64,000 bases of DNA from contig NZ_JARBAX010000001.1 in assembly GCF_028807635.1 (NCBI RefSeq), forward strand, positions 1,439,001 to 1,503,000, in the 5' to 3' direction. The DNA is from Streptomyces spiramyceticus. Lineage in GTDB: Bacteria; Actinomycetota; Actinomycetes; Streptomycetales; Streptomycetaceae. Within the stretch, counting starts at the first letter, position 1; each line of letters starts with the position of its first letter. The notes beneath the pieces are model-generated. The model ran no database searches, was not told the DNA's origin, and saw only the letters and a list, made by a program, of their open reading frames with translations. Position numbers and translations under genes: made by a program. Of the stretch, positions 1 through 64,000 are shown piece after piece.

Positions 1-4475
<4,475 letters not shown>

Positions 4476-4561
4476 TTGAGGTGGTCTCCTTGGTTGAGGG
4501 GTGGTGCGTGGTTGTCGGGTGCGGTGCGGGTGCGGTGCGTGCGGGTGCAGTGCGGGTGCAG

Positions 4562-4758
4562 GTTGCCTGCGGCGCGGTTCCCCTACCCGCCCCTTTCCCG
4601 AAACTGGGGGCAAGCCCCCAGACCCCCGGACGCCCTACGGGCGTGTCCTCAAACGCCGGACGGGCTGGATTTTCAGCCGTCCGGCGTTTGAGGACCGGGG
4701 TCTGGGGCGGAGCCCCAGTTCGGGAAGGGGCGGGTAGGGGAAAGCGCCGCAGGCAACC
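4562..4758. repeat. Large imperfect palindrome, dispersed intergenic repeat copy 1
   Basis: This fills the 305-base gap between the amylase stop and the pullulanase start. The left arm begins GGTTGCCTGCGGCGC and the right arm ends with its complement. Inner arms (CCTCAAACGCCGGACGGGCTG against CAGCCGTCCGGCGTTTGAGG) flank a short GATTTT loop, giving a hairpin of about 195 bases. The same blocks recur near 16.9 and 57.7 kb. It may stop or attenuate transcription between the two amylolytic genes; no other element is visible in the gap. Confidence 0.85.
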
Positions 4759-4780
4759 CGCGCCTGCGACGCCCCGGGGG

Positions 4781-6178
4781 TCAACCGGCGTTACATGTAC
4801 GCGCATTCACATGCAGCGCAACCGCCGTGTTCGCGCCCAGCGTGGCCGTGAACTGGCCGGAGCCGTTGACTGTCACCGACCTGTTGTTCTGCACGTCGCA
4901 GTACGTGCCGGCCGCCAGCGACGTCTGGAACGTACGGGTCAGCGACCAGCCCTCGTGGTTGATCGCGACGTACGCCTTGTCGCCCCGCCCGAACGCGATC
5001 TGGTCGCCGCCGTTGTCCCACCAGTTCGTGACGCCCTGACCGCGCGCCACGTTCCGGAAGCCGACCATGCTCTTGATCTCGGGCCAGTTGTGCTGGCACT
5101 TCCACCCGTCGCTCCAGCACGCGTTCACCGTCCCGCCGTTGGGCGGCCCGGCGTCCTTGTCCGACCATTCGTAGCCGGAGTGGACGTCGGGCGAGCCGTA
5201 GGGCCAGGCCAGCATGAAGACGTTCGCCAGCGTGTAGTTCGCGCCGTCCTTGTAGTTGAGGGTGTCGCCGCCGCGCTCGGTGTCGTGGTTGTCCACGAAG
5301 ACGGCGGACTTGCCGCTCTCCATGTAGCCCCAGCCCTCGCCGTAGTTCTTCAGGTAGGCCAGGTTCTCCTGGTTGAAGACCCGCTTGAGGTCACGGGCGT
5401 ACCGGAACTCCTGCACATCGCCCGAGCCGAGGTACTCGCTCGGCGAGACCGCCTCCCCCGCGCCGTAGATCGCCTCCTGCTTCCAGTACACGCCCGGATT
5501 GCTCAGCCGGGACTTGATGTTGGCGAGGTCGGCGGCCGGCATGTGCTTGGCCGCGTCGATGCGGAAGCCGTCGACGCCCAGCGAGAGAAGGTCGTTCAGG
5601 TACGTTGCGATCCGGCCGCGTACGTAGTCCTCGCCCGTGTCGAGGTCGGCGAGGCCGACCAGCTCGCAGTTCTGGACGTTGGCGCGGTCGCCGTAGTTGC
5701 TGCCTATCTGGGTGCGGCAGTCGTCCATGTCCGCGCCCGAGTAGGTGCCGGGGTAGTTGTACTTCTCGTACGACGAGCCGCCGGTACCGGTCCCGCCGGC
5801 CGACGCCATGTGGTTGATGACGCTGTCGGCGATGACCTTGACGCCCGCCCCGTGGCAGGCGTTGACCATGTTCGCGAACGACGTGCGGTCACCGAGCCGT
5901 CCCGCGATCTTGTAGCTCACGGGCTGGTACGAGGTCCACCACTGGCTGCCCTGGATGTGCTCCTGGGGCGGGGAGACCTGGACGTAGCCGTAACCGGCCG
6001 GTCCGAGTGTCCGGGTGCACTCCGTGGCGACCGAGTCGAACTTCCACTCGAAGAGGACCGCGGTGACGTCCTTGTCGCCGGGCGGGGCGGCCTGTGCGGT
6101 GCCGGTGGGCGCCACGAGGACGGCTCCTCCGGCCGTGAGGGCGAGGGCGAGCGCGGCAGAGAAAGGTCTGCGGGCCAT
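4781..6178 (-). CDS. amy: Secreted alpha-amylase, GH13
   Basis: Extracellular endo-acting alpha-1,4-glucanase, 465 residues. The start at 6178 is preceded by AGGAGGAAAC and gives a clear signal peptide (MARRPF..., cleavage near AQA). A longer reading frame upstream lacks a ribosome site. All four GH13 motifs are visible: DSVINH near 118, GFRIDAAKH near 206 (nucleophile Asp), EAIYG near 234 (acid Glu) and FVDNHDTE near 296. The protein ends just after the C-terminal beta domain (CNAG) and has no CBM20 starch-binding domain, unlike many longer Streptomyces amylases. Upstream CTTGC repeats suggest control by a MalR-type repressor. Confidence 0.95.
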
Positions 6179-6625
6179 GTTTCCTCCTGCATGGGGGGAG
6201 GTGCGGGTGCGACGGTGCAGCCTCGCGCGGCAACGCGCCTTGCCCTCAAGGCTTGAATGTTCTTGCAGCAATAGTTGAAAACTTGCCGCGGGGCAGACCG
6301 TACGAGCCCTCACCAGCGGGGTCAACCCTTGAGACACACTCCGCTAACCTGCGGGAAATCTTGCCGATTGCTGGCGGATTTCTTCTTGCAAGCTCTTTCG
6401 CAAGCACTTGCGGAGCTGTTACGTTCTTCCCGGCTCCAGCTCGGCCGGCGGGGGTCCCGGCAGGTCCGGGCCCCACGCGCCCGTCCGGTCGGGCCGGGTA
6501 CGACAGGGGCTCCCCGGACCATCGATTCCCCGCGGCCCGACCTGGGCAGGTCCGGGGCTCCCCCTGCCGCCCCCGACCCACCCCCGGCCTCTCGCCGAAG
6601 CTCTCCGCTACATCCGTTACGTCCG
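6179..6625. promoter_or_regulatory. Amylase control region with MalR-type CTTGC repeats
   Basis: This 447-base stretch lies between the amylase start and the end of the LacI regulator and holds no convincing gene. Two clusters of the maltose-regulator motif are visible: around 6251-6290 (CTTGAA, CTTGCAGCAA and CTTGCCG on one face) and at 6385-6412 (CTTGCAAG followed by CGCAAGCACTTGCG, nearly palindromic). Similar CTTGC/GCAAG units recur upstream of malE. By analogy with S. coelicolor MalR (Reg1) sites they are probable repressor operators. No clear -10/-35 pair could be assigned. Confidence 0.6.
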
Positions 6626-7678
6626 CTACGCGCGCGACGGCGCGGTGGAGCCCCGTACCACCAGCTCCGGCTGGAAGACGTACTCCGTGCTCCCCCAGCT
6701 ACCGCTGGGAGGTGCCCCCAGCACCGGGTTGCCGCCGATCTCCTCCAGCAGCGCACCCACCGCGGCCGTCGCCATCGCCTGTACCGGCTGGCGCACCGTG
6801 GTCAGCGGCGGGTCGGTGAAGGCGATCAGCTGCGAGTCGTCGAAGCCCACCACCGAGACGTCGTCGGGCACTTCGAGCCCGCGCCCGCGCGCCGCGCGCA
6901 CCACGCCGAGCGCCATCATGTCGCTGCCGCAGACAATGCCCGTGCACCCGCTGTCCAGCAGCGCTCCCGCCGCCACCTGGCCGCCTTCGACGCTGAACAG
7001 CGTGTGCTGGACGGCCAGTTCGGCCTCCTCGCGGGGCACCCGCAGCACGCTGCCGAGCGCGTCGACGAAGCCCTCCCGCTTGCGGCGGGAGGGGACGTAC
7101 CGCTGCGGGCCTACGGCCAGGCCGATGCGTTCGTGGCCCAGGTCGGCGAGATGTCCGACCGCCATGCGCATCGCGGCGTGGTCGTCGGGCGACACGAAGG
7201 GGGCGCTGATCGCCTCGTTGTAGCCGTTGATCAGGACGTACGGGACCCCGCGCGCGGCCAGCGCGGCGTACCGCGCGGGGTCGGTCGACAGGTCGGCGTG
7301 CAGCCCGGACAGGAAGACGATGCCGCCCACGCCGCACGCCACGAGCTGGTCGACCAGCTCGTCCTCCGTGGCGCCGCCCGGCAGCTGGGTGCACAGCACG
7401 GGCGTATAGCCGTGCCCGGCCAGCACCTGCTCGATGACCTGGGCGAACGCCGGAAAAATGGGGTTGGTCAGCTCGGGCGTCACCAGGCCGACCAGGCCCG
7501 CACTGCGCTGCCTCAGCCGTACGGGCCGCTCGTAGCCCAGCACGTCGAGCGCCACGAGCACCCGCTGACGCGTGGTGTCCGCGACGCCCGGCTTGCCGTT
7601 CAGCACCCGGCTCACGGTCGCCTCGCTGACGCAGGCGTGCTCCGCGATGTGCGCCAGCCGGGGCGCGGGGACGGTCAC
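6626..7678 (-). CDS. LacI-family maltose-type transcriptional regulator, first copy
   Basis: DNA-binding repressor of 350 residues. The GTG start at 7678 overlaps the glucosidase stop (GTGA), so the two genes look translationally coupled. The N-terminal helix-turn-helix reads SEATVSRVLNGKPGV and is followed by a hinge and a periplasmic-binding-protein-like sugar sensor (GLVGLVTPELTNPIFP). It is strongly similar throughout to the second regulator at 14648-15667, including the HTH core and the FDDSxLIAFTDPPLTT segment, so both probably see the same operator class. It carries an extra short loop before EYVFQPELVVRGS. The effector is presumably a maltodextrin; this is inferred. Confidence 0.9.
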   Translation of the reverse strand: MTVPAPRLAHIAEHACVSEATVSRVLNGKPGVADTTRQRVLVALDVLGYERPVRLRQRSAGLVGLVTPELTNPIFPAFAQVIEQVLAGHGYTPVLCTQLPGGATEDELVDQLVACGVGGIVFLSGLHADLSTDPARYAALAARGVPYVLINGYNEAISAPFVSPDDHAAMRMAVGHLADLGHERIGLAVGPQRYVPSRRKREGFVDALGSVLRVPREEAELAVQHTLFSVEGGQVAAGALLDSGCTGIVCGSDMMALGVVRAARGRGLEVPDDVSVVGFDDSQLIAFTDPPLTTVRQPVQAMATAAVGALLEEIGGNPVLGAPPSGSWGSTEYVFQPELVVRGSTAPSRA

Positions 7679-9381
7679 ACCGTCCACCACACCGTGGTGT
7701 CCGCAGGCAGGTCGAAGTCGCCCTCGCCGACGGTCACTTCGGCGCTGGCGAGGAGGAGATGCCCGGGGGCCGGGATACGTACCGGGGCGCCCGTCGTGTT
7801 GACCGTGCAGACGAAACCCTCGCGCGCGAAGGCCACGACACCGTCGGGGGCGTCCAGCCATGACACGTCCGTGCCGGCGCCCAGGCCCGGGTGCTCGCGG
7901 CGCACGGCCAGCGCGGAGCGGTACAGCTCCAGGGTCGAGTCCGGGTCTCCGGTCTGCGTCTCGACGCTCAGCCCGGCCCAGGACTCCGGCTGCGGAAGCC
8001 AGCTGCCGCCCGCCCCGAATCCGTACGACGGACCCTCGGCCGTCCACGGGATCGGGACGCGGCAGCCGTCGCGGAAGCCGTCCTGGCCCTCCGCGCGGAA
8101 GAAGGACGGGTCCTGGCGGGCCTCGTCGGGCAGGTCGGTGACGTCGGGCAGGCCGAGCTCCTCGCCCTGGTAGACGTACGCCGATCCGGGCAGTGCCAGC
8201 ATCAGCAGCGACGCGGCGCGGGCGCGGCGCAGGCCGAGCTCGCGGTCGCCCGCCGTGCGCAACTGGGTGCCGAGCCCCGCCGGGTTGGCGAACCGGGTCG
8301 CGTGCCGCGTCACGTCGTGGTTGGACAGCACCCAGGTGGCGGGTGCGCCGACCGGTCGCATCGCGGCGAGGGAGACGTCGACGACCTCGCGCAGCGCGGC
8401 GGCGTCCCAGTCCGTGCCGAGGTACTGGAAGTTGAAGGCCTGGTGCAGCTCGTCGGGACGTACGTAATTGGCCGTACGGTCCACGGTCGGGGTCCATGCC
8501 TCGGCGACGCCTATGCGCTCGCCCGGGTACTCGTCGAGGATCTGCCGCCAGGAGCGGTAGATCTCGTGGACGCCGTCCTGGTCGAAGAACGGCATGACGT
8601 CATTGCCGAGGAGCTTCAGCTGGTCGTGGCTGCCGAGGTCGGGCAGGCCTTCCGCCTTGACCAGGCCGTGTGCGACGTCGATGCGGAAGCCGTCGACGCC
8701 CATGTCGAGCCAGAAGCGGAGGATGGAGCGGAACTCGTCGGCGACGGCCGGGTTCTCCCAGTTGAAGTCGGGCTGCTCGGGGGCGAAGAGGTGCAGGTAC
8801 CAGTCGCCGGGCGTGCCGTCCGGGTCGGTCGTACGGGTCCAGGCGGGGCCGCCGAAGATGGACTCCCAGTCGTTCGGGGGGAGTTCGCCGTCTGCGCCCT
8901 TACCGGGCCTGAAGTGGTAGCGGCCGCGCAGGGCGGAGCCGGGGCCCTCCTTCAGCGCGCGCTTGAACCACTCGTGCTGGTCGGAGGAGTGGTTGGGCAC
9001 CAGGTCGACGATGATGCGCAGGCCCAGCTCGTGGGCGTCGCGGATCAGTGCGTCGGCGTCGAGGAGGGTGCCGAACATGGGGTCGATGGCCCGGTAGTCG
9101 GCGACGTCGTAACCGGCGTCGGCCTGCGGGGATGCGTAGAAGGGGCTGAGCCAGACGGCGTCGACGCCGAGGTCCCTGAGATACGGGAGACGGCGGCGTA
9201 CCCCTTCGAGATCGCCCATGCCGTCGCCGTTGCTGTCGGCGAAACTGCGCGGATAGACCTGGTAGATCACCGCGTCCCGCCACCAGCCGGTGCGCCGCCG
9301 GTTTCCAATGGTGGGGCCAATGGTGGGGCCACTGGTGGGGGCACTGGTGGGGGCGGTGGGAGCAGCGAGGTGCTGGGTCAT
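7675..9381 (-). CDS. aglA: Cytoplasmic alpha-glucosidase, GH13, first copy
   Basis: Hydrolyses imported maltose and maltodextrins to glucose; 568 residues, no signal peptide. The start at 9381 follows AGGGAC and matches the MTQ start of the paralogue; an ATG at 9399 lacks a ribosome site. GH13 motifs: DLVPNHSS near 129, GFRIDVAHG near 230, GVAEAW near 292 and LSNHDVTRH near 352. Residues 9-28 form a run of PTxx tetrapeptides absent from the other copy. It follows malG by about 90 bases and overlaps the next regulator gene by 4 bases, so a malEFG-agl-lacI transcript is likely. Confidence 0.93.
   Translation of the reverse strand: MTQHLAAPTAPTSAPTSGPTIGPTIGNRRRTGWWRDAVIYQVYPRSFADSNGDGMGDLEGVRRRLPYLRDLGVDAVWLSPFYASPQADAGYDVADYRAIDPMFGTLLDADALIRDAHELGLRIIVDLVPNHSSDQHEWFKRALKEGPGSALRGRYHFRPGKGADGELPPNDWESIFGGPAWTRTTDPDGTPGDWYLHLFAPEQPDFNWENPAVADEFRSILRFWLDMGVDGFRIDVAHGLVKAEGLPDLGSHDQLKLLGNDVMPFFDQDGVHEIYRSWRQILDEYPGERIGVAEAWTPTVDRTANYVRPDELHQAFNFQYLGTDWDAAALREVVDVSLAAMRPVGAPATWVLSNHDVTRHATRFANPAGLGTQLRTAGDRELGLRRARAASLLMLALPGSAYVYQGEELGLPDVTDLPDEARQDPSFFRAEGQDGFRDGCRVPIPWTAEGPSYGFGAGGSWLPQPESWAGLSVETQTGDPDSTLELYRSALAVRREHPGLGAGTDVSWLDAPDGVVAFAREGFVCTVNTTGAPVRIPAPGHLLLASAEVTVGEGDFDLPADTTVWWTV
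9306..9360. repeat. 12-base tandem repeat coding PTxx
   Basis: Four to five near-identical 12-base units (forward strand CCAATGGTGGGG, then CACTGGTGGGGG) lie in the first codons of the alpha-glucosidase gene and encode repeated Pro-Thr-x-x. The paralogous glucosidase lacks them, so this is a recent slippage expansion in a dispensable N-terminal tail. Confidence 0.75.
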
Positions 9382-9470
9382 GTCGTCCCTGGAAGTCATG
9401 GGGGTGGGAGCGGCGCCGGTGTGGGGTGCGGCCCGGCGCCGCCGACTGGCTGTACGCGGGTGGGAGGGTG

Positions 9471-10376
9471 TCAGCCCTTGGTGGCGCCCGCTGTCATTCC
9501 GGCCACCAGATGGCGCTGCACGAAGACGAAGACGACGGCGGCCGGGACGGCGATGAGCACGGAGGCCGCGGTCATCGGGCCCCACTGGGCGCCGTACTGG
9601 TTGACGAACTTCTGCAGACCGCCGGCGAGGGTGAGGTTCTCGTCACCGACCATGAAGGCGGAGGCGTACGCCACTTCGCCCCAGGCGGTGATGAAGGAGT
9701 AGAACGCGGTCACGGCCAGGCCCGGCTTGGCGAGCGGCAGGATCAGCCGCCAGAAGGTGCCGAACGGGTTGAGGCCGTCGACGCGGCCCGACTCGTCGAT
9801 CTCCTGCGGGATGGTGTCGAAGAAGCCCTTCATCATCCAGGCGCAGAACGGCACCGCGATGGTGAGGTACGTGATGACCAGTCCCGCGGGCTGATTGAGC
9901 AGGCCCATCTTCGACATGATGTTGTAGATCGGCACGATGAGGACGGCGACCGGGAACATCTGGGTGATCAGCAGCGTCCACATCAGCGGTTTCATGCCGG
10001 GGAAGCGGAAGCGGCTGACGGCGTAGCCGGTGGTGGCCGAGACGAAGACGCCGAGGACCGTGGTGAGGCCTGCGACGAGCAGCGAGTTGCCGAACCAGGT
10101 GAGGAACGGGGTGTCGTTCAGCAGGTTCGTGTAGTTCGCGAGCGTCGTCTCTTTGAAGAACGCCGTCGTCGATGCGTGCTTGGCGGGCTTGAGCGAGGTC
10201 AGCAGGACCCACAGCACCGGGAAGACCGCGATCACGGACGTCACGATGAGCGTGGCGTGCAGGCCGAAGGAGGCGAGCGGCGAGCGCTCGCCGCGCGGAC
10301 GGACCCGGCCGGCGCGGTGCGGGGCCCTGCCTGCGGTGTTCTTCGCTGCGGTGTTCTGCACTGCGGTGGTGGTCAC
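9471..10376 (-). CDS. malG: Maltose/maltodextrin ABC importer permease MalG
   Basis: Inner-membrane subunit of a carbohydrate ABC importer (CUT1 type), 301 residues with six predicted membrane helices. The conserved cytoplasmic EAA loop is visible (EIDESGRVDGLNPFGTFW), the contact site for the ATPase. The start is GTG at 10376, overlapping the malF stop by 4 bases (GTGA), a sign of coupled translation. No ATPase gene is nearby; Streptomyces maltose importers typically share the distant MsiK ATPase, which probably applies here. Confidence 0.94.
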   Translation of the reverse strand: MTTTAVQNTAAKNTAGRAPHRAGRVRPRGERSPLASFGLHATLIVTSVIAVFPVLWVLLTSLKPAKHASTTAFFKETTLANYTNLLNDTPFLTWFGNSLLVAGLTTVLGVFVSATTGYAVSRFRFPGMKPLMWTLLITQMFPVAVLIVPIYNIMSKMGLLNQPAGLVITYLTIAVPFCAWMMKGFFDTIPQEIDESGRVDGLNPFGTFWRLILPLAKPGLAVTAFYSFITAWGEVAYASAFMVGDENLTLAGGLQKFVNQYGAQWGPMTAASVLIAVPAAVVFVFVQRHLVAGMTAGATKG

Positions 10377-11383
10377 CAGACTTCTCCCTGCTTGCGGAGG
10401 GCTCGCCGGTAGACCGCGGCGAAGACCATCAGGAGGATCAGGATCAGTACGCCCCAGGTGGAGGACATCGCGAAGTCGCGGGGACTGATCTCGAAGGAGA
10501 ATTTGTACGCCTGGGTGACCAGGATCTGGGTGGCCTCGCCGGGTCCGCCGCGGGTGAGCAGGAAGATCACCGGGAACATGTTGAACGTCCAGATGGTGCT
10601 CAGCAGGACCACGGTGGAGCTGACCGAGCGCAGCCCGGGCATGGTGATGTGGCGGAACCGCTGCCAGGCGCTCGCCCCGTCCATCTCGGCGGCTTCGTAC
10701 AGCTCACCGGGGATGGACTGGAGGCCGCCGAGGAGGGCGACCATCATGAACGGCACGCCGAGCCAGACGTTGACGACGATGACCGCGAACTTGGCCCAGG
10801 TCGGGTCGTTGAGCCAGGGCACCGCGTCGATGCCGCCGCCCGCGAGGAGCTTGTTGAGCAGGCCGCGGTCCTCGTTGTAGAGGAAGCGCCAGGCGAAGAC
10901 CGACACGAAGCCGGGCACGGCCCAGGGCAGGATCAGCATCATGCGGTACGCGGAGCGTCCCGCGATCCTGCGGTTGAGCATGTTGGCCAGGGTCAGGCCG
11001 AGTACGAAGGTGACGGAAACGCAGGAGACCGTCCAGACCAGGGTCCAGCCGAGGGTCGACAGGAACTGGTTGCCGGTGAGGGCGTCGGTGTAATTGTCCA
11101 GCCCCACGAACTTGTAGGTCGCGGGCAGGTGATTGACCCCGATGGACCGCTCGACGTTGCGCTCGTTGGCGTCGGTCATCGACAGATAGATTCCGCGGCC
11201 GAGCGGATAGCCGATGATCACGCCGATCACGATCACCACCGGGGCGATCATGGTCCAGGCGTACCAGTGGACCGAGACGGCCCGGCGGAACCTGCCGGGC
11301 GGTTTTCCAGCGCCGCGGCTCCGGCCGCGGGCGACATTGTCACCCGCGGCCTTCGCCACCGACTGGCTGGTGTGGACAGCCAT
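10373..11383 (-). CDS. malF: Maltose/maltodextrin ABC importer permease MalF
   Basis: Partner permease of MalG, 336 residues. A cytoplasmic basic N-terminus of about 35 residues precedes six membrane helices. The EAA loop reads ELYEAAEMDGASAWQRFRHI. The ATG at 11383 has AGGAGG 10 bases upstream. It follows malE after 33 bases and overlaps malG, so malE-malF-malG form one operon. Substrate is inferred from the flanking alpha-glucosidases and amylases. Confidence 0.94.
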   Translation of the reverse strand: MAVHTSQSVAKAAGDNVARGRSRGAGKPPGRFRRAVSVHWYAWTMIAPVVIVIGVIIGYPLGRGIYLSMTDANERNVERSIGVNHLPATYKFVGLDNYTDALTGNQFLSTLGWTLVWTVSCVSVTFVLGLTLANMLNRRIAGRSAYRMMLILPWAVPGFVSVFAWRFLYNEDRGLLNKLLAGGGIDAVPWLNDPTWAKFAVIVVNVWLGVPFMMVALLGGLQSIPGELYEAAEMDGASAWQRFRHITMPGLRSVSSTVVLLSTIWTFNMFPVIFLLTRGGPGEATQILVTQAYKFSFEISPRDFAMSSTWGVLILILLMVFAAVYRRALRKQGEVW

Positions 11384-11416
11384 CAGCCGGCCTCCTGCCT
11401 TCCTGTCACTTCTTGC

Positions 11417-12691
11417 TTACTTCCAGCCCTTGAGGAGCTTCCGGTAGGAGTCGCCGGTGGCCTTGGCGCCCTTCTCCGGGGTGGTCTGGCCGGTGAGGAC
11501 CTTGGTGTACTCGGTCTTCAGCGGCTCGAAGAGGCTGCCGGTCTCCGGGATCCAGGGGCGCTCGACGGCCTTGTCGACGACGGGCTTGAAGAAGCCGACG
11601 ATGTGGTTGCCGGACACGTCGGGCTGGGAGTACACGGAGGTGCGCGTCGGGAGCAGGTTGAGCTCCTTGGCGATCAGGGCCTGGCTCGTGGCGGAGGTCA
11701 TGTACTCGCTGAAGGCGTACGAGGCGTCCAGGTTCTTGGAGCCCGCGTAGACCGCGAGGTTGTGGCCGCCCTGCGGGGCGCCCTGTCCGGCGGAGCCGGC
11801 CGGCACCGTGGTGATGCCCAGGTTGGCCTTGTCCTTGAACTCCTTGCCGGCGAAGGTGTCGGCGACGGCCCACGGGCCGTTGATCATCATGGCGGCCTTG
11901 CCGTCCTTGAAGGACGCCTGCATGTTCTCCCACCCGTCGGTGGCGTCGGTCTTGGCCGCACCGGAGTCGACGAGGTCCTTGACGACCTTGAGCGCCTTGA
12001 CGCCGGGCTCCTGGTCGACGGTGACCGTCTTCTTCTTGGCGTCGACCAGGTCGCCGCCCTCGCCGTAGAGGAAGGACAGGAACCAGTACGCGTCGTCGCC
12101 GCGCAGGTAGAGGCCGGTCTTGCCGGTCTTGTCCTTGATCTTCTTCGAGACGCTCTTCAGCTCGTCGATCGTCCGGGGCACCTTGACGCCGGCGTCCTTG
12201 AAGATCTTCTCGTTGTAGAAGAGGCCCATGGAGTCGATGACCTGGGGCACCGCGTACGTCTTGCCGTTGTACTTGGTGCTGGCCGCGGCCTGCCCGAGGA
12301 AGTCCTTCTCGTTCTTCAGGGCGGTGGTGCCGTCCAGCGGAGCGAGGTAGCCGAGGTCGGCGAACTGCGGGGTCCAGGCGACCTCGGCGCGGATCACGTC
12401 GGGGGCGCCGGAGCCGGACTGGGCGGCGTTCTTGAACTTGTTCTGGGCCTCACCGAACGGAACGTTGACGTACTTGACGTCGACGTCCGGGTGCTTCTTC
12501 TCGAAGCCCTCGGCCAGCTTCTTGAAGACCTTGTCCTCACTGCCGACGGTCGAGGTGTCCCACCAGGTGACTGTGCCGGACAGCTTGCCCGAGCTCTTCT
12601 TCTCACCGCTGTCACCACTGTCGCCACCGCAAGCCGTCGCCGCGAGCGCCAGGGTCGCGACCAGGGCGGTGGCCGCTATGCCACGTCGCAT
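11417..12691 (-). CDS. malE: Maltose/maltodextrin-binding lipoprotein MalE
   Basis: Extracellular solute-binding lipoprotein that delivers maltodextrin to MalFG; 424 residues. The signal peptide ends in a lipobox (LAATAC, lipidated Cys21) followed by a Gly/Ser/Asp linker. The fold is of the extracellular solute-binding family 1, with motifs such as TVTWWDTS near the start, PDVIRAEVAW and MMINGPWA. It is the first gene of malEFG and faces a second alpha-glucosidase gene across a 302-base region carrying CTTGC operators. Confidence 0.95.
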   Translation of the reverse strand: MRRGIAATALVATLALAATACGGDSGDSGEKKSSGKLSGTVTWWDTSTVGSEDKVFKKLAEGFEKKHPDVDVKYVNVPFGEAQNKFKNAAQSGSGAPDVIRAEVAWTPQFADLGYLAPLDGTTALKNEKDFLGQAAASTKYNGKTYAVPQVIDSMGLFYNEKIFKDAGVKVPRTIDELKSVSKKIKDKTGKTGLYLRGDDAYWFLSFLYGEGGDLVDAKKKTVTVDQEPGVKALKVVKDLVDSGAAKTDATDGWENMQASFKDGKAAMMINGPWAVADTFAGKEFKDKANLGITTVPAGSAGQGAPQGGHNLAVYAGSKNLDASYAFSEYMTSATSQALIAKELNLLPTRTSVYSQPDVSGNHIVGFFKPVVDKAVERPWIPETGSLFEPLKTEYTKVLTGQTTPEKGAKATGDSYRKLLKGWK

Positions 12692-12993
12692 CTGAACTCC
12701 TTCAACTGCCGAACCGCTCCGTCGCGGCGCCGGGTCGTCGAGGAACGTAACAAGGATGAAAGAAGACCGAAAGAGCTTGCGAAGATTTTCCGCAAGACCA
12801 GCCGATCGTTACATCGGCGTGTCCTCACGGTTGCCGTTCCACCCCTTGCCAGACAGGCCACAGGCGCTCTCATGACCTTGTCGGGGACCCTGCAAGCACT
12901 ACCGCAAGGACTTGCAGGACTGTTACTTTCGTAGAGCATCCGCGTTGATCTCGTAGTTACCGATCCAGCCCGCCCCGTACGAGAGGGACCTTC
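12692..12993. promoter_or_regulatory. Divergent malE / agl2 control region with MalR-type operators
   Basis: The region serves malE on one side and the second alpha-glucosidase on the other. It holds two operator-like clusters: an inverted pair CTTGCG...CGCAAG at 12776-12796, and GCAAG/CTTGC units at 12890-12918 (CTGCAAGCACTACCGCAAGG then ACTTGCAGG). These match the motif seen upstream of the amylase gene. A common LacI-type repressor probably controls both directions. A TAC-rich segment after 12918 may hold the glucosidase promoter, but no hexamer pair is clear. Confidence 0.7.
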
Positions 12994-14622
<1,629 letters not shown>

Positions 14623-14633
14623 CATGCGCCCGG

Positions 14634-14639
14634 TACAGT
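14634..14639 (+). promoter_or_regulatory. Possible -10 box for leaderless malR
   Basis: TACAGT lies just after the glucosidase stop and 8 bases before the regulator ATG. The regulator has no Shine-Dalgarno, so transcription probably starts at or next to its start codon. No convincing -35 hexamer was seen. Confidence 0.4.
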
Positions 14640-14647
14640 CCACTCAC

Positions 14648-15667
14648 ATGACCGCACGGCTTGCCGACATCGCAGCCCAGGCGGGGGTCAGCGAAGCGAC
14701 GGTCAGCCGCGTACTCAACGGCAAGCCCGGGGTTGCCGCGGCCACCCGCGAATCCGTTCTTGCCGCACTCGACGTCCTCGGATACGAGCGCCCCGTCCGT
14801 CTGCGCAGGCGCAGCGCGGGACTGGTCGGCCTCATAACCCCCGAGCTCGAAAACCCGATCTTCCCGGCGCTGGCCCAGGTCATCGGCCAGGCCCTGACCC
14901 GCCAGGGCTACACCCCGGTCCTCGCCACCCAGACCCCGGGCGGGTCCACCGAGGACGAGCTCACCGAGATGCTCGTCGACCGCGGCGTGTCCGGCATCAT
15001 CTTCGTCTCGGGGCTCCACGCGGACACCACCGCCGACATGCAGCGCTACGAGCAGCTGCGCGCCCAGGGTGTCCCCTTCGTTCTCGTCAACGGTTTCTCG
15101 CCGAAAGTCCAGGCGCCCTTCATCTCGCCCGACGACCGGGCGGCGATGCGGCTGGCCGTGACGCACCTGGCGTCCCTGGGCCACACCCGGATCGGCCTGG
15201 CGGTCGGCCCGAAGCGGTTCGTGCCCGTGCTCCGCAAGATCGAGGGCTTCCGGGCCGGCATGCAGGAGCGGCTCGGACTGACCCCCGAGGAGACGGAAGA
15301 GCTGATCCAGCACTCCCTCTACACCCTGGAGGGAGGCCAGGCCGCCGCTGCCGCCCTCGTCGAGCGCGGCTGCACGGCGATCGTCTGCGCCAGCGACATG
15401 ATGGCGCTCGGCGCGATCAGGGCCGCCCGGCGGCTCGGTCTCGACGTACCGCGCGATGTGTCGGTCGTCGGCTTCGACGATTCGCCGCTCATAGCGTTCA
15501 CGGATCCGCCGCTGACCACGATCCGGCAGCCGGTGACGGCGATGGGACAGGCCGCGGTCCGCGCCCTCCTCGAAGAGGTCGGCGGGACACCTGCTCCGCA
15601 CAGCGAATTCGTCTTCATGCCGGAGCTGGTCGTACGCGGTTCAACCGCCTCGGGGCCTCGTCCTTAA
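14648..15667 (+). CDS. malR: LacI-family maltose regulator MalR, second copy
   Basis: Repressor of 339 residues, beginning MTARLADIAAQ as I recall for S. coelicolor MalR (Reg1). HTH: SEATVSRVLNGKPGV; sensor domain from about residue 55; C-terminus PELVVRGSTASGP. There is no ribosome site before ATG 14648, but TACAGT at 14634-14639 sits 8 bases before it, fitting a leaderless transcript starting at the A of ATG. An in-frame ATG at 14624 is a less likely start. Of the two regulators this is the better candidate for the ancestral MalR because of its N-terminus and position. Confidence 0.92.
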   Translation: MTARLADIAAQAGVSEATVSRVLNGKPGVAAATRESVLAALDVLGYERPVRLRRRSAGLVGLITPELENPIFPALAQVIGQALTRQGYTPVLATQTPGGSTEDELTEMLVDRGVSGIIFVSGLHADTTADMQRYEQLRAQGVPFVLVNGFSPKVQAPFISPDDRAAMRLAVTHLASLGHTRIGLAVGPKRFVPVLRKIEGFRAGMQERLGLTPEETEELIQHSLYTLEGGQAAAAALVERGCTAIVCASDMMALGAIRAARRLGLDVPRDVSVVGFDDSPLIAFTDPPLTTIRQPVTAMGQAAVRALLEEVGGTPAPHSEFVFMPELVVRGSTASGPRP

Positions 15668-15741
15668 GACGTAGGGCGTGCGATCAGGAACCGACCGGAG
15701 GATGATCGAGGAGTGGTCCTCATCTGGCAGACTCTCTCCCC

Positions 15742-16626
15742 ATGGGTGACGCGACCGTGAAGACTCTGGAAGGCCGGACGGCCAACGTTCCCTCACCCAT
15801 CGTGGAGGAAGAGGAACGGCAGCCGTCGACACGGCTCGCCGCTCTCAACAGGCTGCGAGCGCCGCGCCGGCCCCGTATCTGGTTCGAAATCCTGCTCATC
15901 GCGGTGAGTTACTGGACGTATTCACTGGTGCGCAATGCGGTACCGGAGCAGCGGGCAGCGGCCCTGCGCAACGCGGACTGGATCTGGGAAGCCGAGAGGT
16001 CCCTTGGTCTTGCCTTCGAGGAATCGGTCAACCGCGCCGTGAATTCGGTGACATGGCTGATCGTGACCATGAACTACTACTACGCGACGCTGCACTTCAT
16101 CGTGACCATCGGCGTCCTGGTCTGGCTCTTCCGCTGTCATTCCGGCCGCTATGCGGCTACCCGTCTGGTGCTGTTCTCGACTACAGGTGTGGCCCTGCTC
16201 GGTTACTATCTGTATCCGCTTGCGCCGCCCCGCCTGATGAACGGGCACCGCTTCATCGACACGGTCCTGGTCCACGAGACATGGGGCTCGATGGCATCAG
16301 GCAACTTCAAGAACATGTCGAACCAGTACGCGGCGATGCCTTCCATGCACATCGGCTGGTCGCTGTGGTGCGGCCTGACGATCTTCGCGCTGGCCTCCGT
16401 GCCCTGGGCGAAGATCCTCGGCCTGCTCTACCCGACGGCCACCCTCGTCGTGATCGTCGCGACCGCCAACCACTTCTGGCTCGACGCGGTGGGCGGCATG
16501 CTCTGCCTGACGTTCGGCTACGCCCTCAGCTTCTCCTGGTACGGCGCGATGCCGCACCGGCTGCCGAAGCTCATAGACGGGCCGCGGCGCCGGATCTGGC
16601 CGGTCCGGGCATACCTTCGGGGATAA
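15742..16626 (+). CDS. PAP2-superfamily membrane phosphatase or phosphotransferase
   Basis: Membrane protein of 294 residues with about six hydrophobic helices after a 50-residue cytoplasmic N-terminus. The acid-phosphatase-like motifs are YPLAPPRLM near 155, PSMHIGW near 201 (catalytic His) and TANHFWLDAVGG near 245 (second His and Asp). This pattern fits the PAP2_3 / Aur1-like branch that acts on lipid phosphates or transfers inositol phosphate. The actual substrate is unknown. The gene follows malR by 74 bases but no functional link is evident. A short hairpin follows the stop. Confidence 0.85.
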   Translation: MGDATVKTLEGRTANVPSPIVEEEERQPSTRLAALNRLRAPRRPRIWFEILLIAVSYWTYSLVRNAVPEQRAAALRNADWIWEAERSLGLAFEESVNRAVNSVTWLIVTMNYYYATLHFIVTIGVLVWLFRCHSGRYAATRLVLFSTTGVALLGYYLYPLAPPRLMNGHRFIDTVLVHETWGSMASGNFKNMSNQYAAMPSMHIGWSLWCGLTIFALASVPWAKILGLLYPTATLVVIVATANHFWLDAVGGMLCLTFGYALSFSWYGAMPHRLPKLIDGPRRRIWPVRAYLRG

Positions 16627-16630
16627 CTCC

Positions 16631-16647
16631 GGGCACACCGTGTGCCC
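16631..16647 (+). terminator. Hairpin after PAP2 gene
   Basis: GGGCACACCGTGTGCCC is a perfect inverted repeat 4 bases after the PAP2 stop codon. Without a T-run it resembles the compact terminators of high-GC actinobacteria. Confidence 0.5.
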
Positions 16648-16694
16648 TCACGGTCTGTGTTGCCTCACTCCCGGTGCGCGATCTTTCGCCCTGC

Positions 16695-16811
16695 CGTTGC
16701 ATGGCGGACGGCGGCGTCGCCGATGGCGTGGGTGGCGGTCCGTACGCCTGCGGTGTGGAGGTGGCGTACGGCCTCGGTGTACGCGGCCGGGCCCGGCCAG
16801 CAGGCGTCCGT
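16695..16811 (-). pseudogene. Relic of an amidohydrolase (YtcJ/amidohydrolase-3 like)
   Basis: On the minus strand about 38 codons read WPGPAAYTEAVRHLHTAG followed by VRTATHAIGDAAVRHA. The THAIGDxAVRHA core is a hallmark of the amidohydrolase-3 family. A stop codon lies in frame just upstream and the homology ends abruptly after RHA, so this is a short decayed fragment. It sits in the 524-base gap between the PAP2 gene and glnE, next to a dispersed repeat. Identification is by motif only. Confidence 0.4.
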
Positions 16812-16922
16812 GGGACGCGGCGCTCATCGCCTGGGCCCGGTCCTACGGCGCGGCGGTTGCGCTGGCGCTGGATGCGCATGTGGCCGACTGCGGGTCGCTG
16901 CTGCGGGGCGGGGTGAGCGCGG

Positions 16923-17137
16923 TGCCTGCGGCGCAGTTCCCCTACCCGCCCCTTCCCGAAACTGGGGGCAAGCCCCCAGACCCCCGGACGCCCTTGGGGG
17001 TCCCCCCGGACGAAGTCTGGGGGAGTGTCCTCAAACGCCGGACGGGCTGAAATGCCGGGGTCTGGGGGCTTGCCCCCCCCACGCGGCGGCAGCCGCAAAT
17101 GTCACAGCCGGGAAGGGGCGGGGTGGGGAAAAGAAAC
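16923..17137. repeat. Dispersed intergenic repeat copy 2
   Basis: A GC-rich block between the convergent PAP2 and glnE genes. It opens with the same segment as copies near 4.57 and 57.72 kb (CAGTTCCCCTACCCGCCCC, then AACTGGGGGCAAGCCCCCAG) and closes with ACGCGGCGGCAGCCGCAAAT followed by GTCACAGCCGGGAAGGGGCG. GGGG/CCCC arms form strong hairpins, so it can act as a two-way terminator here. Confidence 0.8.
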
Positions 17138-17150
17138 GCCACCCGCGCCC

Positions 17151-20138
17151 CTACGCCCCGTAGAACAACTCCTCCACCACCGCCCGAGCCCTCCGCGTCG
17201 TACGTCGGTAGTCGTCCAGCATGTCGCCCACATGGCCGGGGTCGTACCCCAAGTACCGTGCCACCGCAGCCAGTTCACGTCCGTCCGACGGGAACGTGTC
17301 GCCGGCCCGCCCCCGCACCAGCATGACCCCGTTCCGCACCCGCGTAGCCAGCACCCATGCCTCGTCGAGCGTCTGGGCGTCCTCCGTGGCGATCAGGCCC
17401 GCCGCGTGCGCGGCGGCCAGAGCCTCGCGGGTGCGGGTCGTGCGCAGGCCCGGCTCCGCCCAGCCGTGCTGCATCTGGAAGAGCTGCACCGTCCACTCGA
17501 CGTCGCTCAGCCCGCCCCGCCCCAGCTTCGCGTGCAGCGTCGGATCGGCGCCGCGCGGCATCCGTTCCGACTCCATGCGTGCTTTGAGGCGGCGGATCTC
17601 GCGTACCGCGTCCTCGCCCAGCCCCTCCGCCGGATAGCGCAGCGGGTCGGCGAGTTCGATGAAGCGGCGGCCCAGGCCGGGATCGCCCGCGATCGGTTCG
17701 GCGCGCAGCAGCGCCTGGCTTTCCCAGACCAGGGACCACCGCCGGTAGTACGCCGCGTAGGACGCGAGCGTACGGACGAGCGGGCCGCTCTTGCCCTCCG
17801 GACGCAGATCCGCGTCAATCAGCAACGGCGGGTCCGTCGTGGGCAGTTCGAGCAGCCTCCGCATCTCGGCGACCACCGCATTCGCCGCCCGCGACGCCTC
17901 CTGCTCGTCGACCCCCTCGCGCGGTTCGTGGACGAACAGCACGTCCGCGTCGGAGCCGTAGCTCAGCTCGTGCCCGCCGAAGCGCCCCGCCCCGATCACC
18001 GCGAACCGCGTCGGCAGCTCGTCGCCCCACTGTGCGCGCACGGTGGCGCGCAGTGCGCCCGCCAGCGTGGCCGCGTTCAGGTCCGTCACCGCGTTGCCGA
18101 CCCGGTCGACGAGGGCCCCCGGGTCCTGCTCCGCCGGGTTCTCCTCGGTGCCGTACGAGCCGATCAGGTCGGCGGCGGCCGTACGGAACAGCTCCCGGCG
18201 GCGCACCCCGCGTACCGACGCGACCGCCCCCTCGGCGGTGTCCGCACGCCCGACCGCCGCCAGGACCTCCTGTTCCAGATGATCCCGGCCGCGCGGCTTC
18301 AGTCCCTCGGGGTCACCGAGGATCGCCACCGCCTCGGGGGCGCGCAGCAGCAGGTCGGGGGCCAGCCGCCCGGCCGAGAGCACCCGGGCCAGGTTCTCGG
18401 CGGCGGCGCCTTCGTCCCGCAGCAGCCGCAGGTACCACGGTGTCTTGCCCAGCGCGTCCGACACCTTCCGGAAGCCGAGCAGCCCGGCGTCCGGGTCGGC
18501 GGAGTCCGCGAACCACCCCAGCAGCACCGGCAGCAGCGTCCGTTGAATGGCCGCCTTCCGGGTGACCCCGGACGACAGTGCCTCCAGATGCCGCAGCGCG
18601 GCGGCCGGATCGGCGTATCCGAGCGCCTCCAGCCGCTGCCCGGCCGCCTTCGGGCTGAGCCGGATCTCGCCGGGGGCCAGCTGGGCGACCGCGTCCAGCA
18701 GCGGCCGGTAGAAGATCTTCTCGTGCAGCCGCCGTACCACTCCCGCGTGCCGCTTCCACGCCCTGTTCAGCTCCGCGACGGGATCCGTGCGCAGCCCGAG
18801 CGACCGCCCGAGCCGCCGCAGGTCGGCCTCGCCCTGGGGCACCAGGTGGGTGCGGCGCAGCCGGTACAGCTGGATGCGGTGCTCCATGGCGCGCAGGAAG
18901 CGGTACGCCTCGTCCAGCTGAGCGGCGTCGGCCCGCCCCACATAGCCGCCCGCCGCGAGCGCCTCCAGCGCTCCCAGCGTCGACCCGCTGTGCAGCGTGG
19001 CGTCGCTGCGCCCGTGCACCAACTGCAGCAGCTGTACGGCGAATTCGACGTCCCGCAGCCCGCCGGGCCCGAGCTTGAGTTCGCGCTCGACCTGCGCCGC
19101 CGGGATGTTGTCGACGACGCGGCGGCGCATCTTCTGTACGTCGGCCACGAAGTTGTCGCGTTCGGCGGCCTGCCAGACCAGCGGCGAGACCGCCTCGGCA
19201 TACTCCTCGCCGAGCGCCAGGTCGCCCGCCACCGGGCGGGCCTTTAGCAGCGCCTGGAACTCCCAGGTCTTGGCCCAGCGCTGGTAGTACGCGAGGTGGC
19301 TGGACAGGGTCCGTACCAGCGGCCCGTTGCGCCCCTCGGGCCGCAGATTGGCGTCGACCGGCCAGATCGTGCCCTCGATGTTCGTCTCGGAGCAGATCCG
19401 CATGAGGTGGGAGGCGAGCCGGGTGGCGGCGTTCATCGCCTTCCGCTCGTCGGCTCCCTCCGCCGCCTCCGCCACGAAGATCACGTCCACGTCGGAGACG
19501 TAGTTCAGCTCGTGCCCGCCGCACTTTCCCATCGCGACGACCGCGAGCCGGCACATGGCGGCATCGGCGGGTGCGGCCGTACGGGCCATGGCGAGGGCGG
19601 CGCGCAGTGTCGCGGTGGCCAGGTCGGCCAGTTCGGCGGCGGCCTGGGCGACGTCGGTCGTACCGCACACGTCGCGTGCGGCTATGGACAGCAGGCAGCG
19701 CCGGTACGCGACTCGCAGCGTGACCGGATCGACGGCTTCCGCGAGCCCCTGTTCGAATTCCGTGATTCCCGGGTGCAGGTCCACGACCTCGTACGTGACG
19801 AGCGCATGCCAGTCCCTGGGGTGCCGCGCCAGATGGTCGCCGAGCGCCTCGGACGCGCCGAGCACTCCGAGCAGTCGGTCGCGCAGCGGCTTGGCCCTGA
19901 CGAGCGTGTCGAGGAAGACGTGCCGCTCGTCCGGGTCCTGCGCCTCCACCAGGCGTACGAGCCCGAGCAGTGCCAGGTCGGGATCCGCGGTCGCGCCGAG
20001 TGCGTCGAGGAGCACCGGGTCGGTCTTTACGGCCGAGAGCTCGGGGGCGCCGAGGAGCCGCTCGGCGGCGGAGGGATCGGTGAAGCCGTGCCGCAGCAGC
20101 CGAGAGAAGTTGCTGCTTCTGCGCCCCGGAACCGACAT
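17151..20138 (-). CDS. glnE: Bifunctional glutamine synthetase adenylyltransferase/deadenylase GlnE
   Basis: Cytoplasmic enzyme that attaches AMP to a tyrosine of glutamine synthetase and removes it, according to nitrogen status. 995 residues, the usual length for actinobacterial GlnE. It has two nucleotidyltransferase domains, each with a G-G-H-E-L/S-D-x-D motif: GGHELNYVSDVDVIFV near 213 (deadenylase half) and GGHELSYGSDADVLFV near 724 (adenylylase half), each followed by a helical domain ending in DVEFAVQLLQL or DVEWTVQLFQM. The start at 20138 follows AGGAGG; an upstream extension lacks a ribosome site. A glutamine synthetase-like gene lies 6.6 kb away. Confidence 0.96.
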   Translation of the reverse strand: MSVPGRRSSNFSRLLRHGFTDPSAAERLLGAPELSAVKTDPVLLDALGATADPDLALLGLVRLVEAQDPDERHVFLDTLVRAKPLRDRLLGVLGASEALGDHLARHPRDWHALVTYEVVDLHPGITEFEQGLAEAVDPVTLRVAYRRCLLSIAARDVCGTTDVAQAAAELADLATATLRAALAMARTAAPADAAMCRLAVVAMGKCGGHELNYVSDVDVIFVAEAAEGADERKAMNAATRLASHLMRICSETNIEGTIWPVDANLRPEGRNGPLVRTLSSHLAYYQRWAKTWEFQALLKARPVAGDLALGEEYAEAVSPLVWQAAERDNFVADVQKMRRRVVDNIPAAQVERELKLGPGGLRDVEFAVQLLQLVHGRSDATLHSGSTLGALEALAAGGYVGRADAAQLDEAYRFLRAMEHRIQLYRLRRTHLVPQGEADLRRLGRSLGLRTDPVAELNRAWKRHAGVVRRLHEKIFYRPLLDAVAQLAPGEIRLSPKAAGQRLEALGYADPAAALRHLEALSSGVTRKAAIQRTLLPVLLGWFADSADPDAGLLGFRKVSDALGKTPWYLRLLRDEGAAAENLARVLSAGRLAPDLLLRAPEAVAILGDPEGLKPRGRDHLEQEVLAAVGRADTAEGAVASVRGVRRRELFRTAAADLIGSYGTEENPAEQDPGALVDRVGNAVTDLNAATLAGALRATVRAQWGDELPTRFAVIGAGRFGGHELSYGSDADVLFVHEPREGVDEQEASRAANAVVAEMRRLLELPTTDPPLLIDADLRPEGKSGPLVRTLASYAAYYRRWSLVWESQALLRAEPIAGDPGLGRRFIELADPLRYPAEGLGEDAVREIRRLKARMESERMPRGADPTLHAKLGRGGLSDVEWTVQLFQMQHGWAEPGLRTTRTREALAAAHAAGLIATEDAQTLDEAWVLATRVRNGVMLVRGRAGDTFPSDGRELAAVARYLGYDPGHVGDMLDDYRRTTRRARAVVEELFYGA

Positions 20139-20411
20139 GGTGCCTCCTGCTCCGGCGTACAACCGTCCGATCAAGGTCCAAGTCATGAGCCTATCCGCAG
20201 GAGCGGACGGGGCGCCTGCCTCGCCTGGCTCGCCTGGCCAACGGGGGTGGCTCCCGCAAACCACGTGAGATGTACAACAACGTGAGCTTTCACCTTCGGT
20301 GAACCGGATGCCCTGTTGCACCATCTTCACTGCCAGCTCAATCGTCAGCGCAGATCAGCGCCGTCCTGGGCGCCATATCCCGTACCGACGCACACCGAAA
20401 GCACCTTCTCT

Positions 20412-22646
20412 ATGTCGCCCAGGGCCCGTAGTTCCGTTCTGCTGTCACGCCGCAATCTGCTGGGCGTTCTGCTCGCGAGCGTGGTCGTGACGGTGGGGGG
20501 TGTCCAGCTCGCTGTTCCGACGGCTTCCTCCGGGTCCGAAGGCTCTGCCCGCTCGGAAGGCTCTGCACGCTCCGCGGGTCCTGACCGTTCGACCGGTTCC
20601 ACGGATTCCACCGGTGTCACCGGCAAGCCCGCCGCCGCCCCCGTGAAGCCGCTCCGTACCGACGGCGAGTCCGTGGTGCAGATCGTCTCGCACCCGGACG
20701 ACGACCTGTTCTTCCTGAACCCCGACCTCAGCCAGTCGATCCGCTCGGGCCACAGCCTGGCCTCGGTGTTCCTGACGGCGGGCGAGGCGGACGGTGTCAA
20801 CGCGCCCGGCGGCAGCAAGTACGCGGGCATCCCGCGCCCCGCCGCCGACAAGGCCCGGTACGCCGAGGCCCGGCAGAACGGCATTCGCGCCGCCTACGCC
20901 GAGATGGCCACCGGCGACCGCACCAGCCCCTGGCAGCGCTCCGCGATCCGCACGGACGGCGGCGGCTGGGCGGAACTCGACACGCTGAAGGCACGGCCCG
21001 AGGTCAATCTGGTCTGGGTGCAGCTGCACGAGGCGGGCGCGAGCGCCGCGAACCGGCCGAACAGCCTGCACGGACTGTGGGACGGCAAGGTCGAGACGCT
21101 GGAGTCGGAGCTGTCGTCCGGGACCCCGGTCGCCGAGAACTACGCGTACACCAAGGACCAGGTCGTACAGACGATCACCGGGATCCTGAAGCGCTTCGAG
21201 CCGACGTTCATACGGATGCTCGACCCGACGAACGGCCGCGCGGAGACGCCGCACCTGCTCCCCGATCACCAGGACCACATGTACGGCGCCAGGTTCGCCC
21301 AGAAGGCGCTCACGGAGTACGGCAAGACCAAGGGCCACCCGCACTTCAGCGTCCAGAACTACCTGGGCTACCTCAACGGCGAGATGCCGCACGTCCTGGA
21401 TCCGGCCACCGTGCGGGACAAGCTGCAGACGCTGAAGACGTACGCCTGGACCGAGTACCCCAGCAATTACTGCGCCACCGACGCCGGCTGCGGCGACCGC
21501 AAGGTGTCGGGCCGCCCCGCGGGCCCCGGCTGGGCGTACAGCATTCGCTACTCGCGCAACACCAGCACCTCCTGGCTCCAGAGCGGTGCCCAGGAGGGCG
21601 AGCTGTGGGCGTTCTCCGTGCTGGACACGCGGCTGGCGGTCTGGCACCGGGCGCCGGGCGCGAACGGCACGTGGACGGGTCCCCGGCTCGCCGAGGGCGC
21701 GGGTCTGGACAGCGGAATCGCGTCCGAGAAGCTCCCCGACGGCCGAATAGCCATCTTCGGTACCCGTACGTCCTTCGACGCCCCGGCCGGCTACCGCAGG
21801 GACGTCGTCACCAGCGTGCAGAGCACGCCGGGCGGACCGTTCGGTCCCTGGCAGTCCCTCGGGATGCCGCGCCCCGCCCACGCACCCGATTCCCTGGACA
21901 TCAGCGCACCTGCGGTGACCGTCGACCGCGACGGCCGTACGACCGTCTACCTCCGCGACGGCGGCCACGCCCTCAGCTCCCGCACGCAGCTGCCCGACGG
22001 CAGCTGGGCACCGTGGCAGACGCTCGGCGGGCAGCAGGTGTACGGCGATCCGGCCGTCGCCACCGACGCCTCGGGCCGCCAGTACGTCTTCGCGCACACC
22101 CTCACCTCGGCGGTCGCCTGGACCCAGGACGCCCCCGGCGCCCCGATGCGCGGCCCGGTGCCCACGGGGCTCCCCGCGACCACCCTGCCGCTGACCGCCC
22201 GGGCGGACGGTGACGGCGTACGCCTGTACTTCCGCAAGCCCGGCTCCGGCGCCGTCCAGGCGGCCCGCTTCACCGGCGGCGCAACGGCGGCGGCCATTAC
22301 GGCCACCGTCACGGATCTGGGCGGCCGGGCGGGCTTCGGCCCGGTCAGCGCCACCGGTTCCCTGCTGGCGGCCCGGGACGGCTCGGGCCGCCTGGGCACG
22401 GTCGACCTCGCCACCGGCGGGACCGGCGCCACGGGCGCGACGGGCGCGACGGGCACCCCCCGGTGGAACCAGGGCGACTTCCTCTTCGCGGGCGCCCCGG
22501 CGGCAACCACGGACCTGGCGGGCAACACCTCCATCGCGGCGGTGGCCCTCGACGGCCGCCTCTACTGGACCGGCCGGGGCGCTTCCGCCTGGCATCCGGT
22601 GGGCGCGGCGCCGGTCGCGACACAGCTGACGACGCACATCCGCTGA
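20412..22646 (+). CDS. Tat-exported PIG-L family deacetylase with beta-propeller-like tail
   Basis: Secreted protein of 744 residues. The N-terminus has a twin-arginine motif (SRRNLLG) before a hydrophobic helix, then a Ser/Gly/Thr linker built from repeated SEGSAR units. The catalytic domain (about 80-350) shows the zinc site of N-acetylglucosaminyl deacetylases, HPDDDLFF, with a later His in LLPDHQDH. The last 350 residues look like repeated beta strands of a WxxxGG sialidase- or lectin-type fold and include a short GAT-repeat linker. It probably removes acetyl groups from an extracellular or envelope glycan; the substrate is unknown. No ribosome site precedes ATG 20412, so the start is moderately sure. 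Confidence 0.85.
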   Translation: MSPRARSSVLLSRRNLLGVLLASVVVTVGGVQLAVPTASSGSEGSARSEGSARSAGPDRSTGSTDSTGVTGKPAAAPVKPLRTDGESVVQIVSHPDDDLFFLNPDLSQSIRSGHSLASVFLTAGEADGVNAPGGSKYAGIPRPAADKARYAEARQNGIRAAYAEMATGDRTSPWQRSAIRTDGGGWAELDTLKARPEVNLVWVQLHEAGASAANRPNSLHGLWDGKVETLESELSSGTPVAENYAYTKDQVVQTITGILKRFEPTFIRMLDPTNGRAETPHLLPDHQDHMYGARFAQKALTEYGKTKGHPHFSVQNYLGYLNGEMPHVLDPATVRDKLQTLKTYAWTEYPSNYCATDAGCGDRKVSGRPAGPGWAYSIRYSRNTSTSWLQSGAQEGELWAFSVLDTRLAVWHRAPGANGTWTGPRLAEGAGLDSGIASEKLPDGRIAIFGTRTSFDAPAGYRRDVVTSVQSTPGGPFGPWQSLGMPRPAHAPDSLDISAPAVTVDRDGRTTVYLRDGGHALSSRTQLPDGSWAPWQTLGGQQVYGDPAVATDASGRQYVFAHTLTSAVAWTQDAPGAPMRGPVPTGLPATTLPLTARADGDGVRLYFRKPGSGAVQAARFTGGATAAAITATVTDLGGRAGFGPVSATGSLLAARDGSGRLGTVDLATGGTGATGATGATGTPRWNQGDFLFAGAPAATTDLAGNTSIAAVALDGRLYWTGRGASAWHPVGAAPVATQLTTHIR

Positions 22647-22707
22647 GTTTCGCTTCGGCTCGGGGTCTGTCTTCATGGAGAGACCTCGAGCGGAAGGACG
22701 TACCACC

Positions 22708-23208
22708 ATGGACCCCCTGACCAGCCTGGACGGCCGCTACAGCGACAAGAGCGCGATGGCGACCGCCTGGCCCGATGCGGCGGGCCGCCTGGAGCAGGCC
22801 GAGCTGTTCTGGCTGACGACCGTACGTCCGGACGGCCGTCCACACGTCACCCCGCTGCTGGCGGTCTGGCAGGACGACGCGCTGCACTTCTGCACGGGCC
22901 CGCAGGAGCGCAAGGCGAAGAACCTCGCCGCCAACGCGCACGTCGTCCTCACGACAGGGACGAATACCCTCCGCGAGGGATTCGACCTGGTCGTCGAGGG
23001 CGAGGCGGTGGCGGAGACGGACGAGTCACGTCTGCGGCGCCTCGCGGAGGCGTACGAGACGAAGTACGGCGAGGACTGGCACTTCGACGTACGCGACGGA
23101 GCGTTCTACGGCCAGGGCAACCGCGCCGTGGTCTTCCGCGTCGCGCCCACCAGGGCCTTCGGCTTCGGCAAGGACGTCTACAGCCAGACCCGCTGGACCT
23201 TCGGCTGA
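22708..23208 (+). CDS. Pyridoxamine 5'-phosphate oxidase-fold flavoprotein
   Basis: Small cytosolic protein of 166 residues with the split-barrel FMN/F420-binding fold: FWLTTVRPDGRPHVTPLLAVW at 31-50, then GPQERKAKNLAAN, the region that grips the cofactor phosphate. ATG 22708 has GGAAGGA upstream. Families of this type reduce or bind small molecules with FMN, F420 or heme; which cofactor applies cannot be told here. It stands alone, 61 bases after the PIG-L gene. Confidence 0.85.
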   Translation: MDPLTSLDGRYSDKSAMATAWPDAAGRLEQAELFWLTTVRPDGRPHVTPLLAVWQDDALHFCTGPQERKAKNLAANAHVVLTTGTNTLREGFDLVVEGEAVAETDESRLRRLAEAYETKYGEDWHFDVRDGAFYGQGNRAVVFRVAPTRAFGFGKDVYSQTRWTFG

Positions 23209-23235
23209 CCGAGGCCGGGCCTACGCGAGCCGGGC

Positions 23236-23682
23236 CTACGCGCTCGCTTCGAGCACATCCTTCAGATGCTGCTCGTTCCTCGGCATCTCCTTGCGCACAT
23301 TTGGACGCACGACGAGCGGTACGAGCAGCTTGCCTATCCCGTGCGACTCGAAGTCGAGGGCCAGGGTCACCCGCGACCGCTCCCCGTCGCCGATCGGCTC
23401 GATCGTGCCCTTCACATGCCCTCTGACGGGGCCGTCGATACCGTCGATACGCCAGCTCCTCGGCGGATCCAGCTCGGACACCTGCATGGTCATCGGCATT
23501 TCCCGACGCCCTATCCGGCGGGTGACCTTCACTTTCGAACCCACGGCGAGGGGGGCGTCACCCAGCTTGGTCGCCGAGACCGCGCTCTCCTGCCATTCGG
23601 GCATGTGCGAGGGGTCGGTCACGTAGGAGAAGACGTCCTCGGGGCGGCGGTCGATGTCGATCGATTCCTTGATGACAGACAT
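23236..23682 (-). CDS. SRPBCC (START-like) ligand-binding protein
   Basis: 148-residue cytosolic protein of the polyketide cyclase/dehydrase superfamily: it begins MSVIKESIDIDRRPEDVFSY and continues with a typical DPSHMPEWQESAV loop and a C-terminal helix. The start at 23682 has GGGAG upstream. Members bind hydrophobic ligands in a deep pocket. It is divergent from a small secreted protein across a region with an inverted repeat, and so may share regulation with it. Confidence 0.85.
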   Translation of the reverse strand: MSVIKESIDIDRRPEDVFSYVTDPSHMPEWQESAVSATKLGDAPLAVGSKVKVTRRIGRREMPMTMQVSELDPPRSWRIDGIDGPVRGHVKGTIEPIGDGERSRVTLALDFESHGIGKLLVPLVVRPNVRKEMPRNEQHLKDVLEASA

Positions 23683-23783
23683 TTCGCTCCCTTCTTGGTG
23701 CTTTCCCCCAAATGGTCCCACTGGCGCGGATACCCCGCCAGGCCCGCCACCGTGCGTACAGAAGGAAGATCATGTCGTTTATA

Positions 23784-23799
23784 GTTACCAACGAGTAAC
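23784..23799. promoter_or_regulatory. Inverted-repeat operator candidate GTTAC-N6-GTAAC
   Basis: GTTACCAACGAGTAAC is palindromic at its ends and is followed directly by a related half site, GTTACTCACC. It lies in the AT-richer region between the SRPBCC gene and the secreted 98-residue protein, where a promoter is expected. The size and symmetry fit a TetR- or MarR-type operator. The cognate regulator is unknown. Confidence 0.4.
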
Positions 23800-23842
23800 C
23801 CAGTTACTCACCAACTACCTGACGTTGAACAAGGGGAAGCTC

Positions 23843-24139
23843 ATGCGTCGACGCATTTCCACCGTCGCTGTGACCGTAGCGATGGCCGGAGGCGTTCTGT
23901 TCACGGCACTGCCCGCGCAGGCCGTCACGACCACCGGCCAGCAGGCCATGGCCGCTCGCGGCGGTGCCATCACCGTGAACATCAACCAGCTGCGCCAGCA
24001 GTCCGCCGACCTGAAGGCCAAGGCCAACCGCCTTGAGCGCGAAGGCGAGTACGCGGCGGCCAAGCGTTGCCGCGCCGAGGCGGCCGTAATCGACCGCAGG
24101 ATCAAGGCGTACCTGGACGCCGAGAACAACATGTCGTAA
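23843..24139 (+). CDS. Small secreted protein of unknown function
   Basis: 98 residues. A strong ribosome site (AAGGGGAAG) precedes ATG 23843. The first 27 residues are a signal peptide ending AQA. The mature part is short, mostly helical and charged, with an Ala/Arg/Glu-rich stretch (DLKAKANRLEREGEYAAAKRC) likely to form a coiled coil, and one cysteine. No known domain was recognised. The gene has its own promoter region and a strong terminator, suggesting a separate, well expressed unit. Confidence 0.8.
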   Translation: MRRRISTVAVTVAMAGGVLFTALPAQAVTTTGQQAMAARGGAITVNINQLRQQSADLKAKANRLEREGEYAAAKRCRAEAAVIDRRIKAYLDAENNMS

Positions 24140-24159
24140 TCCGCTCCACCGACCACCGT

Positions 24160-24190
24160 CGCCCGCCCCTGAAGAAATCAGGGGCGGGCG
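24160..24190 (+). terminator. Rho-independent-like terminator
   Basis: A perfect 13-base stem (CGCCCGCCCCTGA against TCAGGGGCGGGCG) with an AGAAA loop, followed by a T-rich ATGTGTTTGT. It lies 20 bases after the small secreted protein. Confidence 0.9.
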
Positions 24191-24326
24191 ATGTGTTTGT
24201 CCGCCGCCCAGCTCAGCCACAGATGAGATGAGATCGTCCGCAAGATTTCTGTTATCGGTGTCCGGCGGCCGGGTCTCCAGAGTGTTGGACCAGCACTCAC
24301 CAGCCCCACACCGGAAGTTGACCCGC

Positions 24327-25175
24327 ATGAACCAGGAACGCGAGACCTCGCCGTACGACCCGACTCCCGCCCGGCACAGCCGCCGAAGCGGGGCACACCG
24401 AAGCCGCCGACCGCGGCGGGCGGGCGTCGCAGTCGGAGCGGTGGCGCTGATAACGGTCGTCGCCGGCGGATACGGCGCCGTCCAGTCGCTGGCGAACTCC
24501 GGCGCCAGGACGAGCACGGCAGCCGAGGCGTCTCCCACACCGGAGGAACTCCGGTCCAGCGGAACCCCTTCCGCGACCCCGTCGGTCAAGCCCTCCGGCA
24601 CTCCGTCCCGCAAGGCCACCACCTCCGCCTCCCCCTCCAAGGCCAAGCGCAGCGCCACCCCCAAGGCGACCCCGACGGCTGAAAAGAGCCGCACCCAGGC
24701 GCCCGCCGCGCCCAAGCGAGCCCCGGCAGCCGGCTCCGGCAGCGCCGGCAAGCCCTCCGTTACGAACGCCGCCCCGGCCGGCGGGAAGACCGCGCAGCTC
24801 GCGGCGCAGGTCATCGAGATGGTCAACACGGAGCGCGACAAGCACGGTTGCTCCCCCGTCACCTCCAACGCGAAACTCCAGGCCGCGGCCCAGCGGCACT
24901 CCGACGACATGGCGGCCCGTAACTTCTACGACCACACCAATCCCGACGGTGCCGGTCCCGGCGAGCGCATCACGGCTGCCGGGTACCGCTGGACGACGTA
25001 CGGCGAAAACATCTACAAAAGCCCCCAGGACGCCCGCACGGCGATGGACGGCTGGATGAAGAGCCCGGGACACCGTGGCAACATCCTGAACTGCGCCTTC
25101 AAGGAGATCGGCGTCGGCATCAACCTCAGTTCGAACGGCCCCTGGTGGACCCAGAACTTCGCCGCCTCCTCCTGA
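24327..25175 (+). CDS. Membrane-anchored or secreted CAP (SCP-like) domain protein
   Basis: 282 residues. A basic cytoplasmic N-terminus is followed by one hydrophobic helix (about 32-52), a Ser/Thr/Pro/Lys-rich wall-spanning linker (about 60-155) and a C-terminal CAP domain (about 158-282). CAP motifs are NTERDKHGCSPV, QRHSDDMAARNFYDHTNPDG, GENIYKS and HRGNILNC, ending in GPWWTQNFA. ATG 24327 has GGAAG upstream. The next gene, 13 bases on, ends in a clearly paralogous CAP domain, so the two probably work together at the cell surface. Biochemical role is unknown; bacterial CAP proteins are linked to envelope or protease-like functions. Confidence 0.9.
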   Translation: MNQERETSPYDPTPARHSRRSGAHRSRRPRRAGVAVGAVALITVVAGGYGAVQSLANSGARTSTAAEASPTPEELRSSGTPSATPSVKPSGTPSRKATTSASPSKAKRSATPKATPTAEKSRTQAPAAPKRAPAAGSGSAGKPSVTNAAPAGGKTAQLAAQVIEMVNTERDKHGCSPVTSNAKLQAAAQRHSDDMAARNFYDHTNPDGAGPGERITAAGYRWTTYGENIYKSPQDARTAMDGWMKSPGHRGNILNCAFKEIGVGINLSSNGPWWTQNFAASS

Positions 25176-25188
25176 GGCAGCCCCGACG

Positions 25189-26718
25189 GTGCGGGCACAG
25201 GGCACGGCGCGAGCCGGTGGACGAGAGCGGGCGGGCGTGGAGCGGGCGGGCGTGGACAGGGATTGCGGAACCGCGGTAGTGGCAGCCGCCGTAGCGGGGG
25301 ACGTGCAGGCCAGGGAGCAAGTCCTCGCGGCTCACCTGCCGTTGGTCTACAACGTCGTCGGCCGGGCGCTCGACGGTCACGCCGACGTGGACGACGTGGT
25401 CCAGGACACCATGCTGCGCGCCCTGAACGCGCTCGACGACCTGCGCGATCCCGGGGCGTTCCGGTCCTGGCTCATCGCGATAGCGATGAATCAGATACGC
25501 CGCCACTGCTCGCCCGGCGCCCGCCCTCCCGTCGGCGCGCTCGACCAGGCGCGGGAAGTCCCTGATCCGGGGGCCGACTTCGTGGAGCTCACCATCTGGC
25601 GGCTCGGCCTGTCCGGGCAGCGCCGGGAGGTGGCCGAGGCCACCCGCTGGCTCGACGCCGACAACCGGGAGCTGCTGTCGCTGTGGTGGCTGGAGGCGGC
25701 GGGCGAGATCACCCGGGGCGAGCTGGCCGATGCCCTCGGGATCGCGCCCGCCCATGCCGCGGTCCGCGTCCAGCGGGTGAAGGAGCAGCTGGAGGCCGGG
25801 CGGCTGGTGGTGCGTTCGCTGGCGGCCGTGCCGGGCTGCCCCGGCCTTCAGGCGCTCACCGCGTCGTGGGACGAGGCGCCGTCAGCGCTGTGGCGCAAGC
25901 GCATAGCGCGGCATGTGCGGGACTGCGCCGGCTGTTCGGGGCGCTCGGGGGATCTGGTGCCCGCGGAGGGGCTGCTGGCCCGCCTCAGTCTGGTGCCTCT
26001 GCCGTTGTCCCTGTCGGCCCCCGAATCACCCGGCATGCAGGTCACCGCGAGCGCCACACCGCGACAGCGCCCCCGTACCGCTGCTGTCGTCGCGGTGGCG
26101 GCGGTGCTGGCGGCGGCCACCGCCGTCGCGCTGTGGCCGTGGGGTCCCGGCGAGGGTCCTACGGCTCCGGCCCCGGCGGCAGTGCCCCCGCAGAAGGCGG
26201 CTCCCGTACGGCCCGCGCCGAAGGCACCGCCCACGGCGAGAGCATCGGCATCGGCCAAGCCCACGCGGTCCCCCACCGCCGTGCCGTCGCCCACGCCGCC
26301 GAAGGCCATCCGCACGCAGCCGCCCGCCCGTAAAAAGCCCGGCGTCGAACAGCAGGTCGCCGACCTGGTCAACGCCCACCGGGCGCGGCGCGGCTGCCCG
26401 CCGGTACGCGTCGACCCGCAGCTGCGCACGGCGGCGCAGCGGCACGCGGACGACATGGCCGCCCGCAACTACTTCGAGCACACCGGCCCGGACGGACTCG
26501 ACCCCGGCGCACGGATCTCCGCCGCGGGCTACGCGTGGAGCGCCTGGGCCGAGAACATCCATCGCGGGCCCACGACGGCCGATGCCACGGTGGCCGACTG
26601 GATGAGCGATGCCGCCCACCGGGACAACATCCTCAACTGCCGTTTCACCCACATGGGCATCGGCCTGACGTCAGGCCCGGGCGGCCCCTGGTGGACCCAG
26701 GACTTCGCCGCCCACTGA
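25189..26718 (+). CDS. ECF sigma factor fused to zinc-finger, TM helix and CAP domain
   Basis: 509-residue multidomain protein. Residues about 38-105 match sigma region 2 (VDDVVQDTMLRALNALDDLR, AFRSWLIAIAMNQIRRH) and about 148-205 match region 4 (ITRGELADALGIAPAHAAVR). Near 240 is an anti-sigma-like zinc motif, HVRDCAGC (HxxxCxxC). One helix at about 297-316 precedes a Pro/Ala-rich linker (to 381) and a CAP domain at 382-509 with HRDNILNC and GPWWTQDFA, paralogous to the upstream protein. The topology places the sigma domains inside and CAP outside. GTG 25189 is a weakly supported start; GTG 25252 is an alternative. Sigma factors with C-terminal zinc finger, TM and extracellular domains are known (ECF52 type); the CAP version is unusual to me. 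Confidence 0.85.
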   Translation: MRAQGTARAGGRERAGVERAGVDRDCGTAVVAAAVAGDVQAREQVLAAHLPLVYNVVGRALDGHADVDDVVQDTMLRALNALDDLRDPGAFRSWLIAIAMNQIRRHCSPGARPPVGALDQAREVPDPGADFVELTIWRLGLSGQRREVAEATRWLDADNRELLSLWWLEAAGEITRGELADALGIAPAHAAVRVQRVKEQLEAGRLVVRSLAAVPGCPGLQALTASWDEAPSALWRKRIARHVRDCAGCSGRSGDLVPAEGLLARLSLVPLPLSLSAPESPGMQVTASATPRQRPRTAAVVAVAAVLAAATAVALWPWGPGEGPTAPAPAAVPPQKAAPVRPAPKAPPTARASASAKPTRSPTAVPSPTPPKAIRTQPPARKKPGVEQQVADLVNAHRARRGCPPVRVDPQLRTAAQRHADDMAARNYFEHTGPDGLDPGARISAAGYAWSAWAENIHRGPTTADATVADWMSDAAHRDNILNCRFTHMGIGLTSGPGGPWWTQDFAAH

Positions 26719-26728
26719 GAAGGAGCCG

Positions 26729-28090
26729 CTACAGCACCGGAAGGTTCTTGCGGAGCTCGAAGGCGGTGACCTCGCTCCGGTACTCCTCCCACTCCTGCTT
26801 CTTGTTCCTGAGGAAGAAGTCGAAGACGTGCTCGCCCAGCGTCTCGGCGACGAGTTCGCTGCGCTCCATCAGCGCGATCGCCTCGCCGAGGTTCTGCGGC
26901 AGCGGCTCGATGCCCATGGCGCGGCGTTCGGCGTCGGAGAGTGCCCAGACGTCGTCGTCGGCGCCCGGGGGCAGCTCGTAGCCCTCTTCGATGCCCTTGA
27001 GACCGGCGGCGAGCAGGACGGCGTAGGTCAGGTACGGGTTCGCGCCGGAGTCGATCGAGCGGACCTCGACACGCGCCGAGCCGGTCTTGCCGGGCTTGTA
27101 CATGGGGACGCGGATCAGCGCGGAGCGGTTGTTGTGGCCCCAGCAGATGTACGACGGGGCCTCGCCGCCCGAGCCGGCCGTCCGGGTGGAGCCGCCCCAG
27201 ATGCGCTTGTACGAGTTGACCCACTGGTTGGTGACGGCCGAGATCTCCGCGGCGTGCTTGAGCAGGCCCGCGATGAAGGAACGGCCGACCTTGGAGAGCT
27301 GGTACTCGGAGCCCGACTCGTAGAACGCGTTGCGGTCGCCCTCGAAGAGGGAGAGGTGGGTGTGCATACCGGAGCCGGGGAACTCCGAGAACGGCTTCGG
27401 CATGAAGGTGGCCTGGACGCCCTGTTCGAGCGCGACCTGCTTCATGACCAGGCGGAACGTCATGATGTTGTCGGCCGTCGAGAGCGCGTCGGCGTAGCGG
27501 AGGTCGATCTCCTGCTGGCCGGGGGCGCCCTCGTGGTGGCTGAACTCGACCGAGATGCCCATGGATTCGAGCATGGTGATCGCCTGGCGGCGGAAGTCCA
27601 TGCCGACGTTCTGCGGGGTGTGGTCGAAGTAGCCGGAGTTGTCGGCGGGGGTGGGCCTGGTGCCGTCGAGCGGCTTGTTCTTCAGCAGGAAGAACTCGAT
27701 CTCGGGGTGGGTGTAGAAGGTGAAGCCCAGGTCCGAGGTCTTGGCGAGGATGCGCTTCAGCACGTACCGGGGATCGGCGAAGGACGGCGAGCCGTCCGGC
27801 ATCAGGATGTCGCAGAACATCCGGGCCGTGCCCGGGGCCTCGGCCCGCCACGGAAGGATCTGGAAGGTGCTCGGGTCCGGCTTGGCGATCATGTCGGACT
27901 CGTACACCCGGGCGAAGCCCTCGATCGCGGAGCCGTCGAAGCCGATGCCCTCGTCGAACGCCTGCTCAAGCTCGGCCGGGGCCACCGCGACCGACTTCAG
28001 GAAGCCGAGTACGTCGGTGAACCACAGGCGCACGAACCGGATGTCGCGCTCCTCAAGTGTACGGAGCACGAATTCCTGCTGCTTATCCAT
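26729..28090 (-). CDS. glnA2: Glutamine synthetase-like enzyme, GlnA2 type
   Basis: 453 residues of the GS-I superfamily. ATP-dependent ligation of glutamate to an amine is expected. Visible motifs: GFDGSAIEGFARVYESDM near 50-70, HPEIEFFL, FPGSGMHTHLSLF (metal and ammonium site), GGSTRTAG and NNRSALIRVP. It lacks the adenylylation-tyrosine loop of the main GlnA, so GlnE would not regulate it. The length and sequence resemble S. coelicolor GlnA2 (SCO2241), which family work links to gamma-glutamylpolyamine synthesis rather than bulk glutamine. The start at 28090 follows GGATGGGTGG. It ends 10 bases from the convergent sigma-CAP gene. Confidence 0.92.
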   Translation of the reverse strand: MDKQQEFVLRTLEERDIRFVRLWFTDVLGFLKSVAVAPAELEQAFDEGIGFDGSAIEGFARVYESDMIAKPDPSTFQILPWRAEAPGTARMFCDILMPDGSPSFADPRYVLKRILAKTSDLGFTFYTHPEIEFFLLKNKPLDGTRPTPADNSGYFDHTPQNVGMDFRRQAITMLESMGISVEFSHHEGAPGQQEIDLRYADALSTADNIMTFRLVMKQVALEQGVQATFMPKPFSEFPGSGMHTHLSLFEGDRNAFYESGSEYQLSKVGRSFIAGLLKHAAEISAVTNQWVNSYKRIWGGSTRTAGSGGEAPSYICWGHNNRSALIRVPMYKPGKTGSARVEVRSIDSGANPYLTYAVLLAAGLKGIEEGYELPPGADDDVWALSDAERRAMGIEPLPQNLGEAIALMERSELVAETLGEHVFDFFLRNKKQEWEEYRSEVTAFELRKNLPVL

Positions 28091-28347
28091 TTCCACCCAT
28101 CCTTGCTGGTCAAGCCGCCTGCTCCCACGCCTCGGGCGCACGTCGGGGCACCTGAGCATCCCACCACACAGTTACCAGCAGATTGCGGCCCCTCGTACGG
28201 ATGTCCTCCGGACACTCTCCATAGTGCCCATGGGACATCCCGTGGGTCATCCGGCCGGACACGGACTGGTCCGACGACACCGGGAAATCTGTCCTGGCGG
28301 GTGCAGACATGCCACACTCGTAGTGTCCGCTCCACGCGTTACAGAAG

Positions 28348-28722
28348 ATGGTGCAAGTGACCGCTGAGACCCACCGGAATGGCAGGACCGACCGCTTGGA
28401 CCGCTTGGACGACGACGACTTCCCCGCGTACACCATGGGCCGGGCCGCCGAGATGATCGGCACCACCCCCGCGTTCCTGCGGGCCGTCGGCGACGCACGG
28501 CTGATCACCCCCCTTCGCTCCGAGGGCGGCCACCGCCGCTACTCCCGGTACCAGCTGCGGGTGGCGGCCCGCGCCCGCGAGCTGGTCGACCAGGGCACCC
28601 CGATCGACGCCGCCTGCCGGATCGTGATCCTCGAAGACCAGCTGGAAGACGCTCTGCGCATCAACGAGCAGCTGCGCCGGCCCGCCCGCCACCCCTCCGC
28701 CGAGCCGCAGCAAAATATCTAG
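28348..28722 (+). CDS. Small MerR-like helix-turn-helix regulator
   Basis: 124 residues. A MerR-type winged helix (YTMGRAAEMIGTTPAFLRAV, then SEGGHRRYSRYQL) fills residues 27-70, followed by a helix (VILEDQLEDALRINEQL) suited to dimerisation. No effector domain is present, so it may act constitutively or by partner binding. The start could be ATG 28348 or the in-frame GTG 28357. It is divergent from glnA2 across 257 bases, making regulation of that gene or of itself plausible. Confidence 0.8.
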   Translation: MVQVTAETHRNGRTDRLDRLDDDDFPAYTMGRAAEMIGTTPAFLRAVGDARLITPLRSEGGHRRYSRYQLRVAARARELVDQGTPIDAACRIVILEDQLEDALRINEQLRRPARHPSAEPQQNI

Positions 28723-28843
28723 TGCGGCAACAACAGAATTCAATGCGGCGCGCGTGGAGAGATCGCGTGGAGGGATTACGACACCACGACAGGTGTGACT
28801 AAAGACCCCTGGCGGTCCGCACGCATCGTGCTACTGTGGATCT

Positions 28844-29009
28844 CAGTTGCAGTTGTGGTTCCCAAAACTTCAAGTGCTCCCGTGGCTTCCACAGTTGCGG
28901 GCGCACTTTCGTATTTCCGGTGCTTTATTTCCGGACGGGGCATCATCGCGGCAACGCGACTCGGAGTCCGCACAGGGCGGGCTCCGGCACTGCTCCAAAG
29001 GAGAATGAC
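28844..29009 (+). promoter_or_regulatory. Probable long 5' leader of the cold-shock gene
   Basis: The 287-base gap before the csp gene holds no ORF of note. TACTGT at 28832-28837 is a candidate -10 box, which would give a leader of about 165 bases with a CT-rich, relatively AT-richer centre (TTCGTATTTCCGGTGCTTTA). Long structured leaders are usual for cold-shock genes. The -35 is not clear, so the start site is tentative. Confidence 0.4.
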
Positions 29010-29213
29010 ATGGCTTCTGGCACCGTGAAGTGGTTCAACGCAGAAAAGGGCTTCGGCTTCATCGAGCAGGAGGGCGGCGGCGCCGACGTCTTCGCTCACT
29101 ACTCGAACATCGCCACCCAGGGCTTCCGTGAGCTCCAGGAAGGCCAGAAGGTCACCTTCGACGTCACGCAGGGCCAGAAGGGCCCGCAGGCCGAGAACAT
29201 CGTTCCCGCCTGA
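29010..29213 (+). CDS. Cold-shock protein, CspA family
   Basis: 67-residue OB-fold nucleic-acid chaperone: [18 protein letters not shown] carries RNP1 (KGFGFI), and DVFAHYS carries the RNP2 region. ATG 29010 is preceded by AAAGGAGA at good spacing. It binds single-stranded RNA and DNA and keeps mRNA unfolded. A strong terminator follows, and the DEAD-box helicase gene downstream makes this a cold-shock-like pair. Confidence 0.97.
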
Positions 29214-29232
29214 CGCTGACGCGTAAGACACG

Positions 29233-29266
29233 GTCGGGGCCCGCACCTGAGGGTGCGGGCCCCGAC
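29233..29266 (+). terminator. Strong terminator after csp
   Basis: A 15-base perfect stem (GTCGGGGCCCGCACC and its complement) with a TGAG loop, followed by TCGTTGTCTT. It lies 19 bases after the csp stop. Confidence 0.92.
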
Positions 29267-29499
29267 TCGTTGTCTTGAATCGTCGCCCCGACTCGGTCGC
29301 CGTACTCCGCGACCGGCTCATAAGCGGTCGGCCACGATTCACGCCGATCCAATTCCTTCCGCGCTTTCTCTGCGCGGATTCCAGCCACTTCGAAGCGCCC
29401 GATCCGAAGGCTTCCACACCTTCTGGGCCCGCTTCATTTCGGCTTCTTATTTACCGGCTCGTTCTTGCGATTCCTTGCGGCAGTCACTGCTGCCCGGAA

Positions 29500-29525
29500 T
29501 TCCTCGATACGTGCCCATCGAGGAA
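29500..29525 (+). promoter_or_regulatory. Hairpin sequestering the helicase Shine-Dalgarno
   Basis: TTCCTCGAT at 29500-29508 and ATCGAGGAA at 29517-29525 form a perfect 9-base stem with an 8-base loop. Adding GAA...TTC extends it across a GG bulge. The right arm contains most of GAGGAAGG, the ribosome site of the DEAD-box gene (ATG 29534). The rest of the 320-base gap (29267-29499) holds a probable untranslated leader with no other clear element. An RNA thermometer or helicase-responsive switch is possible. Confidence 0.6.
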
Positions 29526-29533
29526 GGTTCTGA

Positions 29534-31057
29534 ATGAACCGCGCAGCACGTTCGAACGACCGTGAACGATTCGCCCGTACCCGCGCCGGCGGCAACTACG
29601 CCGGCCGCAGCGAAAACCGCACCGACCGCGGCGAGCGCTTCCGCCCGGCCGCACCCGGCCGTTCCCAGGCACCCGGCCGCTCTTCCGGCCGGCCCCCGCA
29701 GCGCCGGTCCTCCGCCCCGCAGGGCGAGTTCGCCCTGCCGGTGAGCACCACCCCCGCACTTCCCTCCGTCGAGGCCTTCAACGAGCTGGACATGCCGGCG
29801 CCCCTGCTCGCGGCACTCACCGCCCAGGGCGTGACCGTGCCGTTCCCGATCCAGGGCGCCACCCTGCCGAACTCGCTGACCGGGCGCGACGTCCTGGGCC
29901 GCGGGCGCACCGGCTCCGGCAAGACTCTCGCTTTCGGCCTCGCGCTGCTGGCCAGGACCGCCGGCAAGCGCGCCGAGCCGCGTCAGCCGCTGGCGCTGGT
30001 GCTCGTACCCACCCGTGAACTGGCCCAGCAGGTCACCGACGCGCTCACCCCCTACGCCCGCGCCGTGCGGCTGCGGATGGCCACGGTCGTCGGCGGCATG
30101 TCGATCGGCCGCCAGGCCGGTGCGCTGCGCACCGGGGCCGAGGTCGTCGTGGCGACCCCGGGCCGGCTCAAGGACCTGATCGAGCGCCGTGACTGCCGCC
30201 TGGACCAGGTGAAGATCACGGTCCTCGACGAGGCCGACCAGATGACCGACATGGGCTTCATGCCGCAGGTCACCGAGCTGCTCCAGCAGGTCGCCCCCGA
30301 GGGCCAGACGATGCTGTTCTCGGCCACCCTGGACCGCAATGTCGACAAGCTGGTACGCAACTACCTGACCGACCCGGTGGTGCACTCGGTCGACCCGTCC
30401 CAGGGCGCGGTCACGACGATGGAGCATCACCTGCTGCACGTCCACCCCGCCGACAAGCAGGCCACGGCCACCGAGATCGCGGCCCGCGACGGCAAGGTGA
30501 TCATGTTCCTGGACACCAAGCACGCCGTCGACCGGCTGACCCGGGACCTGCTGGCCAGTGGTGTACGGGCAGCCGCGCTGCACGGCGGCAAGTCGCAGCC
30601 GCAGCGCACGCGCACGCTCGACCAGTTCAAGAGCGGGCACGTGACGGTGCTGGTGGCGACCAACGTCGCGGCACGCGGCATCCACGTCGACAACCTCGAC
30701 CTGGTCGTCAACTTCGACCCGCCGACCGACCACAAGGACTACCTGCACCGTGGCGGCCGTACCGCCCGTGCCGGTGAGTCCGGCAGTGTCGTCACGCTGG
30801 TGCAGCCCAACCAGCGCCGCGAGATGACCCGCCTGATGCAGGCCGCGGGGATCACCCCGCACACCGCCCAGGTCCGCTCCGGTGACGCCGAGCTGACCCG
30901 GATCACCGGTGCGCAGGCCCCCTCGGGTGTCCCGGTCATCATCTCGTCGCCGGTAAGCGAGCGGCCGAAGCGCAGTGCCTCGTCGCAGCGCGGGCGCCGC
31001 AGCGCACCGGCGCAGTCGCGCCGCCGTGCGTCCGCCCCGCGTGGCGGCGCCGCGTAG
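29534..31057 (+). CDS. DEAD-box ATP-dependent RNA helicase
   Basis: 507 residues. An Arg/Pro-rich disordered N-terminus (1-70) precedes two RecA-like domains. Motifs: GRTGSGKT near 127 (Walker A), PTRELAQQ near 160, TPGRL, VLDEADQM near 233, SAT near 263, and HRGGRTARAG near 407 (motif VI). The C-terminus is a basic Ser/Arg tail suited to RNA binding. The family unwinds RNA in ribosome assembly and cold adaptation. ATG 29534 follows GAGGAAGG, which is held in a hairpin. It lies downstream of a cold-shock gene. Confidence 0.95.
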   Translation: MNRAARSNDRERFARTRAGGNYAGRSENRTDRGERFRPAAPGRSQAPGRSSGRPPQRRSSAPQGEFALPVSTTPALPSVEAFNELDMPAPLLAALTAQGVTVPFPIQGATLPNSLTGRDVLGRGRTGSGKTLAFGLALLARTAGKRAEPRQPLALVLVPTRELAQQVTDALTPYARAVRLRMATVVGGMSIGRQAGALRTGAEVVVATPGRLKDLIERRDCRLDQVKITVLDEADQMTDMGFMPQVTELLQQVAPEGQTMLFSATLDRNVDKLVRNYLTDPVVHSVDPSQGAVTTMEHHLLHVHPADKQATATEIAARDGKVIMFLDTKHAVDRLTRDLLASGVRAAALHGGKSQPQRTRTLDQFKSGHVTVLVATNVAARGIHVDNLDLVVNFDPPTDHKDYLHRGGRTARAGESGSVVTLVQPNQRREMTRLMQAAGITPHTAQVRSGDAELTRITGAQAPSGVPVIISSPVSERPKRSASSQRGRRSAPAQSRRRASAPRGGAA

Positions 31058-31090
31058 GCACCGCGCCGTAACGGCGACAGCTCATACGCT

Positions 31091-31136
31091 CCAGTGCGGC
31101 CAAGGACTGACCCCGGTCATTCCTTGGCCGCACTGG
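31091..31136. terminator. Bidirectional terminator overlapping a stop codon
   Basis: A 16-base perfect stem (CCAGTGCGGCCAAGGA and its complement) with an inner TGACC/GGTCA helix. It lies after the helicase gene and includes the last codons and stop of the convergent DUF6328-like gene, so one hairpin probably ends both transcripts. Confidence 0.85.
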
Positions 31137-31605
31137 CATGCCGGGCCCAGGCCGGCAGGGCGAACCAGCACAGCACGAACCAGACCACCAGGCCCACGAC
31201 CAGCCACAGCGCGAAGGTGTCGTGCAGCGCCATCCTCAGGATGAGGAGGAGCGCCGCGGCCATGGTGCAGAGCATGAGCACCAGTCCTACGACCGTCAGG
31301 CGCGAGGCCCAGATCACGGTCTGCGGCTTCAGCCGCAGACCGGTGACGAGCCGGTGGAAGGACACGGGGCCGACGAGAGCGCCCACCGTCGCCGCTCCCA
31401 GCACGACGGTGACGACGTAGATGTCCCGGTCGGTCGGCGAGAGTTCGTTGAAACGCGGCTGGAAGACAACGGTCAGCAGGAAACCGAACATGATCTGCAC
31501 ACCGGTCTGCGCGACCCGCAGCTCTTGGAGCAGCTCGCCCCACCGCCGGTCCGCGCGCTCGTCCGGCGTCTCGTCGCGGCCCCGGCGGTATTCCTTTTGC
31601 GACAT
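31117..31605 (-). CDS. DUF6328-like small membrane protein
   Basis: 162 residues with about four membrane helices after a charged N-terminus. The segment GELLQELRVAQTGVQIMFGF with a following FQPRF is typical of the family I recall as DUF6328, of unknown function. ATG 31605 has no ribosome site and may be leaderless. It converges on the helicase gene. No operon partner is seen. Confidence 0.8.
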   Translation of the reverse strand: MSQKEYRRGRDETPDERADRRWGELLQELRVAQTGVQIMFGFLLTVVFQPRFNELSPTDRDIYVVTVVLGAATVGALVGPVSFHRLVTGLRLKPQTVIWASRLTVVGLVLMLCTMAAALLLILRMALHDTFALWLVVGLVVWFVLCWFALPAWARHASAAKE

Positions 31606-31704
31606 GCAAGAGGGGTAGCCGAACCCTGCCGCGTGAAACCTACGGCCCAGTGGTCGCAACCCGTATGACCGGTGTCCGGCCGTCGCCCACTACGATCTCC
31701 GCCT

Positions 31705-32097
31705 ATGGGGGGACCGCGGCAATCCCGCACCGGGCGCAGCAGGCGCACCGTACGTCCCATGGCGCTGCTGAGCGCCGTGGCGACGCTGCTCGTCGCGCTC
31801 TTCGTCTGCCTCGGTGCCGTCGCGGCAGAGCCCCGTGAGCACCACGACGCGGCCGCCGCCTTCAGCGCCGCCCCTCCCGCGCCGGACGTCGCGGCGTACA
31901 TCTGCCCGTACGACTCCCAGCACTGCGGCGCCTTCGCACACCTCTCCCCCGCCGTGCTCACCGCGCCGCCGCCGGCCACCCCGGTGGCCGCCGAGCCGCT
32001 GCACTACGCGCCTCCGGCTCCTGTGAATCCGGTCCGTGGCTCCGGGGCACTTCCCCGCGCGCCGGGACGCCATGCCCTTCAAGTGATGCGGACGTAG
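31705..32097 (+). CDS. Small secreted or anchored hypothetical protein
   Basis: 130 residues. A basic N-terminus (RQSRTGRSRRTVR) precedes one hydrophobic helix (about 20-41). The outer part is Ala/Pro-rich with a CPYDSQHC pair of cysteines and several His (EHHD, QHC, HLS). TACGAT at 31691-31696 sits 8 bases before ATG 31705 and no ribosome site is present, so the transcript is probably leaderless. It is followed by DUF3105 and DUF305 genes on the same strand, a possible functional group. No known family recognised. Confidence 0.65.
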   Translation: MGGPRQSRTGRSRRTVRPMALLSAVATLLVALFVCLGAVAAEPREHHDAAAAFSAAPPAPDVAAYICPYDSQHCGAFAHLSPAVLTAPPPATPVAAEPLHYAPPAPVNPVRGSGALPRAPGRHALQVMRT

Positions 32098-32104
32098 CCG
32101 GGCC

Positions 32105-32122
32105 GCCCGGTTCTTTCCGGGC
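32105..32122 (+). terminator. Short hairpin with T-rich tail
   Basis: GCCCGG, a TTCTTT loop, CCGGGC, then TTTCGT, just after the 130-residue protein gene. A weak terminator or attenuator before the DUF3105 gene. Confidence 0.45.
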
Positions 32123-32166
32123 TTTCGTCATCCCCCAATCCCTTTTCGCAGGCAGAAGGACACACC

Positions 32167-32814
32167 ATGGCTTCCACCAAGACCTCCAACGCGTCGCGCA
32201 AGGCCCGAATAGAGGAGATGCGCCGCGCCGAGCAGTCGCGCGAGCGCCGCAACCGGTTCCTGACCATCGGCATCAGCACCGTCGTCGTGGTCGGCCTCGT
32301 CGGCTTCGGGTCCTACGTCTTCCTCCAGGAGTCGGAGAAGAAGGAACAGAAGGTGGCCATGGCCAAGGCGCCTGTGAAGAAGGAGAAGTCCTGGGACGCG
32401 AAGAAGCTGGGCCGCAATCACGTCACCAAGGAAGTCTCCTACCCGATGACGCCGCCGGTGGGCGGCGACCACAGCCAGGTCTGGATGAACTGCGACCGGG
32501 ATGTCTACAAGAAGGAAATCCCGAAGGTGAACGCGGTGCACTCGCTGGAGCACGGCGCGGTGTGGGTGACGTACAACGACAAGGCGTCGGACGCGGACAT
32601 CAAGAAGCTCGAGGAGAAGGTCCGCAAGACGTCGTACTCGTTGATGAGCCCGGTCAAGGACCAGTCCGGTGCGCTCATGCTCAGCGCGTGGGGCAAGCAG
32701 GTCACGGTGGACAGCGCCTCCGACCCGCGGGTCGAGCAGTTCTTCACCAAGTACGTGCAGGGGCCGCAGACGCCTGAGCCCGGTGCGGCGTGCACGGGCG
32801 GAATGACCCTGTGA
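32167..32814 (+). CDS. DUF3105 membrane-anchored protein
   Basis: 215 residues. A charged cytoplasmic N-terminus, a single membrane helix (about 32-54) and an extracellular DUF3105 domain with YPMTPPVGGDHSQVW and VHSLEHGAVWVTY. Conserved His and Cys (WMNCDRDVY) hint at metal or redox chemistry, but no function is established. AGAAGGA lies upstream of ATG 32167. Its stop overlaps the start of the DUF305 gene by one base, so the pair is co-translated. Confidence 0.9.
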   Translation: MASTKTSNASRKARIEEMRRAEQSRERRNRFLTIGISTVVVVGLVGFGSYVFLQESEKKEQKVAMAKAPVKKEKSWDAKKLGRNHVTKEVSYPMTPPVGGDHSQVWMNCDRDVYKKEIPKVNAVHSLEHGAVWVTYNDKASDADIKKLEEKVRKTSYSLMSPVKDQSGALMLSAWGKQVTVDSASDPRVEQFFTKYVQGPQTPEPGAACTGGMTL

Positions 32815-33506
32815 TGACCCGTACGCACTGGGCCGCCGTCACGGCGGTCGTCCTGGCGCTGCTCTTCGCGGCGGCGGCCGTCACGGCGGCCGCCGGGAGC
32901 GGGGGCGAGGACGGTACCACCGGTGTCAGTACGCCCACGGTGGACTCCGCGGACGCGGGCTTCGCGCGGGACATGTCTGTGCACCACCAGCAGGCGGTGG
33001 AGATGTCCTTCATCGTCCGCGACCGTACGAAGGACGAAGAGGTGCGCCGGCTGGCGTACGACATCGCCAACACCCAGGCCAACCAGCGGGGCATGATGCT
33101 CGGCTGGCTCGACCTGTGGGAGCTGCCGAAGGTGTCGTCGGACGAGCCGATGGCCTGGATGGCGGGCGCTGGGGGCTCTTCCGGGCACGGTGGTCATGGT
33201 GCTGCCGGCGGCGGTGCGGCGCACGGGGCGCACGAGGTGCGTGACGGGGCGCTCATGCCCGGCATGGCCACCAAGAGCGAGCTGGCGAAGCTGCGTGAGG
33301 CGGACGGCAAGCGGGCGGAGATCCTCTATCTCCAGCTGATGACCGACCACCACAAGGGCGGCGTCGCGATGGCTCAGGGCTGTGTCGAGCGGTGCGAGGT
33401 CGGCACGGAGCGGGCCCTGGCCCAGGGCATGGTCGACGCGCAGGAGTCGGAGATCGCTCTGATGACGGATCTGCTCAAGGCGCGGGGTGCGGCTCCGCGT
33501 TCCTGA
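32814..33506 (+). CDS. DUF305 exported four-helix protein
   Basis: 230 residues with an N-terminal signal or anchor helix. The ferritin-like DUF305 fold shows its two HH motifs: MSVHHQQAVEM near 58 and MTDHHKGGVAMAQ near 180, with a Gly/His-rich insert between (HGGHGAAGGGAAHGAHE) that could bind metal. DUF305 proteins often occur near copper or redox genes; the function is unproven. The start overlaps the DUF3105 stop (TGATG). The last 32 bases overlap the convergent hydrolase gene. Confidence 0.9.
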   Translation: MTRTHWAAVTAVVLALLFAAAAVTAAAGSGGEDGTTGVSTPTVDSADAGFARDMSVHHQQAVEMSFIVRDRTKDEEVRRLAYDIANTQANQRGMMLGWLDLWELPKVSSDEPMAWMAGAGGSSGHGGHGAAGGGAAHGAHEVRDGALMPGMATKSELAKLREADGKRAEILYLQLMTDHHKGGVAMAQGCVERCEVGTERALAQGMVDAQESEIALMTDLLKARGAAPRS

Positions 33507-34422
33507 GTCTGCCCTTGCGCTGAATCTCCTGGACCGCCCGGACCACCAGGTCCGGGCGGTCCAGCATCATCAAGTGGCCGGAAGGCTCGGCGACTTCGAA
33601 GCGGGCGCCGAGCTGTCCGGCGAGGGCCCGCTGCCGGTCGAGCCAGCGCAGCGAGGAGCGGCCGCCCTTGCCGTCGTACGCCGCCAGGACCGCCGCCGGG
33701 ACGCCGTCGGGCAGCGGGGAACGGTCGCGCAGCGCGAGGAGTTCGGCTGCGACCGCGCGGTAGTGGGTGTTCTCCAGGAGTGCGCCGCGCAGGACGCGCG
33801 AGGTGCGGTAGCAGCGGCGTACAAGAGCGTCGGGCGCCGGATCACCGCCGTCGCCGGTGCGGCTCAGGCTGACCGTCGCCCGGCGGGCCAGGGGGCCCAG
33901 CGCCGCCGGGGCGCCGGTCGCGGTGAGGGCCGCGGCGAGGGCCCGGGCGGCGGCAGTGCGCAGGGCCGGCGCGGCAGGGGTGCGGGCGTGCTCCTCGACG
34001 CTGGAGTCGACCAGCACGACGGCTGCCGTACGGGCCGGGTGGAGGCGGGCGAAAGCCTCCGCGTGGAATCCGGCGACGGAATGGCCCACGACGGTGGCGG
34101 GTCGGCCGGCGCTGAACCTGTTCGCGATGGCGGGCAGCGCGTCGAGGATCGCGGCGATACGGTGCGCCTCACCGGCAGCGGTCGGCGGCGTGCTCGCGGG
34201 GCCGCTGAGGCCGTGCCCGGGGCGGTCGAACCGTACGACCGTGAAGGACGGCGCGAGCAGCCGTGCCACGGGATCCCAGTCGAACCAGCTCATCCCGAGC
34301 CCGGCGCTCAGCACACACACCGGGCCACTGCCGTCGACGACCACATGGTGCGGTACGCCGCCGATCCGGATGAAACGGCGATGCGAAGCGGAAGCCGAAG
34401 TCGAGGTCGAAGTCGAAGTCAC
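33475..34422 (-). CDS. Alpha/beta-hydrolase
   Basis: 315 residues. The fold shows the oxyanion segment (LSAGLGMSWFDW), the nucleophile elbow GHSVAGFHAE near 110 and a C-terminal His in PSGHLMMLDRPD. Substrate unknown. The N-terminus is a short Thr/Ser repeat from six-base units of TCGAAG/TCGAGG type. GTG 34422 overlaps the stop of the DUF998 gene by four bases, indicating an operon. The 3' end overlaps the DUF305 gene by 32 bases on the opposite strand. Confidence 0.88.
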   Translation of the reverse strand: MTSTSTSTSASASHRRFIRIGGVPHHVVVDGSGPVCVLSAGLGMSWFDWDPVARLLAPSFTVVRFDRPGHGLSGPASTPPTAAGEAHRIAAILDALPAIANRFSAGRPATVVGHSVAGFHAEAFARLHPARTAAVVLVDSSVEEHARTPAAPALRTAAARALAAALTATGAPAALGPLARRATVSLSRTGDGGDPAPDALVRRCYRTSRVLRGALLENTHYRAVAAELLALRDRSPLPDGVPAAVLAAYDGKGGRSSLRWLDRQRALAGQLGARFEVAEPSGHLMMLDRPDLVVRAVQEIQRKGRLRNAEPHPAP

Positions 34423-35105
34423 TCGTACAGCTTCTCGCGTGCCACTGACAATGCGAGCACAGTCAGCCAGACCGCCACCAGCAGCACCTGGATCCGCTGT
34501 CCGACCCCCAGCAGCCAGGTGCCCTGTCCGGCCTCGAAGGCTGCGACGGCGGCCAGGGTCCATACGGTGGCGATGAGTTCGGCCGTGACGATGACGGGTC
34601 CGGTACGGGCGAGGGGCGCCCAGCGGCCGTACCGGCGGGCCGCGAGCGTGAGCGCCACCATCGCGACGACGGCTCCGGTCGTCGCGAGGGTGCTGCTCCA
34701 CGAGTGCGCCGCGTGCGTGACCGGGACGAGGCCCGCCGCCTCTCGGGCCCCGCACTGAGCGTCGGCGGTCGGCGCGCAGCTCAGCGGCAGCCGGGAGTCG
34801 GCGGCGGTGAGGGCGCCGAAGAAGGCGATGCCGGCCCAGCCGGTGACCGTCCAGAGCCTGCGCGGGCGGTACCTGACGAAGGCCCAGAGCGCGCCAGCGA
34901 GCACCAGCAGGCCCGCGATCAGGTCGGTGGCCCGGAAGAGGCCACCGCGCGGCTGGTCGGCCGCGGCGAGCTCACTCACGTACGTACGCGCGGGGTCGAG
35001 GCCGGTCACGAGGACGGCCTCAAGTGCCCAGGCGGTGTACGTGACGGCGCCGAGCGCGAGGAGGGCGGCGACGGGCCGACTACCGCGGAGAAGCTCAAAG
35101 GACAT
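34419..35105 (-). CDS. DUF998 membrane protein
   Basis: About 228 residues with six predicted membrane helices. The sequence YTAWALEAVLVTGLDPARTYVSELAA and the later HSWSSTLA fit the DUF998 family of unknown function. ATG 35105 is chosen; ATG 35147 is an alternative with a slightly better purine stretch. It is coupled to the alpha/beta-hydrolase by a GTGA overlap, so the hydrolase may act on a lipid or membrane substrate; this is a guess from position. Confidence 0.8.
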   Translation of the reverse strand: MSFELLRGSRPVAALLALGAVTYTAWALEAVLVTGLDPARTYVSELAAADQPRGGLFRATDLIAGLLVLAGALWAFVRYRPRRLWTVTGWAGIAFFGALTAADSRLPLSCAPTADAQCGAREAAGLVPVTHAAHSWSSTLATTGAVVAMVALTLAARRYGRWAPLARTGPVIVTAELIATVWTLAAVAAFEAGQGTWLLGVGQRIQVLLVAVWLTVLALSVAREKLYE

Positions 35106-35275
35106 GGTTGGCGCAACGCTACTTCGGAATCGGGGCGCGTCGGCCATCTCTCGTGCCCTCGTGTGCCGCCGCATGCCGGGTGGCTCGGCTACCGGCACAT
35201 AGAGAACTACGGGACACATGTGTGCCCTGTTAATGTCATCGAACTCTTATTCGCCCATGGCCTCAAGGACGTCGG

Positions 35276-36115
35276 ATGACCATGCCCGCCCCGCCCAGCG
35301 GCCAGAGTCCGTGGGGCCCGCCGCCGGCCGGTTTTCAGGGGCCGCCGCCCATGATGGCGCAGCCGCGCAACGGCCTGGGCGTCGCGGCCCTGGTGCTCGG
35401 CATAGCCGGTGTCGTCCTCGGCCTGGCCGTGTTGCTGTTCTGGATGTCCTGGCTGCCCGCCCTGCTGGCGCTGGTCTTCGGCATCGTCGGACTCGGTCAC
35501 GCCCGCAAGGGTCTGGCGACCAACAAGGGCATGGCCCTCACCGGCCTGATCCTCGGCGCGGTGGGTCTCCTGCTCGCCGTCGGCGGCGGGGTGTTCACCG
35601 TCACGAAGGTCACAGAGATCACCGACGACGTCCGCGCGGAGGTCGAGTCGGCGGAGGCGTCCGCGAAGGCCTCGGCATCGGCGGAAGCCTCGGCGTCCGC
35701 CGCGGCGGAGGCGGCCAGGAACCTGGAGTTCGGTGAGACGTACACGTACGAGAATGGCCTGAAGATCACCGTCTCCAAGCCGCAGCCGTACGTTCCGGAC
35801 GATTACGTACTCGGTCACGCAAAAGACAACAAGGCGGTCCAGGTGACGGTCATCGCCGTCAACGGCGGCACCGCGAAGGTCGACTTCAAGACGGGCCTGC
35901 CGAGTGTCAGCGACGCCGACGGGGCCGATGCGGAGCTCCTGATCGACGGCAGCGGCCGGCAGAAGGTCCTCACCGGCAACCTCCTCCCCGGGAAGCGGTC
36001 CGTCGGGAAGTACGCCTACTCCCTGCCTCCCGGCGCGGCAGACCGGATGCAGGTCGAATTCAGCCCCGACGTGATGGAGTACGAGGACGCGGTCTGGACC
36101 GGCCCGACGAAGTGA
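35276..36115 (+). CDS. DUF4190 membrane protein with extracellular DUF4352-like domain
   Basis: 279 residues. A Pro-rich N-terminus and two to three membrane helices (about 33-105; LGVAALVLGIAGVVLG is the DUF4190 signature) lead to an Ala/Ser/Glu coiled segment and an immunoglobulin-like outer domain (FGETYTYENGLKITV onward). Such proteins are common in Streptomyces and of unknown function. AGGACG precedes ATG 35276. Confidence 0.85.
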   Translation: MTMPAPPSGQSPWGPPPAGFQGPPPMMAQPRNGLGVAALVLGIAGVVLGLAVLLFWMSWLPALLALVFGIVGLGHARKGLATNKGMALTGLILGAVGLLLAVGGGVFTVTKVTEITDDVRAEVESAEASAKASASAEASASAAAEAARNLEFGETYTYENGLKITVSKPQPYVPDDYVLGHAKDNKAVQVTVIAVNGGTAKVDFKTGLPSVSDADGADAELLIDGSGRQKVLTGNLLPGKRSVGKYAYSLPPGAADRMQVEFSPDVMEYEDAVWTGPTK

Positions 36116-36240
36116 AGCGGGCGCGCGGAGGCGTCCTCGGGAGCGTTCTCGGGAGCGGGCGCGGGTGTCGGGCGCGGAAGCGGAAGCGGGCGCGGAAGCG
36201 GGTGTCGGGCTCCGGAGTGGGGCGCCGGAGTGGGGCGCCC
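36116..36240. repeat. Short degenerate tandem repeats
   Basis: A GC-rich stretch between the DUF4190 gene and nadE, built from repeated six- to thirteen-base units such as GCGGAAGC, CGGGAGCG and two copies of GGAGTGGGGCGCC. No gene is seen. It may act as a transcription barrier; function is unclear. Confidence 0.55.
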
Positions 36241-36301
36241 CACACATGTCCGTACGGCTCCCGCCAGGACATCGCGTCAATCTGACGGTTAGGCTGACTA
36301 C

Positions 36302-38056
36302 GTGCCTCAACTACGCCTCGCTCTGAATCAGATCGACTCGACCGTCGGCGACCTCTCCGGCAACGCCGAAGCGATCGTCCACTGGACCCGCCACGCCGCC
36401 GAGCAGGGCGCCCACCTTGTGGCGTTCCCCGAGATGGCGCTGACCGGTTACCCCGTCGAGGACCTCGCCCTGCGGTCGTCCTTCGTCGAGGCGTCGCGCG
36501 ACGCCGTACGGTCGCTCGCGGTGCGCCTCGCCGAGGAGGGCTTCGGGGAGATCCCGGTCATCGTCGGCTACCTCGACCGCTGCGAGAAGGCCCAGCCCCG
36601 CTACGGCCAGCCCGCCGGGTCGCCGCAGGACGCCGCCGCCGTGCTGTACCGCGGCGAGGTCGCACTGTCCTTCGCCAAGCACCACCTCCCCAACTACGGC
36701 GTCTTCGACGAGTTCAGGTACTTCGTGCCGGGCGACTCGATGCCCGTCATCCGCATCCACGGCGTCGATGTCGCCCTCGCCATCTGCGAGGACCTCTGGC
36801 AGGACGGCGGCCGCGTACCGGCGACCCGGTCCGCGGGGGCGGGGCTGCTCGTGTCCATCAACGCCTCTCCGTACGAGGTCCACAAGGACGACAGCCGGCT
36901 CGATCTGGTGCGCAAGCGCGCCCAGGAGGCGGGCTGCACGACGGCGTACATCGCGATGATCGGCGGCCAGGACGAACTGGTCTACGACGGCGACTCGATC
37001 GTCTGCGACAAGGACGGCGAAGTCATCGCACGGGCGCCGCAGTTCTCGGAGGGCAGCATGCTGCTCGACCTGGACCTGCCGGCCGCGAGCGGGGACGCGC
37101 CGACCGGGATCGTCGACGACGGGCTGCTGATCGACCGCGTCGTTCTCTCCGAGGAGCCGGTCGCGGCGTACGAGCCGGAGCTGACCGGGGGTTACGCGGA
37201 GCGCCTCGACGACGACGAGGAGGTGTACTCGGCGCTGGTCGTGGGCCTACGGGCGTACGCCGCAAAGAATGGTTTCAGCAGCGTCCTGATCGGACTGTCC
37301 GGCGGCATCGACTCGGCGCTCGTGGCCGCGATCGCGTGCGACGCGCTGGGCGCGCAGAACGTGTACGGCGTTTCGATGCCGTCGAAGTACTCGTCGGACC
37401 ACTCCAAGGGCGACGCGGCGGAGCTGGCGCGGCGTACCGGGCTGAACTACCGGACCGTCGCGATCGAGCCGATGTTCGACGCGTACATGGACTCGCTGGG
37501 CCTGACCGGGCTCGCCGAGGAGAACCTCCAGTCGCGGCTGCGCGGCACGACGCTGATGGCGATCTCCAACGAGGAGGGCCACATCGTGCTGGCGCCGGGC
37601 AACAAGTCCGAGCTGGCGGTGGGCTATTCGACGCTCTACGGCGACTCGGTCGGCGCGTACGGTCCGATCAAGGACGTCTACAAGACGTGGGTCTTCGCGC
37701 TTGCGCGGTGGCGCAACAAGGCGGCGGAGGAGCGGGGCCAGACGCCGCCGATCCCGGAGAACTCCATCTCCAAGCCGCCGAGCGCGGAGCTCCGGCCGGG
37801 GCAGGTGGACACGGACTCCCTCCCGGACTACGACGTCCTGGACCGGATCCTGGAGATGTACGTCGACAAGGACCAGGGCCTGGAGGCGATCGTCGCGGCG
37901 GGCTTCGACCGGGAGCTGGTCGCGAAGACGCTGCGGATGGTGGACACGGCGGAGTACAAGCGCCGGCAGTACCCGCCGGGCACGAAGATCTCCGCGAAGG
38001 GCTTCGGCAAGGACCGGCGTCTGCCGATCACGAACCGGTGGCGCGAGTCGGTCTGA
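36302..38056 (+). CDS. nadE: Glutamine-dependent NAD+ synthetase
   Basis: Last step of NAD synthesis: nicotinate adenine dinucleotide, glutamine and ATP give NAD+. 584 residues. The N-terminal nitrilase-type glutaminase has the Glu-Lys-Cys triad in FPEMAL near 43, KHHLPNYG near 127 and ICEDLW near 162. The C-terminal synthetase has the PP-loop GLSGGIDSALV near 333. The start is GTG 36302. The size fits the short bacterial glutamine-dependent class. No operon partners are seen; it is followed by a tandem-repeat region. Confidence 0.96.
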   Translation: MPQLRLALNQIDSTVGDLSGNAEAIVHWTRHAAEQGAHLVAFPEMALTGYPVEDLALRSSFVEASRDAVRSLAVRLAEEGFGEIPVIVGYLDRCEKAQPRYGQPAGSPQDAAAVLYRGEVALSFAKHHLPNYGVFDEFRYFVPGDSMPVIRIHGVDVALAICEDLWQDGGRVPATRSAGAGLLVSINASPYEVHKDDSRLDLVRKRAQEAGCTTAYIAMIGGQDELVYDGDSIVCDKDGEVIARAPQFSEGSMLLDLDLPAASGDAPTGIVDDGLLIDRVVLSEEPVAAYEPELTGGYAERLDDDEEVYSALVVGLRAYAAKNGFSSVLIGLSGGIDSALVAAIACDALGAQNVYGVSMPSKYSSDHSKGDAAELARRTGLNYRTVAIEPMFDAYMDSLGLTGLAEENLQSRLRGTTLMAISNEEGHIVLAPGNKSELAVGYSTLYGDSVGAYGPIKDVYKTWVFALARWRNKAAEERGQTPPIPENSISKPPSAELRPGQVDTDSLPDYDVLDRILEMYVDKDQGLEAIVAAGFDRELVAKTLRMVDTAEYKRRQYPPGTKISAKGFGKDRRLPITNRWRESV

Positions 38057-38065
38057 GTGGGGGGT

Positions 38066-38415
38066 GGCCACCCCGCCTGCCCCGTTCGGGGGGGCGCGAG
38101 ACGGTGGACGCCCCCGTGGGGCGCGGGGGCACCGTCGGCGGTGCGGGCCGGTGGGCGGTGCGCCCGCCTGCGCCGGGCACCTGCCCCACCGCGCCCGCCC
38201 GTTCAGGGGGCCACAGGCCGCGGACGCCCCCGTGGAGCGCTGGGCGCCGTCGACGGGTGCGGCGCAGTGGGTAGTGCGCCCGCCTGCGCCGGGCACCTGC
38301 CCCACCGCGCCCGCCCGTTCAGGGGGCCACAGGCCGCGGACGCCCCCGTGGAGCGCTGGGCGCCGTCGACGGGTGCGGCGCAGTGGGTAGTGCGCCCGCC
38401 TGCGGCGGGTGCCTG
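38066..38415. repeat. 116-base tandem repeat array
   Basis: Two exactly identical 116-base units lie at 38161-38276 and 38277-38392. A diverged unit precedes them (from about 38066) and a partial one follows (to about 38415). Each begins CGCCCGCCTGCGCCGGGCAC and carries GTTCAGGGGGCCACAGGCCG followed by a GGACGCCCCCGTGGAGC block. The 522-base gap after nadE is otherwise without genes. Perfect identity points to recent duplication. Confidence 0.9.
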
Positions 38416-38424
38416 TCCCCCCGC

Positions 38425-38455
38425 CCGGTTGATTTTCAGCCCGTCCGGCGCTTCG
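38425..38455. repeat. Partial copy of the dispersed GC repeat core
   Basis: GATTTTCAGCCCGTCCGGCG matches the loop and inner arm of the palindrome at 4.6 kb. Only this small part is present, right after the tandem array. Confidence 0.6.
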
Positions 38456-38481
38456 GCCTGGGCATGGGTGACCTTTTCCAC

Positions 38482-38524
38482 GAGAGAGGGGGAGAGTACG
38501 TTCCTGTGCGGAACAAACTCTCTC
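38482..38524. terminator. Nested hairpin downstream of the EEP gene
   Basis: GAGAGAG (38482-38488) pairs with CTCTCTC (38518-38524), enclosing GTTCC/GGAAC around TGTGC. It lies about 55 bases after the stop of the minus-strand EEP gene and could end its transcript. Confidence 0.4.
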
Positions 38525-38578
38525 AGGTGAAGTGCTCCGCGACGTAAACGCCGGGTTGCGACCGAGCGTGCGTGCCCG

Positions 38579-39604
38579 TCAGATCTCCACCCGCGCCGCG
38601 ATCGGCAGATGGTCGCTGCCCGTGTCCGGCAGCGCCCAGGACGACACCGGGTCGATCCCCTTCACCATGATCTGGTCGATCCGCGCCATCGGGAACGCCG
38701 CAGGCCAGCTGAAGCCGAAGCCGTCGCCCGCCGCGCCCTGCGTGGACCGCATCTGGGAGGTGACCGCGTTCAGGGCCCTGTCGTTCATGGTGCCGTTGAG
38801 GTCGCCGAGGAGGACGACCTTGCCGAGGGGCTCGCGGGCGATGGCCTCGCCGAGCGCGTCGGCGCTGTCGTCGCGCTGGCCGGCCGTGAAGCCGGCGTTG
38901 ACCTTGACCCGTACGGAGGGGAGATGCGCGACGTACACGGCGACCTCCCCCTCCGGCGTCGTCACCGTCGAACGCATGGCGCGGGTCCAGCCCATCTTGA
39001 TGTCGACCGGCCGCGTGTCGGACATCGGGTACTTGCTCCACAGCCCGACGGTGCCCTGCACCGAGTGGTACTTGTACGTGCCGGACAGAGCGCTCTCGTA
39101 CGACGGCACCGCGCTGGCCTTGAGCTCCTCAAGGGCCACCACATCGGCACCGGATTCGGCCAGTTTGCGGGCCGTGCCCTCGGGGTCCGGGTTTTCGGCG
39201 TTCACGTTGTGGGTGGCGACCGTCAGGTTGCCCCCCGTGCCCGCCTTGTCGGTGAGCAGACCCCCGAAAAGGTTCAGCCAGACAATCGCCGGCAGGAGCA
39301 GGGCGACCAGCGCGGTCGCCGAGCGGCGGACCAGCGCCATGACGAGCAGCACAGGGATACCGACCACGCCCAGCCAGGGCAGGAACGTCTCGGTGAGGCT
39401 GCCGAGGTTGCCGACGGTGTTGGGGATCTCCGCATGGAAGACCATCAGCAGCGTGAGCAGGACCGCACAGACCGCGAGGAGGACGCCGCGCCGCCAGATG
39501 CCCCTGTCGCGGCGCCAGCGGTCGAGGCGGCGCCGGAGACGGGACCCCGAACGCTCGGATTCCGAGCTGCCGTTCCCCGGGTCCGTCATGTACGCCTGTG
39601 CCAT
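38579..39604 (-). CDS. Membrane-anchored endonuclease/exonuclease/phosphatase family protein
   Basis: 341 residues. A charged N-terminus (1-38) is followed by three membrane helices (about 39-110). The catalytic EEP domain is predicted outside, with THNVNAEN, VALEELK, GDLNGT and a final GSDHLPI metal/catalytic motif. The family hydrolyses phosphodiester or phosphomonoester bonds; the substrate here could be DNA, lipid or sugar phosphate. The start at 39604 has GAGGA upstream. The 313-base gap to panB (39605-39917) shows no gene or clear site. Confidence 0.87.
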   Translation of the reverse strand: MAQAYMTDPGNGSSESERSGSRLRRRLDRWRRDRGIWRRGVLLAVCAVLLTLLMVFHAEIPNTVGNLGSLTETFLPWLGVVGIPVLLVMALVRRSATALVALLLPAIVWLNLFGGLLTDKAGTGGNLTVATHNVNAENPDPEGTARKLAESGADVVALEELKASAVPSYESALSGTYKYHSVQGTVGLWSKYPMSDTRPVDIKMGWTRAMRSTVTTPEGEVAVYVAHLPSVRVKVNAGFTAGQRDDSADALGEAIAREPLGKVVLLGDLNGTMNDRALNAVTSQMRSTQGAAGDGFGFSWPAAFPMARIDQIMVKGIDPVSSWALPDTGSDHLPIAARVEI

Positions 39605-39917
39605 TCCGCTGTCCTCACTGCCTTGCCATGCCCTGCACACCGGCCCCGCCTGTGACCCTAGGGGATTGCCGGTGCCTTTCTCTGCCGCCCAACACGGCGG
39701 CCGTCCTGACACGAGGACGACGGGGCGAGGGTGCGGGTTCCGGTTCCTGTACGCGGAGGGCCCGCTGTGACGAAACGCGCACAAACCAGCCAGCGGCGCG
39801 GACAGCCCTCAGTAGCCGCACCGTCCCCACTTCCCGTAGGCCCCGGTGGGGTGTCACCATGGTTGTGGTCCGGGGACGCCGTCAGGGCGCCTCGAGATTT
39901 CGAAGGAGCCGTTAGCC

Positions 39918-40781
39918 ATGACGCTTCAGGCTGCCCACAAGACACCCGCCGACAGCAGCAAGGCGCTGTACGGAGGCAAGGGCACTCGCCGCATCACGGT
40001 CCATGACATCGCCGCCGCCAAGGAGCGCGGCGAGAAGTGGCCCATGCTCACCGCGTACGACGCCATGACCGCCTCGGTCTTCGACGAGGCCGGTATCCCG
40101 GTCATGCTCGTGGGCGACTCCATGGGCAACTGCCACCTCGGTTACGACACCACTGTGCCGGTCACTCTCGACGAAATGACCATGCTGTCCGCCGCTGTCG
40201 TACGGGGCACGAGCCGCGCCCTCGTCGTCGGCGACCTCCCCTTCGGCTCCTACCAGGAGGGCCCCGTCCAGGCGCTGCGCAGTGCCATCCGGCTGGTCAA
40301 GGAGGCCGGGGTCGGCGCGGTCAAGCTGGAGGGCGGCGATCGCTCACTGGCCCAGACCGAGCTGATCGTGCAGTCCGGCATCCCGGTCATGTCGCACCTG
40401 GGCCTGACACCGCAGTCCGTGAACACCATGGGCTACCGGGTGCAGGGCCGCGACGACGAAACGGCCCACAAGCTGCTCCGTGACGCGAAGGCCGCCCAGG
40501 ACGCCGGCGCGTTCGCGGTCGTGCTGGAGCTCGTACCGGCCGAGCTGGCCGCCGAGGTCACGCGCTCGCTGCACATCCCGACGATCGGCATCGGCGCAGG
40601 TCCCGACACGGACGCCCAAGTGCTCGTGTACACCGACATGGTCGGTCTCACGGGCGGCAAGGTGCCGCGCTTCACCAAGCAGTACGCGAACCTCCGGCAG
40701 ACCCTCGGGGACGCTGCGAAGGCGTTCGCCGACGAGGTGGTCGGCGGGGCGTTCCCGCAGGAGGAGCACACCTTCCACTAG
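39918..40781 (+). CDS. panB: 3-methyl-2-oxobutanoate hydroxymethyltransferase
   Basis: First committed step of pantothenate synthesis: a hydroxymethyl group moves from methylene-tetrahydrofolate to ketoisovalerate. 287 residues, a typical PanB length. Motifs MLTAYDAMTASVFDEAG, LVGDSMGNCHLGYDTT (metal Asp), KLEGG, GIPVMSHLGLTPQ and GIGAG are all present. ATG 39918 follows GAAGGAG. It appears monocistronic, with a good terminator after it. Confidence 0.97.
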   Translation: MTLQAAHKTPADSSKALYGGKGTRRITVHDIAAAKERGEKWPMLTAYDAMTASVFDEAGIPVMLVGDSMGNCHLGYDTTVPVTLDEMTMLSAAVVRGTSRALVVGDLPFGSYQEGPVQALRSAIRLVKEAGVGAVKLEGGDRSLAQTELIVQSGIPVMSHLGLTPQSVNTMGYRVQGRDDETAHKLLRDAKAAQDAGAFAVVLELVPAELAAEVTRSLHIPTIGIGAGPDTDAQVLVYTDMVGLTGGKVPRFTKQYANLRQTLGDAAKAFADEVVGGAFPQEEHTFH

Positions 40782-40799
40782 CCACTGCCCGCACCAGAG

Positions 40800-40832
40800 A
40801 CAGCCCGCCGACTTCCCCCATCGGCGGGCTGT
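40800..40832 (+). terminator. Terminator after panB
   Basis: A 12-base perfect stem (ACAGCCCGCCGA and its complement) around CTTCCCCCA, 18 bases after the panB stop. Confidence 0.88.
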
Positions 40833-40880
40833 CGGCGTTCTGTCGGTGCGTTGTCAGTGGCGGCTGTTCTCATAGTCGGC

Positions 40881-41909
40881 ATGACGCGAATCGACAAGAA
40901 CCCCACAGGCGGCGCGGCCAACGCCGTCGAGGTAAGGGGACTGGTCAAGCACTACGGCGAGACCAAGGCACTGGACGGCGTGGACCTGGTCGTACAGGAA
41001 GGCACCGTGCTCGGTGTCCTCGGGCCCAACGGCGCAGGAAAGACCACCCTCGTGCGCTGCCTGTCCACCCTGATCCAGCCGGACGCCGGCACGGCCGTCG
41101 TGGCCGGTTACGACGTGGTGAAGCAGCCCCGGCAGCTTCGCCGCACCATAGGCCTGACCGGGCAGTACGCCTCGGTCGACGAGAAGCTCGCCGGCTGGGA
41201 GAACCTCTACATGATCGGGCGGCTGCTCGATCTGTCCCGCAAGGACTCGCGCAGGCGCGCGGACGAGCTGCTGGAGCGGTTCTCGCTGACCGAGGCCGCG
41301 AAGAAGCCGGTCATGCAGTACTCCGGCGGTATGCGGCGGCGCCTCGACCTGGCGGCTTCCATGATCGGGCAGCCCTCCGTGCTCTACCTGGACGAGCCGA
41401 CGACCGGACTCGACCCCCGTACCCGCAACGAGGTGTGGGACGAGGTGAAGCGGATGGTGGGCGAGGGGGTCACCGTCCTGCTCACCACGCAGTACATGGA
41501 GGAGGCCGAGCAGCTCGCGTCCGAGCTGACGGTCATCGACCGTGGCCGGGTCATAGCAGGCGGCAAGGTGGACGAGCTGAAGGCGAAGGTCGGCGGCCGC
41601 ACCCTTGAGGTCCGCCCGTCCGACCCGGCGCAACTGACTGCGATGGCACGGGCGTTGAGCGAGGCGGGGCTCGACGGGATCGCAGGGTCGAAGGCCGACG
41701 AGGGGATGCTGTACGTACCGATCCTCAGCGACGAGCAACTGACCGCGGTGGTCGGCCTGCTGGGTGCGCGGGGCTTCGGCATCGCGGAGATCGGGACCCA
41801 TCTGCCCAGCCTGGACGAGGTGTTCCTGGCCATTACGGGCGAGAAGACGAGCGACGCGGTCACCGAGGGCGTCGAAGACATCAAGCAGCACGAGGAGGTC
41901 GCGGCATGA
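40881..41909 (+). CDS. DrrA-like ABC transporter ATPase
   Basis: 342 residues. An ABC domain with Walker A GPNGAGKTT near 50, signature YSGGMRRRLDLA and Walker B VLYLDEPTTGLD, then the C-terminal extension of the daunorubicin-resistance (DrrA) type. It would power export by the next gene. ATG 40881 lacks a ribosome site; TTGTCA at 40851 and CATAGT at 40871 are possible but poorly spaced promoter boxes. It overlaps the permease start by four bases (ATGA). Confidence 0.92.
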   Translation: MTRIDKNPTGGAANAVEVRGLVKHYGETKALDGVDLVVQEGTVLGVLGPNGAGKTTLVRCLSTLIQPDAGTAVVAGYDVVKQPRQLRRTIGLTGQYASVDEKLAGWENLYMIGRLLDLSRKDSRRRADELLERFSLTEAAKKPVMQYSGGMRRRLDLAASMIGQPSVLYLDEPTTGLDPRTRNEVWDEVKRMVGEGVTVLLTTQYMEEAEQLASELTVIDRGRVIAGGKVDELKAKVGGRTLEVRPSDPAQLTAMARALSEAGLDGIAGSKADEGMLYVPILSDEQLTAVVGLLGARGFGIAEIGTHLPSLDEVFLAITGEKTSDAVTEGVEDIKQHEEVAA

Positions 41910-42757
41910 GCGCGGCGACAGTGACACCGACCCCGGCATCGGCGCCCGAGTCGCCCGCGAAGGCGCGCGGCGGCGGTGAGGGCCGGATCGGTCTGCGGGC
42001 CAACGCACGGCACATCGTGGCTCTCGCCCGCCGCAACGCCATGCAGATCAAGCAGGATCCGGAGTCGATGTTCGACGTCCTGCTGATGCCGATCGTCTTC
42101 ACCCTGCTCTTCACCTTCGTCTTCGGCGGCGCGGTCGCGGGCCCGGGCAAACAGTCCGAGTACGTCAGCTATCTGGTCCCCGGCCTGATGGCGATGATGG
42201 GCATGAACGTCTCGATGGCGGTCGGCACCGGCGTCAACGAGGACTTCCAGAAGGGGGTCATGGACCGGTTCCGGACGATGCCGATCGCCCGGTCCTCGGT
42301 CCTCATAGCGAAGATCGTCGTCGAGATCGGCCGCATGATGGTCGCCTTCACGATCCTGCTGATCGTGGGCTTCGTCCTGGGCATGTCGGTCGAGACTTCG
42401 CCGCTGCACATCCTGGGCGCGATCGGGCTTTCGCTGCTCTTCGGCGCCTCACTGATGTGGATCTTCATCCTGATCGGGCTGACCGTGAAGACGGCGCAGG
42501 CTGTGCAGGGCATGGCGTTCATGGTGCTGATGCCCCTGCAGTTCGGGTCGTCGATCTTCACGTCGCCGTCGACGATGCCGGGCTGGTTGCAGACCTTCAC
42601 CGACTACAACCCGCTGTCGAGCCTGGCGGACGCGGCGCGCGGGCTGTTCATCGGCGGTCCCGTCGCCCGCGATGTGTGGATGGTGCTGGCGTGGACGGTG
42701 GCCATCACCGTGGTGACGGCTCCGATCGCGGTGTCCAAGTTCCGCAAGAAGACCTGA
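41906..42757 (+). CDS. DrrB-like ABC-2 type permease
   Basis: 283 residues with six membrane helices of the ABC-2 family; MQIKQDPESMFDVLLMPIVF and the later SLADAARGLF segment are typical of DrrB-type drug exporters. With the preceding ATPase it forms a two-gene export system. The substrate is unknown. It converges on a BTAD regulator gene 21 bases away. Confidence 0.92.
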   Translation: MSAATVTPTPASAPESPAKARGGGEGRIGLRANARHIVALARRNAMQIKQDPESMFDVLLMPIVFTLLFTFVFGGAVAGPGKQSEYVSYLVPGLMAMMGMNVSMAVGTGVNEDFQKGVMDRFRTMPIARSSVLIAKIVVEIGRMMVAFTILLIVGFVLGMSVETSPLHILGAIGLSLLFGASLMWIFILIGLTVKTAQAVQGMAFMVLMPLQFGSSIFTSPSTMPGWLQTFTDYNPLSSLADAARGLFIGGPVARDVWMVLAWTVAITVVTAPIAVSKFRKKT

Positions 42758-42778
42758 CGTACGGTCCCGCCGGTCGCG

Positions 42779-45700
42779 TCAGCGTCCGGCGGCCAGGGCG
42801 GCGGCCTCGTCCAGAGTGAGGCCGCTGCCTTCGGCGTACGCCGACTCGTACGCGGTGTCGCCCAGTGCGGCGCGGGCCGCCGCCTCGGCGTCCGCCCTCG
42901 TCTCGCGCTCCTGCGTCGTCACGAAGTGGCCCGGCGGGAGCAGGGCGTCGTGCGCGTGGAGCAGGCGGGCGGCGTCGCGGGCCATGCCCGGGCCGCCGAG
43001 TCCGGCCAGGGCGCGGGCCGCGATCATCAGCTGGATCGCGGGCATGTGCGGGGCGACCATCCGCGACAGCGGCACGCATGACCGTTCCAGCGCCTGGCGT
43101 TCCTTATCGAGCGCGGCGGCGTAACGGCCGTCCAGATTGTCCAGCCAGGAGAGGAGCCCGAGCACGAAGCCTTCGAAGATCGCCAGGGTCGATTTCTTGA
43201 AGTCCCGCCGCACGCACTCCAGTTGTTCGCGGCCCTCGTCCCTGCGACCGCTGCGGGCGAGCCACACCGCCAGGTAGATGCGGGCTGCAGGCTCGCACTC
43301 GTGACCGCTGTGCTCGACCTCGGCGAGGACGGCGCGCAGCATCGCCTCGGCCTCCTCGCCGTCGCCCGTCTCCACCATGACGCCGGCGAGCCGCACCCGC
43401 AGCAGCGCCACCTGCTCCTTGGCGCCGAGCTGTCCCGCGTGAGCGATCGCGGCGCGGAAGTCCTCGGCGGCGAGGGCGAACTTGCCTGTGCGCTCGCGGG
43501 CCTCGCCGCGCGCCGACAGGGCCTCGGCCGCGCCCCAGGCGTCGCCGAGCCGGGTGAAGATCTCCAGGCTCTCGTCGGCGTCGCGGCCGGCGTCACCGGC
43601 CCAGGCACTGCGGTTGGCGAGGATGTTGGCCCGCATCTGGAGCGCGGCGGCGAGCTCCCATACGTAACCGAGCTCCCGGCAGGTGTCGACCGTCCGGTCG
43701 ATGACCTCATTCAGCTGCCCCGGGCTGCCGGTGAGCATGATCGCGTAGAACCAGAGCGTTCCGGGTGTGCGGCAGGTCTGCGGCAGGCCCGGCCGGTACA
43801 CGTCGACAACGCGGCGCAGCCACGCCATGGCGTCGCCGGAGGTCCACTCGTCGAGGTCGTGGTTCATGCTCGCCAGATGGATCATCCAGGCTCCGCGCCG
43901 CGCCTCCAGCAGCTGTTCCGGTGCCATGGGCGGCGGTGTGTCCGTGCACCGCTCGTGCAGGGCGGGGGCGGGGGCGGCCGGCGGTGCGAAGGGGTCGGGG
44001 CCGAGTTCGGCGGCGGCCAGGGACCAGTGGCGGGCCTCGCTGCGGAGATCGCGGATCTGCCAGTACCAGGCGAGTGAGTGCACGAGGCACAGCGCCTCGT
44101 GCTCGTCGCGGGCGGCGATGGCGCGGCGCAGTGCGGTGCGGAGGTTTTCGTACTCGACCTGGAGGCGGCTGATGCCGGTGAGCTGTTCGCGGCCGCGCAG
44201 CAGGGGGTCGGCGTGGCGGGCCAGTTCGCGGAAGTGGACGAGGTGGCGGTGCTCGGTGGCGTCTCGTTCGCCCGACTCGTCGAGGCGTTCGGCGGCGTAC
44301 TCGGCGACGGTTTCGAGGAGGCGGTAGCGCATGCCGCCGCTGCTGCCGCCCGCGCCTTCGCTCGCGCCATGGCCCTCGCCCCCGCCCTCTCCCGAAGGGG
44401 AGGCCACCACAAGGGACTTGTCGACCAGCGAACCGAGTACGTCCAGCGCATCCGGCCCGCAGACCGCCTCGGCGGCGGGCAGGTCGCAGCCGCCCGCGAA
44501 GACGGACAGGGCGCGCAGAGCCGCCCTTTCCGGCTCGTCCAGCAGGTCCCAGGACCAGTCGACGACCGCGCGCAGGGTCTGCTGGCGCGGCAGTACGGTG
44601 CGGCTGCCGCCGGTGAGGAGCCGGAACCGGTCGTCCAGGCGGTCGGCGATCTGGCGCGGGGTGAGCATCCGGAGCCGGGCGGCGGCGAGTTCGATGGCGA
44701 GGGGCAGGCCGTCGAGGCGGCGGCAGATCTCGGCAGCGGCGGCCGGATCGTCGTCCGTACGGAACCCGGGCTTCGCGGCGGCGCCGCGTTCGGCGAGCAG
44801 GCGCAGCGCCATGGGGTCGGGCAGGGGTTCCACGGGCCGTACGACCTCGCCGGGCACGCCGAGCGGTTCCCGGCTGGTGGCCAGCACGGTCACGCCCGGG
44901 CAGCGGACGAGCAGCTCCTCGGCGAGGTGGGCAGCGGCGTCGATCACGTGCTCGCAGTTGTCCAGCAGGAGCAGCATCTGGCGGCGGGCGCAGTGCTCGA
45001 CGAGGCGTACGAGCGGATCGTTCCCGTGCCGGTCGGCGGCCCGCAGCTCCTCGGCGCCGGCTCCGCGCAGCACGGTCTCGCGCGCCCCGAGCGCGACGAG
45101 TACGGCCTCGGGCACGGTGGCGGGGTCGTCGACGGGTGCGAGCTCTGCCAGCCATACCCCGTCCCGCCAGGCCCCGTCAGCCGCCTCGGCGGCTTCCTGC
45201 GACAGCCGTGTCTTACCGGCGCCACCGGGCCCCAGTAGCGTGACGAGCCGGGCACCGGCGAGGTCGCCCCGGATGACGTCGATGTCGGCCTCGCGCCCGA
45301 CGAAGGAGGTCAGACGGGAGCGTAAGTTGCCACGGGAGGTTTGCGTTTGGGTTTGGGGCGCGGTGCGTGGGTCCGTGGGGGGCGGAGTGCGCTGCTGGGC
45401 GCCGTGAGCCTGCGCGGCGCCGGGGGCGGCGCTTTCTTCCCCTGCCCCGCCCCTTCCCGGCTGTGACATTTTGCGGCTGCCGCCGCGTGGCGGGCCAAGC
45501 CCCCAGGCCCCCGGGCGGGCTGCAGTTACCGAGGCCTCCAGCACGTGGGGCGGAGTCGGGGATAGCAATTCCGCGTGCAGAGCGCGGAGTTGGGGTGACG
45601 GGGCCGTACCCAGGCGCGTTGCCAGGTCCTGGCGCAGGTCCTCGTAGGCCGCCAGTGCCTGTGCCGTGCGGCCCGCGTCGCGCAGGGCGCGCAGGCGCAA

Positions 45701-46273
45701 CGCCTGGAGCTGCTCGTCGATCGGGTGGTCGTCGCAGAGCGCGGCCAGTTCCGGCAGCGCCTCTTCCGCGCGGCCCAGCGCCAGCGCCGACGCCAGGCGG
45801 GTGCGGCGGACGGCCAGGCGGCGGGTCTCCCAGCGGGTGGCTTCGCCCGTACGGTCGGGGAGGTCGGCGAGGGCCTGGCCCGTCCACAGGCTCAGCGCCT
45901 CGTCGAGCAGGGCCGCCGCCTCGGCCGGGTCCCCGGCGTCCAGGGCGCGCTCGCCCTCCCCCGCGAGACGCTCGAAGCAGTACAGGTCTACGTCCTCGGG
46001 GCCGGCGCACAGCCGGTAACCGCCGTCCACGGAGGTGATCGCCCCATGGCCGAGTGCCCGGCGGAGCCGGCCGACCAGGGCCTGGAGTGCGCCGGTCGCG
46101 TCGGCGGGCGGGTCGGCGGCCCACACCTCGTCGGTGAGGGCGCCGGCCGGCACCGTACGCCCCGGCCGCAGCGCCAGCGCCGTCAGCAGGGCGCGCAGCC
46201 GCGCTCCGCCGACGGCGACGGGCGTGCCGTCGTCGCGGAGTGCCTGGGTGGGGCCGAGTATGCGGTAGCGCAC
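42779..46273 (-). CDS. AfsR/SARP-type BTAD, NB-ARC and TPR transcriptional regulator
   Basis: 1164 residues. The N-terminus is an OmpR-like DNA-binding fold (MRYRILGPTQAL...) and a bacterial activation domain (about 95-240). After a linker comes an NB-ARC ATPase with Walker A GPGGAGKT near 347, Walker B LLLLDNCEHV and SREPLGVPGE, then TPR-like helices to the end. Such proteins activate pathway genes on sensing a ligand or ATP. GTG 46273 lies 4 bases after the DUF6578-like stop, indicating an operon. Residues about 252-280 (WGLGPPRGGSRKMSQPGRGG) are the in-frame translation of a dispersed repeat also found in intergenic DNA. Confidence 0.92.
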   Translation of the reverse strand: MRYRILGPTQALRDDGTPVAVGGARLRALLTALALRPGRTVPAGALTDEVWAADPPADATGALQALVGRLRRALGHGAITSVDGGYRLCAGPEDVDLYCFERLAGEGERALDAGDPAEAAALLDEALSLWTGQALADLPDRTGEATRWETRRLAVRRTRLASALALGRAEEALPELAALCDDHPIDEQLQALRLRALRDAGRTAQALAAYEDLRQDLATRLGTAPSPQLRALHAELLSPTPPHVLEASVTAARPGAWGLGPPRGGSRKMSQPGRGGAGEESAAPGAAQAHGAQQRTPPPTDPRTAPQTQTQTSRGNLRSRLTSFVGREADIDVIRGDLAGARLVTLLGPGGAGKTRLSQEAAEAADGAWRDGVWLAELAPVDDPATVPEAVLVALGARETVLRGAGAEELRAADRHGNDPLVRLVEHCARRQMLLLLDNCEHVIDAAAHLAEELLVRCPGVTVLATSREPLGVPGEVVRPVEPLPDPMALRLLAERGAAAKPGFRTDDDPAAAAEICRRLDGLPLAIELAAARLRMLTPRQIADRLDDRFRLLTGGSRTVLPRQQTLRAVVDWSWDLLDEPERAALRALSVFAGGCDLPAAEAVCGPDALDVLGSLVDKSLVVASPSGEGGGEGHGASEGAGGSSGGMRYRLLETVAEYAAERLDESGERDATEHRHLVHFRELARHADPLLRGREQLTGISRLQVEYENLRTALRRAIAARDEHEALCLVHSLAWYWQIRDLRSEARHWSLAAAELGPDPFAPPAAPAPALHERCTDTPPPMAPEQLLEARRGAWMIHLASMNHDLDEWTSGDAMAWLRRVVDVYRPGLPQTCRTPGTLWFYAIMLTGSPGQLNEVIDRTVDTCRELGYVWELAAALQMRANILANRSAWAGDAGRDADESLEIFTRLGDAWGAAEALSARGEARERTGKFALAAEDFRAAIAHAGQLGAKEQVALLRVRLAGVMVETGDGEEAEAMLRAVLAEVEHSGHECEPAARIYLAVWLARSGRRDEGREQLECVRRDFKKSTLAIFEGFVLGLLSWLDNLDGRYAAALDKERQALERSCVPLSRMVAPHMPAIQLMIAARALAGLGGPGMARDAARLLHAHDALLPPGHFVTTQERETRADAEAAARAALGDTAYESAYAEGSGLTLDEAAALAAGR
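45432..45520 (-). repeat. Dispersed repeat segment inside the BTAD regulator gene
   Basis: Reading the minus strand this carries ACGCGGCGGCAGCCGCAAAA then TGTCACAGCCGGGAAGGGGC, nearly identical to the right half of the copies at 17.08-17.13 and 57.82-57.87 kb. Here it is open in frame and encodes part of the linker between the BTAD and NB-ARC domains. Confidence 0.8.
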
Positions 46274-46277
46274 GGCC

Positions 46278-46811
46278 CTATTGTCCGGGACTCACGGGGC
46301 GTCGGCCGACGGGCGTCTCCAGGGTGACGAGGACGCCGGTCTCGTCGCGCCGGTATCCGCGTCCCCGGCGGGCCTGTCCGGGCTCGTTCGCGAACCACTT
46401 GGGGCACGTGTCGACCTCCCTCAGCCACCGCTCGCCCGCCACCGGGGCGTACGTACGCGACCCGGCGTGCGTCTCGGCGTACCCCTCGGTGACGACCTGG
46501 ATCGAGCGGACCGTGCCGACGGTCTCCGGTACGTCGTGCGGGCCCGGCCCGTGCGCCTCCACCGTGAGCAGGCCGACCGGGCGGGCGGGGATGCGCTCGC
46601 CGGATGTCCACAGTGCGGTTGCGCCGGGGCCCCGTACGAGGCCGCTCCCCGCCGGTTCCAACTCGCTGAAGCTGTCCCCCCACGTCGCGGCGTCGGCCCC
46701 CTCCTCCGGTGTCCTCAGCGCCAGTTGCCACCGCACCTCGTCGCCGACCGAGAACGGTTCGCCGCAGCATTCCATTTGCCAGTCGTCGTACTTGATCTTC
46801 CACACCGCCAT
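46278..46811 (-). CDS. DUF6578-like hypothetical protein
   Basis: 177 residues, cytosolic. The N-terminus MAVWKIKYDDWQMECCGEPF is characteristic of a short Streptomyces family I recall as DUF6578. A double Cys and repeated Gly/Pro turns suggest a beta-rich fold. Function unknown. It lies immediately upstream of the BTAD regulator with a 4-base gap, so it may modulate that regulator. The start at 46811 has a weak GGG ribosome site. Confidence 0.75.
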   Translation of the reverse strand: MAVWKIKYDDWQMECCGEPFSVGDEVRWQLALRTPEEGADAATWGDSFSELEPAGSGLVRGPGATALWTSGERIPARPVGLLTVEAHGPGPHDVPETVGTVRSIQVVTEGYAETHAGSRTYAPVAGERWLREVDTCPKWFANEPGQARRGRGYRRDETGVLVTLETPVGRRPVSPGQ

Positions 46812-46852
46812 GAACCCAGCTTCGCCGGAACTACCGTTGCCGCGCGAGACGT

Positions 46853-46886
46853 TTTCGCTGTGTCGCCAGTTTCGCTGTGTCACCAG
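46853..46886. promoter_or_regulatory. Two 17-base direct repeats, operator candidate
   Basis: TTTCGCTGTGTCGCCAG and TTTCGCTGTGTCACCAG stand head to tail (one mismatch) in the region between the DUF6578/BTAD operon and the divergent peptidase gene. BTAD regulators bind direct repeats, so this may be an autoregulatory site, although the 17-base period differs from the 11- or 22-base spacing known for SARPs. Confidence 0.45.
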
Positions 46887-46956
46887 TACGGTCGGGCAGG
46901 CCGCCCGGCGCCCATCCGGGCGTACGCCCGTCGCCCACACCCCAGGAGACCCGCCC

Positions 46957-47754
46957 ATGACCACCGCCCTCACCCGTCGCGACCGGCGGATCAGTCCCGT
47001 CTTCCTCGGGATCGCTGCCGTCATGGCGGTCTCCGGGTGGGCGGTGTGGACGGAGTTCTCGGCGAGTACCGGCTTCGCCGTCTTCCTCTTCGTCACGTCC
47101 GCATGGATCGTCTCGCTCTGTCTGCACGAGTACGCGCACGCCCGTACCGCGCTGCACAGCGGCGACATCTCCATTGGTGCGAAGGGGTATTTGACCCTCA
47201 ATCCACTTAAATACACTCATGCGCTGCTGAGTATCGTCCTGCCCGTGCTCTTCGTGATCATGGGCGGTATCGGTCTGCCGGGCGGCGCGGTCTTCATCGA
47301 GCGCCACCGGATCCGGGGGCGCCTGAAGCACAGCATCATCTCGGCCGCCGGACCGCTGACCAATGTGCTGTTCGCGATCGTGTGCACCGCGCCGTTCTGG
47401 CTGGGGGCGCTGGACGGCGTTCCCGATCCGTTCCGTTACGCGCTCGGGTTCCTCGCCCTGCTCCAGGTGACGGCGGCGATCCTGAACTTCCTGCCGGTGC
47501 CGGGGCTCGACGGCTACGGGGTGATCGAGCCCTGGCTCTCGTACAACATCCGCCGCCAGGTCGAGCCGCTCGCGCCGTTCGGGCTGCTGCTGGTCTTCGG
47601 CGTGCTGTGGATTCCCGCCGTCAACCATGTCTTCTTCGACGCGGTCGACGCGATCCTGCGGGGGCTGGGCGTCAGCGACTGGGACACGTACTGGGGGCAG
47701 CAGTTCTACCGCTTCTGGCAGGGCGAGCCGGAGGTGCCGGCGATCACCCCGTAG
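46957..47754 (+). CDS. Site-2 protease family (M50) membrane metalloprotease
   Basis: 265 residues with about six membrane helices. The zinc motif HEYAH lies at 57-61, and the second ligand motif LPVPGLDGYG near 181. Members cut membrane-anchored regulators within the bilayer. AGGAGAC precedes ATG 46957. A stretch near 47190-47220 (LTLNPLKYTH) uses unusual codons such as CTT, AAA, CCA and TTG. It overlaps the end of the convergent small membrane protein by 11 bases. Confidence 0.92.
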   Translation: MTTALTRRDRRISPVFLGIAAVMAVSGWAVWTEFSASTGFAVFLFVTSAWIVSLCLHEYAHARTALHSGDISIGAKGYLTLNPLKYTHALLSIVLPVLFVIMGGIGLPGGAVFIERHRIRGRLKHSIISAAGPLTNVLFAIVCTAPFWLGALDGVPDPFRYALGFLALLQVTAAILNFLPVPGLDGYGVIEPWLSYNIRRQVEPLAPFGLLLVFGVLWIPAVNHVFFDAVDAILRGLGVSDWDTYWGQQFYRFWQGEPEVPAITP

Positions 47755-47947
47755 CGGGGGTCTCGCGGCCGGTCTCCGCCTTCGCTCCCGCCTTCGCCTT
47801 GCGCAGGTAGTACCAGGCCATGTTGGAGGCGACTCCGGCCAGCAGGATCCAGATGACCCCGAGCCAGCTGCCCTGGACGAAGGACACCACTGCCGCGGCG
47901 ACGGCGAGGGCGCAGACGACGAGGGCGTACAGAGCGAGGCGGGGCAT
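47744..47947 (-). CDS. Small two-helix membrane protein
   Basis: 67 residues: two hydrophobic helices (about 4-24 and 28-46) and a Lys/Ala/Glu tail (RKAKAGAKAETGRE). ATG 47947 has AGGAG upstream. Unknown function; a common type of short Streptomyces membrane protein. It converges on the M50 protease gene. Confidence 0.75.
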   Translation of the reverse strand: MPRLALYALVVCALAVAAAVVSFVQGSWLGVIWILLAGVASNMAWYYLRKAKAGAKAETGRETPATG

Positions 47948-48025
47948 GGGGGCGACTCCTGTGCGGGTGTGCTGTGGCTGGTGCTCGGTGCTTCCCGTCC
48001 AGTGTCCCCCATGCCCCGATCCTGC

Positions 48026-48766
48026 TTATACGTCGGTCACGCGCAGGCCCGCGTGCGCCTTGTAGCGGCGGTTCACCGAGATCAGGTTGGCCACCAGGGA
48101 CTCGACCTGGTGGGCGTTGCGCAGGCGGCCCGCGAAGACGCCGCGCATGCCGGGGATGCGGGCCGCGAGTGCCTGCACGATGTCGGTGTCGGCGCGGGCC
48201 TCGCCCAGCACCATCACGTCGGTGTCGATCTCCTCGATCGCCTCGTCCTGGAGCAGCACGGCCGACAGGTGGTGGAACGCGGCGGTCACCCGCGAGTCCG
48301 GCAGCAGGGCGGCGGCCTGTTCGGCGGCGCTGCCCTCCTCCGGCTTCAGGGCGTACGCGCCCTTCTTGTCGAAGCCGAGCGGGTTGACGCAGTCGACGAC
48401 GAGCTTGCCGGTCAGCTCCTCGCGCAGCGCTTCGAGCGTCTTGGCATGACCGTCCCACGGCACGGCGACGATCACGATGTCGCTGCGGCGGGCGCACTCG
48501 GCGTTGTCCGCGCCTTCGACGCCGAGGCCGAGCTCTGCGGCGGCGCTCTGTGCGCGTTCGGCGGCGCGCGAGCCGATGATCACCTTCTGGCCGGCCCTGG
48601 CCAGCCGGTACGCGAGCCCGCGCCCCTGGTCGCCGGTGCCGCCGAGCACGCCGACGACCATTCCGGACACGTCCGGGAGGTCCCAGGGGTCCTTGGCGGC
48701 GGGCTTCTGCGCGGCGGCGGGTGCCTGAGTGCCGGCGGAGGTGCCGGAGCTGTCGGTGGAAGTCAT
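48026..48766 (-). CDS. npdG: F420-dependent NADP oxidoreductase (NADPH-dependent F420 reductase)
   Basis: 246 residues. Transfers hydride between NADPH and coenzyme F420. The Rossmann motif GVLGGTGDQGRG (39-50) followed by GQKVIIGSR is the F420:NADP oxidoreductase signature. A disordered 30-residue N-terminal extension precedes it. Start 48766 has GGAG upstream. Streptomyces uses F420 in secondary metabolism and nitroreductases; a PPOX-fold protein occurs elsewhere in the window. Confidence 0.9.
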   Translation of the reverse strand: MTSTDSSGTSAGTQAPAAAQKPAAKDPWDLPDVSGMVVGVLGGTGDQGRGLAYRLARAGQKVIIGSRAAERAQSAAAELGLGVEGADNAECARRSDIVIVAVPWDGHAKTLEALREELTGKLVVDCVNPLGFDKKGAYALKPEEGSAAEQAAALLPDSRVTAAFHHLSAVLLQDEAIEEIDTDVMVLGEARADTDIVQALAARIPGMRGVFAGRLRNAHQVESLVANLISVNRRYKAHAGLRVTDV

Positions 48767-48859
48767 GGCTCCGACCCTACTTGCAGGTAGGGCGCTCGTA
48801 CGGGTGAGGCGGGGTCATTCGCTCCCGGCCGGCGCGGACGTACGGCAGGATGCCGCGGC

Positions 48860-49462
48860 ATGGATGCCGTACGTGTCGCCCTGCTGCGTGAAGTCCTCGA
48901 CGGGACCGAGTGGTTGCCGGCCACGAGGCGGTTCGCCGGAGCACTGCGGTCGTCCGTCGTGCCGCAGGGCGGCGGGCTGCTGCTAGTGGGGACCGAGGCG
49001 TACGAACCGTGGCATCTGGCGGCGCACCTCGTCGACGAGGCAGCCTGGTCCGGCCTCGCCGAGCTGAGCCCCACGCTCGTACGCCACCGGGTGCGGCCCG
49101 GCGAACCGGCTCATCTGTCGGTCGGGCTCGGCCGGATCGAGGCGGCGGCCCGGGGAGAGACGCTGCTCGTCGTGGCACCGGAGCGGCCGGGGGCGGGGCT
49201 GCTGGAGCGGGTGCATGACGCTCGGCGGGCAGGCGTGACGGTGCTGTCGCTGGACGGGGGGGACCGGGAGATCCGGGGTCTGGCGCACGAGGGGCTTTCG
49301 GTGCCGGGGGGCGGGGATGTGGACCTGGATACGGTCCAGCACCTGGTGAGTGCGGCGGCCGGGGAGAACAGCCTGCCGGTGCCGCGGGGGCGGCGGCGCT
49401 TCCGCGACCGGCTGGCACGCCTCGCCGACCAGCTGACGGCGCCACCGCCGGCGCGGTGGTAG
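48860..49462 (+). CDS. Hypothetical cytosolic protein
   Basis: 200 residues. No signal or membrane segment. The sequence alternates beta and alpha elements (LLLVGTEAYEPWHLAAHLVDEAA; GETLLVVAPERPG; AGVTVLSLDGG), a Rossmann-like order recalling SIS or transport-associated folds, but no catalytic motif could be named. ATG 48860 has CAGGATG upstream. Probably conserved in the genus; function unknown. Confidence 0.7.
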   Translation: MDAVRVALLREVLDGTEWLPATRRFAGALRSSVVPQGGGLLLVGTEAYEPWHLAAHLVDEAAWSGLAELSPTLVRHRVRPGEPAHLSVGLGRIEAAARGETLLVVAPERPGAGLLERVHDARRAGVTVLSLDGGDREIRGLAHEGLSVPGGGDVDLDTVQHLVSAAAGENSLPVPRGRRRFRDRLARLADQLTAPPPARW

Positions 49463-49668
49463 GGGGCGGGGGTGCGGTGCACGTGCGGTGCGGGCCGCTG
49501 CGCGGCGCTGTTGCCCTCCCCCCTTTCCCCCCACACCGAGGCGTCGGCTCCGGCGTAATTGCTTGCTCGCGCGGGATCATGACGTACGACGCGACCACCG
49601 ACGAGGATGCGCAGCGCCGCCGGGTCCAGAGGGACGCGGCGGCTGAAACGGCTGAAACAGTGGGGTGA

Positions 49669-49908
49669 TCAGGCGTCCCCGTCGTCCGCCGCCTGCGCGC
49701 CGTTCTTGTCGTGCCACTTCGGGTCGTTCTCCCACTGGAGGTTGCGCTCCGCCGCCGTCTGCATCGCGTGCTCCGCCTCTTCACGCGTCGCGTAAGGGCC
49801 GAAACGGTCCTTTCCCGGGCACTGGGGGCCCTCCTCGACCGTCTTGTGCTCCAGGCAGTAGAACCATTCGCCCGGCTTTCCGACCGTGCGCTTCTTGAAC
49901 AGGGCCAT
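49669..49908 (-). CDS. Small conserved hypothetical protein
   Basis: 79 residues, [20 protein letters not shown]... with the segment [23 protein letters not shown], which resembles an SPOR- or zinc-ribbon-like short repeat; two Cys ([14 protein letters not shown]) could bind a metal. AAGGAG precedes ATG 49908. It is divergent from methionine aminopeptidase, with only 58 bases between the starts, and this pairing looks typical of Streptomyces. Confidence 0.8.
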
Positions 49909-49953
49909 CGTCGGCTCCTTCCTCTGCCGCCATGCTGCCCGATGGCGGCTGGA

Positions 49954-49959
49954 TACACT
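49954..49959 (+). promoter_or_regulatory. -10 box of a leaderless map transcript
   Basis: TACACT lies 7 bases before ATG 49967 and no Shine-Dalgarno exists, so the aminopeptidase mRNA probably starts at its start codon. Confidence 0.5.
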
Positions 49960-49966
49960 CGCTTGC

Positions 49967-50824
49967 ATGTCTGGCCAGTCGCTGCTCGTACCAGGGGAGC
50001 TCTCTCCCGCCCGTTCCGTCCCCGGCAACATCCGGCGTCCCGAGTACGTCGGGAAGCCGGCGCCGACGCCGTACACAGGTCCCGAAATCCAGGACTCCGA
50101 CACCATCGAGCGGATGCGCATCGCGGGTCGCATCGCCGCGCAGGCGATGGAGGAGGCCGCCAAGCACATCTCGCCCGGGGTGACCACGGACGAGCTCGAC
50201 CGGGTCGCACACGACTTCATGATCGACCACGGCGCGTACCCGTCGACGCTCGGGTACCGCGGCTACCCGAAGTCGCTGTGCAGCTCCGTCAACGAGGTCA
50301 TCTGCCACGGCATCCCGGACTCCACGGTGCTGCGCGACGGCGACATCGTGAACCTGGACGTCACGGCGTACATCAACGGCGTGCACGGCGACAACAACGC
50401 CACGTACCTGTGCGGTGACGTCGACGAGGAGTCGCGGCTTCTCGTGGAGCGCACCCGCGAGTCGCTGGCCCGTGCGATCAAGGCGGTCAAGCCGGGGCGC
50501 CAGATCAATGTCATCGGGCGGGTCATCGAGTCGTACGCCAAGCGCTTCGGCTATGGCGTCGTGCGCGACTTCACCGGGCACGGCATCAATTCGTCGTTCC
50601 ACTCCGGGCTGATCATTCCGCACTACGACAGCCCGCATGCGACGACGGTGATGCAGCCCGGCATGACCTTCACGATCGAGCCGATGCTCACGCTCGGTAC
50701 GCACGAGTACGACATGTGGGAAGACGGCTGGACCGTGGTGACGAAGGACCGCAGGCGGACGGCTCAGTTCGAGCACACGCTTGTGGTTACCGAGACCGGG
50801 GCCGAGATTCTCACGCTGCCGTAG
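49967..50824 (+). CDS. map: Methionine aminopeptidase, type I
   Basis: Removes N-terminal methionine from new proteins. 285 residues with a 40-residue N-terminal extension ([16 protein letters not shown]), as in the longer actinobacterial MetAP with an SH3-binding-like motif. Metal and catalytic residues are present: HGIPD near 113, NLDVTA near 130, GDNNAT near 141, GHGIN near 205, IEPM near 238 and QFEHT near 268. The start at 49967 gives [10 protein letters not shown]. Confidence 0.96.
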
Positions 50825-50871
50825 CCGGGTTCCGGGCGTAGAGTTTTTACCGACAGGTCGTCGGGAACGCA

Positions 50872-50890
50872 TTGACTTAGGCTTACCTAA
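50872..50890. promoter_or_regulatory. Iron box (DmdR1/IdeR type) upstream of heme oxygenase
   Basis: TTGACTTAGGCTTACCTAA matches the 19-base DtxR-family consensus (TTAGGTTAGGCTAACCTAA) at most positions and contains the palindrome ACTTAGG...CCTAAGT. It lies about 85 bases before the heme oxygenase start, so iron repression is expected. Confidence 0.8.
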
Positions 50891-50975
50891 GTAGGAAGAT
50901 CGGCGGTGGCGGCCGGCTCTGGCTGCCAGCGCACGGTCTTTCGTTCCCGTCCCCTCGGTCCCCCGGAGGCCCGCC

Positions 50976-51656
50976 TTGGACGTATCCGCTACCGCCGCCG
51001 ACGCAACAACCACCCCCTTCTCGACGTTGATCCGCGTCGCGTCGCACGAGCAGCACACCGAGGCGGAGACCTCCACCTTCATGAGCGACATGCTCGGCGG
51101 GAGGCTCTCCGTCGACGCGTACGCGCGCTACACGGAGCAGTTGTGGTTCGTGTACCGGGCGCTGGAGGACGCGGCCGAGTCGCTGCGCGGCGACCCGGTC
51201 GCCGGGCCGTTCATCCGGCCGGAGCTGATGCGCACCGCCGAGCTGGAGCGCGACCTGGCGCACCTGCGCGGCGAGAACTGGCGCGAGGACCTTGAGCCGC
51301 TGCCTGCGACCGCGGCGTACGCAGGGCGGGTCAGCGAGTGCGCGCGCAGCTGGCCGGCCGGGTATGTGGCGCACCACTACACGCGCTACCTCGGGGATCT
51401 GTCGGGCGGACAGATCATCCGCGACAAGGCGGAGAAGACGTGGGGTTTTGAGCGCAAGGGCGATGGTGTGCGCTTCTACGTCTTCGAGTCGATCCCCAAC
51501 CCGGCTGCTTTCAAGCGGACTTACCGGGAGCTGCTCGACCAGGTGAACGCGGACGACCTGGAGAAGCAGCGCATCATCGACGAGTGCAAGCGCGCCTTCG
51601 ACTTCAACGGTGCGGTTTTTCGTGAGCTGGGCGGGGAGTTCCCGCTCAGCGCATGA
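50976..51656 (+). CDS. hmuO: Heme oxygenase (biliverdin-producing)
   Basis: Opens heme to release iron, biliverdin and CO, using reductant and O2. 226 residues, all-helical. The proximal histidine lies in SHEQHTEAE (His27) and the distal helix has LGDLSGGQ. The start is TTG 50976 with GGAGG upstream. An iron box precedes it. The heme import genes 1-8 kb downstream supply its substrate. Its 3' end overlaps the convergent phzF-like gene by 11 bases. Confidence 0.94.
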   Translation: MDVSATAADATTTPFSTLIRVASHEQHTEAETSTFMSDMLGGRLSVDAYARYTEQLWFVYRALEDAAESLRGDPVAGPFIRPELMRTAELERDLAHLRGENWREDLEPLPATAAYAGRVSECARSWPAGYVAHHYTRYLGDLSGGQIIRDKAEKTWGFERKGDGVRFYVFESIPNPAAFKRTYRELLDQVNADDLEKQRIIDECKRAFDFNGAVFRELGGEFPLSA

Positions 51657-52371
51657 GTTTTGCGGCTGTGCGCGCGAAGCGGACCCGGCCGCCCACTTCA
51701 ATCGTGCCGTCGGGTCCCGGCGCCGTCAGGATCTGGGAGCCGCGGCCCTGCGTGATGTTCAGGGCGCGGTCCAGTTCGGCGGTCAGCAGGAGCGCTGCGG
51801 CGCCGGTCGCCTCGTCCTCCGTGATCCCCCCGGTGCAAGCACCGGCTCCACCGGGGCGGCTGACGCCGCGCTCATCGATTCGGCGCGGGAACGCGCGAGC
51901 GCGCACCCGGCCCGCCGCCTCGTCCTGCCAGGACCAGGCGTAGAGCCAGCCCTCGCCGGGCGGAGGGGCGGGCAGCGCGTCGACCTCGGCGGCCGACGCG
52001 TACTGCTGGAGGCGGCGCGGCGGGGCCCACTCGGCACGGGCGGTGATCCAGGTGAACTCCCCGTCGTGGCGTGCCCACACCTCGCCCGCCGGCGGGTTGA
52101 CCACTTCCAGGTCGAGCAGCCAGGCGGCGCCGACGAGGGGGTGCCCGGCGAAGGGCAGGCGCGTGCCGGGGGTGTAGATGTCGACGATGCCGCGCTCGGG
52201 GTCGTCGACGAACACGGTCTCGCTGAAGCCGAGTTCGGCGGCGAAAGCCTGGCGGGATGCCTGATCGGGGTGCGTACGCCCGTCTCTTACGACGCCGAGG
52301 GCATTGCCGTGTCGTCCGTCCGGGCCGCAGAAGACGCGGAGTACGTCGAGTTCGTTCACCAGGGCATTCAA
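51646..52371 (-). CDS. PhzF-family isomerase-like protein
   Basis: 241 residues of the diaminopimelate-epimerase fold. The catalytic Glu is in GFSETVF (Glu51), with PFAGHPLVGAAWLL and TEDEATGAAALLL typical of PhzF. Substrate unknown; a link to phenazine is not implied. The start is uncertain: TTG 52371 or GTG 52359. It overlaps heme oxygenase at the 3' end. Confidence 0.85.
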   Translation of the reverse strand: MNALVNELDVLRVFCGPDGRHGNALGVVRDGRTHPDQASRQAFAAELGFSETVFVDDPERGIVDIYTPGTRLPFAGHPLVGAAWLLDLEVVNPPAGEVWARHDGEFTWITARAEWAPPRRLQQYASAAEVDALPAPPPGEGWLYAWSWQDEAAGRVRARAFPRRIDERGVSRPGGAGACTGGITEDEATGAAALLLTAELDRALNITQGRGSQILTAPGPDGTIEVGGRVRFARTAAKLMR

Positions 52372-52457
52372 GCATCAGTGGAGCCGAACGACAGGGCCGC
52401 ACCGGCGAATCGCGCGGTGCGGCCGTGTCGCATGGGGGCGTGGTGGAGTCGGTCGGA

Positions 52458-54002
52458 TCAGGCGTGCGTACGCCGGTTGCGGGCCGCGAAGACGACCGCC
52501 GCGCCGGCCGCGACGACCGTGCCGGAGGCGGCGAGGAGGGCGCCGGCCGGGACTTCGGAGCCGGTGGCGGCGAGGTTGCCGCCTACGGTGCCGGCGGTGG
52601 TGGTGCCGGTGGTGCCCGTACCGCCTACGGTGCCGCCGGTCGTGCTCGCGCCGCCGGTGGTGCTGGTGCCGCCCGTGGCGCCGGTGCCTGTGCCTGTGCC
52701 TGTGCCGCCGTCCGTGCCGCCGTCGGGCAGGTCGGCGCCCTCGGTGACCGAGACCGCTACGGCCACCTTGTCGAGCTGGTCGCCCGCCGCGTACGGAGCG
52801 CCGAAGATCTTGGCGCCTTCGGCGGTCAGGGTGGCCGGGACGCCGGAGAGGGAGACGACGCCGTCCTTGGCCTTGAGCGAACCGGCCGTGAGCTTCAGGT
52901 CGGCGAGCGGGCGGTTCTTGAACGTGACAGGGCGCTGGGTCTCGCGGTCGTTGGAGACGCCGTCCACCACGATTTTGCCCTTGATGCCGTTCGCCCGGAC
53001 GCGGAAGTTCGTGAACTTGGTGTCGAGGGCCCACTTCCCGGCCGTCTTGTGGCCGAGGAAGCGGATGGAGCCGTTGAAGGTGGCGTCGAGGGTCTTCTTC
53101 TCGCCGTCGAAGGAGCCGGTGCCCTTGGGGAAGCGCCAGCCCGCGCCCTGCTTGACCGCGCCGCCGCCGAGCTCGATCTTGCCGTGGGCGATGGGTCCGG
53201 TTATGTAGCTGACGAAGCGCTTGTAGAGGCCCCAGTCGAGGTTGCCGTCGACGATCTTGCTGGTGGCGGCGACGGGTTCGCCGGAGGGCTTGGACGTGGG
53301 CTTGGTGCCGGGCTTCGCGGTGGGCTTGGTGCCGGGCTTCTCGGACGGCTGAGTGGTCGGCTTGGGCTTCTCGGTCGGCTTGCCCGTCGGCGGGGTCGTC
53401 GGCGGGGTCGTCGGCTTCTCGAACTCCAGCTTCACCGTCAGCGGGTCCCCCGCCTTCCCCTCGTACGGACCGCCGAGCGCCGCCGCCGCCTCCTTCGTCA
53501 GCGTGGTCGCCAGCTTCTCCATCGACGGGCCCGTGACCTTCGCCTCCGCAAGCGGCACGTCCTCCTGGACCGCACCGCCGTCGCGGGTCACGTCCGCGGT
53601 GAGCCGTTCCGCGCCCGTGTCGAACCTGAGGTCCGAGAGCTTGACCTCGAAGCCGTGGCCCTGCGGCAGCGGGGGCGACGTGAAGGTCACGCTGCCGCCG
53701 AACGCCGCCTTCACGGTGTGCTTGACGGGGTCGTACTCGCCCGTCGCGGAGCCGAAGTTGAACGTTCCGTCCGCGTTCAGCTTCGCCCCGTCCGCGACCG
53801 TGATCGTGCCGTTCGCCATGCCCTTGACGTAGTTGCGGTAGCCCTCCTTGACGCCCCAGTCCAGCGACCCGCCGACGATTTTCATCGGCTTCGTCGGCGG
53901 GCCGTCCGCCGCGAGGGCGGGCAGCGCGAGGACGGTCGCACCCAGCGCGGCCGCGGTGGCGACGGCTGCGGCGATGACTGTGGGACGGGGGGTGGCTGCC
54001 AT
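52458..54002 (-). CDS. htaA: HtaA-domain heme-binding surface protein with LAxTG anchor
   Basis: 514 residues. Signal peptide (cleavage near ALA/ADG), first HtaA domain (about 40-190), a Thr/Pro/Lys linker with TTPPTT and KPGTKPT repeats, a second HtaA domain (about 240-420), a Gly/Thr-rich segment, then LAATGSE, a membrane helix and basic tail. LAxTG is the motif of class E sortases, so the protein is probably fixed to the wall, where it captures heme for HmuT. ATG 54002 has AGGAG upstream. It lies 35 bases after the other HtaA gene, co-transcribed from the iron-box region. Confidence 0.92.
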   Translation of the reverse strand: MAATPRPTVIAAAVATAAALGATVLALPALAADGPPTKPMKIVGGSLDWGVKEGYRNYVKGMANGTITVADGAKLNADGTFNFGSATGEYDPVKHTVKAAFGGSVTFTSPPLPQGHGFEVKLSDLRFDTGAERLTADVTRDGGAVQEDVPLAEAKVTGPSMEKLATTLTKEAAAALGGPYEGKAGDPLTVKLEFEKPTTPPTTPPTGKPTEKPKPTTQPSEKPGTKPTAKPGTKPTSKPSGEPVAATSKIVDGNLDWGLYKRFVSYITGPIAHGKIELGGGAVKQGAGWRFPKGTGSFDGEKKTLDATFNGSIRFLGHKTAGKWALDTKFTNFRVRANGIKGKIVVDGVSNDRETQRPVTFKNRPLADLKLTAGSLKAKDGVVSLSGVPATLTAEGAKIFGAPYAAGDQLDKVAVAVSVTEGADLPDGGTDGGTGTGTGTGATGGTSTTGGASTTGGTVGGTGTTGTTTAGTVGGNLAATGSEVPAGALLAASGTVVAAGAAVVFAARNRRTHA

Positions 54003-54037
54003 GGTCAGTGGTCTCCTAGGTGATTGAGCAGGTCGGT

Positions 54038-55447
54038 TCAGTTCTGGGTGGTACGGCGGCGATGCGCGAGGTACAGCGCGATCGCCGCGGAGAGGAGCAC
54101 ACCCGCGCCGATGGCGATGTACGTACCGGTGCGGGAGGAGGAAGCGGTGGCGGCAGTCCGGGTCTTGGCGGCCGCCTTCTTCTCCGCCTTCTTCTCCGGC
54201 TCCGCCGAGGGCCTGGCGTCGCTGCCCAGGTCTGGCAGTGCGGGGAGTTGCGCCTTCTTGTCGAGGGCGACGGCGAGTGACACCGGGTCCATCGCGGTGC
54301 CCGCCCTGTACATGGATCCGAAGGCCTTCGCTCCGCGCTCGGTCAGCTTCGCGGGCGCCTCGGTGAGGGTCACCAGGCCGTCCTTGGGGGCGAGTTCCTT
54401 CGCCTCGAAGGTGACCAGGGGGACGTTCTTCTTCGTCTTCTCGGTCTTCGTGTCGGTTTCGGACGTCACGTCGGCGGCGAGCGTGCCCTTGCCGTCCTTC
54501 ACCGTGACGGCGACGCCCGACAGGGTGAGGTCCAGGTGCTTTCCGGTGAAGCGGAGGCGGCCCGCGAAGTCGGCGTCGAGGGTGCGCTTCTTCTCGTCGT
54601 ACGCGCCCTTGCCCTTCGGGAAGCGGAAGAGTGCTCCGCCGTCCTGGGCGCCGTCGGTCAGCTCCCACTTGCCCCTGGCGATGGATCCCGTGACGTACTC
54701 GCGGAAGGTGCGGCGTACGCCCCAGTCGACGGCCGCGTCGTGGAACGCGCCCGCGGTCTTCGGCTGCTGTTCCTTCTTGTCTCCCTTGTCTGCCTTGTCC
54801 GCCGGAGCCTTGGTCGCGGCAGCAGCCACCACATCGGCCGACAGGCTCACCGGGTCGAGCTGCGCCCCCGCCGCGTAGTACCCCGCGAAGGCCTTGGCGC
54901 CCTGGGAAGTCAGCGTCGCGGGGATGCTGTTGAGGGCTACGGGGCTGCCGCCGCCCTTCATGTTGATGCCGGAGACCGTGAGCGAGGCCAGCGGCACCTG
55001 TGCTGATGTGGTGACCTTTCCGGTCGCCTTGTCCTTGCTGACCATGTCGGCGTAGAGCGTGCCGCTGCCGCCGGATATCCGGACCGTGGGTCTGCTGATG
55101 GTGAGGTCCAGGTCGTGTCCGCCGGCGGCGTTCTTGTGGCCGGTGAAGTGGACCCCGCCCGAGAAGCCAGCGTTCAGGGCCCCGCTGTCCGGGTCGTACG
55201 AACCGGTCGCCGAGTGGAAGCGGAACTGGCTGCCGCCGACCGTGGCGGCTCCGCCCGTAAGGCTCCAACTTCCCTTCGCCACCGACCCGGTGACATAGCT
55301 CTGGAAGGAGGACTTGATGCCCCAGTCCAGCCTGCCGCCCTGCACCGTACGGCTGGCCGCCTCGACAGCAGTGGCTGGGAGAAGGGCTCCCAGCAGGGCC
55401 GCGAGAAGTGCGACGGCGAACGCGCGCGCCTGTCTGGACGGCAGCAT
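54038..55447 (-). CDS. HtaA-domain heme-binding membrane protein
   Basis: 469 residues with signal peptide, two HtaA domains (about 30-205 and 225-400; LDWGIKSSFQSYVTGS and VDWGVRRTFREYVTGS begin them), a Lys/Ala-rich linker, then a C-terminal helix (GTYIAIGAGVLLSAAIALYL) and RRR tail. It lacks a sortase motif, so it is membrane anchored and may receive heme from the LAxTG protein. Start 55447 follows GGAGGGATCCTG. The iron box lies 26 bases upstream of the start. Confidence 0.92.
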   Translation of the reverse strand: MLPSRQARAFAVALLAALLGALLPATAVEAASRTVQGGRLDWGIKSSFQSYVTGSVAKGSWSLTGGAATVGGSQFRFHSATGSYDPDSGALNAGFSGGVHFTGHKNAAGGHDLDLTISRPTVRISGGSGTLYADMVSKDKATGKVTTSAQVPLASLTVSGINMKGGGSPVALNSIPATLTSQGAKAFAGYYAAGAQLDPVSLSADVVAAAATKAPADKADKGDKKEQQPKTAGAFHDAAVDWGVRRTFREYVTGSIARGKWELTDGAQDGGALFRFPKGKGAYDEKKRTLDADFAGRLRFTGKHLDLTLSGVAVTVKDGKGTLAADVTSETDTKTEKTKKNVPLVTFEAKELAPKDGLVTLTEAPAKLTERGAKAFGSMYRAGTAMDPVSLAVALDKKAQLPALPDLGSDARPSAEPEKKAEKKAAAKTRTAATASSSRTGTYIAIGAGVLLSAAIALYLAHRRRTTQN

Positions 55448-55472
55448 CAGGATCCCTCCGAGGGCTGGCAAG

Positions 55473-55491
55473 CGAGGTAAGGCTAACCTAA
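55473..55491. promoter_or_regulatory. Iron box between htaA genes and hmuTUV
   Basis: CGAGGTAAGGCTAACCTAA fits the DmdR1/IdeR consensus closely. It lies in the 106-base divergent region and can control both the HtaA operon and the ABC heme importer. Confidence 0.85.
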
Positions 55492-55553
55492 GCTATCCCC
55501 CACCTGGTCCGGAACCCTCCGGTCCCTGGAACCTCACTAGGACGGTGTCTTCA

Positions 55554-56573
55554 GTGCGTGTGCGTGTACTGATGTCCGTGCTCGCCCTGGCCGTTGCCGT
55601 CACCGGATGCGGCGGTACGTCCGACTCGCCGGACGCATCTCCCGCCGACCGAGCGGCCTCGGCCGACCGCGTCGAACCGCTCGCGAGCGTGCCGAAATCC
55701 CGACTGCCCGTCAGCGTGCGGTCGGCGGACGGCAAACAGGTGCGGGTCACTTCCACCGACCGGATCGTGCCGCTGACCGGCAGCCTGAGCGAGATCGTCT
55801 TCACGCTCGGCCTCGGCAAGCGGGTCGTCGCGCGCGACATCACCGCGACCTTCGAACAGGCCGAAGACCTGCCCGTGGTGACACGTGCGCACGACGTCTC
55901 GGCGGAGAGCGTGCTGTCGCTCAGGCCGACCGTCGTCCTCGCCGACACCTCCACCGGCCCCGCCGAAGCCATCGGCCAGATCCGGGACGCAGGCATCCCC
56001 GTCGTGGTCGTCGAGCCCGCCAAGAGCCTCGACGACATCGGGCCGCGTATCGACGCGGTGGCGGGCGCGCTGGGCGTCGGGGCCGCCGGTGACGAGCTGA
56101 AGGAGCGGACCCGGGAGCGTATCGCCGCCGTACGGAAGGACATTCCGGAGGCGGGCGCGAAGGGCGGCGAGAAGCCGCGCGTCGCGTTCCTCTATCTGCG
56201 GGGCACGGCTTCGGTCTACCTGCTCGGCGGGCGTGAGTCCGGTGCGAGTTCGCTGCTGGAGGCGGCGGGTGCGGTCGACGCGGGCAAGGAATCGGGGCTG
56301 GAGAAGGACTTCACCGCGATCACCAGCGAGGCGCTGGCGAAGGCCGCGCCCGACGCGATCCTGGTGATGAAGAAGGGACTGGCCTCGGTCGACGGCATCG
56401 AAGGACTGGTGAAGATTCCGGGCGTTGCCGAGACACCGGCCGGTCTGGACCGACGCGTCGTCTCGATCGACGACGGCGTACTCCTCAACTACGGTCCGCG
56501 CACCGACCAGGTTCTGCGCTCGCTCGTCGAGCAGCTCTACGGGAGCGGGAACGGGAACGGGAACGGGAAGTGA
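55554..56573 (+). CDS. hmuT: Heme ABC importer substrate-binding lipoprotein HmuT
   Basis: 339 residues. Signal peptide with lipobox VTGC (Cys19), then a helical-backbone type III binding fold. RIVPLTGSLSEIVFTLGLG and later VPxGVAETPAGL-type segments fit HmuT/ChaN-like heme binders rather than siderophore-only proteins. GTG 55554 follows AGGACGG; GTG 55545 is an alternative. The C-terminus is a GN repeat from GGGAAC units. It overlaps hmuU by 4 bases. Confidence 0.92.
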   Translation: MRVRVLMSVLALAVAVTGCGGTSDSPDASPADRAASADRVEPLASVPKSRLPVSVRSADGKQVRVTSTDRIVPLTGSLSEIVFTLGLGKRVVARDITATFEQAEDLPVVTRAHDVSAESVLSLRPTVVLADTSTGPAEAIGQIRDAGIPVVVVEPAKSLDDIGPRIDAVAGALGVGAAGDELKERTRERIAAVRKDIPEAGAKGGEKPRVAFLYLRGTASVYLLGGRESGASSLLEAAGAVDAGKESGLEKDFTAITSEALAKAAPDAILVMKKGLASVDGIEGLVKIPGVAETPAGLDRRVVSIDDGVLLNYGPRTDQVLRSLVEQLYGSGNGNGNGK

Positions 56574-57685
56574 CTGTGAGAGCTTCTCCTGCGGTGGCGC
56601 ATACGGTGGACGGTCAACCGGCGTCCACAGAGCCGCCGTCGGGCACCGCGCGCCGCCGCCGGGGCACCGCCTTCGTCCTCACCGCCGGGCTCGTCGCCGC
56701 GCTGCTCGTACTCTCGCTGCTCTCCGCGGGACTCGGCTCGTACTACATCGCGCTCGGCGACATCCTCTCCTCCGTCCAGCACCGCGTCGGCCTCGGCGGC
56801 GCGGCGCTCGACCGCGTCGGGGAGAGCGTCCTGTGGAACGTGCGCCTGCCGCGCGTTGTGCTCGCGCTCCTCGTCGGCGCCTCGCTCGGCTGCGCGGGTG
56901 CGCTGATGCAGGGCGTGTTCGGCAACCCGCTCGCCGAGCCCGGCGTCATCGGCATCTCGGCGGGTGCGGCGGTCGGCGCGGTGGCCTCGATCGCGCTGGG
57001 GCTGAGCTTCTTCGGCAACTGGACAGTGACCGTCTGCGCGTTCGTGGCGGGGCTGGTCACGGTGGCGCTGGTGTACGTCCTGTCGCGCTCCGGGGGGCGG
57101 ACGGAGGTCGTCACGCTGATCCTCACCGGTATCGCGGTGAACGCGTTCGCGGGGGCGCTGATCGGCCTGTTCATTTTCTTCGCGGACAACGCGCAGATCA
57201 CCCAGATCACCTTCTGGCAGTTGGGCTCGCTCTCCCAGGCGACCTGGCCGAAGGTCCTCGCGGTGCTGCCGTGTGCGCTGCTGGGGCTGGTTCTTGCCCC
57301 CTTGTACGCGCGCAAGCTGGACCTTCTGGCGCTGGGCGAACGCCCGGCGCGGCACGTTGGTGTGGATGTGGAGAGGCTCCGTGTCGTGCTCGTCCTGGTG
57401 GTGGCGCTGCTCACTGCGGCGGCGGTTGCGGTGGCCGGGATCATTACGTTCGTAGGGCTGCTGGTCCCGCATCTGCTGCGGATGGCGAACGGGCCCGGCC
57501 ACCGCTTCCTGGTTCCCGGCAGCGCGGTCGGCGGGGCGCTGGTCCTGGTCGCGGGCGACCTCGCGGCCCGCACGGTCGCGGATCCGGCGGAGCTTCCGCT
57601 GGGGGTGCTTACGGCGTTGTTCGGGAGCCCGTTCTTCTTCTGGCTGCTACGGAGGACTCGGCGTCGGCAGGGGGGATGGGCGTGA
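56570..57685 (+). CDS. hmuU: Heme ABC importer permease HmuU (FecCD family)
   Basis: 371 residues with about ten membrane helices of the FecCD family: RLPRVVLALLVGASLGCAGALMQ, NPLAEPGVIGISAGA and, near the end, GIITFVGLLVPHLLRM. It moves heme released by HmuT. GTG 56570 overlaps hmuT (GTGA). Unusually, 256 bases of dispersed repeat separate it from hmuV. Confidence 0.93.
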   Translation: MTVRASPAVAHTVDGQPASTEPPSGTARRRRGTAFVLTAGLVAALLVLSLLSAGLGSYYIALGDILSSVQHRVGLGGAALDRVGESVLWNVRLPRVVLALLVGASLGCAGALMQGVFGNPLAEPGVIGISAGAAVGAVASIALGLSFFGNWTVTVCAFVAGLVTVALVYVLSRSGGRTEVVTLILTGIAVNAFAGALIGLFIFFADNAQITQITFWQLGSLSQATWPKVLAVLPCALLGLVLAPLYARKLDLLALGERPARHVGVDVERLRVVLVLVVALLTAAAVAVAGIITFVGLLVPHLLRMANGPGHRFLVPGSAVGGALVLVAGDLAARTVADPAELPLGVLTALFGSPFFFWLLRRTRRRQGGWA

Positions 57686-57718
57686 GTGGTGGGGGTGCGG
57701 TGCGCAGTGCCGTGCGGG

Positions 57719-57889
57719 TTGCCTGCGGCGCAGTTCCCCTACCCGCCCCTTCCCGAAACTGGGGGCAAGCCCCCAGACCCCCCGGACGCCCTTGAGGACC
57801 GGGGTCTGGGGCGGAGCCCCCACGCGGCGGCAGCCGCAAAATGTCACAGCGGGAAGGGGCGGGGTGGGGAACAAGCCCGCCGCAGGCGA
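57719..57889. repeat. Dispersed intergenic repeat copy 3, between hmuU and hmuV
   Basis: It shares the CAGTTCCCCTACCCGCCCC and AACTGGGGGCAAGCCCCCAG blocks with copies near 4.57 and 16.93 kb, and the ACGCGGCGGCAGCCGCAAAA block with 17.08 and 45.47 kb. It forms strong GC hairpins and lies inside the heme-importer operon, where it may lower hmuV expression or stabilise the upstream mRNA. Confidence 0.8.
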
Positions 57890-57941
57890 CCCGCACCCCC
57901 GCCCCTCCCCCGTACGCCCACACCCAAGGCGGTATCGCACG

Positions 57942-58784
57942 ATGCTGAAGAACCTCTTCCCCTCCCGGGGACGGGAGTTGCCCGAGCCCACCGCTCCCGG
58001 CTCCCCCGCCGCCGAAGTCCGCGCCCTCCACGTGCGCCTCGGCCCGCGCGACGTCGTCCAGGGGATCGATCTCACCGCCCGCGCCGGTGACGTGCTCGCG
58101 CTTGTCGGGCCCAATGGGGCCGGGAAGTCGACGCTGCTCGCGGCCCTCGCCGGGGATCTGGCGGCCACCCAGGGCGAGGTATGGATCCACGGGCGGCCCG
58201 TGGGCGACTGGTCCGCCGCCGAACTGGCCCTGCGGCGCTCGGTGCTGCCCCAGGCCGCCACACTGGCCTTCCCCTTTCCCGTCGAGGACGTCGTACGGAT
58301 GGGTCGCGCCCCCTGGGCCGGCACGCCGCGCGCGGACGAGGACGATGCGGCCGTCGCCGCTGCCATGACGGCCACCGAAGTCACCGAGTTCGCGACGCGT
58401 CCCTTCTCCGCGCTGTCCGGCGGCGAGCGCGCCCGCGTCGCGCTCGCGCGCGTACTGGCGCAGCGGGCTCCGCTGTTGCTGCTGGACGAGCCGACCGCCG
58501 CACTGGACCTGCGCCACCAGGAACTCGTGCTGAGGATCTGCCGGGAGCGGGCCGCAGCCGGGGACGCCGTGGTCGTCGTACTGCACGACCTGGGGCTGGC
58601 GGCGGCGTACGCGGACCGGGCCGCCGTACTGCACGGTGGGCGGATCGCGGCCGAGGGGCCGCCCACCGAGGTGTTCTGCGACGCGTTGCTGAGCGAGGTG
58701 TACCGGCAGCCCGTCGAGGTGCTGCCGCACCCACGCACCGGTGCGCCGCTGGTGATTCCCAAGCGCCCTGGCCCAGCCAGGTAA
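57942..58784 (+). CDS. hmuV: Heme ABC importer ATPase HmuV
   Basis: 280 residues. Walker A GPNGAGKST near 52, signature LSGGERARVALA, Walker B LLLLDEPTAALD and the H-loop VVLHDLGLAAAYADR. It powers HmuU. ATG 57942 has AAGGCGG upstream. It is separated from hmuU by a repeat yet is clearly part of the same importer. A decayed iron-uptake region follows the stop. Confidence 0.93.
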   Translation: MLKNLFPSRGRELPEPTAPGSPAAEVRALHVRLGPRDVVQGIDLTARAGDVLALVGPNGAGKSTLLAALAGDLAATQGEVWIHGRPVGDWSAAELALRRSVLPQAATLAFPFPVEDVVRMGRAPWAGTPRADEDDAAVAAAMTATEVTEFATRPFSALSGGERARVALARVLAQRAPLLLLDEPTAALDLRHQELVLRICRERAAAGDAVVVVLHDLGLAAAYADRAAVLHGGRIAAEGPPTEVFCDALLSEVYRQPVEVLPHPRTGAPLVIPKRPGPAR

Positions 58785-58840
58785 GTAACAAGGGCTCGAA
58801 GGTCGCCGAGGTCTACATCCTCTTCCCCGACGACCCGCGT
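58778..58840 (+). pseudogene. Probable N-terminal fragment of an EfeO-like lipoprotein
   Basis: In one frame the DNA reads NKGSKVAEVYIL, resembling the cupredoxin-type strand of EfeO proteins (VxNxGSKVTEVYV). It breaks off after about 20 codons, overlapping the end of hmuV. With the EfeU-like piece just downstream it suggests a deletion through an efeOBU operon. The match is short, so this is tentative. Confidence 0.35.
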
Positions 58841-58845
58841 TCGAC

Positions 58846-59010
58846 ATCCCGCCACGATTCCGCCGGACAGCTGGTATGGAACGCTGCTCAAGGGCACCTT
58901 CAACTTCCAGCCCGACCCGACCCTCCTCCAGGTCACGGTGTGGCTGCTGTACCTGGTCCCCACGCTCGTGCTGTTCCTGTCCCCGGTAGGGTTCCGGACG
59001 TCGGTGGGGA
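58846..59010 (+). pseudogene. C-terminal fragment of an FTR1/EfeU iron permease
   Basis: Reading IPPDSWYGTLLKGTF followed by NFQPDPTLLQVTVWL and LYLVPTLVLFL, this is the typical end of FTR1-family ferrous/ferric permeases. No start or upstream helices exist, so it is a remnant of about 50 residues, in a different frame from the EfeO-like piece. It occupies the 256-base gap before the lipoprotein gene. Confidence 0.55.
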
Positions 59011-59040
59011 CGAAGACAGAGAAGGCACAGAAGGCAACGC

Positions 59041-60036
59041 ATGAGCAGGCTGAGGCTGAGGCGGCTGGCGACCGGGATCGCGACGGCGGCGGCGCTGTCG
59101 ATGACGGCGAGCGGGTGCATGACGGTGCACGGCGAGCTGGAGGTCGTGCCGTCGGCGACGAAGTCTGAGGCCGCGCAGGCACTCAAGGACTTCACGGCGG
59201 CGTACAACGAGGCCGACAAGGCGTACGATCCGGCCCTCGACGCGGGCCGGGTCACCGGCGCGCTCGGCGCGATAAACCAGGCCGGCCTCAAGGCCCGGCA
59301 GGCGCAGAGCCCGCAGGGGAATCCTCGGCACAAGCCGCTGGAGCTGACGGACGCGAAGTTCTCCATCCCCAAGAAGCAGGGCTGGCCCCGGTGGTTCGTC
59401 GCGGACACCGACAGCAACCGCGACCAGGACAGCGGGCGCCGCGACACCCGTTGGCTGATGGTGTTCGTACGCGGCGGAGCCGACCAGTTGTGGGAGGTCT
59501 CGCATCTGTGGGTCCTGCGGCCGGACGAGATGCCCGACTTCAAGAAGGACAAGGACGGCTTCGCCGAGCCGGTCGAACCGGACGCCCCCGCTCTCGCGGT
59601 GGCCCCGAAGGATCTGAGCAAGCAGTACGCGTCGTACTTGCAGGACGGTGAGCCCGTGAACTTCGCCCCGGGGTCGCACACTTCGGCCCTGCGGCAGGCA
59701 CGCAAGAGCGTCGCGCGGCAGCCCGGGCGGACCGTCCAGTACCTCGACCGGCGGCTGGACACCGGGGCGTTCGCGCCGCTCGGGCTCGTCGACAAGGACG
59801 GTGGGGCGACGGTCTTCTTCGCCACGCGGCAGTTCGAACAGCAGACCGTGGCCCAGGGCGTGCGGCTGGACCTCAACGCCGATGTGCGGGCGCTGATCAC
59901 CGGCACCGCGAAGACCAAGCTCACCAAGGAGCGGGTCTCCAGTCAGGTGGTGCGGGTCCCGGTCAAGGGCGAGGGCGAGCAGCAGGTCACGGTGCTCGCC
60001 AGGATTCAGGGGCTCACGGCCGCGCAGGGTTCGTAA
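59041..60036 (+). CDS. Secreted lipoprotein, unknown function
   Basis: 331 residues. The signal peptide ends in lipobox ASGC (Cys26). The mature part is a soluble alpha/beta region with a WPRWFVADTDS segment and a WLMVFVRGGADQLWEV strand; no cofactor motif was recognised. AGAAGG lies upstream of ATG 59041. It may have belonged to the decayed iron cluster or be unrelated. Confidence 0.8.
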   Translation: MSRLRLRRLATGIATAAALSMTASGCMTVHGELEVVPSATKSEAAQALKDFTAAYNEADKAYDPALDAGRVTGALGAINQAGLKARQAQSPQGNPRHKPLELTDAKFSIPKKQGWPRWFVADTDSNRDQDSGRRDTRWLMVFVRGGADQLWEVSHLWVLRPDEMPDFKKDKDGFAEPVEPDAPALAVAPKDLSKQYASYLQDGEPVNFAPGSHTSALRQARKSVARQPGRTVQYLDRRLDTGAFAPLGLVDKDGGATVFFATRQFEQQTVAQGVRLDLNADVRALITGTAKTKLTKERVSSQVVRVPVKGEGEQQVTVLARIQGLTAAQGS

Positions 60037-60094
60037 CGAGGGGTTCGTACGAGTACAGGGAGCTCTCCGGAGAACTCTCCGCCGAGCGTGCTTT

Positions 60095-60859
60095 TCAGCG
60101 GCCCAGTGGCCAGGCCACCGCGTGGTGGTCGTCCGGGTCGTCCTCGCCGACGTACCGCGCGCAGGCGTCGGTCAGGGTCTCCAGGAGCGTCAGCGGGTCG
60201 GGCAGCGGGTGTTCGAGGCCGCGGACCCAGCTCACCTCACGCTCGCCGGGCAGTTGCGCGGGCGGTACGAGTACGTAACTGCCGCGGCAGTGCCAGCGCA
60301 GGCCGGGATGCTCGTCCATGGTCTCGGGGTGGCAGTCCAGCTCGCACGGCCACCACTCGTCCTCGTCGTCCGGGGTGCCACGGGTGGCGGTGAAGAAGAG
60401 CAGACGGGCGTCGCTGGTGCTGCCGCCGAACTCGGCCACGGGACCGACCTCAACACCGGCTTCGATCAGCCGCTCCAGCGCGCTGAGTCCGGCTTCCAGC
60501 GGTACGTCGAGCACATCGTGGACCATGCCGGTCGCGGTGATGAAGTTGGCCTGCGGCTGACCCTCGACCCAGCGCGTGATCTGCGCGCGGTCGGTGGTCG
60601 ACTGGGTCTGCCAGGCGAAGGAGATGGGGTGCCTGGCCGGGGTGGGACAGCCCACACGGTCGCACGAACACCGGTATCCGACGGGGTGCGCGGCGGGGGC
60701 GAGCGGCAGCCCGGCGGCAGCAGCGGCCAGGAGCAGGGCCTCGCGCCCGGCCTCGGGGGCGTCGGCGGCTTTCGGGCGGCGGCGCAGCCACTGGGGCAGC
60801 CTGCTCTCCAATGTCTGCCTGCTCTCTGTGCCGCGATTGCGGCCGAAATCGGCGCCCAT
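60095..60859 (-). CDS. Stand-alone bifunctional primase/polymerase (prim-pol) domain protein
   Basis: 254 residues. HPVGYRCSCDRVGCPTPARHP and later WVEGQPQANFITATG with VLDVP resemble the N-terminal prim-pol domain of phage and plasmid replication proteins, with a Cys cluster CSCDRVGC. No helicase follows. In Streptomyces such single-domain genes are chromosomal and of unknown role. The start at 60859 has no strong ribosome site. Confidence 0.75.
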   Translation of the reverse strand: MGADFGRNRGTESRQTLESRLPQWLRRRPKAADAPEAGREALLLAAAAAGLPLAPAAHPVGYRCSCDRVGCPTPARHPISFAWQTQSTTDRAQITRWVEGQPQANFITATGMVHDVLDVPLEAGLSALERLIEAGVEVGPVAEFGGSTSDARLLFFTATRGTPDDEDEWWPCELDCHPETMDEHPGLRWHCRGSYVLVPPAQLPGEREVSWVRGLEHPLPDPLTLLETLTDACARYVGEDDPDDHHAVAWPLGR

Positions 60860-61066
60860 TCAACCCCTCACCTCAGCGTTGCGTTCTCCATGCTGCCATC
60901 ATCCTGCGCCTGAGGTGGCCGCAGTCCTCATCCGGGGTACGCGGGCCGATATCACAACGGTGGTTTCGTTGCCGCCTTTGTCCGTATAAGTGGCTCTACG
61001 GCGCTCACTCGCCGTGTTTCATGGGGTGCCGTGCGGTGCCCGTGGGGTTCCGTGAGGGAACTCACC

Positions 61067-61687
61067 TCAGCGTGGCGCGAGGCCGCCCAGCGCGTAGTCG
61101 ACCACGGCGTCGGCGTATTCGTGGGTGAGCGGGCGGGTGCGCAGGAGCCAGCGGTGCGCGAGCGGGCCGACGAGGAGTTCCAGGGCGATGTGCGGGTCGA
61201 TTCCTGCCCGTACGTCGCCGGCTTCCTGCGCCGTGCGGAGGCGCTGGACGTAGAGCTGGAGCTGCGGTTCGAGCAGCTTCTCGACGAACTCGGCGCACAG
61301 CTCCGGGTCGACGATGCCGGCGGCGGTGAGGGCGCGGGTGGGGGCTTCGTACTTCGGGTCGACGAGTTCGTCGACGGTGGCGCGCAAGACCAGCTTGAGG
61401 TCGGCCGCGAGGTCGCCGGTGTCGGGGATCTCGTATCCCTCGGCGCCGGCACCTGCCGCTTCGGCCGCCTGGTTGCCGAGGTCGATGAAGGCTTCGAGCA
61501 GGACGGCGGCCTTGGAGGGCCACCAGCGGTAGATCGTCTGCTTGCCCACGCCCGCGCGGGCGGCGATGCCCTCGATCGTGGTCTTCGCGTAGCCGGTCTC
61601 GCCGACGAGGGAGAGGGCCGCGTCGTAGATCGCGCGGCGGGAGCGCTCGCTGCGGCGGGTGGAGTCGGGGGCCTTGGTGTCTGCCAT
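61067..61687 (-). CDS. TetR-family transcriptional regulator
   Basis: 206 residues. HTH at about 16-62 (ERSRRAIYDAALSLVGETGY, IEGIAARAGVGKQTIYRWWPSK). The C-terminal domain (RALTAAGIVDPELCAEF) resembles the TetR_C_11 type. The target is unknown; the dimethylargininase gene faces it across 165 bases and is a candidate. ATG 61687 is the likely start. Confidence 0.9.
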   Translation of the reverse strand: MADTKAPDSTRRSERSRRAIYDAALSLVGETGYAKTTIEGIAARAGVGKQTIYRWWPSKAAVLLEAFIDLGNQAAEAAGAGAEGYEIPDTGDLAADLKLVLRATVDELVDPKYEAPTRALTAAGIVDPELCAEFVEKLLEPQLQLYVQRLRTAQEAGDVRAGIDPHIALELLVGPLAHRWLLRTRPLTHEYADAVVDYALGGLAPR

Positions 61688-61852
61688 GGGGGCAATCTAG
61701 CAGGCGGGCGAGACGTTGCGTCTCGCTGCGCTGGCCGGGCCGGTCGCTGACCAGTCGGGAACCACCCGATCGGTCCATGTGCCGCAGCTCCGGACGGCGC
61801 ACCATGGCCTCACGCACACTGTGTGCCCCATGCCGCTCGTGAGGAGCCCTCA

Positions 61853-62668
61853 TTGCCTCGTGACGCTTCGCCCCGCCGTTATCTGATGTGCCCCCCGGAG
61901 CACTTCAGGGTGACGTACTCCATCAATCCCTGGATGGATCCCGCGAAACCGGTCGACCTGCCGCTGGCCCTCGCCCAGTGGGAGGACCTGCGCGACCGCT
62001 ACCGGAGCCTCGGCCATACCGTCGAGCTCCTCGACCCCAGGCCCGGACTGCCCGACATGGTGTACGCCGCCAATGGCGCCACCGTCGTCGACGGCCGGGT
62101 GCTGGGCGCCCGGTTCGCCTACGCGGAGCGGACACTTGAGGCCGAGGTACATCTGGAGTGGTTCCGGGCGCACGGTTTCACCGAGATCCATGAGCCCGCG
62201 CACGTCAACGAGGGCGAGGGCGACTTCGCGGTCACCTCGTCCTGGATCCTCGCCGGGCGCGGCTTCCGCTCCAGCCCGCTCTCGCACGACGAGGCGCAGG
62301 AGTTCTTCGGCCGCCCGGTCATCGGCCTGGACCTCGTCGACCCGCGCTACTACCACCTGGACACCGCGCTGGCCGTCCTCGACGACCGTACGGACGAGGT
62401 CATGTACTACCCGGGCGCCTTCTCCCCGGGCAGCCGCGCCGTCCTCGCCCGCCTTTTCCCCGACGCGATCGTCGCGGAAGAGGCGGACGCCGCCGCGCTC
62501 GGGCTCAACGCCGTGAGCGACGGGCGGCATGTGCTGCTGCCGCAGGGTGCGGTCGGGCTCTTCGGGCCGTTGCGGGCGCGGGGGTTCGAGCCGGTCGGGA
62601 TGGATCTCGGGGAGCTGCTCAAGGGAGGCGGCAGCGTGAAGTGCTGCACGCAGGAGCTGCGGGCCTAG
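61853..62668 (+). CDS. ddaH: Dimethylargininase / arginine deiminase-fold amidinotransferase
   Basis: 271 residues. Hydrolyses methylated arginine to citrulline and amine. Motifs: NPWMDPAKPVD, VYAANGATV, NEGEGDF, YYHLDTALAVL (catalytic His) near 167, and VKCCTQELR with the nucleophile Cys264/265 near the end. The start is TTG 61853 with GAGGAG upstream. It converges on the Rsm22 gene with a 4-base overlap and is divergent from a TetR regulator. Confidence 0.92.
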   Translation: MPRDASPRRYLMCPPEHFRVTYSINPWMDPAKPVDLPLALAQWEDLRDRYRSLGHTVELLDPRPGLPDMVYAANGATVVDGRVLGARFAYAERTLEAEVHLEWFRAHGFTEIHEPAHVNEGEGDFAVTSSWILAGRGFRSSPLSHDEAQEFFGRPVIGLDLVDPRYYHLDTALAVLDDRTDEVMYYPGAFSPGSRAVLARLFPDAIVAEEADAAALGLNAVSDGRHVLLPQGAVGLFGPLRARGFEPVGMDLGELLKGGGSVKCCTQELRA

Positions 62669-63720
62669 CTCTCGTCCTGGTGCTGGTCGTCGTGCTGGTT
62701 CTGGTGCTGGTCCTGGTTTGCCGGCGGGGGCGGCCATGCGTCGCCCCAGTCGGTGTCGCGCGCGGCCCTGTAGAGGTCGCCGTGGCGTTTCTTGCTGATC
62801 GTTTCGCGGGTGAGGCCGTCCGTTCTGGTGCACAGCTCCAGGAGGACCATGCCCTTGCGGATCTGCGGTCGGCGGACCACCCGGGCGGCGACGGGGTCCA
62901 CATCCGCGTCGAAGCGGACTGCCGCTACGTAACTGAATTTCTCGTCCTCGTACGGCAGCGAGCCGCCCTTGACCTGGCGGTGCAGGGACGAGCGGCTCAC
63001 CCTGGCCGAGAAGTGGCACCAGTCGGTGCCCTCCTCTATGGGGCAGGTGCCGCTGTGGGGGCAGGGGGCGGCCACGCGCATGCCCGCCTCGATGAGGAGG
63101 TCCCTGGCCTCGATGATGCGGAGGTAGCCGTCGGGGGTGCCGGGTTCGACGACCACTACGGCCTGGGCCGCGCGGGCGGCTTCGGTGACGACTGTGGTGC
63201 GGTCGGCGTCCGTCAATTCCTTGAGGACGTACGAGATGGTGACGAGATCGGTGCTCTCGATGCGGAGCGACGATCCGATGCGAGAGCGCTGCCAGGTGGC
63301 TGCGCGGAGGGCGGGTGAGCCGGAGGCTTCGGCCAGTTCGCGACCGAGGGCGAGGGCGGGTTCCGCCCAGTCCAGGACGGTGCTGGCGGCCGCCTCCTCC
63401 CAGGCCTCCGCCACGGCCCAGCTCGCCGCTCCCGTGCCGCCGCCGACGTCCGTGTGCGTCGCCGGGGTCCAGTCCGGGGCCGCGGCGCGGAGTGCGGCGA
63501 GCGCGGAACGTACCGCCTCGAACGTCGCGGGCATCCGGTACGCGGCGTACGCGGCCACGTCGGAGCGGTCGCGCAGTACGGGGGCGGCGGTGGGGGTGGT
63601 TCCCCGGTAGCTGGTGATCAGCCGCTCGACGGCCTGTGCGGCCTGCTTGGGCGGCAGCCCGTCGAGAAGCCCGGCGAGGGCGGCGCGCAGGGCTTCTGCG
63701 GTGGGGAGGGTGGAGTTCAC
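62665..63720 (-). CDS. Rsm22-family ribosomal small-subunit methyltransferase-like protein
   Basis: 351 residues. A SAM-binding Rossmann motif DVGGGTGAASWAV near 90 is followed by ISYVLKELTDAD. A Cys cluster CPHSGTCP near 222, CHF near 235 and LELCTR near 294 could hold an iron-sulphur cluster, as shown for the mitochondrial METTL17/Rsm22 relatives. It ends in a Gln/His/Asp-rich low-complexity tail. It probably assists small-subunit assembly. The start at 63720 has no clear ribosome site. Confidence 0.88.
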   Translation of the reverse strand: MNSTLPTAEALRAALAGLLDGLPPKQAAQAVERLITSYRGTTPTAAPVLRDRSDVAAYAAYRMPATFEAVRSALAALRAAAPDWTPATHTDVGGGTGAASWAVAEAWEEAAASTVLDWAEPALALGRELAEASGSPALRAATWQRSRIGSSLRIESTDLVTISYVLKELTDADRTTVVTEAARAAQAVVVVEPGTPDGYLRIIEARDLLIEAGMRVAAPCPHSGTCPIEEGTDWCHFSARVSRSSLHRQVKGGSLPYEDEKFSYVAAVRFDADVDPVAARVVRRPQIRKGMVLLELCTRTDGLTRETISKKRHGDLYRAARDTDWGDAWPPPPANQDQHQNQHDDQHQDES

Positions 63721-63854
63721 TGAAGGATTTTAGGCACCTTTGGGGTGAGGTGCGAGCGTGCTCCTGAACTGCTGTGCGGTAAGGGCGAGTTGCTGACAGG
63801 TTGCTACGCTGACGGCCGTTGACGTGACCGTCGGGGGTCGGGGGGACCAGGGAC

Positions 63855-64000
63855 CATGACACAGCGGGTCGTACGCGTGGCCCTGGTGGCAGGTGTGCTC
63901 GTCCTGGCCATGCTGCTCCTGCTGGCCACGTGCGGCGGCACCTCGGGCGAGAAGAAGAAGCCCGGGGCGACGAAGCCCCCGAAGAAGAGCGCGGCGACCT
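63855..64000 (+). CDS. Lipoprotein N-terminus, cut by the window end
   Basis: Only 48 residues are visible. A hydrophobic signal helix ends LLATC (Cys26 as the likely lipidated residue), followed by a Lys/Pro-rich linker (GEKKKPGATKPPKKSAA). The function cannot be inferred from what is present. Confidence 0.7.

What the first reader, a model, noticed from the sequence alone, without database searches (positions are those of the whole stretch)
24327..26718. ECF sigma factor carrying its own zinc finger, membrane helix and extracellular CAP domain, paired with a CAP protein
One protein runs from sigma-2 and sigma-4 regions through an HxxxCxxC anti-sigma-like motif and a single TM helix to a surface CAP domain. 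The gene just upstream encodes a membrane-anchored protein ending in a paralogous CAP domain (both end GPWWTQxFA). This looks like a one-component surface-sensing transcription switch in which an outside CAP event could release the sigma part, for instance by proteolysis. Sigma-zinc finger-TM fusions are known (ECF52 type, usually with carbohydrate-binding ends); a CAP sensor is, to my knowledge, rarely described.
Basis: partly seen in the sequence, partly recalled or inferred. Interest (0 to 1): 0.78.

Follow-up and report, generated by a model that had tools for sequence, protein, structure and literature searches.

The report
Membrane-tethered sigma factor with CAP sensor
A Streptomyces-type gene switch is built as one protein that runs from a DNA-reading sigma factor through the membrane to an outside CAP domain, and genome comparison finds a likely DNA start signal in front of such switch genes and of partner CAP genes, so a poorly understood surface-sensing system can now be tested.

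Summary
Confirmed: one uninterrupted gene (25252-26718 +, 488 aa) encodes sigma-2, sigma-4, a zinc anti-sigma-like domain, one membrane helix, a Pro-rich linker and an outside CAP domain. A CAP gene (24327-25175 +) precedes it. It is no fusion artefact: 73 of 81 rows (80 loci plus the window) end in CAP; 7 of the other 8 are cut by a contig end. The sigma-zinc part is found in 81 of 101 genomes of the genus. New here: a conserved two-box promoter-like motif, TGTTATC-N15-GGTCTCC. In the window it lies before the CAP gene (24250-24278), so CAP and sigma look like one operon. Strict patterns in 101 genomes gave 38 sites, 0 with reversed patterns; 35 lie 46-86 nt before a sigma match and 3 before a CAP gene. 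Best reading: a self-activating membrane sigma switch whose core regulon is itself plus, often, a partner CAP protein. Recognition by this sigma, release by proteolysis and the CAP ligand are inferred. It works like ECF52 (SCO4117) and IutY but is not ECF52 as described: no carbohydrate-binding domain was found. New variant of a known kind.

The parts
24250..24278 (+). promoter-like motif TGTTATC-N15-GGTCTCC before the CAP-sigma pair
   Evidence: 30.4 bits, 27.5 with a matrix from the other clade only; only exact match in the own genome (0 mismatches)
24327..25175 (+). partner CAP protein, 282 aa, start ATG 24327
   Evidence: frame, CAP domain; this start lies downstream of the motif
24420..24482 (+). 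hydrophobic N-terminal segment of the CAP protein (anchor or signal peptide, not resolved)
   Evidence: read from the sequence
24816..25160 (+). CAP domain of partner
   Evidence: Pfam PF00188 3.7e-23
25252..26718 (+). sigma-zinc finger-TM-CAP fusion, 488 aa, GTG start
   Evidence: frame, start by homologues
25327..25509 (+). sigma-70 region 2
   Evidence: Pfam PF04542 5.3e-15
25612..25824 (+). sigma-70 region 4
   Evidence: TIGR02937 span; helices 121-191 in the models; PDB profile matches to residue 181-182; no Pfam Sigma70_r4 hit
25837..25935 (+). fused zinc anti-sigma-like domain, C196-x24-H221-x3-C225-x2-C228
   Evidence: invariant in 60 of 60 rows; profile match to 8 zf-HC2 segments of the own genome; no Pfam zf-HC2 hit
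25954..25992 (+). conserved LVPAEGLLARLSL segment, possible anti-sigma helix 4
   Evidence: L235, L241, L242 invariant in 60 rows; role by analogy to PMC7406223 passages
26077..26133 (+). single transmembrane helix
   Evidence: hydropathy 2.38 from residue 276, preceded by RQRPR
26134..26346 (+). Pro/Ala/Thr-rich outside linker, probably disordered
   Evidence: sequence; block pLDDT about 41-67
26362..26706 (+). extracytoplasmic CAP domain
   Evidence: Pfam 8.7e-24; the four best fold matches are CAP/SCP proteins

Best explanation
It is a membrane-tethered ECF sigma factor carrying its own anti-sigma-like domain and an outside CAP sensor. At rest the zinc domain and the tether are expected to hold the sigma part inactive (inferred). 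An event at the CAP domain, such as binding of a cell-wall or lipid ligand or of another CAP protein, leads to loss of inhibition, most likely by stepwise cleavage at the membrane (inferred by analogy with IutY, SCO4117 and RsiV). The freed sigma then reads TGTTATC-N15-GGTCTCC promoters: its own gene or operon and, where present, a partner CAP gene (motif and placement shown; recognition by this sigma inferred). The result is a positive loop that raises the sensor and, where paired, a second CAP protein that could feed back on the signal.
Against: No experiment. Six of 81 rows lack a clear motif at sigma or CAP: L036 is weak (9.0); L060, L064, L066, L080, L082 have none at the sigma gene; in the last four a motif-like site faces the divergent gene. 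46 of the 81 sigma-bearing genomes lack a strict site, so variants must exist or the link is looser. Only 5 of 8 testable convergent or divergent CAP neighbours carry the motif (L016, L018, L025, L038, L058 yes; L021, L045, L073 no; L021 reaches 10.1 only with the full matrix). A DNA-binding regulator rather than the sigma could own the motif. The 56-row clade shows no CAP gene within 1.5 kb (49 of 56 rows have that much sequence on both sides), so the partner is dispensable. Weaker own-genome sites (up to 18 bits, one before a ribosomal protein gene) were not ruled in or out. CAP ligand, protease and zinc binding are untested. The models do not show a confident packed sigma-anti-sigma complex (pTM 0.37 and 0.63).
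Confidence: 0.7

Rival explanations
1. The CAP domain acts outside, for example in binding the wall, and the sigma part is switched by conformational change or tethering alone, without proteolytic release.
For: CAP residues are kept in most members (H410 71 of 73, E434 71 of 73, H456 68 of 73). DalA, to whose NCBIfam model both CAP regions score far below cut-off (about 84 bits against 200), is reported in its abstract to bind peptidoglycan (passage).
Against: The linker between helix and CAP is long and of low confidence, poor for passing a rigid signal. A membrane-tethered sigma would have to reach promoters from the membrane.
Confidence: 0.25
2. The two-box motif is an operator for another regulator, or a promoter read by another sigma factor, that turns on the CAP and sigma genes.
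For: No binding shown; six of 81 rows lack it at sigma or CAP; 46 of 81 sigma-bearing genomes lack a strict site.
Against: Geometry fits a promoter: 17 nt between TGTTAT and GTCTCC, 46-86 nt before the sigma match. Strict sites occur in 35 of 81 genomes with the sigma and 0 of 20 without, and the motif is kept in L068 with a different C-terminus. Besides the sigma itself the most shared neighbour family was in 11 loci at mixed positions, so no co-travelling regulator was seen within about 6 kb.
Confidence: 0.15
3. Assembly or annotation artefact joining two genes.
For: None found.
Against: Same fusion in 73 of 81 rows from many assemblies and in the 120 listed protein hits.
Confidence: 0.01

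Closest known systems
ECF52, SCO4117 of S. coelicolor (PMC5826349, passages)
   Same: Sigma, zinc finger, membrane helix, Pro-rich linker, outside domain; Actinobacteria; proteolytic release proposed
   Different: Outside domain is carbohydrate-binding, not CAP. The own-genome protein of that layout (L114, zf-HC2 and NPCBM) is not among BLAST hits of our sigma-zinc part at E 0.01. The putative SCO4117 motif CSGYN-17-SRHA differs from ours
IutY of Pseudomonas putida (PMC8999054 section 16, read)
   Same: Sigma and membrane anti-sigma in one protein; cleavage by Prc and RseP frees the sigma part
   Different: Iron-starvation surface signalling for aerobactin; no CAP domain is mentioned there
SigV-RsiV lysozyme system (abstract starts in the listing: PMC4183432, PMC5014341)
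   Same: A membrane anti-sigma factor acts as receptor and its destruction frees an ECF sigma
   Different: Two separate proteins; lysozyme as ligand
CAP/SCP proteins (PF00188; YkwD, BB0689, DalA models or structures)
   Same: Same fold and conserved residues
   Different: Those entries are not named as transcription factors

Membership tests
ECF sigma factor | sigma70-ECF profile over sigma-2 and sigma-4 | tested here: met
   TIGR02937 63 bits against cut-off 42.9; Pfam sigma-2 yes, Pfam sigma-4 no; PDB ECF matches to residues 181-182
Class I anti-sigma (ZAS) domain | Hx3Cx2C signature | tested here: met
   80 of 80 loci; C196/H221/C225/C228 invariant in 60 rows
Class I anti-sigma (ZAS) domain | Pfam zf-HC2 profile match | tested here: not met
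   no zf-HC2 at E 1 in the window protein; L114 of the same genome does match. Profile-profile comparison gives E 1.4e-4, probability 53%, so I call it anti-sigma-like
Class I anti-sigma (ZAS) domain | inhibits its sigma | not testable with these tools
   needs experiment
ECF52 | carbohydrate-binding outside domain | tested here: not met
   only CAP found
ECF52 | sigma domain of the group | tested here: inconclusive
   the ECF52-type protein of the same genome (L114) is not among BLAST hits at E 0.01; no group profile was available
ECF48 / ECF53 | group-specific sigma sequence | not tested
   no group profiles; classification paper not held
CAP superfamily PF00188 | CAP domain over cut-off and fold | tested here: met
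   85.1 bits against cut-off 21.1; 4ifa E 2.2e-8
Activation by regulated proteolysis | signal-dependent cleavage | not testable with these tools
   only the single hydrophobic helix was seen

The most novel reading that the evidence does not exclude
A one-protein CAP-receptor sigma switch: the CAP domain senses a cell-wall ligand or a sibling CAP protein, and the switch's core regulon is only itself and the partner CAP, which tunes the signal, making a closed surface feedback loop read through a promoter class of its own.
Probability: 0.35. Interest if true: 0.75.

Novelty: new variant of a known kind. Interest (0 to 1): 0.62.

Why it matters
To my knowledge the ligand and role of most bacterial CAP domains are unknown. 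Here a CAP domain sits on a sigma factor with a predicted promoter, so any ligand or condition that acts on CAP could be read out with a simple reporter. It also gives a promoter motif for a common sigma family on which my searches listed no paper, and links that family to CAP genes as likely targets.

Tried and rejected
Eight known or guessed ECF promoter patterns were each in few sigma upstream regions and near the shuffled count (for example GGAAC-type 3 of 81 against 2.6, TGACC-type 5 against 2.6; GGGAAC alone 9 against 10). Early note that about 35 loci had another C-terminus was wrong: it came from tblastn coverage and was replaced. Neighbour clustering used a gene caller that dropped CAP genes because of their high second-position GC, so CAP neighbours were recounted from all open frames (which replaces the 5 loci). 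L038 was left out of the label in the tree (16 labelled rows) as an antisense hit, then shown to be a real divergent CAP gene, so 17 of 81. L081 has a CAP gene 2.2 kb away and is not counted. In one search seven hits lie at neither a sigma nor a CAP promoter: L021 + 7584, two in L060, and four facing the divergent gene of L064/L066/L080/L082; the two genes behind the L060 sites do not read as CAP. In the own genome the looser scan (2 mismatches) gave 22 sites against 6 reversed; apart from the window, matrix scores reached 18.0 (L125, before a ribosomal protein L13-like gene, so named from recall), 14.6 (L133) and 14.0 (L129), in keeping with the reversed control (1 hit over 12 per 1.04 Mb). 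The third own-genome CAP gene shows no motif over 8 bits in the stretches L003/L120. The CAP tree (91 of 92 rows, L052 dropped) has few columns and many weak forks. In one search my filter failed to label L167 as sigma; one search shows it is. One search did not label L180; one search places its site 66 nt before a sigma match. One search scored only 26 candidates per genome, and its weakest match (G096) covers only residues 143-250. That the genus is Streptomyces is inferred from the nearest named relatives. Not tested: CAP activity, metal binding, protease.

Full report
What is there. One unbroken frame at 25189-26718 (+) encodes a sigma-2 region, sigma-4, an HxxxCxxC domain, one hydrophobic helix, a Pro/Ala/Thr-rich linker and a CAP domain. 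Homologue starts match GTG 25252, giving 488 aa. The CAP gene 24327-25175 ends 76 nt upstream on the same strand. Pfam itself reports neither Sigma70_r4 nor zf-HC2; the case for these two parts rests on the calls below.

Not an artefact and not rare. The 120 listed of 4654 protein hits all show Sigma70_r2 plus CAP. Of these 80 plus the window, 73 of 81 end in CAP; 7 of the other 8 are cut by the contig end, and one (L068, Antribacter) has another C-terminus. HxxxCxxC is present in 80 of 80 loci. In 101 genomes of the window's genus, 81 have a match to the sigma-zinc part at E 1e-40, up to three per genome.

The promoter-like motif. Counting spaced words upstream of the 81 sigma genes found GTTAT-N18-TCTC in 56 of 81, against 7 for the best word in one shuffle. 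A weight matrix from these 56 scores 14 or more in 72 of 81. In the window, L004 and L026 it is instead before the co-directional CAP gene, which suggests a CAP-sigma operon. In the 81 rows (1.04 Mb) 95 hits pass 12 bits against 1 in the reversed control.

Further tests. A matrix built only from clade B (45 sites) gives 36 hits in the 25 clade A rows and none in reversed controls. It finds the motif before the CAP gene in 7 of 7 testable co-directional loci (L029 is cut) and in 5 of 8 testable convergent or divergent loci (L016, L018, L025, L038, L058; not L021, L045, L073; L023 is cut). Seven of the 36 hits lie elsewhere (see Tried and rejected). Strict patterns in 101 genomes gave 28 and 10 sites with no reversed hit. 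Of these 38, 35 lie 46-86 nt before a sigma match; the other three precede CAP genes: the window, G090 with a CAP gene followed by a sigma gene, and G039, where the CAP gene is on another contig than the sigma gene. Strict sites occur in 35 of 81 genomes with the sigma and 0 of 20 without (Fisher p 1e-4). In the own genome the only exact site is the window's.

Pairing. The sigma tree splits 81 rows into 25 and 56 (support 95/93). A CAP gene within 1.5 kb occurs in 17 of 25 (8 co-directional upstream, 8 convergent downstream, 1 divergent) and 0 of 56, of which 49 have 1.5 kb on both sides. The window's fused and partner CAPs fall in separate lineages, each shared with L004 and L026, so the pair is probably older than those species.

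Mechanism. Shown: architecture, conservation, motif placement. Inferred: that this sigma reads the motif, that the zinc domain inhibits it, that a CAP event releases it, and that cleavage is the release step. PMC8999054 section 16 (read) reports cleavage for IutY and expects it for ECF48, ECF52 and ECF53. Passages of PMC5826349 give the ECF52 layout and the proposed proteolysis. The RsiV-lysozyme case was seen only as abstract starts in a listing. For the CAP ligand, a passage of the DalA abstract (PMC10470522) reports peptidoglycan binding; our CAP regions score about 84 bits to the DalA model against its cut-off of 200, so this is only a hint. A Corynebacterium CAP gene, cg0793, is regulated by MprA (passage of PMC12113857).

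Known or new. It works like the ECF52 and IutY one-protein switches. It is not ECF52 as described: no carbohydrate domain was found, and its sigma part does not find the own-genome ECF52-type protein L114 at E 0.01. My searches listed no paper on a CAP-bearing ECF sigma; one search showed 15 of 2,321 papers, only open-licence full texts are held, and the 2021 classification is not, so it may be listed there.

Noticed in passing
L030 7815-8971, L031 7714-8797: Directly downstream of the sigma gene lies a gene with its own copy of the motif (35.6 and 18.6 bits) for a papain-like protein with an N-terminal hydrophobic stretch (Peptidase_C1 7.9e-13 for L030): a possible further target or an activating protease.
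   Followed up: partly
L068 3408-5843: Antribacter member keeps sigma, zinc motif and promoter-like motif (32.4) but has a different C-terminus without a Pfam match: sensor swap.
   Followed up: partly
L066 5893, L064/L080/L082 5931 (- strand): Four related loci lack the motif at sigma but have a motif-like site facing a divergent gene with a weak helix-turn-helix match.
   Followed up: partly
L070, L075 sigma genes: CAP domain has lost conserved His/Glu residues.
   Followed up: no
L114 549-2591 (own genome): ECF52-type protein (Sigma70_r2, zf-HC2, NPCBM) in the same genome.
   Followed up: partly
L105 (own genome): ECF sigma match with one in-frame TAG.
   Followed up: no
L038 4796-5680 and L174 (G039 C9): A more distant CAP subtype, ending in WWGVHNFSD plus two residues, also sits behind the motif.
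   Followed up: partly
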